Both the position numbers and the translations under genes were made by a program. Positions 1 to 64,000 of a stretch of 64,000 nt of DNA are shown piece by piece. Under the pieces are notes generated by a model. It ran no database searches, was not told where the DNA came from, and saw nothing but the letters and a program-made list of their open reading frames with translations. Source of the stretch: Stutzerimonas degradans (GTDB lineage: Bacteria; Pseudomonadota; Gammaproteobacteria; Pseudomonadales; Pseudomonadaceae); NCBI RefSeq assembly GCF_024448505.1, contig NZ_JAMOHV010000009.1, positions 1-64,000 on the forward strand. The letters run 5' to 3'. Position 1 is the stretch's first letter; each line of letters begins with the position of its first letter.

Positions 1-69
1 TGCGAAAGAAATGCTGCGTGACTATTTCGAGCCGCGCGCCGCGATGCGGGTCAGGTTTACGAGGGCACC

Positions 70-214
70 AATGTGTCGTCGCGCCGGCACGGCAGGAGCG
101 CAGAGCAGGGTTACGAAGTTGGGCCGCGTGCCTGCGGTAACCGGACGGGGCGGTTTGCAAGACACGGCAGATCGGCTCGCCCCCGAGACGGTCACGATGC
201 TGATCGACAAATGC
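70..214 (-). pseudogene. IS3-family transposase OrfB, N-terminal fragment
   Basis: Starting at about 214 on the minus strand, the frame encodes AFVDQHRDRLGGEPICRVLQ followed by a segment ending QLRNPALRS. This is the recognisable start of IS3-family OrfB, ahead of the integrase core. A frame change follows in the stretch that should read RRDDTLVP, and similarity then ends. The DDE catalytic domain (some 200 residues) is absent. No intact transposase can be produced from here by programmed frameshifting, because both partners are broken. Confidence 0.75.
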
Positions 215-216
215 CC

Positions 217-553
217 TCAGGACTTGGTGCAGCGCAGGAAAGCCTGCCCGTCGGGCTCCGCCTGGGCAAAATACGCACTGGCCAGGCACAGAATCTCGTT
301 GGCTTTGCGCAGCTCGCGATTTTCGCGTTCCAAGGCTTTGATGCGTTCACGCTCTTCACTGGTCGGCCCAGGACGTTGGCTGGCGTCGGTCTGTTGGCGA
401 CGAATCCAGCCATGCAGGGGTTGCGCTGCACAGCCAATCTTCGGGGCAACGGCTCGATGGCCGCCCACTCGGGCGGGAGTCGTTCAGGTGCTCAGAACCA
501 TGCGCACGGCACGTTCACGGACTTCAGGGGAGTAGGTCGTAGCCTTTCTCATG
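217..553 (-). pseudogene. IS3-family transposase OrfA, frameshifted
   Basis: From the ATG at 551-553 the minus strand reads MRKATTYSPEVRERAVRMV, the typical N-terminus of IS3-group OrfA helix-turn-helix proteins. It meets a TGA stop after about 22 codons. Homology continues in a shifted frame (EWAAIE) and then shifts again to [17 protein letters not shown] and the C-terminal zipper segment [20 protein letters not shown]. At least two indels are therefore needed to explain it. OrfA normally binds the IS ends and dimerises through this zipper. This copy cannot make the full protein. Confidence 0.82.
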
Positions 554-582
554 GCCTCTCATCTTCTCAAGAGTTGAGGCCT

Positions 583-640
583 CCACGAAACCCGGGGCGA
601 TTCAGTATCTACGAAACTAGGGGCGATTCAATGCTACGAA
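583..640. repeat. Tandem IS-tip-like repeat, about 25 bp unit, 2.3 copies
   Basis: The plus strand shows ACGAAACCCGGGGCGATTCA (585-604), then ACGAAACTAGGGGCGATTCA (611-630), then a partial CTACGAA (634-640). On the minus strand the two full copies both start with the TGAATCGCCCC tip of the IS. One IS end would need only the inner copy. The outer copy therefore suggests a second insertion end, or a duplication of the tip. Confidence 0.7.
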
Positions 641-661
641 CATAAGGATCCCTGCAAGAGA

Positions 662-1018
662 TCACTCACCGCTATATTCGCAGCCACTGGTGCAGGTTTC
701 GTGGATACGTATGCGCGAGAGCTCTGGAAGGAGCGGTTTTAGTTCGTTCCAGATCCATTTAGCGAGATTTTCGCTGGTTGGATTTTCGAGGCCCGCAATG
801 TCGTTGAGATAGTTGTGATCGAGCCGCTCATAGATGGGGCGAAAGATCGCTTTGAGCTCGCTGAAATCCCGAATCCAGCCGGTAAATGGGTCTACTTCGC
901 CAGCAATATAGATGGCCACACGAAAAGAATGTCCATGGAGGCGTCCGCATTTGTGACCGGTGGGCACATTCGGAAGCCGATGAGCAGATTCGAAAGTGAA
1001 CTCTTTGAAAATTTCCAC
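662..1018 (-). CDS. queD: 6-carboxy-5,6,7,8-tetrahydropterin synthase QueD
   Basis: 118-residue PTPS-family enzyme. It converts dihydroneopterin triphosphate to 6-carboxytetrahydropterin in the cytoplasm, the second step of queuosine (tRNA) synthesis. Visible zinc ligands are His13 (SAHRL), His28 and His30 (LHGH), with the catalytic Cys24 just before (KCGRLHGH). The DH pair at 67-68 and the PTSEN segment at 80-84 are also family hallmarks. Length matches bacterial QueD (about 118-121). The gene stands alone on the minus strand, and its 3' end abuts the IS remnant tip repeats. No other que gene is in the window. Confidence 0.93.
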
Positions 1019-1227
1019 AAGAAACTCGCTAAATGATGAGCCGACAATCTGATGATTTTACTGCCTTTACTGGGGGCCGTCGCGAATAGCCGACCAGCTT
1101 GGTCCAAAGTGCTAAGGAGCTTGACGGGTAGGGCTGGCGCTCAAATGTGCGAGCTGGACACGGATAATGCGTTATTGCAGAGTACGCCCCTTTCTCTCAA
1201 GTCTGGCTCGCGTAACGGTGAAGTTTG

Positions 1228-2544
1228 ATGAATGCAGTGGTGGTTGCGGTCGGCGTCATGCTGATCTTGAGTTTGTGCCGAGTGCACGTTGTGGTTGCGT
1301 TAATCGCCGGTGCGCTGTGCGGTGGGCTTCTTGGTGGATTGGGCATCGAGTCCACGCTTGCCGCATTCAATAAAGGACTTGGAGGGGGCGCAACGGTTGC
1401 GCTGTCGTACGCGCTGTTGGGAGCATTCGCCGTGGCCATCGGCAAGAGCGGTCTCGCTCATGCGTTGGCTGACAAGGCGCTGATGATGGTCGGAAACCGG
1501 ACGGCCCATACTGGGCAGTCCGTCAAATGGATAGTGATTGCCTTGTTGCTGGTGGTTGCGATCTCTTCCCAGAATATTTTGCCTATTCACATCGCTTTCA
1601 TCCCGCTGCTGGTTCCGCCCTTATTGTCTGTGATGTCCAGTTTGCGCATCGACCGTCGTTTGATCGCATGTGTGCTGGCTTTTGGGTTGATCACGCCTTA
1701 CATGTTTTTACCGGTTGGTTTTGGCAACATTTTCCTCAACGAGATACTGCTCGCCAACGTTGCGAAAGGTGGCGTGGACGTATCTGGTGTAAAGGTGACG
1801 GAGGCGATGCTGATCCCGGCGCTTGGGATGGTCGCTGGGCTGATCATCGCCTTCTTCAGTTATCGCAAGCCGCGTGATTACGATCTGAGCCGAATAGACG
1901 CGGTGGAGCGGGTCAATGCAACCTACAGCCCCGTCACACTGCTCGTAGCGGCAATTGCCATTGGTGCTGCGTTCATTGTGCAGCTGTGGCTGGATTCGAT
2001 GATTATCGGTGCGCTTGCCGGGTTCGTGATCTTCTCCGCCTCCGGTGTGGTGCGTTGGCGTGAGGCGGACGACCTCTTCACCGAGGGTATGAAGATGATG
2101 GCCATGATCGGCTTCATCATGATTGCTGCGGCGGGGTTCGCCGAGGTCATGCGAGAGACCGGTCAGGTGAAATCGCTGGTAGACGCCTCCGCCGCGTGGA
2201 TTGGCGACAGCAAGGCTGTGGCTGCGCTGCTGATGCTATTGGTTGGCCTTTTAGTAACCATGGGTATCGGTTCGTCGTTCTCGACGGTACCGATTATTGC
2301 GGCGATCTTCGTGCCGCTAGGGGTGGAGCTGGGTTTCAGCCCGCTTGCGATCGTGAGCCTGGTGGGCACGGCGGGCGCATTGGGCGACGGTGGCTCTCCC
2401 GCGTCGGATTCGACCCTGGGGCCGACCGCTGGCCTCAACGTCGACGGCCAGCACAACCATATCTGGGACACTGTGGTTCCAACGTTTCTCCACTACAACT
2501 TGCCGCTGCTCGCCTTTGGCTGGGTGGCGGCAATGATCCTGTGA
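1228..2544 (+). CDS. Na+/H+ antiporter, NhaC-type family
   Basis: 438-residue polytopic inner-membrane protein with about 10-12 hydrophobic segments. It is probably a cation/proton antiporter or a related organic-ion carrier of the Na_H_antiporter superfamily. Two conserved blocks support this: [16 protein letters not shown] in the C-terminal third, and [18 protein letters not shown] followed by [12 protein letters not shown] near residue 405. I chose ATG 1228. A TTG three bases upstream is possible, but an in-frame TGA at 1219-1221 rules out anything longer. The Shine-Dalgarno sequence is weak. The gene is monocistronic and followed by a clear terminator. The substrate is not determined by sequence. 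Confidence 0.78.
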
Positions 2545-2565
2545 TTCGATAGGATCGAACGAAGA

Positions 2566-2594
2566 GGGCAGGGTAATTCCTGCCTTTCTTTTTT
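2566..2594 (+). terminator. Rho-independent terminator after the antiporter gene
   Basis: Stem GGCAGG (2567-2572) pairs with CCTGCC (2579-2584), followed by a T-rich tract TTTCTTTTTT. It lies 22 bp after the antiporter stop and ends about 77 bp before the next gene, so the two are probably separate transcripts. Confidence 0.8.
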
Positions 2595-2671
2595 GCTCGA
2601 ATAGAAAAGCTGCGCACTCGCCAATCCGTATGTTGACTAACTGGATAGCACAACGAATTTCTGGGTGAGGC

Positions 2672-3742
2672 ATGATCAAATCGACGCTCGAGCAGAAGAC
2701 ATTCCTCGTATTACTGGTGCTGGTTTCCCTGGCATTCGGATGGATCCTCCTGCCGTTCTATGGCGCGGTGTTCTGGGCAGCGGTGCTTGCCATACTCTTC
2801 TCGCCATTGCAGCGCCGACTGCAGCAGCGCTTCGTAGGGCGCCCGAATGTCGCCGCATTGCTGACTTTACTGATATGTCTGTTGGTGGCGGTTATTCCGG
2901 TAATCGTTATTGCCGGAATGCTAGTGCAAGAAGGTGCTGCGCTATACCAGCGCATCGAGACCGGCGAGCTGGATGTCGGTAGTTACCTGGCACAGCTGAA
3001 GTCAATGATGCCGGATGGTCTGCAAGCACAGCTCCAGCGATTCGGCTTCGGCGATCTCGACAGCCTGCGGGAAAAACTTTCCAGCGGTGCGTTGGAAGGC
3101 AGTCAGTTTCTAGCGACGAAAGCATTTAGCTTTGGGCAGGGTACGTTTCAGTTTCTGGTGAGCTTCTGCGTGATGCTCTACCTGCTGTTCTTCTTCATTC
3201 GCGACGGGCGTGAGCTGGTGTTGCGGATTCGGCAGGCGCTGCCGCTAAGCGATACCCAGAAACGACGCTTATTCAATAAGTTCACCCGAGTGGTGCGTGC
3301 CACTGTGAAGGGCAATGTCATTGTCGCGATCACACAGGGCGCGCTCGGCGGAGTGATCTTCGCGGTGCTCGGCATATCCGGTGCCCTGCTCTGGGCAGTA
3401 TTGATGGCGTTCCTGTCACTGCTTCCCGCCGTAGGTGCCGGGTTGATCTGGACGCCCGTCGCGATCTACTTCCTATTCAGCGGCGCAGTCTGGCAGGGGG
3501 TGGTTCTGATCCTGTATGGGGTAATGGTCATCGGCTTGGTGGATAACATCCTTCGTCCGATCCTGGTGGGCAAGGACACCAAGATGCCGGATTACCTTGT
3601 CCTGATTTCCACCCTCGGCGGGCTCGCTCTGTTTGGGCTGAATGGCTTCGTGATCGGGCCACTTATCGCAGCGTTGTTCATCTCATCGTGGGGGCTATTT
3701 ACCAATGGCGATCGGCCTCGAGGTTCAGCCGATACGCGCTAA
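2672..3742 (+). CDS. AI-2E/PerM family permease
   Basis: 356-residue inner-membrane protein with a PerM/YdiK-like layout: two hydrophobic segments at the N-terminus (residues about 10-45), another near 65-90, an amphipathic soluble stretch (about 95-155), then several transmembrane segments. The motif GLVDNILRPILVGKDTKMPDYLVLIS near residues 289-315 is the best family signature. Members include the AI-2 exporter TqsA and efflux proteins of unknown substrate, so a transport role is known for the family but the cargo here is not. Start ATG 2672 lies seven bases after GGGTGAGGC. Confidence 0.85.
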   Translation: MIKSTLEQKTFLVLLVLVSLAFGWILLPFYGAVFWAAVLAILFSPLQRRLQQRFVGRPNVAALLTLLICLLVAVIPVIVIAGMLVQEGAALYQRIETGELDVGSYLAQLKSMMPDGLQAQLQRFGFGDLDSLREKLSSGALEGSQFLATKAFSFGQGTFQFLVSFCVMLYLLFFFIRDGRELVLRIRQALPLSDTQKRRLFNKFTRVVRATVKGNVIVAITQGALGGVIFAVLGISGALLWAVLMAFLSLLPAVGAGLIWTPVAIYFLFSGAVWQGVVLILYGVMVIGLVDNILRPILVGKDTKMPDYLVLISTLGGLALFGLNGFVIGPLIAALFISSWGLFTNGDRPRGSADTR

Positions 3743-3760
3743 TGAGCGCCGAGCTGTTCA

Positions 3761-3788
3761 ATCAAGGACCGGCGGAGCCGGCCTTGAT
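3761..3788. terminator. Bidirectional hairpin between convergent genes
   Basis: ATCAAGG at 3761-3767 pairs with CCTTGAT at 3782-3788, and an inner CCGGC/GCCGG stem has a GGA loop. It sits between the permease stop (3742) and the PhoX stop (3800). There is no long T-run, so its efficiency is uncertain. Confidence 0.55.
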
Positions 3789-3799
3789 CTGGGTGCGCC

Positions 3800-5794
3800 T
3801 TACATCAGTCGTTTACCGTCCTTGCGGCTGATGATGACCGTTGCAGAACGCGGCCGCAGGCCCGGGCCATCAGGCCAGCTGCTGCTGTAATTACCCGGTG
3901 TAGAACCCTCACCTGGATGCTGGATGTTCACGAACAGCGTGCGGAAATCGGGCGTTGCGGTGATGCCGGTCACCTCCGCGCCTAGCGGCCCGACCAGGAA
4001 GCGCTTGGTTTCCCCGGTTCTGGGATCGGATACCAGCATCTGATTGTTACCGAACGGGCCCGATTTCAGCTGGCTGCCGCTCATGTCGGTCTGGATCCAG
4101 AGCCGGCCTTCGTCATCGAACCACAGCCCATCCGGACTGGCCAGGATGTTGCTGTCGTCCAGAGTTCGGCCCTTCGGCGTTCTGCTGTCGCCCTGTGGGC
4201 CGGCCATCAGGTAGATGTTCCAGCGAAAGCGGGTTCCCGCGTAGTCGCGGCTTTCTTCCGACCAGCGAATGATATGACCGTAAGGATTGGGAGCGCGCGG
4301 ATTGGCCGCATCGGCCTCGCTACGCGCGCTGTTGTTGGTGAGGGTGAAATAGACATCACCGTTATCCGGATGAACGGCACCCCATTCCGGGCGATCCATT
4401 CGCGTGGCGCCGGCGATGTCGGCAGCCAGACGGGTGTTGATCAGTACTTCGCCCTGATCGGCAAAGCTCACGCCGGCCGCTGCGCAGGCCTGCTGAAATG
4501 CCGGGTCGTCAATGTCCAACGCCAGCCAGTCGCCGCTGCCATCTGCATTGAAGCGCGCTACGTAGAGCGTTCCCGCATCCAGCAGACGACCATCGCTACG
4601 CAGCGGGCGGTAGCGGTCACGGCTGACATACTTGTAAATGTATTCGTTCTGCGAGTCGTCACCGGAGTAGCACACCAGCGGGCGACCCGGTTTGACAGGC
4701 GCAAACACCAGCCCTTCGTGCGCAAAGCGGCCGAGCGCGGTGCGTTTTACCGGCATGGCGTCCGGATCGAACGGATCAATCTCCACGATCCAGCCGAAGG
4801 TGTTCGGCTCGTTGCGATAGTCGGACTGCGTATCGGTGCCGCGGCGTGTCGCATCGAAACGCTGAAACTCATCGCCAGCGATGGTCTCCCAGGCATAGCG
4901 GCTGGTATCACGTACGCCGTAACGGCTGAGTTCACGCGGTAGCTCACTGTCCTGGCTGGCAAAGTAACCGGCCCAGTTCTCTTCGCAGGTCAAATAGGTG
5001 CCCCACGGGGTAAAGCCGTTCGCGCAGTTGTTCAGTGTGCCGCGGGTCGAGGTGCCGCTCGGGCTGTAGCGGGTTCGCAGCAAGGCATGCCCCTTGGCGG
5101 GGCCTTCAATCCGCATGGGGGTGGCGCCGGTGATGCGGCGATTGCGGGCAGATGGCAGTACGGACCAATCGCCGCGTACGCCGCGACGGATCTCCACTAC
5201 GGATACCCCGTGCGCATTGATTTCCTTACGGACTTCGTCGACTACGGTGCGCTTGCCGTCGACCACGGTCGGCCCGTTAGGGTGCAGCAGCGGCGCATCG
5301 ATGTACTCGTGATTCACCACCAGCAATCCGTGATCGCTCTGGTGCCCGCCGTATTTGGCGTTGATTGGGAAGAAATGCATGCCATCGTGATGCATGCCGG
5401 TCTGGTGTGCCTGGTCCTCGGCGCTGTTGCTGGCGTCCTCCAGATAGGCCGGATAGCGCCCGCTGATAGGTGTGCCCCATGGGATGAACGTCGTTGCGGT
5501 GTATCCCGGCGGGACGCTGATGCCATCGTGGCGAGTAACTGGAACCGCTGAAAATGGAAGCCGATTGCGGCGTTTCAGCGGAAAATCCTTGAGCCGCTCT
5601 GCCGATTGGCCGGCGGCCTGGACTGCGCCCGGAAGTGTCGCCCCCAAGAAGGCCAGCGCGCCTAGCGAGGCGCCACCCGCCAGCACTTGGCGGCGGCCGA
5701 GGTTGATCACATCCTGAATATGGGTGTTCCCGGAACGGTTGCTGGGTAGCTCATCGCCGTTACCGAAAAGAATATTGTCGTTGTCAGTGCTCAC
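3800..5794 (-). CDS. phoX: PhoX-family alkaline phosphatase (DUF839), Tat-exported
   Basis: 664-residue member of the PhoX/DUF839 family. These are calcium/iron-dependent phosphatases that release phosphate from organic esters in the periplasm or outside the cell. A twin-arginine signal is visible: NLGRRQVLAGG followed by a hydrophobic, Ala-rich stretch ending near AVQAAG (residues about 31-62), preceded by a 30-residue leader typical of this family. Conserved blocks include the NHEY segment, the TPWGTYLTCEENW block (Ca/Fe ligand region) and a C-terminal HPGEGS. Start ATG 5794 gives the usual leader length. No Pho box was identified by eye. Whether this paralogue is the main phosphatase is not known. 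Confidence 0.85.
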   Translation of the reverse strand: MSTDNDNILFGNGDELPSNRSGNTHIQDVINLGRRQVLAGGASLGALAFLGATLPGAVQAAGQSAERLKDFPLKRRNRLPFSAVPVTRHDGISVPPGYTATTFIPWGTPISGRYPAYLEDASNSAEDQAHQTGMHHDGMHFFPINAKYGGHQSDHGLLVVNHEYIDAPLLHPNGPTVVDGKRTVVDEVRKEINAHGVSVVEIRRGVRGDWSVLPSARNRRITGATPMRIEGPAKGHALLRTRYSPSGTSTRGTLNNCANGFTPWGTYLTCEENWAGYFASQDSELPRELSRYGVRDTSRYAWETIAGDEFQRFDATRRGTDTQSDYRNEPNTFGWIVEIDPFDPDAMPVKRTALGRFAHEGLVFAPVKPGRPLVCYSGDDSQNEYIYKYVSRDRYRPLRSDGRLLDAGTLYVARFNADGSGDWLALDIDDPAFQQACAAAGVSFADQGEVLINTRLAADIAGATRMDRPEWGAVHPDNGDVYFTLTNNSARSEADAANPRAPNPYGHIIRWSEESRDYAGTRFRWNIYLMAGPQGDSRTPKGRTLDDSNILASPDGLWFDDEGRLWIQTDMSGSQLKSGPFGNNQMLVSDPRTGETKRFLVGPLGAEVTGITATPDFRTLFVNIQHPGEGSTPGNYSSSWPDGPGLRPRSATVIISRKDGKRLM

Positions 5795-5901
5795 GTCGCG
5801 TTCCCTGAGTCGATTGACGGAATCCTGACTCTAGTTTCGTCGTGAGACAGCTATATGACACCGCTCCCGTAGGGCGACGAACAACATGAACGCCCGAAAC
5901 G

Positions 5902-5932
5902 CAAAGGCCCCGGCTATATGCCGGGGCCTTTG
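5902..5932 (-). terminator. Terminator downstream of aceA
   Basis: AAAGGCCCCGG (5903-5913) and CCGGGGCCTTT (5921-5931) form a perfect 11-bp stem with a 7-base loop. It lies 38 bp beyond the aceA stop codon in the direction of aceA transcription and upstream of the phoX start, insulating the two minus-strand genes. Confidence 0.8.
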
Positions 5933-5968
5933 CTACACCGCAGCCTGTTGCCAGGCTGAAACCGTTCC

Positions 5969-7564
5969 TTAGTGGAACTGGTTCATGGTGTTGTCTTTAC
6001 CGCTCGCCTTCAGAGCTGCTTCGCCAGCGAAGTACTCTTTGTGGTTGTCGCCGATGTCCGAACCAGCCATGTTCTGGTGCTTGACGCAGGCGATGCCCTG
6101 ACGCAGTTCTTCACGCTGAACGCCCTTCACGTAGGCCAGCATACCCTGGTCGGCGAAGTAGCCCTTGGCCAGGTTGTCGGTGGACAGCGCGGCGGTGTGG
6201 TAGGTCGGCAGCGTGATCAGGTGGTGGAAGATACCGGCGTTAGCGGAGCCGTCCTTCTGGAAGGTACGGATCTTCTCGTCTGCAATCTTAGCCAGCTCGG
6301 TTTCGTCGTACTCGACGCTCATCAGCTTGGCGCGATCATAGGCAGAAACGTCCTTGCCTTCGGCAACGAATGCATCGAACACCTGCTGACGGAAGTTCAG
6401 AGTCCAGTTGAACGACGGGCTGTTGTTGTAGACCAGCTTGGCGTTCGGAATCACTTCGCGGATGCGGTCAACCATGCCCTTGATCTGGCCAACGTGCGGC
6501 TTCTCGGTTTCGATCCACAGCAGGTCGGCGCCGTTCTGCAGGCTGGTGATGCAGTCCAGGACGCAGCGATCTTCGCCGGTGCCCTTGCGGAACTGGAACA
6601 GGTTGGACGGCAGACGCTTCGGACGCAGCAGCTTGCCGCCACGGTTGATGACGACGTCGCCGTTGCCCAGGTCGGAGGCAGCAACTTCTTCGCAGTCCAG
6701 GAACGAGTTGTACAGGTCGCCCAGGTCGCCCGGCTCTTTGGTCACGGCGATCTGCTTGGTCAGGCCGGCACCCAGGGAGTCGGTACGAGCAACGATCACG
6801 CCGTTGTCGATACCCAGCTCAAGGAAGGCGTAGCGGACGGCAGCGATCTTGGCGAGGAAGTCGGCATGCGGAACGGTCACTTTGCCGTCCTGGTGGCCGC
6901 ACTGCTTCTCGTCGGAAACCTGGTTCTCGATCTGGATGCAGCAAGCACCGGCTTCGATCATGCGCTTGGCCAGCAGGTAGGTAGCTTCCGGGTTACCGAA
7001 GCCAGCGTCGATGTCGGCGATGATCGGGACGATGTGGGTTTCGTAGTTGTCGATCTGGTTCTGGATTTCAGCAGCCTTGGCGCTGTCACCGGCTTCGCGA
7101 GCGGCGTCCAGGGCGGTGAACAGCAGGTCCAGTTCGCGGCTATCGGCCTGACGCAGGAAGGTATACAGCTCTTCGATCAGGTTGGAGACTGCGGTCTTCT
7201 CGTGCATCGACTGGTCCGGCAGCGGGCCAAACTCGGAGCGCAGAGCGGCAACCATCCAGCCGGACAGGTAGAGGTAGCGCTTGTTGGTGGTCTTCAGGTG
7301 CTTCTTGATGGAGATCAGCTTCTGCTGACCGATGAAGCCATGCCAGCAGCCCAGCGACTGGGTGTAGACGGACGAGTCGGCATCGTACTCGGCCATGTCC
7401 TTGCGCATGATGTCGGCGGTGTACTGAGCGATTTCCAGACCGGTCTTGAAGCGGTTCTGGGCGCGCATGCGGGCCACGGATTCCGGGTTGATAGCGCTCC
7501 AGCTGCTGCCGAACTTCTCTTTCAGGGCGGCAACTGCCTTGATGTCGTCTTGATATGCGGACAT
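5969..7564 (-). CDS. aceA: Isocitrate lyase
   Basis: 531 residues, the length of the Pseudomonas-type isocitrate lyase, which is about 100 longer than the E. coli enzyme. It cleaves isocitrate to glyoxylate and succinate, the first glyoxylate-shunt step, required on acetate and fatty acids. The catalytic loop reads KQCGH (residues 220-224, active Cys222), a variant of the KKCGH of shorter enzymes. The metal-binding IADIDAGFG is at 182-190. I start at MSAYQDD (7564) with GAAGGA about 6 bases upstream. The upstream in-frame extension to 7615 looks like leader. Malate synthase is not in the window. Two isocitrate dehydrogenases that compete for the same substrate lie 8-13 kb away. A 480-bp leader with an RccR-like palindrome precedes the gene. 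Confidence 0.96.
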   Translation of the reverse strand: MSAYQDDIKAVAALKEKFGSSWSAINPESVARMRAQNRFKTGLEIAQYTADIMRKDMAEYDADSSVYTQSLGCWHGFIGQQKLISIKKHLKTTNKRYLYLSGWMVAALRSEFGPLPDQSMHEKTAVSNLIEELYTFLRQADSRELDLLFTALDAAREAGDSAKAAEIQNQIDNYETHIVPIIADIDAGFGNPEATYLLAKRMIEAGACCIQIENQVSDEKQCGHQDGKVTVPHADFLAKIAAVRYAFLELGIDNGVIVARTDSLGAGLTKQIAVTKEPGDLGDLYNSFLDCEEVAASDLGNGDVVINRGGKLLRPKRLPSNLFQFRKGTGEDRCVLDCITSLQNGADLLWIETEKPHVGQIKGMVDRIREVIPNAKLVYNNSPSFNWTLNFRQQVFDAFVAEGKDVSAYDRAKLMSVEYDETELAKIADEKIRTFQKDGSANAGIFHHLITLPTYHTAALSTDNLAKGYFADQGMLAYVKGVQREELRQGIACVKHQNMAGSDIGDNHKEYFAGEAALKASGKDNTMNQFH

Positions 7565-8048
7565 GGTCAATCCTTCATAGATGTGAATTTGGTTGAGCAC
7601 CGACTTTCCCACCAAAAACTGCGTGCTAACGGATCAATGCGAGCAACACGCGGCAGAGCGTCGAACTGCGACCAGGACGAGGATTGAAACCGAGGAGGAG
7701 GGCATGGACACGATCACCGGGCTGGCTCTTGGTTGCGAAGCTCCCGGTTGGCGTGGCTGCCGTGGGGCTCGACAACGTCGAGACTACAGTCTGACTGATA
7801 CGTTAATCGCTTCCCCGTCCCTCAGGACGACTCGTTCCAGTCGCAACCTCGTCAGTCCGCCTTGTGGGCAGTACAGTCACGGAGCGGCTCGGCTGGTTGG
7901 CTGGAGCGCGCCCCGGAGACCCTTTCCAGAGCCTCTGGTTAGCGGGAGCGGGGCAATGATGCGCTGCCGGGAAAGTCTCGTCAATCATTTGTAGTGTTTT
8001 TTTTGTGGCACTACAAAAGCGGGGCGCGGCCACTTGCGCGCAGCGCTG
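7565..8048. other. Long non-coding leader/promoter region of aceA
   Basis: 484 bp lie between the aceA start and the stop of the secretin-domain gene upstream. No convincing coding sequence is present. An ORF on the plus strand (7593-7994) has no recognisable product. The region contains the RccR-like palindrome at its distal end and a short inverted repeat AGACT-AC-AGTCT near 7780-7792. The aceA promoter is presumably here, but no clean -35/-10 pair was identified. Confidence 0.6.
7988..8017. promoter_or_regulatory. RccR-like palindromic operator upstream of aceA
   Basis: A perfect 9-bp inverted repeat, TTTGTAGTG (7988-7996) and CACTACAAA (8009-8017), is separated by 12 T-rich bases. Its core TGTAGT-N14-ACTACA resembles the operator described for RccR, the RpiR-family regulator that controls aceA, glcB and pyruvate-metabolism genes in fluorescent pseudomonads. 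The T-run lies in the loop, not after the stem, so this does not look like an intrinsic terminator. It lies about 425 bp upstream of the aceA start codon, which is far for an operator unless the transcript has a long 5' leader. Confidence 0.55.
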
Positions 8049-8858
8049 TTACTCCAGTACGTCGACTTTCAGTCGCAGCGAAAGGTCTTGCTGGCCCTGC
8101 GTGCTGTAGCGTCGCAAGGTGCCGTCGTGTTGTGACGAGGCGCTTTCGTCGATGCCGCCCAGGCTGATCCATTCGCCAACGCGACCACTGACGCGGGTAT
8201 CGGCGAGCTGTGTTTCGATCACATTCGGGTTCATCTGATTGACGCGATCACGGTTGCTGCTGACGGTGATCTGAACGCGATCGCCGATGAGATTGGCCGT
8301 CACGTAGAAGCCGCGGGTGACGTCGCGATACTGCGTCTGCTGGTAGATCCGGCCGTAGCCGTCGGTGCCACTGGTGGTCAGCGGTACGCTCTGGCCGACC
8401 TGGATCAGCGCCGGATAGCCCTCACTGGTCTGGATCTGCTGGATGCCGCCCTCCTGACTGCTGGTCGAACGCCGGATGATGCGCACCTGGTCGCGACCAT
8501 GGCGCTCGCCACGGCCCGTCTCGAACTCGACATCCCCGGCACGGATCGAACCATCCACGCTGTAGCCGCTGGCGTTGCCAGCAGCCGAATCCTGGGTGTC
8601 GACACTGATAAGCAGGCGCTTGGGTTCGCTGTCGAGCTGCTCGAGTACCTGCCGAAGTTCCGTGATCGCTGCTTGCGGCGCATTGACGATCAACTGATTG
8701 CCGTAAGCGTTGACCCGGCCCTGCTCACCGATCACCGATTGAGCTACCGGCAGGACATCCTCAGCCATCCGGTATTGCAGCGGAATGACCTCAGTGGCGG
8801 CGTGCAATGGCAGGCAGACGGCCAGCGCGAGTGCGGCAAGATGGCGGCGTACGGTCAT
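8049..8858 (-). CDS. Orphan secretin N-domain (NolW-like) periplasmic protein
   Basis: 269 residues. Residues 1-21 form a Sec signal peptide (MTVRRHLAALALAVCLPLHA). Residues about 22-80 resemble the secretin short N1 domain of type II/III secretion channels and PilQ (YRMAEDVLPVAQSVIGEQGRVNAYGNQLIV). The rest is a beta-rich region with GQSVPLTTSGTDG, similar to the start of the secretin core, but the full membrane-inserting channel domain is missing. It is the last gene of the roxA operon and overlaps the preceding gene by four bases (ATGA). A secretion role is not supported by its neighbours. The function is unknown. Confidence 0.72.
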   Translation of the reverse strand: MTVRRHLAALALAVCLPLHAATEVIPLQYRMAEDVLPVAQSVIGEQGRVNAYGNQLIVNAPQAAITELRQVLEQLDSEPKRLLISVDTQDSAAGNASGYSVDGSIRAGDVEFETGRGERHGRDQVRIIRRSTSSQEGGIQQIQTSEGYPALIQVGQSVPLTTSGTDGYGRIYQQTQYRDVTRGFYVTANLIGDRVQITVSSNRDRVNQMNPNVIETQLADTRVSGRVGEWISLGGIDESASSQHDGTLRRYSTQGQQDLSLRLKVDVLE

Positions 8859-9484
8859 AGCAGAAAGCTCCGCAGGTTGGCATCGGACAGGCTGCGTTCC
8901 CAGGCCTGGTCGAAGCTCGACTGGCTCAGACGGACCCGCGCCGGGTTGTTGTACAACGCATACCCGTTATGGGGATCGCGATGGGGACGTATCAGCAGGC
9001 CGCTTTTGTCCGCGATCAGATAGGTGTCCTCTTCGCGCGGATACTCGGGATTGACCTTGCGAATCTCGGCATTGCTGCTGAGGCGCCTGACCAGCGTCAG
9101 CAGGCGGTGACCGCTCTGCGCCGCCCGGGTGGAGTCCTCGATGAGGATGCGCAACCGGTTGCGCGGGTGCGCCAGCAGAAAGCGCGTGCAGGCCTGCTGA
9201 ATACTGCTGTGGTGAAACAGCCAGGGCTCTAGGTCGGGGCTGTAGAGACACAGGTTGCGCTGCGCCTGCTGGAAGAACGCCAGCGCGTGAGCGCGCACCT
9301 TGTCGGGGCTACTGAAATGCTGCACGTCGGCGTCCTCGCCGAGCCGCGCCGACGCGGGCTGCCAGGGCGTCGGCTGCGGCTGGTCCGGCAGCGGATTATG
9401 CACGTCGAATCGCCCTGGCGATTGGAAGTCGATGACCAGCGGCTCGCCTGTATCGTCCCGGTCATCCTTGGCGTTGTCGTGCAT
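8855..9484 (-). CDS. DUF7931-type conserved protein of unknown function
   Basis: 209-residue soluble protein without signal peptide. The N-terminal 50 residues are polar and Pro-rich, probably disordered. Residues about 58-205 form one domain with the look of a degenerate phospholipase D-like fold (ALAFFQQAQRNLCLYSPDLEPWLF, then RLRILIEDSTRAAQSGHRLLTLVRRL, then EDTYLIADKSGLLIRPH), but no HKD catalytic motif is present. Homologues in Pseudomonas are often annotated as acetyltransferase-like because of the adjacent GNAT gene, but no GNAT motif is seen here. It lies 8 bp downstream of that gene and overlaps the next by 4 bp. Confidence 0.65.
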   Translation of the reverse strand: MHDNAKDDRDDTGEPLVIDFQSPGRFDVHNPLPDQPQPTPWQPASARLGEDADVQHFSSPDKVRAHALAFFQQAQRNLCLYSPDLEPWLFHHSSIQQACTRFLLAHPRNRLRILIEDSTRAAQSGHRLLTLVRRLSSNAEIRKVNPEYPREEDTYLIADKSGLLIRPHRDPHNGYALYNNPARVRLSQSSFDQAWERSLSDANLRSFLL

Positions 9485-9492
9485 GACGAACC

Positions 9493-9918
9493 TCAGTGGC
9501 TCTTGCGCAGCATGTCCACGTGGGGGATGCCGGCTTCGAGAAACTCCTCGCTGACGATCTCGAAACCCAGTCGCTCGTAGAAGCGGGTCGCGTGCACCTG
9601 AGCGGTGAGTTTCTGTTCACGCAGGCCACGGCGTTCGGCTTCGGCGATTACTGCCTGCATCAGCGCGTCGCCCACATTCATTCCACGCCAGTCGCGCAGA
9701 ACGGCGACCCGACCGATCTGGCCGTCCGCGAGCAGCCGTGCGGTACCGATGGCGTAACCGTCCTCGAGCGCAAGGAAATGCACGGCCTCGACGTCGTCGG
9801 CATCCCATTCCTGCTCCGGAGGGACGGCCTGTTCGGCGATGAACACCGCTTCGCGTATGCGCCGCAGGTCGGCGTTGTCCTTCTGCCAATCGGCGATGCG
9901 TACTTGGATGTTATTCAT
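9493..9918 (-). CDS. GNAT-family N-acetyltransferase
   Basis: 141 residues with a complete single GNAT fold. The acetyl-CoA pyrophosphate loop is VAVLRDWRGMNVGDALMQAVI at residues about 72-92 (R/Q-x-x-G-x-G/A type, here RGMNVG). The C-terminal FYERLGFEIVSEEF (near 112-125) is the usual beta5-alpha4 motif. The C-terminal IPHVDMLRKSH resembles ElaA-like members. It acetylates an unknown small molecule or protein. The start overlaps the end of roxA by eight bases, so translation is probably coupled. Confidence 0.85.
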   Translation of the reverse strand: MNNIQVRIADWQKDNADLRRIREAVFIAEQAVPPEQEWDADDVEAVHFLALEDGYAIGTARLLADGQIGRVAVLRDWRGMNVGDALMQAVIAEAERRGLREQKLTAQVHATRFYERLGFEIVSEEFLEAGIPHVDMLRKSH

Positions 9919-11077
9919 CAGCGAACTCCAGGCTTCCCTGTTTGATCAATTCCTGCAGCAGCTTACGCCCGTCGTCATCGCCAAGCCACGGAGCAAGATT
10001 GTCCTCGTGCAGAGCGTCGGCCGAGCAGATCAGCTTGAGCAGATCGCGCAGTTGAGCGGGCAGCAGACGACTCTGGCCGCTGGCGAACAGCAGCAGCCCG
10101 AGATCGATCTCACTCCAGGCCATGCGCGCCGCGGGATTGCGTACCAGCACGGCGCCATCGGCGAGCGCCGTGCGCAGGTCCTGCTCGGTCAGTTCGACGC
10201 CTTCGATCCGCTCGGGATAGCGTGGCTCGGTCATGAACTGGCCGAACCAGGTCAGCAGCAGACGCTCGTCGCCCATGTGCTCGGCCAGCAGCGCTTTCAG
10301 ACGCTCCAGCGCGTCGCTCTGAATCTGGTAGGGATCGTCGCTCGGTTGCAGATCGGCGTCACCGTAGCGTTCTTCGTCCGGCAGGAACTGGGCGAGGAAA
10401 TCGGTAAAGTGGGTCAGTACCTCAGCGGCGCTGGGCGCGCGGAAGCCTACCGAAAAGGTCATGCAGGCATCTTCTGCCGTGCCGAAGTGCGCCAGGCGCG
10501 GCGGCAGGTACAGCATGTCGCCGGGCTCCAGAACCCATTCGTCGGTGCCCTGGAAGTCGGCGAGAATACGCAAGTCGCCATGTTCGAGCAGCGCGCTGTC
10601 GCTGTCGCACATCTGGCCGATGCGCCAGCGCCGCTGGCCGTGGGCCTGCAGCAGGAACACGTCGTAGTTGTCGAAATGCGGGCCGACGCCGCCACCTGGC
10701 GCGGCGTAGCTGATCATCACATCGTCGATGCGCCAGTTCGGGAGAAAGCGGAACTGCTCGAGCAGCTCAGCGACCTCGGGTACCAGCTGATCGACGGCCT
10801 GGACCAGCAGCGTCCAGTCACGCTCGGGCAGCTGCTGGTAGGTGTCCTCGGCGAATGGGCCGCGGCGCAGCTCCCACGGGCTGTCACCATGCTCGATGAC
10901 CAGGCGCGACTCGACTTCCTCCTCGAGGGAAAGACCGGCCAGCTCGTCCGGCGAGATGGGGCTTTGAAAATCCGGGATGGCCTGGCGGATCAGCAGCGGC
11001 TTCTTCTGCCAGTAGTCACGGAGAAACTCCCGCGCGCTGAGGCCGCCCAGGATTTGAAGTGGAACATCAGAAGTCAT
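9911..11077 (-). CDS. roxA: Ribosomal protein uL16 3-hydroxylase RoxA (YcfD), cupin/JmjC
   Basis: 388-residue Fe(II)/2-oxoglutarate oxygenase. The family hydroxylates an arginine of ribosomal protein L16. The iron-binding HxD triad start is visible in GPHFDNYDVFLLQAHGQRRW, and the distal His in DMLYLPPRLAHFGTAED. The C-terminal winged-helix dimerisation region follows (ERLKALLAEHMGDERL). I chose ATG 11077, which has AAGGTG eight bases upstream; a GTG three codons earlier overlaps that Shine-Dalgarno. It is first of four tightly packed minus-strand genes (roxA, GNAT, DUF7931, secretin-domain). Confidence 0.9.
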   Translation of the reverse strand: MTSDVPLQILGGLSAREFLRDYWQKKPLLIRQAIPDFQSPISPDELAGLSLEEEVESRLVIEHGDSPWELRRGPFAEDTYQQLPERDWTLLVQAVDQLVPEVAELLEQFRFLPNWRIDDVMISYAAPGGGVGPHFDNYDVFLLQAHGQRRWRIGQMCDSDSALLEHGDLRILADFQGTDEWVLEPGDMLYLPPRLAHFGTAEDACMTFSVGFRAPSAAEVLTHFTDFLAQFLPDEERYGDADLQPSDDPYQIQSDALERLKALLAEHMGDERLLLTWFGQFMTEPRYPERIEGVELTEQDLRTALADGAVLVRNPAARMAWSEIDLGLLLFASGQSRLLPAQLRDLLKLICSADALHEDNLAPWLGDDDGRKLLQELIKQGSLEFADE

Positions 11078-11111
11078 GCGTAACACCTTGCTCTATATGC
11101 AGAGCTGCAAA

Positions 11112-11137
11112 TAAAAACGCCCGGCGCAGCCGGGCGT
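11112..11137 (-). terminator. Terminator downstream of purB
   Basis: ACGCCCGGC (11117-11125) pairs with GCCGGGCGT (11129-11137). On the minus strand the hairpin is followed by TTTTTAT, a classic intrinsic terminator 18 bp past the purB stop, separating purB from roxA. Confidence 0.85.
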
Positions 11138-11154
11138 GCGTATAGGGAAATCGC

Positions 11155-12567
<1,413 letters not shown>

Positions 12568-12688
12568 TTATACACGAAAGCGCCGCCCGCCGGACCGCCC
12601 GCGCGGATGAATGCGCGCTCCCGAACGACTTTCGTCTGCCGGCGCTGCCGACAGCGAAACCGCTGTGGTTGGGGCGATCAGCGTGCCG

Positions 12689-13324
12689 TCAGTGGATATC
12701 GGTCTGCGAGCGGACCTTGGGATACAGCGCATCGAGCAGTTTGCGTCGGCTGATAATCATCTGCCAGCGATGCCCGCCAAGTTGCCGCCATAGGCGGGCC
12801 GAGCGGATGCCGGACAGCAGCAGCGCGCGAATTTTCGCGGCGTTGTCCGGCTGCTGCAGGTGGCGCATGTCGCCTTGCACCTGAATGCGCTGGCGGAAGG
12901 TGCTCAGAGTGTCCTGATACAGGCCGCCGAATGAGGCGATGACATTTTCATGCGTCAGGCCGAAGTGCTCGACCTGTTGCTGGATCTGATCGAGCCGGCT
13001 ACCGATGACCTGCAGCATGTCGCCACGCTTGTCCAGCTGACGCTCGAGACCGACCATCGCCAGGGCGTAGCGCAGCGGTTCGCGTTGCAGGCTGCTGCTG
13101 TCGCGCTCCAGCGCACCGACCAGGGCGCGATAGCCGTCGCGCAGATTGAGGTCGTCGCCGCCGTAGATTTCCAGTGTCGTCTGCGGGTTGCGTGCCAGCA
13201 GACTGCCGAGCATGCAGGCAACCTGTGCGGTGGGAGCCTGGCCAGTGCGGGCGATACGATCGACCAGCACGGCAGCCTCGAAGACGGCGCCGAGCGCGAT
13301 CAGTTGCTCTTCGACGGCGCTCAT
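12689..13324 (-). CDS. hflD: High-frequency lysogenisation protein homologue HflD
   Basis: 211-residue alpha-helical protein of the HflD/YcfC family. In E. coli the membrane-associated protein binds phage lambda CII. Its general cellular role is unclear. The conserved stretch [23 protein letters not shown] is at about 52-74, and the C-terminal segment has [21 protein letters not shown]. The ATG overlaps the mnmA stop (ATGA, 4 bp), the same mnmA-hflD-purB order as in E. coli. Confidence 0.92.
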
Positions 13325-14451
13325 GGGTGGGCTCCTTCGAACCAGGGTTCGGCGCGCTCAATCACGCCGCCGCCCAGGCAGATTTCGCCATCGTAGAAGA
13401 CCACGGACTGGCCAGGGGTCACGGCGCGCTGCGGAGCGTCGAAGACCACCCGGTAGCCCTGTGCAGTTTTCTCCAATGTGCAGCCTTGGTCTGCCTGGCG
13501 GTAGCGCACCTTGGCGGTCAGTCGGCGCGGGGCGCTGATATCCAGCGGGTTGACCCAATAGATTTCCGAGGCGAGCAGAGCGCGGGAAAACAGCCAGGGG
13601 TGATCGTTGCCTTGGCCGACGATCAGCACGTTACGTTGCAGGTCCTTGCTGAGCACATACCAGGGTTCGTCCGAGGCGTCCTTGAGTCCGCCGATGCCGA
13701 GGCCCTGGCGTTGACCGATGGTGTGGTACATCAGACCGTGGTGGCGGCCGATGACTTCGCCGTCGATGGTTTCGATGTTTCCCGGCTGAGCGGGAAGATA
13801 CTGCTTGAGGAAATCGCTGAAACGGCGCTCGCCGATGAAGCAGATGCCGGTGGAATCCTTTTTCTTCGCCGTGGCTAATCCGTATTTCTCGGCGATTGCC
13901 CGCACGGCAGGCTTTTCCAGTTCGCCGACGGGGAAGAGTGTCTTGCCCAGTTGGGCGCCGCCGACGGCGTGCAGAAAGTAACTCTGGTCCTTGTTCGGAT
14001 CCAGGCCCTTGAGCAGCTCGCTGCGTCCGTCCACGTCGCGGCGACGTACATAATGGCCGGTAGCGATCAGGTCGGCGCCGAGCATCAGGGCATAGTCGAG
14101 GAACGCCTTGAACTTGATTTCGCGGTTGCAGAGGATGTCCGGGTTGGGCGTGCGTCCGGCCTTGTACTCGGCGAGGAAGTGCTCGAAGACGTTGTCCCAG
14201 TATTCGGCGGCGAAATTGGCGGTGTGCAGTTTGATGCCGATCCTGTCGCATACGGCCTGTGCGTCGGCGAGATCTTCCTTGGCGGTGCAGTACTCGGTAC
14301 CGTCGTCTTCCTCCCAGTTCTTCATGAACAGGCCTTCTACCTGATACCCCTGTTCGAGCAGCAGAAGGGCGGAAACGGAGGAGTCCACGCCGCCGGACAT
14401 GCCGACAATGACGCGGGTGTTTTCCGGGGCGGTGATGGCTGAAGCAGGCAT
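13321..14451 (-). CDS. mnmA: tRNA-specific 2-thiouridylase MnmA
   Basis: 376 residues. Adenylates and thiolates U34 of tRNA-Lys, -Glu and -Gln, receiving sulfur relayed through the TusDCB/TusE proteins also encoded in this window (34-35.4 kb). The PP-loop SGGVDSS is at residues 19-25. The catalytic pair is visible as NPDILCN (first Cys, near 112) and [12 protein letters not shown] (second Cys, about 208). The start ATG 14451 is used because the N-terminal [21 protein letters not shown] fits homologues. It is followed immediately by hflD. Confidence 0.96.
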
Positions 14452-14523
14452 AGGGATTTCGCTGGCGGGATCTGCAAAAAGGACCGGATTCTAACAGGCT
14501 GCCGAACACATGTTGAAATCGTG

Positions 14524-14964
14524 TCAGTCGCGAACGACGTCCAGTGCGTGTATCGGGCCACGCAGATAGTCGTCGATGCAGCGCAGGACGAGTTCACTGC
14601 GCCAGCGCCCGGGTTGCGCGGCCAGCTCATCGCGGCTGAGCCAGGTGGCCGCGACGATGCCGTCATCCAGCTCGCGTTGCGGATCGTGCCGGATCGCCTT
14701 GGCGGTGAAGCAGACGCGCTGGTAGGTCACACCATTGCTCGGTGCGGTGTAGAGATAGATGCCGGTCACGCCGGTAAGCTCCACGTCCCAGCCGGTTTCT
14801 TCGAGCGTTTCCCGTATCGCGGCCTGACGCAGGGTTTCGTTGGCCTCCAGATGGCCGGCGGGCTGGTTGAGCACCAGGCGTCCGGCCTTCAGTTCCTCGA
14901 CGAGAAGGAAACGACCTGAATCCTCGATGATCGTGGCCACGGTTACATGGGGGCACCAGTCCAT
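14524..14964 (-). CDS. Nudix hydrolase (NudJ-like phosphatase)
   Basis: 146 residues with an intact Nudix box from Gly37 to Trp59 (GHLEANETLRQAAIRETLEE, then TGW). It fits the NudJ group, which hydrolyses thiamine pyrophosphate derivatives and nucleoside di- and triphosphates. Start ATG 14964 has GAGGAA eight bases upstream. The track-independent upstream extension to 15006 lacks such a signal. The gene lies 72 bp ahead of mnmA and is probably cotranscribed with it. Confidence 0.88.
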   Translation of the reverse strand: MDWCPHVTVATIIEDSGRFLLVEELKAGRLVLNQPAGHLEANETLRQAAIRETLEETGWDVELTGVTGIYLYTAPSNGVTYQRVCFTAKAIRHDPQRELDDGIVAATWLSRDELAAQPGRWRSELVLRCIDDYLRGPIHALDVVRD

Positions 14965-15029
14965 AAAAATTCCTCGTATGAGACTGTGCGAGCGTAACAG
15001 TCGCAACAGTCGCTGGCGGGTGTAAAACG

Positions 15030-15061
15030 GAAAAACCCCGGCGCGAGGGCCGGGGTTTTCC
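15030..15061 (-). terminator. Terminator downstream of idh
   Basis: GAAAAACCCCGGC (15030-15042) pairs with GCCGGGGTTTTCC (15049-15061). Read on the minus strand, the stem runs into GGGGTTTTTCC. It is positioned between the idh stop (15094) and the Nudix gene. Confidence 0.85.
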
Positions 15062-15093
15062 TTGAGCGGGCCGGGGTCGGCCCGCGCCTTCCT

Positions 15094-17319
<2,226 letters not shown>

Positions 17320-17679
17320 ATCGTGTTGACTCTCTTCTTTGCTGGGCGTGCTCAAATCCTCGAAATGCGCAGGTAGGCGCTATGGCTCTCCGTTTCGTCG
17401 AGCCGGAAGTCAAGGGTTCGCCGCGGTGATGTTGGGTGCATCAGTAGAGTGTGGAGCATTTGATCCGTCAGGCCGCGGTAGCAGTGCGACGGCTTCAAGA
17501 AGCGGCGTCTCGATACGGACAGGCGCTCCTTATGACTCGTTAGTCACCTACGCAGTATACCATCGTGCCGGTACGTCGAAGAATGTCGTCGCATAAGACG
17601 AACGAACATGTGGTCTGGCTGGATTCAAGTGGGTTAACCTCGGGCGCTGACCATTGTCAACCACGAAACGGAGTCCAGC
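17320..17679. other. Divergent promoter region between idh and icd
   Basis: 360 bp with no credible gene. It must hold both isocitrate dehydrogenase promoters. I could not assign a convincing sigma-70 pair for either. The near-icd half is AT-richer (GTATACCA near 17555; GGGTTAACC near 17630). Nothing else was recognised. Confidence 0.5.
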
Positions 17680-18936
17680 ATGGGATACCAAAAGATCCAG
17701 GTGCCAGCCAGCGGTGACAAAATCACCGTCAATGCCGATAACACTCTGAATGTTCCCGATAACCCGATCATTCCTTACATCGAGGGCGACGGCATTGGTG
17801 TCGATATCAGCCCGGTGATGATCAAGGTCGTCGATGCTGCCGTCGAGAAAGCCTATGGCGGGAAGCGCAAGATCGCCTGGATGGAAGTGTTCGCCGGCGA
17901 GAAGGCCACCCAGGTTTATGATCAGGATACCTGGCTGCCGAAAGAGACGCTGGAGGCCGTTCGTGACTATGTCGTATCCATCAAGGGGCCGCTGACCACG
18001 CCTGTTGGCGGTGGTATTCGTTCGTTGAACGTGGCTCTGCGTCAGGAGCTCGACCTGTACGTCTGTCAGCGCCCGGTACGCTGGTTCACTGGTGTGCCCA
18101 GCCCGGTGAAGAAGCCTGGCGACGTCGATATGGTGATCTTCCGTGAGAACTCGGAAGACATCTATGCGGGCGTCGAGTGGAAGGCGGGTTCGCCTGAGTG
18201 CGAAAAGGTGATCAAGTTCCTCACCGAGGAAATGGGGGTCAAGAAGATCCGCTTTACCGAGAACTGTGGCATCGGCATCAAGCCGGTATCGCTCGACGGC
18301 ACCAAGCGTCTGGTTCGCAAGGCCCTGCAGTATGCCGTGGACAACGACCGCAGCTCGGTGACCATCGTCCATAAAGGCAACATCATGAAGTTCACCGAAG
18401 GTGCCTTCAAGGAATGGGGCTACGAAGTGGCGCGGGACGAATTCGGTGCCGAACTGCTCGATGGTGGTCCGTGGATGCAGTTCAAGAACCCGAACACTGG
18501 CAAAAACATCGTCGTTAAAGACGCGATTGCCGACGCCATGCTGCAGCAGATTCTGCTGCGTCCGGCTGAGTATGACGTGATCGCTACCCTCAACCTGAAT
18601 GGCGACTATCTATCCGATGCTCTGGCGGCTGAGGTGGGGGGCATCGGTATCGCGCCGGGGGCCAACCTTTCCGACACGGTCGCCATGTTCGAAGCCACTC
18701 ACGGTACTGCGCCGAAGTATGCCGGTCAGGACAAGGTTAACCCTGGTTCGCTGATCCTCTCCGCAGAGATGATGTTGCGTCACATGGGCTGGATCGAGGC
18801 GGCCGATCTGATCATCAAGGCAACCGAGGGCGCCATTGCTGCGAAAACCGTCACCTACGATTTCGAGCGTCTGATGGAGGGCGCGCAATTGATGTCCTGC
18901 TCGCAGTTCGGCGATGCGATGATCAAGCACATGTAA
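17680..18936 (+). CDS. icd: NADP-dependent isocitrate dehydrogenase (homodimeric)
   Basis: 418 residues, typical of the E. coli-type enzyme of the TCA cycle. The substrate-binding phosphorylation loop is [21 protein letters not shown] (near 108-128), containing the serine that IDH kinase/phosphatase AceK modifies in enterics. EGDGIGVDI is near 35 and the C-terminal [19 protein letters not shown] is near 340. A purine-rich ACGGAG precedes the ATG. It is followed by a strong terminator. Confidence 0.96.
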
Positions 18937-19018
18937 TCAGCTGCCCGAAAAGGCACTCACTGAGCCGGGCCGCCTGTGGGCAGGTCCGGTTCAGTGCGAG
19001 CCTTTCGGTGGCAAAAAC

Positions 19019-19048
19019 AAAAAGGCCGATCATGGATCGGCCTTTTTG
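19019..19048. terminator. Bidirectional terminator between icd and cspD
   Basis: AAAGGCCGATC (19021-19031) and GATCGGCCTTT (19035-19045) form a perfect stem with a three-base loop. It has T-runs on the plus side (TTTTT) and on the minus side (TTTTTGTTTTT), suited to ending both convergent transcripts. Confidence 0.9.
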
Positions 19049-19062
19049 CGTTCGGCTGGTGC

Positions 19063-19323
19063 TCAGGCGTCTACCGGAGTGGCGGCCTGAATTGTCGGAG
19101 CTGCGACATCCGCCGACACCTGCTGAGGTCGGATATCTGTTGCGTGAAGGCCCTTCGGACCCTGCAGGATATTGAACATGACTGCTTGCCCAGCTTTGAG
19201 TGTCCGATAGCCTTCCATCTGGATGGCGGAGTAGTGGGCGAACAGGTCCTCATCACCGCCGTCTGCTACGATGAAACCGTAACCTTTGGCGTTGTTGAAC
19301 CACTTGACCTTACCGCTTAGCAT
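19063..19323 (-). CDS. cspD: Cold-shock-like protein CspD
   Basis: 86-residue single-strand nucleic-acid-binding protein. The cold-shock domain covers residues 1-67, with both RNP motifs (KGYGFIV and EDLFAHYSAI). A 20-residue Ala/Pro/Val tail follows, as in CspD-type proteins. E. coli CspD is induced in stationary phase and inhibits replication. The start at ATG 19323 (MLSGKVKWFNNAKGYG) is preceded by GAGGGACAACAG. The gene is divergent from clpS, a conserved arrangement. Confidence 0.93.
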   Translation of the reverse strand: MLSGKVKWFNNAKGYGFIVADGGDEDLFAHYSAIQMEGYRTLKAGQAVMFNILQGPKGLHATDIRPQQVSADVAAPTIQAATPVDA

Positions 19324-19537
19324 GCTGTTGTCCCTCTGCAAAGGAGTCCACTAGTGGAGTAACATCCATTTCATTCCGCGCTTGCAGCCTTGGGCCTTCA
19401 TTGCGCGCAACCCATTTGCCCGATATAGGCACTTACTGTTTGTATCATCGTTTTGCCGATAGTCAAGGCGACTCGTCAGCTGGCTGTTAGCCCGTTCATT
19501 TACCTGGCCTCGGCGCCACGACCAGAACCGTATCCGC

Positions 19538-19897
19538 ATGCGTGCATTTGCTCAGATTCGACTAACATTCAATCAGGATTCCGACCGAGAAGAGGGCGAT
19601 GCTTCCGGCTTGGCCGTGCAGGAAGCCAAGCCGGAATTGAAGGCACCACCGATGTATAAGGTGGTCATGTTCAATGACGACTACACGCCAATGGATTTTG
19701 TCGTCGAGGTGCTGGAAGGCATCTTCAATCACAATCGGGAAGTGGCGACGCGGATCATGTTGGCTGTGCACACGGAGGGTCGCGCGGTGTGTGGTATGTA
19801 CACACGAGACGTGGCTGAAACCAAAGCGCTGCAAGTCAATCAATATGCAAGGGAATGCCAGCACCCGCTGCTTTGTGAGATCGAGAAGGACGGTTAA
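19538..19897 (+). CDS. clpS: ClpS adaptor for N-end-rule proteolysis
   Basis: 119 residues. Delivers N-degron substrates to ClpAP. The folded core starts at [24 protein letters not shown] (near 37-60), containing the DDYTPM substrate-pocket motif. [19 protein letters not shown] and the C-terminal [11 protein letters not shown] are intact. Located 28 bp ahead of clpA. The two aminoacyl-transferases that create primary N-degrons (bpt, aat) lie 3-4 kb downstream, so this is a compact N-end-rule neighbourhood. Confidence 0.96.
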
Positions 19898-19925
19898 CTC
19901 CGATTGCTGGGGAAGAGGTGAAGCT

Positions 19926-22196
19926 ATGTTGAACCGTGAGCTCGAAGTCACTCTGAATCTGGCTTTCAAAGAGGCCCGCGCCAAGCGTCATGAATTCATG
20001 ACGGTCGAACACCTCCTGTTGGCTTTGCTGGACAACGAAGCAGCCGCAACGGTCTTGCGTGCGTGCGGTGCCAGTCTGGACAAGTTGCGGCGTGATCTGC
20101 AGGAATTCATCGATTCCACCACGCCCCTGATTCCTCCGCACGATGAGGAGCGGGAGACGCAGCCTACGCTTGGATTCCAGCGTGTTCTGCAGCGTGCAGT
20201 TTTTCATGTGCAAAGTTCCGGCAAGCGCGAAGTCACCGGTGCCAATGTGCTGGTGGCCATCTTCAGCGAGCAGGAAAGTCAGGCGGTATTCCTCCTCAAA
20301 CAACAGAATGTGGCCCGCATCGATGTGGTCAATTACATCGCGCATGGAATCTCCAAGGTTCCTGGCAACGCGGGGAATCCTGAGAACGATGCCGAGATGC
20401 AGGATGACGAGGGGGGCGATTCGGCCGCCACGAGCAATCCGCTGGATGCCTATGCCAGCAATCTCAATGAGCTAGCGCGCCAGGGGCGGATAGATCCTTT
20501 GGTAGGGCGCGAGCACGAGGTCGAGCGCGTCGCGCAGATTCTCGCGCGTCGTCGCAAGAACAATCCGCTGCTGGTAGGTGAGGCCGGCGTCGGTAAAACC
20601 GCCATTGCCGAGGGGCTTGCCAAGCGAATCGTCGACAATCAGGTTCCGGACCTGTTGAGCGACAGCGTCGTGTACTCACTCGATCTCGGTGCGCTGCTGG
20701 CGGGCACGAAGTATCGCGGTGATTTCGAGAAGCGCTTCAAGGCATTGCTGCACGAACTGCGCAAGCGGCCGCAGGCCATTCTTTTCATCGACGAAATCCA
20801 CACCATTATTGGCGCCGGAGCGGCATCGGGCGGTGTGATGGATGCGTCCAATCTGCTCAAGCCGCTGCTTTCCTCCGGCGAGATTCGTTGCATTGGCTCG
20901 ACGACGTTCCAGGAGTTTCGCGGGATCTTCGAGAAGGATCGCGCGCTGGCCCGACGCTTCCAGAAAGTCGATGTATCGGAGCCCTCGGTGGAAGATACCG
21001 TGGGCATCCTGCGCGGCCTGAAGGGGCGTTTCGAGCAGCATCACCACATCGAATACAGCGACGAGGCGCTTCGGGCCGCGGCCGAGCTGGCTTCGCGTTA
21101 CATCAATGATCGTCATATGCCCGACAAGGCGATCGATGTCGTCGACGAGGCCGGTGCGTTCCAGCGTCTGCAGCCCGAGGAGCGCCGGGTGAAGCTGATC
21201 GATGTCCCGCAAATCGAGGACATCGTTGCCAAGATTGCGCGCATTCCTCCGAAGCATGTGAGCAGTTCCGACAAGGAGCTGCTGCGTAACTTGGAGCGTG
21301 ATTTGAAGCTCACGGTATTCGGGCAGGATGATGCTATCGATTCGCTCGCAACCGCGATCAAGCTTTCACGTGCCGGATTGAAGGCGCCTGACAAGCCGGT
21401 TGGTTCGTTCCTTTTCGCCGGCCCGACAGGTGTCGGCAAGACCGAGGCAGCCAGGCAGTTGGCTCGGGCGCTGGGGATCGAGCTGATTCGATTCGATATG
21501 TCTGAGTATATGGAGCGGCATACGGTGTCGCGTCTGATTGGTGCGCCTCCGGGGTATGTCGGTTTCGACCAGGGTGGTTTGCTGACCGAGGCCATTACCA
21601 AGCAGCCGCACTGCGTGCTGTTGCTCGACGAGATCGAGAAGGCGCATCCCGAGGTCTTCAATCTGCTGCTGCAGGTCATGGACCACGGCACGCTGACCGA
21701 CAACAACGGGCGCAAGGCTGATTTCCGCAATGTGATCATCATCATGACCACCAATGCGGGAGCGGAAACCGCTGCACGAGCCTCCATTGGCTTCACCCTG
21801 CAGGATCATGCTTCGGATGCGATGGAGGTCATCAAGAAGAGCTTCACGCCGGAGTTCCGCAACCGCCTGGATACTATTATCCAGTTCGGTCGGCTGAGCC
21901 ATGACGTTATCAAGAGCATCGTCGACAAGTTCCTCATCGAGTTGCAGGCGCAACTTGAGGACAAACACGTGACGCTCGAGGTCACCGACGCTGCGCGGGG
22001 CTGGTTGGCTGAGCACGGTTACGATGCGCGTATGGGCGCGCGTCCGATGGCTAGGCTGATTCAGGACAAGATCAAGCGCCCGCTGGCGGAGGAGATTCTC
22101 TTCGGGGAGTTGGCCGAGCACGGCGGCATCGTGCATGTCGATATGCGTGACGGCGAGCTGTTTTTTGACTTCGAGACGACTGTCGAACTGGCTTGA
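19926..22196 (+). CDS. clpA: ATP-dependent Clp protease ATPase subunit ClpA
   Basis: 756-residue AAA+ unfoldase that feeds ClpP. Order: Clp N-domain repeats (1-145), D1 AAA+ with Walker [10 protein letters not shown] near 218-226 and a DEIH Walker B, then D2 with GPTGVGKTE near 498-506, and the C-terminal D2-small domain. The IGF/IGL-type ClpP-docking loop appears as ASIGFTLQ in D2. I start at ATG 19926 ([18 protein letters not shown]), preceded by AAGAGGTG. The longer frame to 19674 overlaps clpS in another frame and is not coding. Confidence 0.96.
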
Positions 22197-22213
22197 TCGA
22201 TAACCTTGGCGAG

Positions 22214-22244
22214 CGCCTGGCTTCGGCCGGGCGTTTTGCTTTTC
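22214..22244 (+). terminator. Terminator after clpA
   Basis: CGCCTGGC (22214-22221), a TTCG tetraloop and GCCGGGCG (22226-22233), followed by TTTTGCTTTT. It starts 18 bp past the clpA stop. Confidence 0.85.
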
Positions 22245-22269
22245 GGATTACCGATTGATCTGCAGATAC

Positions 22270-22298
22270 AAAAAAGCCCGGAAAGACCGGGCGTTTTT
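22270..22298 (-). terminator. Terminator after infA
   Basis: On the minus strand GCCCGG and CCGGGC flank TCTTT and are followed by TTTTTTG. It lies 13 bp past the infA stop. Confidence 0.85.
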
Positions 22299-22310
22299 CT
22301 CGCGACTCGC

Positions 22311-22529
22311 TTAGCGAGCGCGGTAGGTGATGCGCCCCTTGCTCAGATCGTAGGGGGTCAGCTCCACGCGAACCTTATCACCGGTAAGAATCCGGATGTA
22401 GTTCTTGCGCATCTTTCCGGAGATGTGCGCAGTAACGACGTGCCCATTTTCCAACTCCACGCGAAACATGGTGTTAGGTAGGGTGTCGACGACAGTACCT
22501 TCCATTTCGAAGCTGTCTTCTTTCGACAT
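22311..22529 (-). CDS. infA: Translation initiation factor IF-1
   Basis: 72-residue S1/OB-fold protein. Binds the 30S A site with IF-2 and IF-3. The sequence is the canonical one: [20 protein letters not shown], the [18 protein letters not shown] core, and the end [14 protein letters not shown]. Conserved Pseudomonas placement between clpA and the bpt/aat transferases. Confidence 0.98.
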
Positions 22530-22628
22530 TCAGTAAAGTCCTCGATATATCAAGAAGAGCCCGGTGCAAGCACGCCCAGGCAAAAGCGGCAAGCATTGTG
22601 CCCGAAATGGCAGGATGAGCCAAGGGCT

Positions 22629-23336
22629 TCAGCTGAGCGTCACCCAGCGCTGGTTGACCAGCAGCTCGATGGGGCGGTACTCGGTCTTGTAATTCATCTT
22701 GCGGCAGTTCTTGATCCAATAGCCTAAATAGACCGCTTTCAGGCCGAGGCGAGCGGCTTCGCCGATCTGCCAGAGGATGGCATAGCGGCCCAGGCTGCGC
22801 CGTTCGTCCGAGGCATCGTAGAAGGTGTACACCGCCGACAGGCCGTTGGGCAGCACGTCGGTGACTGCCAGGGCCTTCAGGAGGCCATCGAGACGAAACT
22901 CATAGAATCGGCAGAACGACAGGTCGCGAACGAGAAACGTGTTGAACTGGTCGCGGCTCGGGGGGTACATGTCGCCGTCGGCGTGGCGTTTCTCGATATA
23001 GCTGGCGTAAAGCGCGTAATACTCCTCGGTGAACGCCGGCTTGACGGGTCTGACCTGCAGGTCGGCGTTTCGCTTGAGGATGCGCCTCTGCTGACGGCTC
23101 AGATTGATGCCTGTGGCCGGAATGCGCGCCGGAATACAGGCCGAACAGCGCTGGCAGTGAGGGCGATACAGGTGATCGCCGCTGCGCCGAAAGCCCATCT
23201 CCGAGAGTTCTGCGTAGACCTGCACATCCATGGGCTGGCTGGGGTCGAGAAACAGCGTGGTTGCCTGCTCGTCGGGCAGGTAACTGCAGGGGTGCGGCTG
23301 GGTCGCATAGAACTTGAGGCGGGCCAGGGAAGTCAT
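22629..23336 (-). CDS. bpt: Aspartate/glutamate leucyltransferase (Bpt, arginyltransferase-like)
   Basis: 235 residues. Transfers leucine from Leu-tRNA to proteins with N-terminal Asp or Glu, creating a primary N-degron read by ClpS. The N-terminal [13 protein letters not shown] contains the conserved Cys, and the [13 protein letters not shown] cluster (near 60-72) adds three more. Downstream [20 protein letters not shown] and [14 protein letters not shown] are ATE C-domain motifs. Start MTSLARLKF (23336) was chosen over a start five codons upstream. It lies 52 bp after aat and is probably cotranscribed. Confidence 0.93.
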
Positions 23337-23388
23337 GGTCAACTCTCGCAAATCTTGCGATCAGTGTAGGTCAGCTTGTCATGGCCGA

Positions 23389-24069
23389 CTAGGCGCTCCA
23401 GTCGGCTTGGCTGGGCTGATCGATATATGTCGCGAGCGCCTGCGCAAACGTCGCGCGCCGTATTGCTCTGGCGCCGAAACTGGCCAGATGCTGCGTTGGC
23501 ATCTGGCAATCGATCAGTTCGAAACCCCAGTCGCGCAAATGCTCGACCAGGGTCGCGAAGCCCACTTTCGAGGCGTCTGTGGCGCGGCTGAACATGGATT
23601 CACCGAAGAACAGGCGACCAAGGGCCAATCCATAGAGCCCGCCGACCAGTTCGTCGTTGCGCCAGACTTCCACGGAGTGTGCAACGCCCATGTCATGGAG
23701 TTCGCAATAGGCGAGTTGCATCTCGCGGGTGATCCAGGTGCCGTCGGCGTAGCTGCGCGGCGCCGCGCAGCTTTCGATCACAGCGCGAAACGCCTGATCG
23801 AAGGTGACTCGATAGGTGCCCTGGCGCATGCGCTTGCGCAGACTCCGCGAAACATGCAGTTCGTGCGGATAAAGCACCGTTCGCGGGTCGGGGGACCACC
23901 ACAGCAGCGGCTGACCCTGTTGATACCAGGGGAAGCAGCCGTGACGATACGCGGCGAGCAGGCGTTGTGGGCTCAGATCGCCGCCGGCCGCCAGCAAGCC
24001 GTTGGGTTCACGTAGCGCCTTTTCCAGTGGGGGGAAGGCGACTGAATCGCGTTGCAGCCAAGTCAGCAT
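23389..24069 (-). CDS. aat: Leucyl/phenylalanyl-tRNA--protein transferase
   Basis: 226 residues. Adds Leu or Phe to proteins with N-terminal Arg or Lys, feeding ClpS/ClpAP. Motifs: [23 protein letters not shown] at the start, [23 protein letters not shown] near 41-63, and [19 protein letters not shown] near 147-165, all GNAT-like Aat hallmarks. Lies between trxB and bpt on the same strand. Confidence 0.96.
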
Positions 24070-24105
24070 AGGGGGAGAGGGCGGGGCGACAGCCCCGCCG
24101 AAGGA

Positions 24106-25062
<957 letters not shown>

Positions 25063-25265
25063 TCATAAGCCTTTGTTGCGAATAGAGAAGCGTGCTCCAG
25101 TCGAGCCGCGCTGCGAAAACCGGCGTTTATGCTACACCGAAGCATCGCCAAAAGCCCAAGCCGGCGCGGAACCGGCATGCGATCGAACCGACAAACCCGT
25201 ACAATGCCGAGATTCTGGCTGACTACGGTTCATCGAGGCGCCGCAGGCGCAGGAAATACAGCGTT

Positions 25266-27671
25266 TTGAAGAATTCCTCCTCTACTGCGCCAGCAGTCGT
25301 CTGGCGCCAGCAGTTGCATTACCGCCTGAAGGAGGGCGCACTGATCGCCCTGGGTGCCCTATGTGCCTACCTCTGGATGGCGTTGCTCACCTACGATCCA
25401 TCCGATCCGGGCTGGACCCACACCAGCAATGTTCAGCAGGTGCAGAACGCCGCCGGCCGAGCCGGTGCCTGGTTCGCCGATGTGCTGTTCATGGTGCTGG
25501 GCTACTTCGCCTATGTGTTCCCGTTGTTGCTGGGAGTCAAAACCTGGCAGGTGTTCCGCGCGCGGCATGAGGCCTGGCGGTGGAATGGCTGGCTGTTTTC
25601 CTGGCGGTTGATCGGCCTGGTGATTCTGATCCTTTCCGGCTCGGCGCTGGCCTATATCCATTTCCAGTCAGCCGAAGGGCTGCCGGCCTCATCCGGGGGC
25701 GCACTGGGCGAAAGTCTGGGTCAGTTCGCGGTTCTCGCGCTGAACGTGCAGGGCAGCACGCTCGCTCTGCTGGCGTTGTTCCTGTTCGGTCTGACCGTCT
25801 TTACCGATCTGTCGTGGTTCAAGGTCATGGACCTGACAGGCAAGATCACGCTGGATCTCATCGAGCTGATCCAGAGCTTCTTCAGCCGCTGGTGGAACGC
25901 CCGCGCCGAACGCAAGCAGCTGGTCGCGCAGTTGCGCGAGGTCGACGACGTGGTGAGCGAAGTGGCCGCGCCGATGGTTCGTGACCGTCGCGAGCAGGCC
26001 AAGGTCAAGGAACGCATCATCGAGCGTGACGAGGCGCTGGCCCGGCACATGAGCGAGCGCGACAAGCGCGTCGCGCCGGTGATCGCACCGCCACCACCGC
26101 CGAAAGCCTCCGAGCCGAGCAAGCGCGTGCTCAAGGAAAAGCAGGCCACGCTGTTCGTCGATCCACTGGTCGAAGGCAGTTTGCCGCCGATCTCGCTGCT
26201 CGACGCGGCCGAGAAGCAGCAGAAGCAGTATTCGCCGGAATCCCTCGAAGCGATGTCGCGGCTGCTGGAGATCAAGCTCAAGGAATTCGGCGTCGAGGTG
26301 GTCGTCGAGTCCGTGCATCCGGGGCCGGTGATCACTCGCTTCGAAATTCAGCCGGCGGCGGGCGTCAAGGTCAGTCGTATCTCCAACCTGGCCAAGGACC
26401 TGGCGCGCTCGCTGGCGGTGATCAGCGTGCGGGTGGTGGAAGTGATTCCCGGCAAGACCACCGTCGGCATCGAGATTCCCAACGAGGACCGCCAGATCGT
26501 GCGCTTCTCCGAGGTGCTGTCGTCGGCGCCGTATGACGACGCCAAGTCGCCGGTCACCCTGGCGCTCGGTCACGATATCGGCGGTAAGCCGGTCATCGCC
26601 GATCTGGCGAAGATGCCGCACCTGTTGGTGGCCGGTACTACTGGCTCCGGTAAGTCGGTAGGGGTTAACGCGATGATTCTGTCGATCCTGTTCAAGTCCA
26701 CGCCCGAAGAGGCGCGGCTGATCATGATCGATCCGAAGATGCTCGAGCTGTCGATCTACGAGGGTATCCCGCACTTGCTCTGCCCGGTGGTCACCGACAT
26801 GAAGGAGGCCGCCAATGCGTTGCGCTGGAGCGTCGCCGAGATGGAGCGGCGCTACAAGCTGATGGCGGCGATGGGCGTGCGTAACCTGGCTGGCTTCAAT
26901 CGCAAGATCAAGGAAGCCGAGGAAGCGGGCACACCGCTGACCGATCCGCTGTTCCGCCGCGAGAGCATGGACGACCAGCCGCCGCTGCTGAAGGCGCTGC
27001 CGACCATCGTCGTGGTCGTCGACGAATTCGCCGATATGATGATGATCGTCGGCAAGAAGGTCGAAGAGCTGATTGCGCGTATCGCCCAGAAGGCACGTGC
27101 GGCGGGCATCCACCTGATCCTCGCCACCCAGCGGCCGTCGGTCGACGTGATCACCGGCCTGATCAAGGCGAACATTCCGACCCGCATGGCGTTTCAGGTC
27201 TCGAGCAAGATCGACTCGCGCACCATTCTCGACCAGGGCGGCGCCGAACAACTGCTCGGCCACGGCGACATGCTCTACCTGCCGCCGGGCACCGGCCTGC
27301 CGATCCGCGTGCATGGCGCCTTCGTCTCCGATGACGAAGTGCACCGTGTGGTCGAAGCCTGGAAGGCCCGTGGCGCACCGGATTACATCGAAGAAATCCT
27401 CGTTGGCGTGGAAGAGTCCGGCAGTGGCTTTGACGGCGGCGCAGGCGAGGGCGGTGGCGAAGGTAGCGAGGAGGACCCGCTGTACGACGAGGCCGTGCGC
27501 TTCGTTACCGAAAGCCGCCGCGCGTCGATTTCCGCTGTGCAGCGCAAGTTGAAGATCGGTTACAACCGCGCCGCGCGGATGATCGAGGCCATGGAAATGG
27601 CTGGCGTGGTGACTTCCATGAACACCAATGGCTCGCGCGAAGTCATCGCGCCGCCACCTATGCGCGATTGA
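25266..27671 (+). CDS. ftsK: DNA translocase FtsK
   Basis: 801 residues if begun at TTG 25266. No in-frame ATG exists upstream before a stop, and AGGAAATACAGCG precedes this TTG, which gives the expected N-terminus (MKNSSSTAP before the first membrane helix). Four transmembrane segments cover about residues 25-180, then a short linker, then the translocase motor with Walker [11 protein letters not shown] near 456-465 and Walker [13 protein letters not shown]. The C-terminal gamma winged helix ([23 protein letters not shown]) reads KOPS sites. It pumps terminus DNA at the septum and activates XerCD. First gene of ftsK-lolA-rarA-crcB. Confidence 0.95.
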
Positions 27672-27688
27672 CTCGCTTCGAGGGCTTC

Positions 27689-28315
27689 ATGCAATTGATC
27701 CGTTTGCTGTGTGCATCCGTCCTGCTGGTCGCGCTGGCCCCGGCGCATGCCGACCAGGCTGCATCGACCAAGCGACTCACCGGGCTGCTCAGCCAGGCCG
27801 AGACTCTGACCGGGCGCTTCTCCCAGCTGTCACTCGATGGTAGCGGCACCCAACTGCAGGAAACCTCCGGCGAGCTGGCGCTCAAGCGCCCCGGACAGTT
27901 TCGCTGGCATACCGACGCGCCGATGGAGCAGCTGCTGGTCTCCAACGGCGAAAAGGTCTGGCTGTATGACCCGGACCTGGAGCAGGTCACCATCCAGAAG
28001 CTCGACCAGCGCCTGACCCATACGCCGGCGCTGCTGCTGTCGGGCGACGTATCGACCATCAGCGAGAACTTCGAGGTCACCCACAAGGAAGCGGGCGATG
28101 TGGTCGACTTCACGCTCAAGCCCAAGGCCAAGGACACGTTGTTCGACAACCTGCGCCTGTCGTTCCGCGGCGGCGTGATCAACGACATGCAGCTGATCGA
28201 CAGCGTCGGACAGCGCACCAACATCCTGTTCATGGGCGTGAAGATGAACCAGCCGCTGAAGGCCGATCTGTTCACCTTCGAGATTCCCGAAGGCGCCGAC
28301 GTCATTTCCGAGTGA
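27689..28315 (+). CDS. lolA: Outer-membrane lipoprotein carrier protein LolA
   Basis: 208 residues with a signal peptide of about 21 residues (cleavage after AHA). Periplasmic chaperone that ferries lipoproteins from LolCDE to LolB. The beta-barrel half reads [34 protein letters not shown], the family start. Start ATG 27689, 17 bp after the ftsK stop. The position between ftsK and rarA is conserved. Confidence 0.95.
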
Positions 28316-28374
28316 CCGGCCGTTTCCCGAGGCCCGAATGTTCCGGGCCTTGCCAGCAGAGGTAGCCGTCCGCG

Positions 28375-29700
28375 ATGGACCTGTTCAGCCGCGAACCTGT
28401 TGCCCAGCCGCTCGCCGCGCGGTTGCGCCCGGCCAGCCTCGACGAGTACGTCGGGCAGGAGCATTTGCTCGCGCGTGGTAAGCCGCTGCGTGAGGCGCTG
28501 GAGCAGGGCGCCTTGCATTCGATGGTGTTCTGGGGGCCGCCGGGTGTCGGCAAGACCACGCTGGCCCGGCTGCTGGCCAAGGTTTCCGACGCGCATTTCG
28601 AGACGGTTTCGGCGGTGCTGGCCGGGGTCAAGGAGATTCGCCAGGCCGTAGAGATCGCCAAGCAGCAGGCAGCGCAGTACGGCCGGCGCACGATCCTGTT
28701 CGTCGACGAGGTGCATCGCTTCAACAAATCGCAGCAGGATGCGTTTCTGCCCTACGTGGAAGACGGCACGCTGATTTTCATCGGTGCCACCACGGAAAAT
28801 CCTTCCTTCGAGCTGAACAACGCACTGCTCTCGCGGGCGCGCGTCTATGTGCTCAGGAGCCTCGACGAAGCTGCGCTGCGTAAGCTGGTCGGGCGGGCGC
28901 TGAACGAGCCGAAGGGGCTTGGCGATCTGCATCTCGAACTGCCGGAAGAGAGCTTCCAGATGCTGCTGGCGGCTGCCGATGGCGATGGCCGCCGCCTGCT
29001 CAACCTGCTGGAGAATGCCTCGGATCTGGCCGAGGAGGGCGGTTCGATCGGGCCCGACCTGCTGCGGGATCTGCTCGGCGATAGTCGCCGGCGCTTCGAC
29101 AAGGGCGGCGAGGCGTTCTACGACCAGATCTCGGCGTTGCACAAATCGGTGCGCGGGTCCAACCCGGACGCCGCGCTCTATTGGTTCGCGCGCATGCTCG
29201 ATGGCGGCTGCGATCCGCTGTACATCGCCCGCCGCGTGGTGCGCATGGCCAGCGAGGAAATCGGTAACGCCGATCCGCGGGCGCTGCCACTGTGCCTGAA
29301 CGCCTGGGACGTGCAGGAGCGCCTGGGCAGCCCGGAGGGCGAGCTGGCGGTGGCGCAGGCGATCGTCTATCTCGCCTGCGCGCCCAAGAGCAACGCCGTC
29401 TACACCGCGTTCAAGGCCGCCATGCGCGATGCTGCCGAGAACGGCTCGCAGGAGGTGCCGCTGCACCTGCGTAACGCCCCGACCCGATTGATGAAGGACC
29501 TGGGGTACGGCAACGAGTACCGCTACGCCCACGACGAGCCGGACGCCTATGCCGCGGGCGAGGATTACTTCCCCGAGGCGATGGAGCCGCGCCGCTATTA
29601 CCAGCCGGTTCCGCGCGGGCTGGAAAGCAAGATTCGCGACAAGCTCGAACATTTGGCGCGGCTCGATCGCGAAAGTCCGCTGCAACGGAGAAAGCCATGA
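28375..29700 (+). CDS. rarA: Replication-associated recombination ATPase RarA (MgsA)
   Basis: 441-residue AAA+ protein related to clamp-loader and RuvB ATPases, acting at stalled forks. Walker [10 protein letters not shown] is at 54-62, Walker B FVDEVHRF near 110, and sensor 1 GATTENPSF near 133. The C-terminal tetramerisation region includes [21 protein letters not shown]. The stop overlaps crcB by 4 bp (ATGA). A short GGCCCG/CGGGCC inverted repeat without T-run sits between lolA and rarA. Confidence 0.95.
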
Positions 29701-30071
29701 TCCGCATGGTTCTGGCCGTCACCTGTGGCGGCGTGATCGGCACGCTGCTGCGCTTTGCCATCTCCACCTGGGTCAGCACCCAGTGGCCGCGGCAGTTCTA
29801 TCTGGCCACGCTGGCGGTCAATCTCATCGGGTGCCTGCTGATCGGCTATCTCTACGCGACCTTTCTGCTGCGCCCGGAGATCTCGCCGGAGTTGCGGGGA
29901 GCACTGATCATCGGCTTTCTCGGCGCGCTGACGACTTTCTCCAGCTTCTCGCTGGATGCCTTGCGGCTGCTGGAGAGCGGGCAGATCGCAATCGCCTTCG
30001 GCTATCTCGCTTGCAGCGTACTCGGCGGCCTGCTGGCAGCCTGGGTCGGGCTGGCGCTGGCAAGGTTATGA
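29697..30071 (+). CDS. crcB: Fluoride ion exporter CrcB (Fluc)
   Basis: 124 residues, four transmembrane helices, dual-topology fluoride channel. Motifs [10 protein letters not shown], the [13 protein letters not shown] helix with the channel Asn, and [21 protein letters not shown] with the conserved TTFSTF-type break are all present. No fluoride riboswitch is seen upstream, since the start overlaps rarA. Despite the name, it is not related to the Crc regulator discussed elsewhere in this window. Confidence 0.94.
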
Positions 30072-30091
30072 ACCCGCGCGGCTTCAAGTAA

Positions 30092-31423
<1,332 letters not shown>

Positions 31424-31567
31424 GCCTCGCGCAGATGGGTGCGGACGCCGCGCGATCCCCGCGTGGCGTTGCGGCAAATGGCCCATCCTTGATTTTCGAC
31501 AGGGGCAGGCCGATGCCGATCGGCTCAGATGCCCCTATCTACTGAGCTGAAATCGGGATCGAGCCGC

Positions 31568-32956
31568 ATGGATTACCTTCCTCTGTTCCACAATCTCCAG
31601 GGCCGTCTGGTTCTGGTCGTCGGCGGTGGCGATATCGCCTTGCGCAAGGCGCGGCTGCTGTCCGAGGCCGGCGCGGTTCTACGGGTGGTTGCGCCACAGC
31701 TCGATCCGCAGCTGGTCGCGCTGGTGGAGCAGCAGGGCGGCACGATCGCGCCGCGTGGCTATGCCGACGGCGACCTGGCTGGCTGCGTGCTGGCGATTGC
31801 CGCCACTGACGACCAGCCGCTCAATGCGCGTGTCTCGCAGGATGCCCGCGCGCTGGGCGTACCGGTCAACGTGGTGGATTCGCCCGAGTTGTGCAGCGTG
31901 ATCTTTCCGGCCATCGTCGATCGCTCGCCGCTGGTGATCGCCGTTTCCAGCGGTGGCGATGCTCCGGTGCTGGCCCGATTGATCCGTGCGCGTATCGAAA
32001 CCTGGATTCCGGCGGCCTATGGTCAGCTCGCCGGGTTGGCCAAGCAGTTTCGTGCCCAGGTCAAGGCGAGGTTTTCCGACGTCCAGCAGCGCCGGGTGTT
32101 CTGGGAGGAGGCGTTCCAGGGGCCCATCGCCGAACAGGCGCTGGCCGGTCGCACCGCCGAGGCCGAGCGCCTGCTGGCGGAGAAACTCGCCGGTGCCGCG
32201 CCGCGGGCACTGGGCGAGGTCTACCTGGTCGGCGCCGGTCCGGGCGATCCCGATCTGCTGACCTTTCGTGCGCTGCGGCTGATGCAGCAGGCCGACGTAG
32301 TGCTTTACGACCGCCTGGTGGCGCCGGCGATCGTCGACCTGTGCCGGCGCGACGCCGACCGCATCTACGTCGGTAAGCAGCGCTCCGAGCATGCGGTGCC
32401 GCAGGACCAGATCAACCAAAAGCTCGTCGAGCTGGCCCGGCAGGGCAAGCGCGTGCTGCGTCTGAAGGGCGGTGATCCGTTCATCTTCGGTCGTGGCGGC
32501 GAGGAGATCGAAGAACTGGCCGCCAACGGCGTGCCGTTCCAGGTGGTCCCGGGCATCACGGCGGCCAGCGGTTGCGCCGCCTACGCGGGGATTCCGCTGA
32601 CCCATCGCGACCATGCGCAATCGGTGCGCTTCGTTACTGGCCATCTCAAGGACGGCACCTGCGATCTGCCGTGGACGGAGCTGGCGGCGCCGGCGCAGAC
32701 GCTGGTGTTCTACATGGGGCTGGTCGGGTTGCCGATGATCTGCCGCGAACTGATCGCGCACGGCCGCGCTGCGCACACGCCCGCCGCACTGGTGCAGCAG
32801 GGCACGACGCGCACCCAGCGGGTGTTCACCGGCACGCTGGCCGAACTGCCGGAGCTGATCGCCGCGCAGGAAGTGCAGGCACCGACTCTGCTGATCGTCG
32901 GCGAGGTGGTGCAGTTGCGTGAAAAGCTGGCCTGGTTCGAAGGTGCCGAGGCCTGA
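31568..32956 (+). CDS. cysG: Siroheme synthase CysG
   Basis: 462-residue trifunctional enzyme. The N-terminal half (1-215) is the precorrin-2 dehydrogenase/sirohydrochlorin ferrochelatase, with the NAD-binding [12 protein letters not shown] (17-28). The C-terminal half (from about 217, [15 protein letters not shown]) is uroporphyrinogen-III C-methyltransferase, with [13 protein letters not shown] and [22 protein letters not shown]. It makes siroheme for sulfite and nitrite reductases. Start ATG 31568 ([13 protein letters not shown]) matches homologues. A longer frame to 31529 is unlikely. Confidence 0.95.
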
Positions 32957-32970
32957 CGCTCGCCAGAAAT

Positions 32971-33000
32971 GAAAAAGCCCCGGATTACCGGGGCTTTTTC
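32971..33000 (+). terminator. Terminator after cysG
   Basis: GAAAAAGCCCCGG, an ATTA loop and CCGGGGCTTTTTC form a long perfect hairpin with flanking A and T tracts. It begins 14 bp past the cysG stop and could also end the tRNA-Ser transcript from the minus strand. Confidence 0.9.
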
Positions 33001-33010
33001 ATCATGCAGA

Positions 33011-33100
33011 TGGCGGAGGCGGTGAGATTCGAACTCACGGAAGAGTCTCCCCTTCGGCGGTTTTCAAGACCGCTGCCTTCAACCACTCGGCCACACCTCC
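33011..33100 (-). tRNA. tRNA-Ser(UGA)
   Basis: 90 nt including an encoded CCA. Acceptor arms GGAGGTG and CGCCTCC pair fully with one G-U. The anticodon stem-loop is GCGGT-CTTGAAA-ACCGC, giving anticodon TGA (reads UCA/UCG/UCU-type serine codons). A long variable arm (class II) and a TTCGAAT T-loop are present. Folded by eye. Confidence 0.95.
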
Positions 33101-33219
33101 GCATGAAGCGGGCGCCATAGTACCGGATCGAAACACACTGTCAAACACTGCGCGTCAAACTGCTCCCGGTGCTCTGTTATAGTCGCCGACGAATCGTTTT
33201 CATCCTCGGGAGTGTCGCC

Positions 33220-33888
33220 ATGCACGAACACGAATACGCGCTTAGCCACACGCAGGTCGAACAGCGCGAAGTCAGCAAGGTCCTGCGCAACACCTATGGC
33301 CTGCTGGCCATGACGCTGGCCTTCAGCGGCCTGATCGCATATCTCGCCATGCAGGCCAACGCCGCGTATCCGAACATCTTCGTGGTGCTGATCGGCTTCT
33401 ACGGCCTGTTCTTCCTGACCGCCAAACTGCGCAACTCGGCCTGGGGCCTGGTTTCCACCTTCGCCCTGACCGGTTTCATGGGCTATACCCTCGGTCCGGT
33501 GCTGAACATGTATCTGGGCCTGAGCAACGGCGGCGAGCTGATCAGCTCGGCACTGTCGATGACAGCGCTGGTGTTCTTCGGCTTGTCGGCCTATGTGCTG
33601 ATCACCCGTAAGGACATGAGCTTCCTCAGCGGCTTCATCACTGCAGGCTTCTTCGTTCTGCTCGGCGCCATGCTGGCCGGCTTCTTCTTCGAGATCACCG
33701 GGCTGCAACTGGCGATCAGTGCCGGCTTCGTGCTGTTCTCCTCGGCCTGCATTCTGTTCCAGACCAGCGCGATCATCCACGGCGGCGAGCGTAACTACAT
33801 CATGGCCACCATCGGCCTGTACGTTTCGCTGTACAACCTGTTCCTCAGCCTGCTGCAGCTGCTGGGCATCTTCGGCGGCGACGACTGA
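33220..33888 (+). CDS. Bax inhibitor-1/YccA family inner-membrane protein
   Basis: 222 residues with seven predicted transmembrane segments (about 24-44, 52-70, 78-98, 104-124, 135-153, 160-180, 195-218). This is the UPF0005/BI-1 layout of E. coli YccA, which modulates the FtsH protease. The conserved C-terminal acidic pair ends the last helix (LLGIFGGDD). Start ATG 33220 follows CTCGGGAGTG. A longer reading to 33169 has no Shine-Dalgarno. It lies just ahead of tusDCBE, but a terminator separates them. Confidence 0.9.
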
Positions 33889-33906
33889 TCGCGCGCCGGA
33901 TCGATG

Positions 33907-33931
33907 GAGCCCGCTTCGGCGGGCTTTTTCG
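33907..33931 (+). terminator. Terminator after the YccA-like gene
   Basis: GAGCCCGC, a TTCG tetraloop and GCGGGCTTTTTC, immediately followed by GTTTTTG. 18 bp past the stop. Confidence 0.88.
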
Positions 33932-33979
33932 TTTTTGCGGCTCGCGTATCATGTCGGCCCAGCAACCCACTGGTGAGCC

Positions 33980-34372
33980 ATGAAATTCGCGATCGCCCTG
34001 TTTTCTCCTCCCCATGCGCCGGCCTCGCGCCGCGCCTTGCGCTTTGCCGAAGCGGTGCTGGCCGGCGGACATGACATCGTTCGGCTGTTCTTCTATCAGG
34101 ACGGGGTACACAGCGCGTCGGCCAACATCGTGACCGCCCAGGACGAGCTGGATGTCGCTGGTGAGTGGAGTCGCTTCATCGCTGCACATCAGCTGGACGG
34201 CGTGGTGTGCATCGCCGCCGGCCTGCGCCGTGGTGTGCTGGACGAGCAGGAGGCGCGCCGCTATGCGCGCGCTGCGGCCAACCTGGCCGCGGGCTGGGAG
34301 CTTTCCGGTCTGGGTCAGCTGCACGAGGCGGCGCAACAGGCCGACCGTCTGATCTGCTTTGGAGGTGACTGA
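33980..34372 (+). CDS. tusD: Sulfurtransferase TusD
   Basis: 130-residue DsrE-like protein. It accepts sulfur from TusA and passes it through TusE to MnmA for 2-thiouridine synthesis. The reactive cysteine is Cys77 in LDGVVCIAAGLRRGV. The N-terminal KFAIALFSPPHAPASRRALRFAEA matches the family. It overlaps tusC by one base (TGATG). First of the four tightly packed genes tusDCBE. Confidence 0.94.
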   Translation: MKFAIALFSPPHAPASRRALRFAEAVLAGGHDIVRLFFYQDGVHSASANIVTAQDELDVAGEWSRFIAAHQLDGVVCIAAGLRRGVLDEQEARRYARAAANLAAGWELSGLGQLHEAAQQADRLICFGGD

Positions 34373-34731
34373 TGGCGCGTTCGATGCTGATCATCAGCCG
34401 TCAGTCGCCCTGGTCCGGGCCGGGCTCGCGTGAGGCGCTGGATATCGTGCTGGCCGGTGGCGCGTTCGAGCTGCCGCTGGGCTTGCTGTTCCTCGACGAC
34501 GGCGTGTTCCAGCTGGTGCCGGGGCAGCAGGCCGCGTGCCTGCAGCAGAAAGACCTCGGTGCCAACCTGCAGGCCTTGTCGCTGTTCGGCGTCGAGGCGC
34601 TCTACGTCGCCTCGCGCAGTCTTGCCGAGCGCGGCCTGGAGGGGCAGCCGCTGAGCCTGCCGGTAGAGCCGCTCGACGATGCTGGCCTGCGCGCACTCAT
34701 CAATCGCTACGACCATGTGATCACTCTCTGA
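34372..34731 (+). CDS. tusC: Sulfur relay protein TusC
   Basis: 119-residue DsrF-like subunit of the TusBCD heterohexamer. It has no catalytic Cys of its own in E. coli and is mainly structural. The start MLIISRQSPWSGPGSREALDIVLAGGAFELP is typical of the family. Preceded by GGAGGTGACTG, and its stop overlaps the tusB start by one base. Confidence 0.92.
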   Translation: MARSMLIISRQSPWSGPGSREALDIVLAGGAFELPLGLLFLDDGVFQLVPGQQAACLQQKDLGANLQALSLFGVEALYVASRSLAERGLEGQPLSLPVEPLDDAGLRALINRYDHVITL

Positions 34732-35033
34732 TGGCGACCCTGCACGTTCTTTCCGCTTCACCTTTCGCCAGCGACCATTTCGCCGGCTGCCTGCCACTGC
34801 TCGGCGCGGGCGATGGCCTGCTGCTTTGCGGCGATGCCGTGTATGCGCTGCGGGCAGCCACGGGCCAGCGTCGCCAGCTCGAACAGCTTGCGGCAGACGT
34901 TACGCTGTATGCCCTGGCCGAAGATGTCGAGGCTCGCGCGCTCGGCGAACTGCCTGCGCGGGTGGCGCTGCTCGATTACCCGGGCTTCGTCGAACTCTGC
35001 GGCCGCTTCGAGCGGGTCAACAGCTGGTTATGA
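34731..35033 (+). CDS. tusB: Sulfur relay protein TusB
   Basis: 100-residue DsrH-like protein, reading MATLHVLSASPFASDHFAGCLPLLGAGDG and ending FERVNSWL. Third subunit of TusBCD. The start ATG 34731 overlaps the tusC stop, and the stop overlaps the tusE start (ATGA-type, 4 bp). The frame is continuous with a longer non-coding extension upstream that overlaps tusC. Confidence 0.9.
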   Translation: MATLHVLSASPFASDHFAGCLPLLGAGDGLLLCGDAVYALRAATGQRRQLEQLAADVTLYALAEDVEARALGELPARVALLDYPGFVELCGRFERVNSWL

Positions 35034-35365
35034 GCGTGCTGAACGTGAACGACCGGCGCATCGAGCTGGACGACGATGGCTACCTGCGCGATCTCGCCGA
35101 ATGGAACGAGGACGTGGCCCGGGCGCTCGCCGAGCGCGAAGGACTGGTGCTCGAAGCCGCGCATTGGGAAGTCATCCATCTGCTGCGCGATTTCTATCGC
35201 GAGTTCCAGTTGTCGCCGGCCACCCGGCCGCTGATCAAATACGTCGCGCTCAAACTGGGTGCGGAAAAAGGCAACAGCCTGCACCTCAATCGTCTATTCA
35301 ACGGCACCCCCGCCAAGCTGGCTGCCAAGCTGGCGGGGCTGCCCAAACCGAGCAATTGTCTATGA
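35030..35365 (+). CDS. tusE: Sulfur relay protein TusE (DsrC family)
   Basis: 111 residues. The DsrC-family C-terminal tail carries the reactive Cys110 (KPSNCL), the penultimate residue as in E. coli TusE. The conserved GYLRDLAEWNEDVARALAEREG and REFQLSPATRPLIKYV segments are present. Takes the persulfide from TusD and hands it to MnmA (13.3-14.5 kb). The stop overlaps the next start by 4 bp. Confidence 0.94.
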   Translation: MSVLNVNDRRIELDDDGYLRDLAEWNEDVARALAEREGLVLEAAHWEVIHLLRDFYREFQLSPATRPLIKYVALKLGAEKGNSLHLNRLFNGTPAKLAAKLAGLPKPSNCL

Positions 35366-36345
35366 GTCTGGTCACCCCTGTAGAGCATCCGTTCGCCGTT
35401 TTCGTGCGCATTCTTGGCAAGGGCAAGCGGGGCGCGCGCGACCTGACCCGCGAGGAGGCCCGCGAAGCGATGGGCATGCTGCTCGATGGTCAGGTCGAGG
35501 AGGCCCAGCTCGGCGCCTTTCTCATGCTGCTGCGGCACAAGGAAGAGAGCGCCGAGGAGCTGGCCGGCTTCACCGATGCGGTGCGCGCGCGGGTGGGCGA
35601 GCAGAATATTACGGTCGATCTCGACTGGCCGAGCTACGCCGGCAAGAAGCGCCACCTGCCGTGGTACCTGCTCGCGGCGAAATGCCTCGCTGGTAACGGT
35701 GTACGCATCCTGATGCATGGCGGCGGCGCGCATACCGCCGGGCGCCTCTACAGCGAGCAACTGCTCGAAGTGCTCGGCATTGCGCGCTGTGCCAGCTGGC
35801 AGGAGGTGGGGGCCGCGCTCGATCGCGACCGCCTGGCCTTCATCCCGCTCGGCGCCTGGATGCCGACGCTGCAGCGCATGATCGACCTGCGCAACGTGCT
35901 CGGCCTGCGCTCGCCGGTCCACTCGCTGGCGCGCATCCTCAATCCGCTGAATGCGCGCTGCGGGTTGCAGAGCATCTTTCATCCCGGCTATCAGGACACC
36001 CACCGGGAGGCGAGCCGGCTGCTGGGCGACCACGCCATCGTGATCAAGGGGGAGGGCGGGGAGATCGAGATCAACCCGGACAACATTTCCCATCTGTACG
36101 GCGCCACCGCCGGCCAGGCCTGGGACGAGGAGTGGCCGGCGCAATCGGCGCAACGCCATGTCAAGCCTACGATGCTCGAGCCGCAGCACCTGCTCGACGT
36201 CTGGCATGGCGGCGCCAGCGACGCCTACGGCGAGCTGGCCGTGGTGTCGAGTATGGCGCTGGGCCTGCGCGGGCTCGGGCATCCGCGTGAGGCGGCGTTC
36301 GAGCTGGCGCAACGCTACTGGGCGCAGCGCAATTCATCGAACTGA
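35362..36345 (+). CDS. ybiB: YbiB/TrpD2-type glycosyltransferase-fold protein
   Basis: 327 residues. Resembles anthranilate phosphoribosyltransferase (TrpD) in fold: N-terminal helical domain with LTREEAREAMGMLLDGQVEEAQLGAFLMLLRHK and a glycosyltransferase family 3 domain with GVRILMHGGGAHTAGR. E. coli YbiB is a LexA-regulated nucleic-acid-binding protein and does not act in tryptophan synthesis. Its position in the tus operon, with a 4-bp overlap, and the lack of trp neighbours support that view. Enzymatic activity here is unknown. Confidence 0.82.
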   Translation: MSLVTPVEHPFAVFVRILGKGKRGARDLTREEAREAMGMLLDGQVEEAQLGAFLMLLRHKEESAEELAGFTDAVRARVGEQNITVDLDWPSYAGKKRHLPWYLLAAKCLAGNGVRILMHGGGAHTAGRLYSEQLLEVLGIARCASWQEVGAALDRDRLAFIPLGAWMPTLQRMIDLRNVLGLRSPVHSLARILNPLNARCGLQSIFHPGYQDTHREASRLLGDHAIVIKGEGGEIEINPDNISHLYGATAGQAWDEEWPAQSAQRHVKPTMLEPQHLLDVWHGGASDAYGELAVVSSMALGLRGLGHPREAAFELAQRYWAQRNSSN

Positions 36346-36430
36346 CGGATCGGTTAGACCAAGCATTCGGTCCCATCGACCGAACCATCATCTCTAGAGT
36401 GCTTCCTAATAGAAACAACTGGAGGCACGA

Positions 36431-37447
36431 ATGGGATTGTTGATCGATGGCCAGTGGCATGACCGCTGGTATGAAAGCCGCGACGGACGTTTCGAGCGCG
36501 AGCAGGCCAAGCGCCGTCACTGGATCACCGCGGACGGTAAGCCGGCTGCCGATGGGCAGCCGGGATTCAAGGCCGAGGCCGGGCGCTACCACCTGTATGT
36601 TTCGCTTGCCTGTCCCTGGGCACACCGCACGCTGATCTACCGCAAGATCAAGGGGCTCGAAAGCCTGATCGACGTCTCGGTGGTGAGCTGGCTGATGGCC
36701 GACCAAGGCTGGACGTTCGACCGCAGCACCGGCTCCAGCGGCGATGCGCTGGACGACGATCGCTACCTGCACCAGCGCTACACCCGAGACGATCCGCGTT
36801 ACAACGGCCGCGTGACGGTACCGCTGCTGTGGGATCGCAAGCAGCAGCGCATCGTCAACAACGAATCCTCCGAGCTGATCCGCATCTTCAACAGCGCGTT
36901 CGACCACCTGACCGGATCGTCGCTCGATCTCTATCCTCAACCGCTGCGCGGCGAGATCGATGCGCTCAACGCGCGTATCTACCCGGCGGTCAACAACGGT
37001 GTCTACCGGGCTGGCTTTGCTACCAGCCAGGAAGCTTATGAAGAGGCCTTCGCGCTGGTATTCAGCACGCTGGACTGGCTGGAGCGTCGCCTCGACAAGT
37101 TGCGCTATCTGACCGGTGAGTACCTGACCGAGGCCGACTGGCGACTGTTCACCACGCTCATCCGCTTCGACGCGGTGTATCACGGCCACTTCAAGTGCAA
37201 TCTGCGGCGCATCGAGGACTATCCGAACCTCTCCAACTGGCTGCGCGAGCTGTACCAGTGGCCGGGGATCGCCGACACGGTGGATTACCGCCATATCAAG
37301 GGGCATTACTACCAGAGCCATCGGCAGATCAACGGCAACGGCATCGTGCCGCAAGGCCCGGCGCTGCAACTGGAGCGCGCGCATGATCGCGAGCGCCTGC
37401 CGGGCCTGGGCATCTTCAATCGGTCGACTGCGGCCGTTTTGGCCTGA
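36431..37447 (+). CDS. Glutathionyl-hydroquinone reductase (Xi-class GST)
   Basis: 338 residues. The catalytic cysteine is Cys61 in SLACPWAHR, the Xi-class signature that distinguishes these enzymes from ordinary GSTs. The N-terminal thioredoxin domain is followed by the all-helical GST domain (about 170-310), with YPNLSNWLRELYQWPGI near 266. Reduces glutathionyl-hydroquinones formed during quinone detoxification. Expressed alone, with GGAGG eight bases before the ATG. The 85-bp upstream region has GGTTAGACC and GGTCCCATCGACC repeats of unknown meaning. Confidence 0.9.
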   Translation: MGLLIDGQWHDRWYESRDGRFEREQAKRRHWITADGKPAADGQPGFKAEAGRYHLYVSLACPWAHRTLIYRKIKGLESLIDVSVVSWLMADQGWTFDRSTGSSGDALDDDRYLHQRYTRDDPRYNGRVTVPLLWDRKQQRIVNNESSELIRIFNSAFDHLTGSSLDLYPQPLRGEIDALNARIYPAVNNGVYRAGFATSQEAYEEAFALVFSTLDWLERRLDKLRYLTGEYLTEADWRLFTTLIRFDAVYHGHFKCNLRRIEDYPNLSNWLRELYQWPGIADTVDYRHIKGHYYQSHRQINGNGIVPQGPALQLERAHDRERLPGLGIFNRSTAAVLA

Positions 37448-37569
37448 GTGAGACGGCTGCGCAAACGGCCAATTCCCTCGTGAGATAGCGTCCATCCGCC
37501 GTCGGGGCGGCGCGGCGGCGATGCACCGTGCATACTGCGCGGCCAAGCAAGGGTGGATGGACGCGATCG

Positions 37570-38007
37570 ATGTGGGGGCTTTCCGGCTATCTCGGCCTTT
37601 TTCTGGCGGCGTTCGGTGCGGCGACGCTGCTGCCGATGCAGTCCGAGGCGCTGCTGGCGGGCTTGCTGCTGTCGGAGCGCTATGCCGTCTGGGGGGTGCT
37701 GGCGGTGGCCAGCGCCGGCAACGTGCTCGGCTCGCTGGTGAACTGGCTGCTGGGGCGCTATGTCGAGCGGTTTCGCCACAAGCGCTGGTTTCCGGTCAAC
37801 GAACGGCAGCTGACCCGTGCACAGCAGCACTATCACCGCTACGGCCGCTGGACCTTGCTGCTCAGCTGGATGCCGATCATCGGCGACCCGCTGACGCTGG
37901 TGGCAGGGATGATGCGCGAGCCGCTGTGGAGCTTCGTGCTGATCGTCGCGTTGGCCAAGACGACGCGTTATCTGATGGTGGTCGGCCTGACTCTGGGCTG
38001 GATGTGA
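37570..38007 (+). CDS. YqaA/DedA-superfamily membrane protein
   Basis: 145-residue SNARE-associated/VTT-type protein: short helix at 1-25, re-entrant region LLPMQSEALLAGLLLSERYAVW, the conserved GNVLGSLVNWLLGRY (near 52-66) and a C-terminal helix. YqaA-type proteins are small members of the DedA superfamily, implicated in lipid scrambling and envelope homeostasis. I chose ATG 37570 (MWGLSGYLG). An earlier ATG at 37528 adds 14 residues with no family support. No terminator separates it clearly from the next gene. Confidence 0.82.
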   Translation: MWGLSGYLGLFLAAFGAATLLPMQSEALLAGLLLSERYAVWGVLAVASAGNVLGSLVNWLLGRYVERFRHKRWFPVNERQLTRAQQHYHRYGRWTLLLSWMPIIGDPLTLVAGMMREPLWSFVLIVALAKTTRYLMVVGLTLGWM

Positions 38008-38080
38008 CGGACGTCGGGTTGGAAACCGCAGCTGACTGAACGATGATCCCGTGCGACGTCCAGCGGATACCTCGGCACGC

Positions 38081-39136
38081 ATGACCCACGCACCGTCCTC
38101 GACCACACGCCTTACCGTTACGCAACGTGACAGCATCTCCGTGCGCCTGGTGCGCGAGGCGCTGCTCGCGTTCGAGCGCGCCGATCTGTCGGGCGCGCAG
38201 CTGCTGGCCGAGCTGGGCCTCGATCCGGCCTGTCTGCGCGAGCTGGACGGGCGCATCGACGTGCGCGACTACACGCGGCTGTGGCTCGGGCTGGCGCAGC
38301 GATTCGATGACGAATTGTTCGGCATGGATCCGCGTCGGCTGCGTTCCGGCAGTTTTGCCTTCATCAGCCGCTGCTGTATCCAGCAACCCACGCTGGAAAA
38401 GGCCTTGCAGCAGGCGCTGAGCTTCTTCGGCCTGGAACTGGAGAGCTTTCGCGGCAAGCTGATCCGCAGCCAGAGCCTGGCCGAGATCGTGCTGCGCGAG
38501 CGCGCCGCCGAGCCCGCACGGGCGTTCTGCTATTTCACGTTCTGGATGTTGCTGCACGGACTGGCCTGCTGGCTGGTGGGCCGGCGCATCCCCTTGCTGG
38601 CGGTGGAATTGCGCTGCGCCGAGCCGGAGTACACCGACGACTACCGGGTCATGTTTTCCGACAACCTGCGCTTCGCGCGTCCCTCGACGCGCATCATCTT
38701 CGCCGCCGAAGTGCTCGATCTGCCGGTCCGGCGCAGCGAAGCCGAGCTGCACAGTTTCCTTGCCGAGGCGCCGGCGAACATCCTGGTGCGCTATCGCGAT
38801 CATTCCAGCCTGGCCAGCCGCATCCGCCAGCAGCTGCGCCATCTGCCGGCGGAGCAGTGGCCCGATGCGGCGACGCTGGCGCAGCGCCTGTGCATGTCTG
38901 CCTCGACGTTGCGCCGCCGGCTGGCCGAAGCGGGCCAGCCCTACCAGACCATCAAGGACGGACTGCGTCAGGAGATGGCCACGCAGTGGTTGGCCGATGC
39001 CAGCGTCAGCTACGGCGAGATCGCCGAGCGGCTCGGGTTCGCCGATGTCAGCTCGTTCTACAAGGCGTTTCGCAAGTGGACGGGCAGCAATCCTGGCCAC
39101 TACCGCAACCTCATTCTGGCGCCGACGCAGCATTGA
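38081..39136 (+). CDS. AraC-family transcriptional regulator
   Basis: 351 residues. The N-terminal arabinose-binding-like domain (about 25-210) senses an unknown ligand, and the C-terminal two-helix-turn-helix DNA-binding domain covers about 250-345 (RLCMSASTLRRRLAEAGQPYQTIKDGLRQEMA and GFADVSSFYKAFRKWTGSNPGHYR). GTG 38051 could add 10 residues, but ATG 38081 is a better start. It lies directly upstream of the acyl-CoA gene cluster on the same strand, so it is a likely activator of that cluster. That link is inference from position. Confidence 0.85.
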   Translation: MTHAPSSTTRLTVTQRDSISVRLVREALLAFERADLSGAQLLAELGLDPACLRELDGRIDVRDYTRLWLGLAQRFDDELFGMDPRRLRSGSFAFISRCCIQQPTLEKALQQALSFFGLELESFRGKLIRSQSLAEIVLRERAAEPARAFCYFTFWMLLHGLACWLVGRRIPLLAVELRCAEPEYTDDYRVMFSDNLRFARPSTRIIFAAEVLDLPVRRSEAELHSFLAEAPANILVRYRDHSSLASRIRQQLRHLPAEQWPDAATLAQRLCMSASTLRRRLAEAGQPYQTIKDGLRQEMATQWLADASVSYGEIAERLGFADVSSFYKAFRKWTGSNPGHYRNLILAPTQH

Positions 39137-39269
39137 ACGTACGCACCGGCAGCACCCGTCGCCGTTGTGATTGCCCTTTGCCATTGGCCAAAACGCTCAG
39201 GCAGGTTGAGTAGATCGGCCATTGCCGCTCTCGTGTCGCTGTCTAAAGATGAATCCCGGCTTCGCACCG

Positions 39270-39280
39270 AATAACAACAA
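39270..39280 (+). promoter_or_regulatory. Hfq/Crc CA motif at the SDR ribosome binding site
   Basis: AATAACAACAA matches the AANAANAA consensus that the Hfq/Crc complex binds to block translation in pseudomonads. It starts 26 bases before the start codon and abuts the Shine-Dalgarno CGGGAGAG (39284-39291). A perfect placement for catabolite repression of the first gene of the cluster. Confidence 0.75.
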
Positions 39281-39295
39281 GCACGGGAGAGAGCC

Positions 39296-40063
39296 ATGCA
39301 GATTCGCGACAGGGTATTCCTCATCAGCGGTGGCGCTTCGGGGCTTGGTGCCGCCGCGGCGCAGGCGCTGGTCGAGGCGGGTGGCAGCGTGGTGCTGGCC
39401 GATCTCGACGAGGCGGCGGCCATTGCCCAGGCCGAAGCGCTCGGCGCCTGCGCGCTCGGCGTGCAGGCCGACATCCGCGACGAACAGGCCGCGCGCCACG
39501 CGGTGACGACGGCCCGCCAGCACTTCGGTGCGCTGCACGGGTTGGTCAACTGCGCCGGGGTCGCCGGAGGCGAGAAAATCCTCGGCCGCCACGGCCCGCA
39601 CGGCCTCGACAGTTTCAGTCGCATCGTCGGCATCAACCTGATCGGCACCTTCAACATGCTGCGCCTGGCCGCCGAAGCGATGGCCGAGAACGCGCCGGAT
39701 GCCAACGGCGAGCGCGGCGTGATCATCAATACCGCGTCCATCGCGGCCTACGACGGACAGATCGGCCAGGCAGCCTATGCGGCGTCCAAGGGCGGCGTCG
39801 TCAGCCTGACCCTGCCGGCCGCCCGCGAGCTGGCGCGCTTCGGTATCCGCGTGATGACCATCGCCCCCGGCGTGTTCGAGACGCCGATGATGGCCGGCAT
39901 GACCCAGGAAATCCGCGATTCGCTGGCCGCCGGCGTGCCGTTCCCGCCACGTCTGGGCCGCCCCGCCGAATACGCCGCGCTGGTGCGGCACATCTTCGAA
40001 AACAGCATGCTCAACGGCGAGGTGATCCGTCTCGACGGCGCCTTGCGCATGGCCGCCAAATAA
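39296..40063 (+). CDS. Short-chain dehydrogenase, 3-hydroxyacyl-CoA type
   Basis: 255-residue classical SDR. The cofactor loop is SGGASGLG (11-18). The catalytic Tyr161-x3-Lys165 sits in [10 protein letters not shown], with Ser near 148 ([10 protein letters not shown]). It is closest in look to HSD17B10-like (2-methyl-)3-hydroxyacyl-CoA dehydrogenases ([15 protein letters not shown]). First gene of a same-strand cluster with thiolase, acyl-CoA dehydrogenase, acyl-CoA ligase and CaiB-type transferase, so it likely oxidises the 3-hydroxyacyl-CoA step of the same substrate. The substrate is unknown. Confidence 0.87.
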
Positions 40064-40066
40064 AAA
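40059..40066 (+). promoter_or_regulatory. Possible CA motif at the thiolase ribosome binding site
   Basis: AATAAAAA fits AANAANAA and overlaps the SDR stop codon region, directly before AAGGA and the ATG at 40077. It is an A-run variant, so it is weaker evidence than the AACAACAA-type sites in this cluster. Confidence 0.4.
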
Positions 40067-40076
40067 GGAAATGCAC

Positions 40077-41261
40077 ATGAAAGATGATCCGATCGTAATC
40101 GTCAGCAGCGCGCGCACGCCGATGGGCGGCTTCCAGGGTGACCTGCTGGGCATGACCGCGCCGCAGCTCGGCGCGGCGGCAATTCGCGCTGCGGTGGAAC
40201 GCAGCGGCCTGCCGCCGGAGAACGTCCAGGACGTGCTGATGGGCTGTGTGCTGCCGGCCGGGCAGGGCCAGGCGCCGGCGCGGCAGGCGGCGTTGGGCGC
40301 CGGGCTGACCCGCGCCACCACCTGCACCACGGTGAACAAGATGTGCGGTTCGGGCATGCAGACGGTGATCCTGGCGAACGACCAGCTGCTCGCCGGCAGC
40401 GCCGACATCGTCGTCGCCGGCGGCATGGAGAGCATGTCCAATGCGCCGTATTTGCTCGACCGCGCCCGCGGCGGCTATCGCATGGGGCATGGTCGGGTGC
40501 TCGATCACATGTTCCTCGACGGTCTCGAGGACTCCTTCGACAAGGGCCGGCTGATGGGCTCGTTCGCCGAAGAATGCGCCGATACCTTCGGCTTCAGCCG
40601 CGAGGCGCAGGACGCCTACGCACTGGAGTCGCTGCGCCGGGCGCAGGCGGCGATCGCCGAAGGCCGTTTCGCCGAGGAAATCGTCACCCTGGAAGTCACC
40701 CAGGGCAAACAGCAACGCACGGTTCGCGACGACGAGCAGCCGCCCAAAGCCATGCCGGAGAAGATCCCGAGCCTGAAGCCGGCGTTCCGCGAAGGCGGTA
40801 CGGTGACCGCTGCGAACTCCAGTTCGATTTCCGACGGCGCCGCCGCGCTGCTGCTGATGCGCCGCTCCGAAGCCGAGCGCTGGGGGCTGCAGCCGCAGGC
40901 GGTGATCCACGGCCACGCGGCGCATGCCGATGCGCCAAACCTGTTCACCACCGCGCCGATTGGGGCGATCCGCAAGCTGATGGAGCGCACCGGCTGGCGC
41001 CTCGAAGACGTCGATCTGTTCGAGATCAACGAAGCCTTCGCCGTGGTGGCGATGGTGGCGATGCGCGAGCTGGGGCTGGATCACGCCAAGGTCAACGTCA
41101 ACGGCGGCGCCTGCGCGCTGGGGCATCCGGTGGGCGCGTCCGGTGCGCGCATTCTGGTCACGCTGCTGGCCGCCCTGCGCGCGCGCGGTTTGCGGCGGGG
41201 CGTAGCGGCGATCTGCATCGGCGGTGGCGAGGCCACGGCGATGGCTGTCGAGCTGATCTGA
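40077..41261 (+). CDS. Acetyl-CoA acyltransferase (thiolase)
   Basis: 394 residues. Catalytic Cys90 is in [12 protein letters not shown]. The C-terminal active-site segments [17 protein letters not shown] and [12 protein letters not shown] contain the His and Cys of the thiolase dyad. Start ATG 40077 has AAGGA seven bases upstream. ATG 40071 overlaps the Shine-Dalgarno. Cleaves 3-ketoacyl-CoA. In the context of the adjacent methyl-branched-type enzymes, it may act on 2-methylacetoacetyl-CoA or a longer ketoacyl-CoA. 13 bp downstream of the SDR. Confidence 0.92.
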
Positions 41262-41271
41262 GGAGGCGCCC

Positions 41272-42405
41272 ATGCTGCCCAACGAAGACCAGTGCGCCAT
41301 CGCCGAGATGGCGCGGCAGTTTGCCGAAGAACGGCTAAAACCCTTCGCCGAGCAGTGGAGTCGCGAGCACCGCTTTCCGGCGGAGGCCATTGGCGAGATG
41401 GCCGCGCTGGGCTTCTTTGGCATGTTGGTGCCGGAGCAGTGGGGCGGTAGCGATACCGGCTACCTGGCGTACGCCATGGCGCTGGAGGAAATCGCTGCCG
41501 GCGACGGTGCCTGCTCGACCATCATGAGCGTGCACAACTCGGTGGGCTGCGTACCGATCCTGCGCTTCGGCACCGACCAGCAGAAGCGCGACTTCCTCAT
41601 GCCGCTGGCACGCGGTGAGCAGATCGGCGCCTTCGCCCTGACCGAGCCGCAGGCCGGCTCCGATGCCAGCAGCCTGCGTACCCGTGCCCGGCGCGACGGC
41701 GATCATTACGTGCTCAACGGCGCCAAGCAGTTCATCACCTCCGGCAAGCATGCCGGCACGGTGATCGTCTTTGCGGTGACGGACCCGGACGCCGGCAAGC
41801 GCGGCATCAGTGCCTTTATCGTGCCCACCGACAGCCCCGGCTATCAGGTGGTACGGGTCGAGGACAAGCTCGGCCAGCACGCCTCGGATACCTGCCAGAT
41901 CGCCTTTGAGGACCTGCGTGTGCCGGTCGCCAACCGGTTGGGCGAGGAGGGTGAGGGCTACCGCATCGCCCTGGCCAACCTGGAAGGCGGCCGCATCGGC
42001 ATCGCCGCCCAGGCGGTGGGCATGGCCCGCGCCGCCTTCGAAGCGGCGCGCGACTACGCCAGGGAGCGCGAAACCTTCGGCAAGCCGATCATCGAGCACC
42101 AGGCGGTGGCCTTCCGCCTGGCCGACATGGCGACCCAGATAGCCGTGGCGCGGCAGATGGTGCATCACGCCGCGGCGCTGCGCGAGGCCGGACGGCCGGC
42201 ATTGGTGGAGGCCTCGATGGCCAAGCTGTTCGCCTCGGAGATGGCTGAGAAGGCCTGCTCGGCGGCGATCCAGACGCTCGGCGGTTACGGCTACCTGGCC
42301 GACTTCCCGGTGGAGCGCATCTACCGCGATGTGCGGGTCTGCCAGATCTACGAGGGCACCAGCGACATCCAGCGCCTGGTCATCGCCCGCAACCTGGGAG
42401 AGTGA
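41272..42405 (+). CDS. Acyl-CoA dehydrogenase
   Basis: 377 residues, three-domain ACAD fold. The FAD/substrate signature is [21 protein letters not shown] (near 122-142). The C-terminal domain ends with [22 protein letters not shown] and [18 protein letters not shown], with the catalytic Glu in IYEGTS. The length and the GYG-type motif suggest the short/branched-chain group. Makes the 2-enoyl-CoA. Ten bases after the thiolase gene. No enoyl-CoA hydratase gene is adjacent, so that step must come from elsewhere, for example FadB at 49 kb. Confidence 0.92.
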
Positions 42406-42468
42406 GCGAAGCGTCATGCGGCGCGGCGAACCGCCGTGCCGGGCACAGCCGGGAACGCCGGCCACCTG

Positions 42469-42481
42469 AAAATAACAACAA
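42469..42481 (+). promoter_or_regulatory. Hfq/Crc CA motif at the acyl-CoA ligase ribosome binding site
   Basis: AAAATAACAACAA carries two overlapping AANAANAA matches and ends four bases before the Shine-Dalgarno GAGGTAGGA (42485-42493) of the AMP-dependent ligase. The core AATAACAACAAG is identical to the motif before the SDR gene 3.2 kb upstream, which suggests parallel catabolite control. Confidence 0.75.
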
Positions 42482-42496
42482 GACGAGGTAGGAAAC

Positions 42497-44131
42497 ATGC
42501 AAACAGGCTTGATGCAGAACGCGCCCCTGTTGATCAGTGGCATCCTCGCCCACGCCGCACGCGCCCACGCCGATCGCGAGATTGTCTCGCGGCTGGTCGG
42601 CGAACCGCTCTGGCGTTATGACTACGCCGGCCTTGCCAGCCGCGCCGCGCAGGCCGCCACGATGCTGCGCGGCCTCGGCATCGAGGCAGGCGACTGTGTG
42701 TCGTCGCTGGCGTGGAACACCCATCGTCATTACGAGCTGTTCTTCGCGGTGCCGGGTATCGGCGCGGTGCTGCATACCGCCAATCCACGGCTGTCGGATG
42801 AGCAGATCGTCTACACCATCAACCACGCCGGCAGCCAGGTGCTGCTGTTCGACAGCTCCTTCGCCGAATGCGTCGCTAGGTTGCGGCCGCGGCTGGACAA
42901 CATCCGGCATTTCATCGAGCTGGCAGTCCACCCTGTTTCCGCAATGGCCGACGTGCAGGGCTATGAGCGACTGATCGCCGCCGCCGCGCCGCTGGACTGG
43001 CCGCAGTTCGACGAGAACTCCGGCGCCGTGCTCTGTTACACCTCCGGCACCACCGGCGATCCCAAGGGTGTGCTGTACAGCCACCGTTCCGTGGTGCTGC
43101 ATGCGATGGCAGCGGGGCTGTCCGGTGCCTTCGGCCTGTCCGCTTTCGATTGCATCATGCCGTGCTCGTCGCTCTACCACGGCACCGCCTGGGGCCTGCC
43201 GTACGCCGCGGCGATCAATGGCTGCAAGTTCGTCCTGCCGTGCGACAGGATGGACGGCCCGAGTCTGCAGGAGCTTATCCAGAGCGAAGGCGTGACCATT
43301 TCCGGTGGCGTGCCGACCATCTGGACCATGTACCTGACCCATCTTGAGCGCAGCGGTGAGGACGCCGGCACGCTCGCGCGGCTGGTGATCGGCGGCTCCG
43401 CGGTGCCCCGTGCGATGGCGGAAACCTTCCAGACCCGTTACGGCGTTGCGGTCTGCCAGCTCTGGGGCATGACCGAAACCAGCCCGTTGGGGGTGGTGGC
43501 CACGCCGACGCCCAGATTGGCCGGGCGTGGCCCGCAGGCCGTCAACGATACCGTCTGGACGCGCCAGGGGCGTTTGCAGTTCGGCATCGAACTGCGGGTG
43601 GTGGACGAACAGGGCCACGAGCTGCCACGCGACGGCGTCAGTGCCGGTCGTCTCAAGGTGCGCGGTCCGTGGACGGTGGAACGTTACTACCGGAGCGAAA
43701 CCAGTGCGCTGGACGAAGACGGCTGGTTCGATACCGGCGACATCGCCACGCTGGACGCCGATGGCTTCATGCGCATCACCGATCGCAGCAAGGACGTGAT
43801 CAAGTCCGGCGGCGAGTGGGTCAGCTCCATCGATATCGAGAACGTTGCCGCCGCGTGTCCCGGCGTGAAGGTCGCGGCCGTGGTCGGCGTGTTCCATCCG
43901 AAATGGGAGGAGCGCCCGTTGCTGGTGATCGAGCCGCATGCTGACGCCGAGGTCACCGCCGAATCGGTCCTCGCGCACCTGGAGCCGAACATCGTCAAGT
44001 GGTGGATGCCCGATGCGGTGGTCTTCGACGCCGTGCCGCTGACCGCCACCGGCAAGATCGACAAGAAAGTGCTGCGCGAGCGCTACCGCGACCATCTGCT
44101 GGACAAGCCGCTGAATGCAGCGAACCAGTAG
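42497..44131 (+). CDS. Acyl-CoA synthetase (AMP-dependent ligase)
   Basis: 544-residue ANL-family enzyme. The phosphate-binding loop is CYTSGTTGDPKGVLYSHRS (near 178-196). QLWGMTETSPLG (near 317) and the GWFDTGDIATLDADGFMRITDRSKDVIKSGGEW hinge are complete, and the C-terminal catalytic lysine is in LTATGKIDKKVLRERY. Activates a carboxylic acid to its CoA ester, the entry step for the cluster. Medium- to long-chain acid ligases of this type are common, but the substrate is not set by sequence. Confidence 0.9.
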   Translation: MQTGLMQNAPLLISGILAHAARAHADREIVSRLVGEPLWRYDYAGLASRAAQAATMLRGLGIEAGDCVSSLAWNTHRHYELFFAVPGIGAVLHTANPRLSDEQIVYTINHAGSQVLLFDSSFAECVARLRPRLDNIRHFIELAVHPVSAMADVQGYERLIAAAAPLDWPQFDENSGAVLCYTSGTTGDPKGVLYSHRSVVLHAMAAGLSGAFGLSAFDCIMPCSSLYHGTAWGLPYAAAINGCKFVLPCDRMDGPSLQELIQSEGVTISGGVPTIWTMYLTHLERSGEDAGTLARLVIGGSAVPRAMAETFQTRYGVAVCQLWGMTETSPLGVVATPTPRLAGRGPQAVNDTVWTRQGRLQFGIELRVVDEQGHELPRDGVSAGRLKVRGPWTVERYYRSETSALDEDGWFDTGDIATLDADGFMRITDRSKDVIKSGGEWVSSIDIENVAAACPGVKVAAVVGVFHPKWEERPLLVIEPHADAEVTAESVLAHLEPNIVKWWMPDAVVFDAVPLTATGKIDKKVLRERYRDHLLDKPLNAANQ

Positions 44132-44197
44132 TCGCCGCCGCAGGGTGCTGTCGCGTCGACGTGGAGCGCCTGAGGCAGCCAGAAAGGGGGAGGGACG

Positions 44198-45283
44198 ATG
44201 AGCGAGACCGAGCAGGATCGTCAGGGGCCGCTGCGTGGTCTGCGCGTGCTGGAGTTCGCCGGCATCGGTCCCGGACCGCACTGCGCGATGCTGCTGGCGG
44301 ACATGGGCGCCGAAGTGCTGCGCGTCGAGCGCGAGGGCGGCACGGGATGGGCGAACCCGGTAGTCGACCGCGGCCGCAAGGTGGTGACGCTGGATATCCG
44401 CAATGCTGCGGGGCGGGCGCGCTGCCTGGAACTGGCGCAGGGCGCCGACGTGCTGATCGAGGGGTTTCGCCCGGGCGTCATGGAGCGCCTGGGCCTGGGG
44501 CCGGACGAGCTGCTGGCGCGCAACCCGCGGCTGATTTACGGACGCATGACGGGGTGGGGCCAGACTGGACCATTGGCCCGGGCCGCGGGGCACGACATCA
44601 ACTACATCGCGCTGACCGGGGCGCTGGCGGCGATCCGCGGCGAGAGCGGGCCGGCGGTGCCGCCGCTGAATCTGGTCGGCGATTTCGGTGGCGGCTCGCT
44701 GTATCTCGCCGTGGGTATCCTCGCTGCACTGTGGGAGCGCGAGCACTCGGGCCAAGGGCAGGTGATCGATGCGGCAATCGTCGATGGCGTGTCGTCGCTG
44801 ATGACCTTTTTTGCCGGGCTGCTACCCAGCGGGCGCATCGAGATGCAGCGCGAGCGCAATCCGCTGAGCGGCGCGGCGCCGAACTACCGGTGTTACCTCT
44901 GCGCCGATGGTCGCGAGATCGCCATCGGCGCGCTGGAGCCGCCGTTCTGGCGTGAGTTGCTTGAACGCATCGACGCTCCGCAAGCGCTCTGGGAGGGCTG
45001 CGCGGAACCGACTGCCTGGACCGAGCAGGGCGACGCCCTGGCACGGTTGTTCGCCAGCCGCAGCCAGGCCGAATGGTGCGCCCTGCTGGAGGGCAGCGAT
45101 GCCTGCTTCGCACCGGTGCTGCCTCTGGAGGAAGCAGCTGGGCATGTTCACATGCGCCAGCGCGGCGTCTATCAGGAGGTCGACGGCCAGTTGCAAGCGG
45201 CGCCAACACCGCGCTTCTCACGCACCCCTGGCAAGGCCCGGCGCACGCTGCGCGTAGCGGAAGCGGACGCCTGCTGGGATTGA
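44198..45283 (+). CDS. CaiB/BaiF-type CoA transferase (alpha-methylacyl-CoA racemase-like)
   Basis: 361 residues. The family III CoA-transferase/racemase fold starts GLRVLEFAGIGPGPHCAMLLADMGAEVLRVE. The AMACR-type block GWGQTGPLARAAGHDINYIALTGAL (near 115-139) contains the catalytic His126/Asp127-like GHD. Racemases of this type convert (2R)- to (2S)-methylacyl-CoA so that acyl-CoA dehydrogenase can act. Together with the branched-type ACAD and SDR this is the best clue that the cluster handles methyl-branched substrates. Ends the cluster. Confidence 0.85.
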   Translation: MSETEQDRQGPLRGLRVLEFAGIGPGPHCAMLLADMGAEVLRVEREGGTGWANPVVDRGRKVVTLDIRNAAGRARCLELAQGADVLIEGFRPGVMERLGLGPDELLARNPRLIYGRMTGWGQTGPLARAAGHDINYIALTGALAAIRGESGPAVPPLNLVGDFGGGSLYLAVGILAALWEREHSGQGQVIDAAIVDGVSSLMTFFAGLLPSGRIEMQRERNPLSGAAPNYRCYLCADGREIAIGALEPPFWRELLERIDAPQALWEGCAEPTAWTEQGDALARLFASRSQAEWCALLEGSDACFAPVLPLEEAAGHVHMRQRGVYQEVDGQLQAAPTPRFSRTPGKARRTLRVAEADACWD

Positions 45284-45653
45284 TGCGGGCTGTCGCCGTT
45301 GCCTGCCGCGTGCATCTGCCGGCTTGGCGGTTCACGCTCACGAATACCTGATGATTACGCGAAGTTCATTGGTTCGATGATCAGTAATACGCACCGATCA
45401 CTAAAGCCTCTTGGTCCCGATGCCGCAACGAAGAGGCGGGCGGGGTATCAGAACTTGAATAAGCAGATGAACTTCCAGGTGGTGCGTAGACTGTCGACGG
45501 GATGTTGCAGAAGTGCCTGTAAACCAATGTTCATCCGGCTGTAATGCTCTACCTAGACGAGCCGCGCGTCGGTTTGAATTGCATCGGCACGAGAGCTGGC
45601 TACCCTCAATGTAGATGCCAATTATTACAACAAAAAGCGGGGAGTCAGACGTC
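45284..45653. other. Intergenic region, no recognisable gene
   Basis: 370 bp between the CaiB-type gene and the small membrane protein. No coding sequence, RNA gene, strong terminator or repeat was recognised. Its AT content appears higher than the flanking genes near 45345-45530. The promoter of the small gene is presumably here. Confidence 0.5.
45629..45636 (+). promoter_or_regulatory. CA motif before the small membrane protein
   Basis: AACAAAAA fits AANAANAA and lies four bases before GGGGAG, the Shine-Dalgarno of the small gene at 45654. Its position matches known Hfq/Crc target sites. Confidence 0.6.
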
Positions 45654-45872
45654 ATGAACAATTACAACGAGCCTGTAGTTGCACTTGAGCTATGCCGCTT
45701 CTGCGCGCATTGCATTGCTGCCATTGTTGTGGCCGGCATGTTGTTCATTGGTTTGATTGGGTCCTGGAGCGTGGCCCTGAATGTAGGCTTGATACCACTG
45801 CTCGCGCTTGCGGCCTCCGATCTGCTGGCCAGGCGTCAGGAACATGCGCTGCAATCGGCGATCCGCGCCTGA
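45654..45872 (+). CDS. Small two-helix membrane protein with CxxCxxC, unknown function
   Basis: 72 residues. Two hydrophobic segments at about 21-38 and 41-59 predict an inner-membrane hairpin. The segment before the first helix has CRFCAHC (Cys14, Cys17, Cys20, with His19), possibly a metal or redox site facing one side of the membrane. The C-terminus is charged (LLARRQEHALQSAIRA). ATG 45654 has GGGGAG ten bases upstream. No family was recognised. Its location beside the Crc-type small RNA and the CA motif in its leader suggest carbon-responsive expression, but this is inference. Confidence 0.6.
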   Translation: MNNYNEPVVALELCRFCAHCIAAIVVAGMLFIGLIGSWSVALNVGLIPLLALAASDLLARRQEHALQSAIRA

Positions 45873-46033
45873 GCACGATGCGTCGGCGCAACCCATGGCG
45901 CCGACGCCCTTCCGATAGAGTACATGGCAGCTGTCGGTTCACCGTGGCTGCCACCTCCATTTCAGCCGGTTTTCAAGACCTTCGCCTTTTTTGCTTCCGA
46001 CACACTGGTGCGCGCGCTGAGGCGGCGTGCCGG

Positions 46034-46128
46034 TGTTACCGCTTCACGAAAATGTAACGATGCTTGGGGCGCATGGTAACGACGATGCCCGTTTTTCGTG
46101 CGCACGACGCCCCACAGAAACGCGTAAC
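46034..46128. promoter_or_regulatory. GTAAC half-site cluster, candidate CbrB upstream activating sites
   Basis: TGTTACC at 46034-46040 and TGTAACG at 46053-46059 form an inverted pair. Further GTAAC half-sites follow at 46076-46080 and 46124-46128. They lie 30-125 bp upstream of a sigma-54 promoter, the right place for an enhancer-binding protein. CbrB is the known activator of CrcZ and CrcY in pseudomonads, with TGTTAC-type subsites. Confidence 0.6.
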
Positions 46129-46156
46129 TCTATGAAAAATAAGGATTTGTGAAAGC

Positions 46157-46172
46157 TGGCACGCCGAATGCT
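46157..46172 (+). promoter_or_regulatory. Sigma-54 (RpoN) promoter of the CrcZ/CrcY-type RNA
   Basis: TGGCACGCCGAATGCT has the -24 GG (46158-46159) and the -12 GC (46170-46171) at the required ten-base spacing, and 7 of 7 bases of the TGGCACG box. It predicts a start near 46183, where the RNA begins GCACAACAA like characterised CrcZ. Confidence 0.88.
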
Positions 46173-46182
46173 TTATCTCTGG

Positions 46183-46544
46183 CACAACAAAAACAAGAAA
46201 GCAGAACCCACAACAAAAACAACACGTAGCGACTCCAACACAATAAAAATAAGCACGTGGAGGCGTAGCAAACTGATTCTTTTGGAGAGGAATTGCCCGA
46301 CAGGTTTCCTGTCGACCGGGCCGAGAACGACAAAACTGCCATGAGGCAGCGCCAGAACCGGTTGAGCCCGCGAGGGCAGTGGCAAATCAGCGACCAAAAA
46401 AATCCGTTTGTTCTTAATGTCCCGATCATGGGACTGCGTCGGGCCTTGGCTCGAACCGGGCGCTCAACAAAAACAACAAGCCCGTCAGCAGAAGAAGAAC
46501 AAAGCAATAACTCTTGAAGGGGAGCCGTCAGGCTCCCCTTTTTA
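46183..46544 (+). ncRNA. crcY: CrcZ/CrcY-family small RNA (Hfq/Crc sequestering)
   Basis: About 360 nt. The family titrates Hfq/Crc from target mRNAs and so relieves carbon catabolite repression. Five clusters of the CA motif AANAANAA are visible: 46184-46200, 46211-46223, 46241-46253, 46465-46480 and 46491-46504. They are AACAAAAACAA-like in three of these. The 5' end GCACAACAA matches CrcZ-type RNAs. It ends in an intrinsic terminator. CrcZ sits between cbrB and pcnB in Pseudomonas. This copy is in a different place and its size fits CrcY of P. putida, so I call it CrcY-like with less certainty than the family itself. Confidence 0.88.
46517..46544 (+). terminator. Terminator of the CrcY-type RNA
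   Basis: AAGGGGAGCC (46517-46526), loop GTCA, GGCTCCCCTT (46531-46540), then TTTATTT. Perfect 10-bp stem with T-tract. Confidence 0.92.
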
Positions 46545-46551
46545 TTTGTGC

Positions 46552-46589
46552 CTTCGCCAGTACGGCTGCTCAGGCCGTAGCTGGCGAAG
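46552..46589 (-). terminator. Hairpin at the 3' end of ptrB
   Basis: CTTCGCCAG (46552-46560) pairs with CTGGCGAAG (46581-46589), and TACGGC (46561-46566) with GCCGTA (46574-46579), separated by one unpaired G. It is 18 bp past the ptrB stop. No T-run follows on either strand, so it may be a 3'-stabilising or rho-assisted end and not an intrinsic terminator. Confidence 0.5.
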
Positions 46590-46607
46590 AGCGGCGCACC
46601 TCCCAGC

Positions 46608-48641
46608 CTATCCCGCCAGGTCGAGTACCTTGAGGATGAAGGCATACTCCAGTGCCACGTCCTTGAGCGCCTGATAACGGCCGCTCATGCCACCGTGCCC
46701 TGCGCCGAACTCGGTCTTGAGCAGCAGCAGGCTGTCGTCGGTGCGCGTGGCGCGCAGCTTGGCGACCCACTTGGCGGCTTCCCAGTACTGCACGCGGCTG
46801 TCGTTGTAGCCGGCCACGACCAGCAATGGCGGATAGGCCTGCGCGCGGACATTCTCGTACGGCGCGTAGGCCTTGATGCGTTCGTGCACCTCAGGATGGT
46901 TCGGGTCGCCCCACTCGTCGTACTCGGTGACGGTCAGCGGCAGGTCGGCGTTGAGCATGGTGTTGAGCACGTCGACGAAGGGGACCTCGGCGATCGCCGC
47001 ACCGAACAGTTCCGGACGCAGGTTGAGCACCGCGCCGATCAGCAGGCCACCGGCGCTGCCGCCACTGATGGCCAGGCGCCGCGACGTGGTATAGCCATCG
47101 GCCAGCAGTTGTTCGGCGCAGGCGATGAAGTCGGTGAAGGTGTTCGGCTTGTGTTCCAGCTTGCCGGCGCGGTACCAGGCTTCGCCCAGATCGCCGCCGC
47201 CGCGCACATGGGCGATGGCGAAGATGAAGCCGCGGTCGAGCAGCGACAGTCGCGCATGCGAGAACCAGGGATCCAGGCTATGGCCGTACGCGCCGTAGCC
47301 GTAAAGATAAAGCGGCGCCGGCTTGCCGAAGCTGTCGCAGCGGCCGACCAGGCTGATGGGGATCTGCGTGCCGTCCTGGGCGGTGGCCCAGATGCGCCGG
47401 CTTTCGTAGGCATCAGCGTCGAACGGGCCTTCCACCGGGGTTTCCTTGAGCACCGTTTGGCTGCCGTCGGCGAGAGTCAGTTGGCGGATCTGCGCGGGGC
47501 GGTTCAACGCCTCGTAGCGCACGCGGATCACCGTGCTGGTGAATTCCAGCGAGTTCTGCACGTGCAGGCTGTAGGCCGCATCCGGCAGTTGCAGGCGATA
47601 GGGCTGGGCGCCTTGCGGCCGTACCTCGATAACCGGCAGGCCGCTTTCACGCAGGGTCAGGGTGAGTGCCTCGGCGTTCAGGCTGACGTCCTCGAGCATC
47701 ACCGCGTCGTCATGCGGGACCAGCTCCTGCCAGTGCTCGCGGCCCGGCTCGGTCTCGCTGGCGTGGTAAAGGGCGAAATTGATGCCCGCCTGGTTGCTGC
47801 GGATCAGCCAGCGCCACTGGCCTTCGTACAGGCCGTGATCAGGGAAATACTCGTGGTCTTCCTGGCGTGGTGCCAGACAGGTCCAGTTGCCTTCCGGCTG
47901 GTCCGCTGACAGTACCCAGGATTCGCTGGTGGTCTTGCTGTGGGAGAGGATGACCAGCTGGCGTTCGGAGCTGGCGCGGTAGCAGTGGACGAAGAAGCGC
48001 CCGTCCGGATCGTGGAACACCGCGGCGCTACCGGTCTCGCCCAGTCGATGGCGGTAGATTTTGTGCGGCCGGTGGGTGTCGTCCAGTTCGCCGTAGAACA
48101 GGGTCTGGCTGTCGTTGGCCCAGGTCATGCTGCCGTCGCAATCGTCGAAGGGCAGCTCCGACACCGCGCCGCTGGCCAGGTCTTTGACGAACAGCCGGTA
48201 GATCTCGTCGCCTTCGCGGTCGAGGCTGTAGGCCAGCTTGCTGTGATCCTGGCTAATGCTGAAGGCGCCCAGCGACAGGAAGCCGCCGCCGGCCAGCTCG
48301 TTGGGGTCGAGCAGCAGTTGCTCGGCGCTTTCGTCCACCGTGAGCGAACCATCCAGCGGGCGCGGGCAGCGGTAGTGCCGTGGGTACTCGTCGCCAGCCG
48401 TGGTGCGCTGGTAATACAGCCACGGACCCCAGGGCGAGGGCAGGGAAAGATCGGTTTCGCGAATGCGGCCTTTGATTTCCTGGAACAGGGTTTCGCGCAG
48501 TTCGGCCTGATCGGCGAGCTGCTCCTCGAGGTACGTATTCTCCGCATTGAGATAGGCCAGCACGTCCTCGGCGTCGCGATTCTCCAGCCAGCGGTAAGGG
48601 TCGGTGCCGGTATCGGCGCGGGCGATGGGGGCTTGGGACAT
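46608..48641 (-). CDS. ptrB: Oligopeptidase B (protease II), S9 family
   Basis: 677 residues. Cytoplasmic serine peptidase cleaving after Arg or Lys in short peptides. An N-terminal seven-blade beta-propeller (about 75-400) gates the C-terminal alpha/beta-hydrolase. The nucleophile is Ser in ISGGSAGGLL (near 528). The Asp is near 611 and the His is in EFGAGHGGMSGRY near 648. Start ATG 48641 has GGAG seven bases upstream. The longer frame to 48920 contains a leader without homology. The gene converges on the CrcY-type RNA. Confidence 0.93.
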   Translation of the reverse strand: MSQAPIARADTGTDPYRWLENRDAEDVLAYLNAENTYLEEQLADQAELRETLFQEIKGRIRETDLSLPSPWGPWLYYQRTTAGDEYPRHYRCPRPLDGSLTVDESAEQLLLDPNELAGGGFLSLGAFSISQDHSKLAYSLDREGDEIYRLFVKDLASGAVSELPFDDCDGSMTWANDSQTLFYGELDDTHRPHKIYRHRLGETGSAAVFHDPDGRFFVHCYRASSERQLVILSHSKTTSESWVLSADQPEGNWTCLAPRQEDHEYFPDHGLYEGQWRWLIRSNQAGINFALYHASETEPGREHWQELVPHDDAVMLEDVSLNAEALTLTLRESGLPVIEVRPQGAQPYRLQLPDAAYSLHVQNSLEFTSTVIRVRYEALNRPAQIRQLTLADGSQTVLKETPVEGPFDADAYESRRIWATAQDGTQIPISLVGRCDSFGKPAPLYLYGYGAYGHSLDPWFSHARLSLLDRGFIFAIAHVRGGGDLGEAWYRAGKLEHKPNTFTDFIACAEQLLADGYTTSRRLAISGGSAGGLLIGAVLNLRPELFGAAIAEVPFVDVLNTMLNADLPLTVTEYDEWGDPNHPEVHERIKAYAPYENVRAQAYPPLLVVAGYNDSRVQYWEAAKWVAKLRATRTDDSLLLLKTEFGAGHGGMSGRYQALKDVALEYAFILKVLDLAG

Positions 48642-52408
<3,767 letters not shown>

Positions 52409-52483
52409 CAGATGCAGATGACTGCGCTAGGCTGACAGCCGCGCCCGCAGGTTTGCGGGGCGGATTGTCAGACGGTGCATGGA

Positions 52484-52511
52484 AGCCGGGGCCAAGTGCC
52501 CCGGTTTTTCT
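52484..52511 (+). terminator. Terminator after fadA
   Basis: CCGGGGC (52486-52492), loop CAAGT, GCCCCGG (52498-52504), then TTTTTCTTTTT. About 78 bp past the fadA stop. Confidence 0.9.
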
Positions 52512-52534
52512 TTTTGTGACGGCAGGGGAAGCAG

Positions 52535-52765
52535 ATGATGCAGGTGGAGCCGGGGCGATATCGCCATTACAAGGGGCCCGAATACCGAGTGTTCGCCGTG
52601 GCGCGACATTCGGAGACGGAAGAGCCGATGGTGTTCTATCAGGCACTGTACGGTGAGTACGGACTGTGGGTTCGCCCATTGTCCATGTTCGTCGAGACCG
52701 TCGATGTCGATGGCGAAACTGTGCCGCGGTTCGCTCTGATCGAGGCCGAGCCAAGCCGTTACTGA
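52535..52765 (+). CDS. DUF1653 family small protein
   Basis: 76 residues. The DUF1653 core (GRYRHYKGPEYRVFAVARHSETEEPMVFYQALYGEYGLWVRP) is complete and ends with SMFVETVDVDGETVPRFALIE. Function unknown. The family is often near DNA or nucleotide genes. Start ATG 52535, preceded by GGGGAAG. Lies between fadA and topA, as in other Pseudomonas genomes. Confidence 0.88.
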   Translation: MMQVEPGRYRHYKGPEYRVFAVARHSETEEPMVFYQALYGEYGLWVRPLSMFVETVDVDGETVPRFALIEAEPSRY

Positions 52766-53011
52766 TGCGTGCGAACGCTTGCTTGCCAGGCTCGGCGCTT
52801 GACCTCGTCGCGCTCGCCACTATATATAGCGGTGCCTTTCGGACAGAGTGGCCGTCTTTGCACTCGTTCATGCGTTCTCGGGCATGCTCGGAAAGCTCAT
52901 TGAGGCGCGTCGACGCCGCTGCCAGCAGTCCGACCTCCGGTCGCCGATTTGCGCGCACCTTGCCGCAGATACTCGCTCCGTTCACCTCTCGATTCAGGAA
53001 CTCTGCTCTCC

Positions 53012-55612
53012 ATGGGTAAATCGCTGGTCATCGTGGAATCACCGGCCAAGGCCAAGACAATCAACAAGTATTTGGGCAACCAGTACGTGGTGAAGTCGAG
53101 TATCGGCCACATCCGCGACCTTCCCACCAGTGGTTCCGCCAGCAAGGAGCCGGTAAAGCGCGGCAAGGCCGCCGCTGGCGAGACGCCTGCGCTGTCGCCC
53201 AAGGAGAAGGCCAAACGTCAGCTGTTCGCGCGCATGGGCGTCGACCCGGAGCATGACTGGAAGGCCAAGTACGAGATCCTGCCGGGCAAGGAAAAGGTGA
53301 TCGAGGAGCTGCGTCGCCTGGCCAAGGAAGCCGACACCATCTATCTCGCGACCGACTTGGATAGAGAAGGGGAGGCGATCGCCTGGCACCTGCGCGAATC
53401 CATCGGCGGCGATGACAGTCGCTACAAGCGCGTGGTGTTCAATGAAATCACCAAGAAGGCGATCCAGGAGGCGTTCTCGCAGCCCGGCGAACTCGACATC
53501 AATCGCGTCAACGCCCAGCAGGCCCGGCGTTTCCTCGACCGCGTAGTCGGTTACATGGTGTCCCCGCTGCTGTGGGCGAAGATTGCCCGCGGCCTGTCCG
53601 CTGGCCGGGTGCAGTCGGTGGCGGTGAAGCTGGTAGTGGAGCGCGAGCGTGAAATCCGCGCCTTCGTGCCGGAAGAATACTGGGAAGTGCATGCCGACCT
53701 GGCGACCGCACAGCAGGCCAAGGTGCGCTTCGAGGTAGCCCGCCAGAACGGTGAGGCGTTCAAGCCGCTGAACGAAGCGCAGGCCACTGCTGCGCTGGAG
53801 AAACTCAAGAGCTCGAACTACCGCGTCAGCAAGCGCGAGGACAAGCCGACCTCCAGCAAGCCGTCGGCGCCGTTCATCACCTCGACCCTGCAGCAGGCGG
53901 CGAGCAACCGTCTCGGCTTCGGCGTGAAGAAGACCATGATGATGGCGCAGCGGCTCTACGAAGCCGGCTACATCACCTACATGCGTACCGACTCGACCAA
54001 CCTCTCGGCCGACGCCATCGCCATGGTGCGTGGCTTTATCGAGAGCGAATTCGGTGGCAAGTACCTGCCCGAGAAGGCCAATGTCTATTCGAGCAAGGAG
54101 GGCGCGCAGGAGGCGCACGAGGCGATCCGCCCGTCTGACGTCAATCTGCGTCCCAACCAGCTTTCGGGAATGGAACGTGACGCCGAACGCCTTTACGAGC
54201 TGATCTGGCGCCAGTTCGTGGCTTGCCAGATGCCACCGGCCCAGTACCTGTCCACCAGCGTGACGGCGACGGCCGGCGAGTTCGAGCTGCGTGCCAAGGG
54301 TCGCATTCTCAAGTTCGACGGCTACACCAAGGTCATGCCGCAGCAGAGCAAATCCGGCGAGGACGACGTGCTCCCGGATATGCAGCAGGGCGAAGCGCTG
54401 GCGCTGCTCAAGCTCGATCCGAGCCAGCACTTCACCAAGCCGCCCGCGCGCTACTCGGAAGCCAGCCTGGTCAAGGAGATGGAGAAGCGCGGTATCGGTC
54501 GTCCGTCCACTTACGCGGCGATCATTTCCACGATTCAGGATCGCGGCTACGTCTCGCTGCACAACCGCCGCTTCTATTCGGAAAAGATGGGCGACATCGT
54601 CACCGAGCGTCTTTCCGAAAGCTTCGAGAACCTGATGGACTACGGCTTCACCGCCGGCATGGAAGAGCATCTGGACGACGTTGCGCAGGGTGAGCGGGAA
54701 TGGAAGCACGTGCTCGATGAGTTCTACGGCGACTTCAAGCGCAAGCTCGAACAGGCCGAGGGCAGCGAGAACGGCATGCGCGCCAACCAGCCCACCCTGA
54801 CCGACATTCCCTGCAAGGTCTGCGGCCGGCCGATGATGATCCGCACCGCATCCACCGGCGTATTCCTCGGCTGCTCGGGCTACAGCCTGCCGCCCAAGGA
54901 ACGCTGCAAGTCGACGATCAACCTCGTGCCGGGCGACGAAATCGCGGCAGATGACGAGGGCGAATCCGAGTCGCTGGTGCTGCTGGGCAAGCATCGCTGC
55001 CCGATTTGCAGCACCGCAATGGATGCCTACCTGCTCGATGAGAAGCGCAAGCTGCATATCTGCGGCAACAACCCCGATTGCTCGGGCTACGAGATCGAGG
55101 AAGGCCAGTACCGCATCAAGGGCTATGAAGGCCCAAGCCTGGAATGTGACAAGTGCGGCAGTGAGATGCAGCTCAAGACCGGTCGCTTCGGCAAGTTCTT
55201 CGGCTGCACCAACGCCGAATGCAAGAACACCCGCAAGCTGCTGAAGAACGGCGAACCGGCGCCGCCGAAGATGGACGCGGTGAAGATGCCGGAACTGCGT
55301 TGCGAGAAGGTCGACGACACCTACGTACTGCGTGACGGCGCATCGGGGCTGTTCCTGGCTGCCAGCCAGTTTCCGAAGAACCGCGAGACACGTGCTCCGC
55401 TGGTGAGGGAGCTGATTCCGCACCGTGACGAGATCGATCCGAAATACCACTTCCTGCTGGATGCGCCGCAGCAGGACGCGGAAGGGCGCCCGACGGTGAT
55501 CCGCTTCAGCCGCAAGACCAAGGAGCAGTACGTGCAGTCGGAAGTCGAAGGCAAGCCGACCGGCTGGAAGGCCTTCTTCGTCGGCGGCAAGTGGAAGGTC
55601 GAGGAAAAGTAA
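53012..55612 (+). CDS. topA: DNA topoisomerase I
   Basis: 866 residues, type IA. Relaxes negative supercoils. The Toprim domain is at the start ([21 protein letters not shown] and the [15 protein letters not shown] acidic motif). The catalytic Tyr323 sits in YITYMRTDS. The C-terminal part carries three four-Cys zinc modules, visible as CKVCGRP...GCSGYS...C, CPICSTAM...CGNNPDC and CDKCGSEM...GCTNAEC. Start ATG 53012; longer reading to 52949 lacks support. A CTATATATAG palindrome at 52820-52829 lies in the 245-bp promoter region. Confidence 0.96.
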
Positions 55613-55752
55613 CGCACGCCGCTGCGGCGATGCGCTCGCAGATGCCGTCTGGCTAGACGGTGTCTGCGGTTGTTCTGCTCTGCCTGTAGCGCTGGCGTTG
55701 ACGGGCGTCGAAGTTCATTCTTGCAGTTTCCCGTCATTCGGAGAGCGCCCTC

Positions 55753-56271
55753 ATGGCTCACGAGCTCTACACCCGGACCAATCAGAAGATCTATTTCGCC
55801 GGTCTGTCGCTGGATAGCTGGCGCAAGGCTGAAGCGTCGGGCTCGCTGAATGCGCAGGGGCTGATCCAGGCCGAGCGTGAGGCGAGCCTGTTCCATCTCT
55901 ACGGCGCCTTGCTGGGGCTGTGTCATGAAATCGCCGGCTACTACCGCTCGCCTGGCGCCGGTGCGTCGCGGGTCGAGCTGATTCTCTCGCGTTCAGTTCT
56001 CGACGCAGCGCCGAGCCCGGAGCTGGCCGAGCTGGTGGAGCTGGCCGAGCAGGGAGAAACCTGGCTGGCCAGCCTGTTGCAAGCCTATGCGGCGCTATTC
56101 GAGCCGCCGCGTGCGCCGGCAAAGGTTAAAACTGACCCACGCCAGCCATTGATCGAGGCCGTCAGCCTCGACGAGCCAGAGCCCGCCCTGACGCGTGACG
56201 AGCTGGAGCTCTGGCGACAGAACCTGAAGAGCCTGGCCTTGCGCTTTCGCGAGTCGCTGACCGAGTGGTGA
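55753..56271 (+). CDS. DUF6586 family protein
   Basis: 172-residue helical protein, MAHELYTRTNQKIYFAGLSLDSWRKAE at the start, rich in Leu/Ala/Glu. A conserved Pseudomonas hypothetical between topA and the SulA region. No signal peptide or catalytic motif was seen. RBS GGAGAG is upstream of the ATG. The function is unknown. Confidence 0.75.
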   Translation: MAHELYTRTNQKIYFAGLSLDSWRKAEASGSLNAQGLIQAEREASLFHLYGALLGLCHEIAGYYRSPGAGASRVELILSRSVLDAAPSPELAELVELAEQGETWLASLLQAYAALFEPPRAPAKVKTDPRQPLIEAVSLDEPEPALTRDELELWRQNLKSLALRFRESLTEW

Positions 56272-56285
56272 GCGGCGCTTCCACA

Positions 56286-57131
56286 TCATGACGGTTCTGG
56301 CTTGCGAGTCAGCATGACCAGGGCAATGCCGCAGAGAATCGCCGTACCGGCGATCAGCAGGCGGTCCGTCAGTGCTTCGCCAAGCAGCAACGCTCCGGCA
56401 ACGGCGGTCAGCAACGGCACGCTCAGTTGCACGCTGGCGGCCTGAATCGCCGTCAGACCGGGTAGCGCCGAATACCAGATGGCGTAGCCGACGCCGGAGG
56501 CGAGGGCGCCCGAGAGCAACGCGTAAACCAGGCCCGGGATATCCCACTGCAACTGATTCCAGACCGACAGGCTCAGCAGGATGCCCAGCGGCACCGCTCG
56601 CACGAAGTTGCCGGCCGTGGCATTCAGCGGGTTGGCGGTCCTGCGTCCCCGCAGCGAATAGATTCCCCAGGCGACTCCGGAAGCCAGCATCAGCAGCGCA
56701 GCGCGCCATGACGGTGTGCTGCTGCCCGGCAGCAGCAGAAATACCAGGCCGCCCATTGCCAGGATGAGGCCGAGTACCTGCCAGTGGCCGAATCGCTCGC
56801 CACGTATCAGACCCCAGACGATCATGCTCAGCTGCACGGCGCCGAACAGCAGCAACGCGCCGGTGCCGGCGTCGAGATGCAGATAGGCAAACGAGAACGC
56901 CGCGGCGTACACGAACAGGGCCGCCGCACCGTACCAGTCACCGTCCGGTATCGCGCGGCGTTCCCGCCGCAGCATCAGAAGCCAGAGTGTCAGCGCACCG
57001 CCAAGCAGGCGCACGCCGGTGAAGCTGGCGGGGTCTATGGCGGTGTCTCGCAAGGCGATCCGGCACAGCAGCGAATTGCCGGCGAAGGCAAGCATGGCCA
57101 AGGTGGTAAGCAGCAGAATGCGGGGTGTCAT
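56286..57131 (-). CDS. EamA/RhaT-family DMT permease
   Basis: 281 residues with ten transmembrane segments in two EamA repeats, drug/metabolite transporter superfamily. The N-terminal repeat ends near 130 and the second starts with ASGVAWGIYSLRGR. The LLGGALTLWLLMLRRERRAIPDGDW segment is typical. The substrate is unknown. A single-gene transcript, convergent with the DUF6586 gene. Confidence 0.85.
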   Translation of the reverse strand: MTPRILLLTTLAMLAFAGNSLLCRIALRDTAIDPASFTGVRLLGGALTLWLLMLRRERRAIPDGDWYGAAALFVYAAAFSFAYLHLDAGTGALLLFGAVQLSMIVWGLIRGERFGHWQVLGLILAMGGLVFLLLPGSSTPSWRAALLMLASGVAWGIYSLRGRRTANPLNATAGNFVRAVPLGILLSLSVWNQLQWDIPGLVYALLSGALASGVGYAIWYSALPGLTAIQAASVQLSVPLLTAVAGALLLGEALTDRLLIAGTAILCGIALVMLTRKPEPS

Positions 57132-57302
57132 GGAGACTCGGCCTGTTCTTGGTGTGTTGTGCCGGGCAGTGTCGGTTCGAGCAATGCTACGTCGTGGATG
57201 GCCACCGTGAAACCCGGATCGTAGCGGCTTGCCTGATGCCGGAAGGCTGCTGCGTCGATAGTCGGCTGGTACAATGCGCGCCTTTCTCGGAGAGCTGATC
57301 GA

Positions 57303-57542
57303 ATGCCTACCTCGTTTCTGGAAATTGTCGAACTACCTGACGGCCGCATCGTACTGCGCCGTGCCGAAGACGAAGAGGTGCTGGTGACGCTGGATTTCTC
57401 CGATGACGCAAAACTTTTTCTGCAGGGCCAGCATGTGGAAATTGCCAAGGCCATGTTCAACGTGGGCGTGCAGATGGCTGGACGGATGTCGGAAGGTGAT
57501 GGCGAGATCGAGTACGAGGATGAGCCGCGAGTACTGCACTGA
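57303..57542 (+). CDS. Conserved hypothetical protein (Pseudomonas PA3009-like)
   Basis: 79 residues, MPTSFLEIVELPDGRIVLRRAEDEEVLVTLDFSDDAKLFLQG, strongly acidic, with no signal peptide or membrane segment. The family is conserved in Pseudomonas at this position. Preceded by CTCGGAGAG seven bases before ATG. The function is unknown. Confidence 0.78.
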   Translation: MPTSFLEIVELPDGRIVLRRAEDEEVLVTLDFSDDAKLFLQGQHVEIAKAMFNVGVQMAGRMSEGDGEIEYEDEPRVLH

Positions 57543-57599
57543 GCGAGGTAGGTGTAGCGGGGAATTTGGCACGATCCATGTGCCGGCGGGACTATCTAG

Positions 57600-58067
57600 C
57601 TAGCGGCCCAGACGAATGTTGAGACTCTGAGCGTTGCCCAGGCTGGCGGCGCTGTGCAACGTGCTGCGCGTGCGGGCATCCATGTGAGCAAACCAGCTGA
57701 CGACGGTGTGGCTACAGCCGGAAGTCAGCGCCTTGCAGGTCAGCTCCAGTGCGCCCTGAATACCGCGCGGCTGCAGCAGAATGATGCGTTCGCGATTCAG
57801 CCCGGTTTCGCGCAGCCAGTGCGATGACAGAAATGCCGGAGGGGCGACCAGCGTCAGCCAGCGGCTGTCGGGGGCATCGCTGAGTTCGCGCAGCATGGGG
57901 GCGAGTAGCAGCCGACAGTGCTCGCTGTTGCCGCTCAGGCTCAACTCACTCAGGCGCTCGTGTTGCGGCGGCGGTGGCTCGGCGAGAAAGGGCGGCATGC
58001 CATGAGCGATCAGCCCCTCGAAGAGAGACAGCTGCGGCTTGGCGTTTGTCGTGGGGAAGTACTGCAT
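57600..58067 (-). CDS. sulA: SulA-like cell division inhibitor
   Basis: 155 residues. The SulA/RecA-like domain is at about 45-150 (WLTLVAPPAFLSSHWLRETGLNRERIILLQPRGIQGALELTCKALTSG). In the SOS response it blocks FtsZ assembly. It is second in the lexA operon, ten bases after the lexA stop, with AGGAGACG as Shine-Dalgarno, so its SOS control comes from the double LexA box ahead of lexA. No own SOS box was found between them. Confidence 0.88.
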   Translation of the reverse strand: MQYFPTTNAKPQLSLFEGLIAHGMPPFLAEPPPPQHERLSELSLSGNSEHCRLLLAPMLRELSDAPDSRWLTLVAPPAFLSSHWLRETGLNRERIILLQPRGIQGALELTCKALTSGCSHTVVSWFAHMDARTRSTLHSAASLGNAQSLNIRLGR

Positions 58068-58077
58068 CGAACGTCTC

Positions 58078-58686
58078 CTAGCGGCGTATCACGCCGACAC
58101 TCAAGCCCTCGATCACGAAGTCTTCATGTTCGAGATCTACTTCGATCGGTGCGAACTCGGCGTTTTCCGCCAGTAACCACACTTTGTCACCTTCGCGCTT
58201 GAGGCGCTTGACGGTAACCTCCTCGCCCACCCGTGCGACGACGACCTGACCGTTGCGCGCGTCGCGGGTGCTGTGGACCGCCAGCAAGTCGCCATCGATG
58301 ATGCCGATGTCCTTCATGCTCATGCCACGTACCCGCAGCAGGTAGTCGGCGCGCGGGTGGAAAAAGTCTGGGTTGATCTGGCAGGACTCCTCGACATGCT
58401 GTTGCGCCAGGATCGGTGCGCCTGCCGCCACCCGGCCGATAATCGGCAGACTGCCTTCCTGGGCAGCGGGCTCGAAGTCGGGAATGCGTATCCCGCGCGA
58501 GGCGCCGGGCGTCATCTCTATTGCACCTTTGCGCGCGAGCGCCTTGAGGTGTTCTTCGGCGGCGTTGGGCGACTTGAAGCCGAGCTCCTGCGCGATCTCG
58601 GCGCGCGTCGGCGGGTAGCCGTGGTCCTCCAGGCAACGCTTGATGAAGGCGAGGATTTCCGACTGGCGGGGCGTCAGCTTGATCAT
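58078..58686 (-). CDS. lexA: LexA repressor
   Basis: 202 residues. The N-terminal winged helix is at 1-68 ([34 protein letters not shown]). The Ala88-Gly89 self-cleavage site lies in VAAGAPI, and the Ser123 (GMSMKDIG) and Lys160 (VTVKRL) dyad is intact. It represses the SOS regulon and its own promoter, where two LexA boxes are present. The start ATG 58686 has GATCATGGCG flanking it. The gene is divergent from psrA. Confidence 0.97.
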
Positions 58687-58694
58687 GGCGGTCT

Positions 58695-58729
58695 CTGTTC
58701 TTTTATACAGTGACTGGGATTATATACAG
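58695..58729 (-). promoter_or_regulatory. Two adjacent LexA (SOS) boxes
   Basis: CTG-N10-CAG is satisfied twice: CTGTTCTTTTATACAG (58695-58710) and CTGGGATTATATACAG (58714-58729), separated by three bases. They lie just before the lexA ATG, an autoregulatory layout like that in E. coli lexA. Confidence 0.9.
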
Positions 58730-58837
58730 TGATCGGGTGTTGGCAATCGAGTTCTGCGAGCATTCGGTCGCGACGGCGCTGAATGCGAAGATGAGCTAGG
58801 CGCCACGCCGCTTTCATGGTTGACTTGGCTATTGGCT

Positions 58838-58864
58838 GAAACGTAAGTTTCAAACAGATGTTTG
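58838..58864. promoter_or_regulatory. Tandem PsrA operator in the psrA promoter
   Basis: GAAAC-GTAA-GTTTC (58838-58851) and CAAAC-AGAT-GTTTG (58851-58864) are both perfect consensus sites and overlap by one base. The psrA start codon is 15 bp further on, so this fits autorepression. Confidence 0.85.
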
Positions 58865-58878
58865 TCATTGGAGGGGGC

Positions 58879-59586
58879 ATGGCGCAGTCCGAGACAGTCG
58901 AGCGCATTCTGGACGCAGCGGAGCAGCTGTTCGCTGAAAAAGGCTTCGCTGAGACTTCGCTTCGCCTGATCACCAGCAAGGCAGGCGTAAACCTGGCGGC
59001 GGTGAACTATCACTTCGGTTCGAAAAAGGCGCTGATTCAGGCAGTCTTCTCGCGCTTTCTTGGCCCCTTCTGCGCCAGCCTGGAACGCGAGCTGGATCGT
59101 CGCGAGTCGATTTCCGATAAGCCGGATACGCTCGAAGAACTGCTGGAAATACTGGTTGAGCAGGCCTTGGCGGTTAAACCACGCAGCGGCGACGACCTGT
59201 CGATTTTTATGCGCCTGCTGGGGCTTTCCTTCAGCCAGAGCCAGGGCCATCTGCGCCGCTATCTGGAAGACATGTACGGCAAGGTATTCCGCCGCTACAT
59301 GCTGCGTGTGCATGAGGCAGCGCCGAACATTCCGCCGATCGAGCTGTTCTGGCGCGTGCATTTCATGCTCGGTGCGGCGGCTTTCAGCATGTCCGGGATC
59401 AAGGCACTGCGCGCGATTGCCGAGAACGACTTCGGTGCCCGGACTTCGATCGAGCAAATCATGCGGATGATGGTGCCGTTCCTGGCGGCTGGCATGCGGG
59501 CCGAGAGCGGCGTGGCAGATGCTGCGCTGGCCGAGGCCCAGCCCAAGGGCAGGCGCAACGCCGTAGCCATGCCGGCTAAGGGCTGA
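58879..59586 (+). CDS. psrA: TetR-family fatty-acid regulator PsrA
   Basis: 235 residues. The HTH is in ERILDAAEQLFAEKGFAETSLRLITSKAGVNLAAVNYHFGSK (near 7-48). The C-terminal ligand domain includes FMRLLGLSFSQSQGHLRRYLEDM and PPIELFWRVHFMLGAAAFSM. PsrA represses fadBA and activates rpoS, and is derepressed by long-chain fatty acids. Start ATG 58879 has GGAGGGGGC upstream. Lies beside lexA as in P. aeruginosa. Confidence 0.95.
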   Translation: MAQSETVERILDAAEQLFAEKGFAETSLRLITSKAGVNLAAVNYHFGSKKALIQAVFSRFLGPFCASLERELDRRESISDKPDTLEELLEILVEQALAVKPRSGDDLSIFMRLLGLSFSQSQGHLRRYLEDMYGKVFRRYMLRVHEAAPNIPPIELFWRVHFMLGAAAFSMSGIKALRAIAENDFGARTSIEQIMRMMVPFLAAGMRAESGVADAALAEAQPKGRRNAVAMPAKG

Positions 59587-59626
59587 GGGTGCTAGGCGTC
59601 AGGTCCTTCGTCTAAGCTAGCCGCCC

Positions 59627-60163
59627 ATGACCCATCTCGATTGTTTGTACATCTCCCTTGCCGACCAGCAGCTCTACGGCTTTGCCGACGGCAAGTTGCG
59701 TTGCCGCTTGCCGGTATCCACCGCCCTCAATGGCGCCGGCGAGCGCAACGGCTCCGGTTGCACGCCACGTGGTCGGCATCAGGTACGTGCGCGTATCGGT
59801 GGCGATCTGCCGCTCGGCGCGGTGCTGCGTGGCCGGCGCTGGACCGGAGAAGTCTGGTCAGCCGAACTGCACGAGCGCTTTCCCGGGCGCGACTGGATTC
59901 TGAGCCGCATTCTCTGGCTGAGCGGCTGCGAAATCGGCCGCAATCGACTCGGCGATGTCGATACCTTTCGCCGCTACATCTACCTGCACGGCACGCCTGA
60001 TTGCGAACCCATGGGCGTTCCGCTGTCTCACGGTTGCATCCGTATGCGCAATGCCGATCTGGCGCGACTGTTCGAGCAGGTGCCGCTGCATTGCCCCGTC
60101 CACATAGAAGAACATGCCCGCCCGGAATGGGCCGGCGCCGAACTCGCTCAAGGATTTATCTGA
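59627..60163 (+). CDS. L,D-transpeptidase (YkuD domain)
   Basis: 178 residues. The YkuD active site HGTPDCEPMGVPLSHGCIRM shows the conserved H...SHGCIRM with catalytic Cys137. It cross-links or trims peptidoglycan tetrapeptides. No signal peptide was seen, so it may be a cytoplasmic or unconventional member. Immediately upstream of nagZ (3 bp gap), suggesting a shared wall-recycling operon. Confidence 0.9.
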   Translation: MTHLDCLYISLADQQLYGFADGKLRCRLPVSTALNGAGERNGSGCTPRGRHQVRARIGGDLPLGAVLRGRRWTGEVWSAELHERFPGRDWILSRILWLSGCEIGRNRLGDVDTFRRYIYLHGTPDCEPMGVPLSHGCIRMRNADLARLFEQVPLHCPVHIEEHARPEWAGAELAQGFI

Positions 60164-60166
60164 CCC

Positions 60167-61928
<1,762 letters not shown>

Positions 61929-62064
61929 GCGTCGACATACAAACGAGGTCGCGGACGGAAACCGGCCTGTCATCCAAATGTAGGAAACTGCCTTCTTTTA
62001 TGGTCGCTCCCCGTTGCGGCCCAAGCGCCGCTTGTTACACTGAGCCGTCCTTTGGAGTACCGGT

Positions 62065-62562
62065 ATGCTTTGCCCGCCACGAATAACAAGAACGCTAAAC
62101 ACCGTGGTTCTGCTGGGTCTTTTCAGCCTGCTGAGCGGTTGCTCCACCTGGTTCGGCGCCGAGTTTCGCGATCCGCGCGTCGAGCTGACGAAGGTCGAGA
62201 TCATCAAGGCGCGGCTGCTGGAACAGCAGTTTCTGCTGCGCTTTCGCATCGACAACCCCAACGACCGCAGCCTGCCGGTACGCGGGCTCGTCTACACGGT
62301 GCACCTGAACGATGTCGAACTGGCCAGCGGCGAATCCAGCGGCTGGCTGACGGTGCCGGCCAACGGCTTCGACTATTACGAAGTACCGGTGCATACCAAC
62401 CTGTGGCGACACATGAAATACATCGTGCGCCTGCTGGAAAAGCCTGATCGGCCGATCCGCTACCGCTTCGACGGCGAGATCAAGACCGGCCTGATGTTCG
62501 GCCGCAAGGTGCATGTCGCGAGCAATGGCGAGATAATCCCCGGCAACTTCATCCCTGAGTAG
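62065..62562 (+). CDS. LEA type 2 family lipoprotein
   Basis: 165 residues. Lipoprotein signal with lipobox LLSGC (Cys26). The mature part has the LEA14/WHy-like fold: [45 protein letters not shown]. The family is periplasmic, with a role in desiccation or envelope stress unclear. A ten-base gap to the next gene. Confidence 0.9.
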
Positions 62563-62572
62563 TAGACGCAAC

Positions 62573-62770
62573 ATGAACCACGAAACCCACGTCCACGGCC
62601 CCGACTGCAATCACGATCACGACCATGCGCACGATCACCATCATGTGCACGGGCCGCACTGCAATCACGGCCATCATGAGCCGGTGCGCAATCCGCTGAA
62701 GGACGTCGGTCGCAACGACCCGTGTCCGTGCGGCAGCCAGAAGAAATACAAGAAGTGCCACGGCGCCTGA
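62573..62770 (+). CDS. His-rich SEC-C motif small protein
   Basis: 65 residues. Residues 1-35 contain 15 histidines and an internal repeat [10 protein letters not shown] (7-16) / [10 protein letters not shown] (25-34). Residues 49-64 are a SEC-C zinc motif, [16 protein letters not shown] (Cys51, Cys53, Cys62, His63), as at the C-terminus of SecA and YecA-like proteins. It probably binds metal. The function is unknown, perhaps metallochaperone-like. Tightly packed with the LEA2 and DUF2489 genes. Confidence 0.85.
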
Positions 62771-62776
62771 CCGACC

Positions 62777-63241
62777 ATGACTCCGCTCGTTGTCACGCTG
62801 CTGGTCGTCGCTACGCTGCTGGTCGGCGCGCTGGCTGGCTACGCGTTGTACCTGTGGCGCCGGGTGTGGCGTAACGAGCGACTGCTGGCTGAGGCGCAGA
62901 CCAAGCGTCACGCTGCGCTGGCTGAAGACCTGCGGATTCTCGCCAGCTGTCTGTTGGACGAGCAGCTGCCGTTGATCGAAGGTGCCATCCGCATCAAGGT
63001 GCTGCTCGACAACTACGACTCTGCACTGGGGCAGGACCCGCGCTGCGAGGTGTTCCAGAAACTGTTCGAGGCGACTGAGCAGGTCCCCACGCACGCTGCG
63101 TGGAAGGCACTGGACAGCAAGGAGCGACGCCGTCACGAGGCGAACTTCAGCGCCCTGGAACTGCAGCACAAGGCGGCCGCGCGACGCTCGGCGCGCTGGT
63201 TGCTCGACGAGGCGCTGCCCAACCCCGGCCGCGCGGCCTGA
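62777..63241 (+). CDS. DUF2489 family membrane protein
   Basis: 154 residues. One N-terminal transmembrane helix (about 2-24), then a coiled, charged segment and the DUF2489 domain ([28 protein letters not shown]). The function is unknown. Six bases after the SEC-C gene. Confidence 0.85.
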
Positions 63242-63317
63242 GGGTCAACCCCGGCACTTCCTGCGGCTCATACACTCACTACCATTACTACCGGCTTTGC
63301 GCTCTCAGGAGTCGTCG

Positions 63318-64000
63318 ATGACGCTGCGTCTGCCTTTTCCCTTGGTTCGCCTGACCGTTGGCATGGCGTTCGGCCTGGTCAGCCTTGCCGGTTGCCAGTC
63401 CTATCTGGACAACCGCTACAGCGCCGGCCTGCCGCCGGCGCAAGGTATCCAGCCGTTGTCCGGCCTGGCCGGCAGCGCGAGCATTCGGCGCAACTCCCTG
63501 GGGATGCCCTTGATCGAAACCTCGTCGTTTCACGATGCGCTGTTCGCGCTGGGCTACGTTCACGCCACGGACCGCCTGAGCCAGATGGTCAGTCTGCGCC
63601 TGACCGCTCAGGGCCGGTTGGCGGAGATGGCCGGACCGGGCGTGCTGGAGATCGACCGCTTCATGCGCACGGTGAATTTGCTCCAGAGTGCCGAGCTGCT
63701 CTATCGCGAAAGCTCGCCACGGATGAAGAAGTTCTTCGAGGTCTACGCCCGCGGCGTCAACGCCTATCTGTTCCGTCACCGCGACCGCTTGCCGATGGAT
63801 CTCGCCGAGTCCGGCTACCGCCCCGAATACTGGAAGCCCGAGGACTCGGTGCTGGTGTTCTGCCTGCTCAATTTCGGCCTGTCGGTAAACCTGCAGGAGG
63901 AGATCGCCGCGCTGGTCATGGCGCAGAAGGTCGGCAGCGACAAGCTGGCCTGGCTGCTGCCTACCTACCCGGACGAGCCGCTGCCGGTGGAGGAGGCGGC
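63318..64000 (+). CDS. quiP: Acyl-homoserine-lactone acylase QuiP, 5' part
   Basis: 228 codons seen, no stop, truncated by the window edge (full-length about 840-850). A lipobox-like LAGC (Cys26) precedes [30 protein letters not shown] and [35 protein letters not shown] are the penicillin-acylase alpha-chain start as in PA1032 QuiP. QuiP degrades long-chain AHLs in P. aeruginosa. The Ser at the beta-chain start lies beyond the window. Confidence 0.88.

Follow-up and report, generated by a model that had tools for sequence, protein, structure and literature searches.

The window, i.e., the whole 64-kb stretch of DNA analysed here, carries at 46183–46544 on the forward strand a CrcZ-family small RNA of about 362 nt. 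RNAs of this family are known small RNAs of Pseudomonas and are believed to titrate the Hfq/Crc repressor once good food is gone. Upstream of the RNA, on the same strand, stood the genes of a short-chain dehydrogenase (adhS, 39296–40063, PF00106), a thiolase (40071–41261, by domain search), an acyl-CoA dehydrogenase (acd, 41272–42405, by Pfam), an acyl-CoA ligase (ampL, 42497–44131, PF00501) and a caiB-like CoA transferase (44198–45283, PF02515). Just upstream of the RNA followed orf72 (45654–45872), encoding a small predicted protein of no recognised family, for which neither a Pfam match (frame from 45615) nor an NCBIfam match (72-aa form) was obtained. Downstream, a gene for a ptrB-like prolyl oligopeptidase (46608–48641, reverse strand, PF00326/PF02897) converged on the RNA.

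Anatomy of the RNA and its promoter

The covariance search with the Rfam CrcZ model (RF01675) gave a match at 46184–46570 (+) that scored 247 bits (cut-off 95; E 1.4e-67), spanning the model positions 1–398, i.e., its full length. An earlier note, which had claimed a CrcZ/CrcY-type small RNA at 46183–46544 and had named this search as a check, was confirmed in this respect. Position 46544 is a better RNA end than 46570, because the model extends beyond the terminator from which the end was taken; the start was inferred from the sigma-54 element.

Twelve copies of AANAANAA were present within 46183–46544, grouped in five CA clusters on the forward strand according to the sequence and the cluster lists (46186–46199, 46212–46222, 46242–46252, 46466–46479 and 46492–46502); at least five clusters were reached in 2 out of 1000 dinucleotide shuffles, with a shuffle mean of 0.97 clusters. 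AACAAAAACAA occurred three times on the forward strand of the whole window, always within the RNA, and zero times on the opposite strand; cluster 3 was spelled AATAAAAATAA, unlike AACAAAAACAA. Furthermore, a degenerate sixth CA site, AACGACAA, was recognised at 46326–46333 (+) from the cluster lists and an alignment of 14 RNAs. This sixth cluster, located in the apical region, was intact in 21 of the 26 second-copy RNAs of Stutzerimonas, each of them having six clusters, and was lost in the window RNA, its two sisters (L145 and L158), L230 and L233, where the aligned letters read either AACGACAA or AATGACAA. In the predicted fold the CA clusters were mostly open (mean unpaired 0.83 vs 0.40 in the rest of the RNA), albeit covariation was next to nil: among 14 close relatives, both partners had changed in just 1 of 77 pairs, so that this fold stands without independent support.

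The intrinsic terminator (46517–46544, +) consisted of a 10-bp stem with 100% complementarity, AAGGGGAGCC/GGCTCCCCTT at 46517–46526/46531–46540, and a T-rich tail. A terminator scan by itself was no evidence, since it returned 2 sites per 1.2 kb vs 1.7 expected in shuffles. Both the five CA clusters and the perfect terminator, on which the initial assignment had partly been built, were recovered.

The sequence upstream contained three predicted CbrB subsites on the forward strand: F1 (TGTTAC, 46034–46039), R1 (GTAACG, 46054–46059; 20 bp centre-to-centre from F1) and R2 (GTAACG, 46076–46081; 22 bp from R1). They were followed by a predicted sigma-54 promoter of the GG-N10-GC pattern, TGGCACGCCGAATGCT, at 46157–46172 (+), whose GC ends 12 nt upstream of 46183. 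The published arrangement, as given in an excerpt of PMC6296734, has F1 as TGTTAC and R1 and R2 as GTAACA and GTAACg, with a centre-to-centre distance of 20–25 bp, ahead of a GG-N10-GC promoter, and the spacing of the predicted elements in the window is the same. The F1 subsite was found in all 26 printed second-copy loci of Stutzerimonas, 83–90 nt into the upstream stretch, and R1 and R2 (in the form GTAACN) were both in place in 22 of the 26; the R1 pattern was missing in L149, L154 and L236 and the R2 pattern in L152. The sigma-54 element was likewise present in 26/26, including 22 found by pattern and four (L153, L156, L230 and L233) recognised from the alignment, where it reads TGGCACG-N5-TGCT, a spelling outside the search pattern. 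The anatomy of the RNA and of its predicted promoter is thereby shown at the level of sequence.

Two other RNA matches were noted in the same window. A full-length Rfam match to SrbA, an sRNA studied in P. aeruginosa, was located at 7706–7939 (-) with 145.8 bits (cut-off 69). A match to the ALIL pseudoknot, a frameshift signal of IS3-type insertion sequences, was located at 146–277 (-) with 71 bits, and an IS3-type insertion sequence may be present at the left end of the window.

Gene neighbourhood and distribution in Stutzerimonas

The same genome gave another RF01675 match (293 bits) on contig C15, which is preceded by the gene of an NtrC-like sigma-54 regulator, taken to be cbrB, and followed by pcnB (poly(A) polymerase domains). 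The C15 RNA is crcZ, because it is flanked by these two genes. In the window neither cbrB and pcnB nor mvaB and MerR had a match anywhere in the 64 kb (tblastn, E 1e-3), and the crcZ locus was rejected as an identity for the window RNA, which agrees with the earlier view that a second RNA is located here. The genome also contained hfq as well as, between pyrE and rph (the RNase PH gene), an Exo_endo_phos frame of 259 aa, which was taken as crc by its family, length and neighbours.

At least one CrcZ-family RNA was found in all 56 genomes of the genus, with one in 26 and two in 30 of them, and a second copy of the window type was counted in 27 of the 56; the genome searches used stricter filters above 40 genomes, so that weak copies may have been missed in these counts. 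The second RNA is dispensable, since 26 of the 56 genomes have a single RNA only. Genomes G103 and G203 had a shorter CrcZ-family RNA at another place, which was not of the window type, and G213 had two partial matches, both close to contig starts. The shorter RNAs (L161, 7992–8317; L162, 7992–8312) also had TGTTAC and sigma-54 elements; about 500 nt downstream of the L161 RNA, a lipase-domain gene begins.

Among the 27 window-type loci, 26 were fetched and read (all except G205). The upstream gene order adhS-thiolase-acd-ampL-caiB-orf72 was conserved: caiB preceded the RNA in 25 of the 26 loci, the window among them, and orf72, wherever found, was the gene just before the RNA. The remaining locus, L232 (G172), had orf72, thiolase and adhS and gave no match for caiB, ampL or acd; no reference gene was found in the 2 kb read downstream of its RNA. 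On the other side, 22 of the 26 loci had a convergent ibd no more than about 4 kb from the RNA, with other frames in between in L156 and L192, and ptrB was located downstream of the RNA in three (the window, L145 and L158). By coordinates, ptrB adjoined the RNA in only 3 of 27 genomes (G000, G168 and G216), and ibd of the window's genome was located on the same contig about 120 kb from the RNA; on these grounds the ptrB/fadBA side of the window locus looks derived, by a rearrangement in three genomes. The context, called informative beforehand, is conserved in the upstream acyl-CoA cluster and rearranged on the ptrB/fadBA side. The closest named relatives of the ptrB-like peptidase were mostly from Stutzerimonas, and the genome was assigned to this genus on that ground. 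As a defining context ptrB was also rejected: when the best 80 named ptrB loci, together with flanks of up to 6 kb, were searched for the RNA by HMM, the only match was in L035 (Stutzerimonas stutzeri TS44). A plasmid search gave one record, matching the peptidase gene alone.

Beyond ibd, the genes of L143 passed the NCBIfam cut-offs for 3-hydroxyisobutyrate dehydrogenase (mmsB) and methylmalonate-semialdehyde dehydrogenase (mmsA), the sequence matches thus indicating valine breakdown. Pfam assigns both ibd and acd to the acyl-CoA dehydrogenases; the names ibd and hibch are putative, and so is any isoleucine-related role of the upstream cluster.

The RNA-less state was sampled in ten loci from single-RNA genomes, picked among those with a caiB match, and none of the ten gave an RNA match at E 1. 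In all of them hibch-ibd-ampL-caiB ran in one direction, and in nine acd-thiolase-adhS came next in the opposite direction (these three genes were not found in L241), from which it follows that ampL-caiB is turned round relative to the RNA-bearing order. Three loci of another genus, g10 (L183, L187 and L189), have the caiB-RNA order, which suggests that the RNA-bearing order is the older one and that the turned order reflects a loss; apparently, the second copy was lost together with a local rearrangement in other genomes.

These observations also bear on whether the window RNA might be a decayed, non-working copy. Such decay would be in line with its lost CA site, the rearrangement beside its terminator and the single RNA of 26/56 genus genomes, but the promoter, the five CA clusters and the terminator hairpin were intact in all three genomes of its clade and the RNA was 94% identical to its nearest relative, which makes decay very unlikely.

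Relation to other RNAs of the family

The RNA tree was built from 106 RNAs and 412 columns, with identical RNAs entered once and two short RNAs left out, and was unrooted. The 23 second-copy rows of Stutzerimonas formed one side of a branch (100/95) containing this genus only, and this group joined ten rows of g10 (100/99), three of which came from cbrB-linked loci. Another group (100/99) comprised nine mvaB-linked rows, four g17 rows and L166. In effect, the tree consists of three groups joining at one point, with no root. The clade tests were made with groups named with the tree in view, and the p-AU values given here and below are therefore guides only: a clade of the Stutzerimonas second copies with Stutzerimonas crcZ was rejected (1.3e-5), as was one of the second copies with the mvaB group alone, L166 included (2.1e-4), while a clade of the second copies with the mvaB group and its g17 sister rows was not rejected (0.06).

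A recent copying of the genus's own crcZ, which would account for the common family and promoter design, was rejected as an origin of the window RNA and is extremely improbable: each of the two Stutzerimonas groups makes one side of a branch, their joint clade is the one with the lowest p-AU, and the caiB context is shared with a second genus (g10).

A direct orthologue of the P. putida CrcY which was relocated is a better candidate, although we still consider it unlikely. Both RNAs are second copies outside cbrB-pcnB, both stand on the same side of the branch leading to most crcZ rows (90/91 in the drawn tree), and the joining with the mvaB group plus its sister rows was not rejected. Against this, the neighbours differ (MerR-mvaB in the P. 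putida type vs the caiB cluster in the window), the window group joins g10 instead, and the joining with the mvaB group alone was rejected, all in an unrooted tree. By its position, the window RNA differs from the mvaB-linked CrcY of P. putida. The earlier wording, a second RNA such as CrcY, is therefore apt as to a second RNA and inapt as to the P. putida mvaB-type locus, neither mvaB nor MerR being found in the window.

Two groups of loci had more RNAs. Genomes of g10 (L183–L191) contained up to five CrcZ-family RNAs each, and in L189 about 6 kb separate two such RNAs. In this genus, the RNAs linked to cbrB grouped with the second copies, apart from the other crcZ, albeit their clade with crcZ was not rejected (p-AU 0.07); gene conversion among the g10 RNAs is possible. 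Genome G188 (L165–L167) had three RNAs, one cbrB-linked, one mvaB-linked and a third, sister to the mvaB-linked one, which is perhaps of the CrcX kind.

In comparison with the described systems, the window RNA resembles CrcZ of P. aeruginosa and its relatives (RF01675) in the full-length covariance match, CA clusters, CbrB subsites, sigma-54 promoter and terminator, and differs from it in the place, CrcZ being located between cbrB and pcnB, and in belonging to a separate group of the RNA tree. With CrcY of P. putida it shares the status of a second RNA with its own CbrB/sigma-54 promoter (excerpts of PMC6296734 and PMC8871633), while crcY follows mvaB (excerpt of PMC6292655) and the window RNA follows caiB-orf72. 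The CrcY of Azotobacter vinelandii, as described in an excerpt of PMC5429807, is likewise a second RNA with five A-rich motifs and RpoN and CbrB sites, placed between Avin04820 and Avin04790, which are called hypothetical. The CrcX of P. syringae is a further copy under CbrB according to an excerpt of PMC8871633. In P. stutzeri A1501, CrcY was named together with CrcZ among nitrogen-responsive ncRNAs (excerpt of PMC6606865), and this CrcY is probably the orthologue of the window RNA. The RNA family, its mechanism and a P. stutzeri CrcY are already in print. No description of the second-RNA locus or of the target island presented below was found among the papers listed on crcY/mvaB, crcY duplication/synteny and CrcZ/Stutzerimonas; outside this scope, Hfq/Crc/CrcZY of P. 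stutzeri are reportedly the subject of a published study.

Predicted Hfq/Crc targets and possible role of the second RNA

Target sites were predicted with a rule of our own, which asked for AANAANAA ahead of a Shine-Dalgarno-like word and then of a start codon that opens a frame of 60 codons or more. Three such sites were present in the 64-kb window, at adhS (39296; CA motif 39270–39280), ampL (42497; CA motif 42471–42481) and orf72 (45654; CA motif 45629–45636, before a GGGGAG ribosome site, in a strongly conserved leader), all of them upstream of the RNA. The background, twenty 20-kb stretches from each of two relatives, gave 9 and 8 sites per 400 kb (0.02 per kb), with a maximum of 2 per stretch. 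The 16.4-kb RNA locus had 3 sites vs 0.37 expected in G168 (Poisson p 0.006) and 6 vs 0.33 in G183 (Poisson p 1.3e-6), these p-values being descriptive because the locus was chosen after being seen. Predicted Hfq/Crc target genes are concentrated at the second-RNA locus, and the window keeps the upstream three of them. Elsewhere, there were 20 sites in 130 kb of the RNA-less caiB loci (0.15 per kb), 9 in 87 kb of the g10 non-crcZ loci, 3 in 82 kb of the mvaB-linked loci, 11 in 274 kb of the crcZ loci of other genera, and zero in both 33 kb of the Stutzerimonas crcZ loci and 66 kb of the g17 second loci. Part of the excess is accounted for by the clustering of catabolic genes, since Crc is known to act on branched-chain catabolism in P. 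aeruginosa (excerpt of PMC6235884).

Site conservation was counted only for genes whose match began within the first residues. In the second-copy loci the CA motif was present at adhS, ampL and orf72 in 24/24 each, and at ibd in 21/22, mmsB in 14/16 and mmsA in 11/14, while it was found at thiolase in 1/25 (the window only) and never at acd (0/24), caiB (0/24) and hibch (0/17). Conserved predicted sites were therefore present on both sides of the island, among the acyl-CoA genes with orf72 and among the valine-breakdown genes. Where the window-type RNA was absent, adhS (0/9) was without a site and ibd had it in 2 of 27 loci (26 genomes), both from the short-RNA genomes, yet ampL (10/10) and mmsB (10/10) retained theirs. 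In the clade of the window the ibd site was present in one of three genomes (four loci, two from one genome). The idea that loss of the CA sites always accompanies absence of the RNA did not come out clean, the RNA-less loci having 0.15 vs the background 0.02 sites per kb. The adhS site may be a later gain, since the g10 loci had none (0/2).

Taken together, the RNA at 46183–46544 is, with a probability of roughly 93%, a second CrcZ-family decoy RNA of the CrcY type for Hfq/Crc. Its control by CbrB and its binding of Hfq/Crc are suggested by the conserved sites and by published work on relatives. On exhaustion of good carbon sources, CbrA/CbrB would activate the sigma-54 promoter of the second RNA, whose transcript would stop at its own terminator. 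The five CA clusters, which are rich in A and predicted to be unpaired, would then bind Hfq (with Crc) and draw it away from the mRNAs with the same motif at their ribosome sites, and in the organism of the window the second RNA would act alongside crcZ. The second RNA may moreover be located inside its own target island, with RNA and targets kept together for a local or matched derepression, a tentative proposal which we hold to be unlikely.

The RNA itself is of a known kind, and what is less expected is its position among apparent targets of the same repressor. This touches the question of what leads many pseudomonads to maintain at least two decoy RNAs against a single repressor. The locus offers a traceable second copy, present in about half of the genus and placed among predicted targets, in which a deletion could be used to tell a local role of the second copy from a simple addition to the dose.
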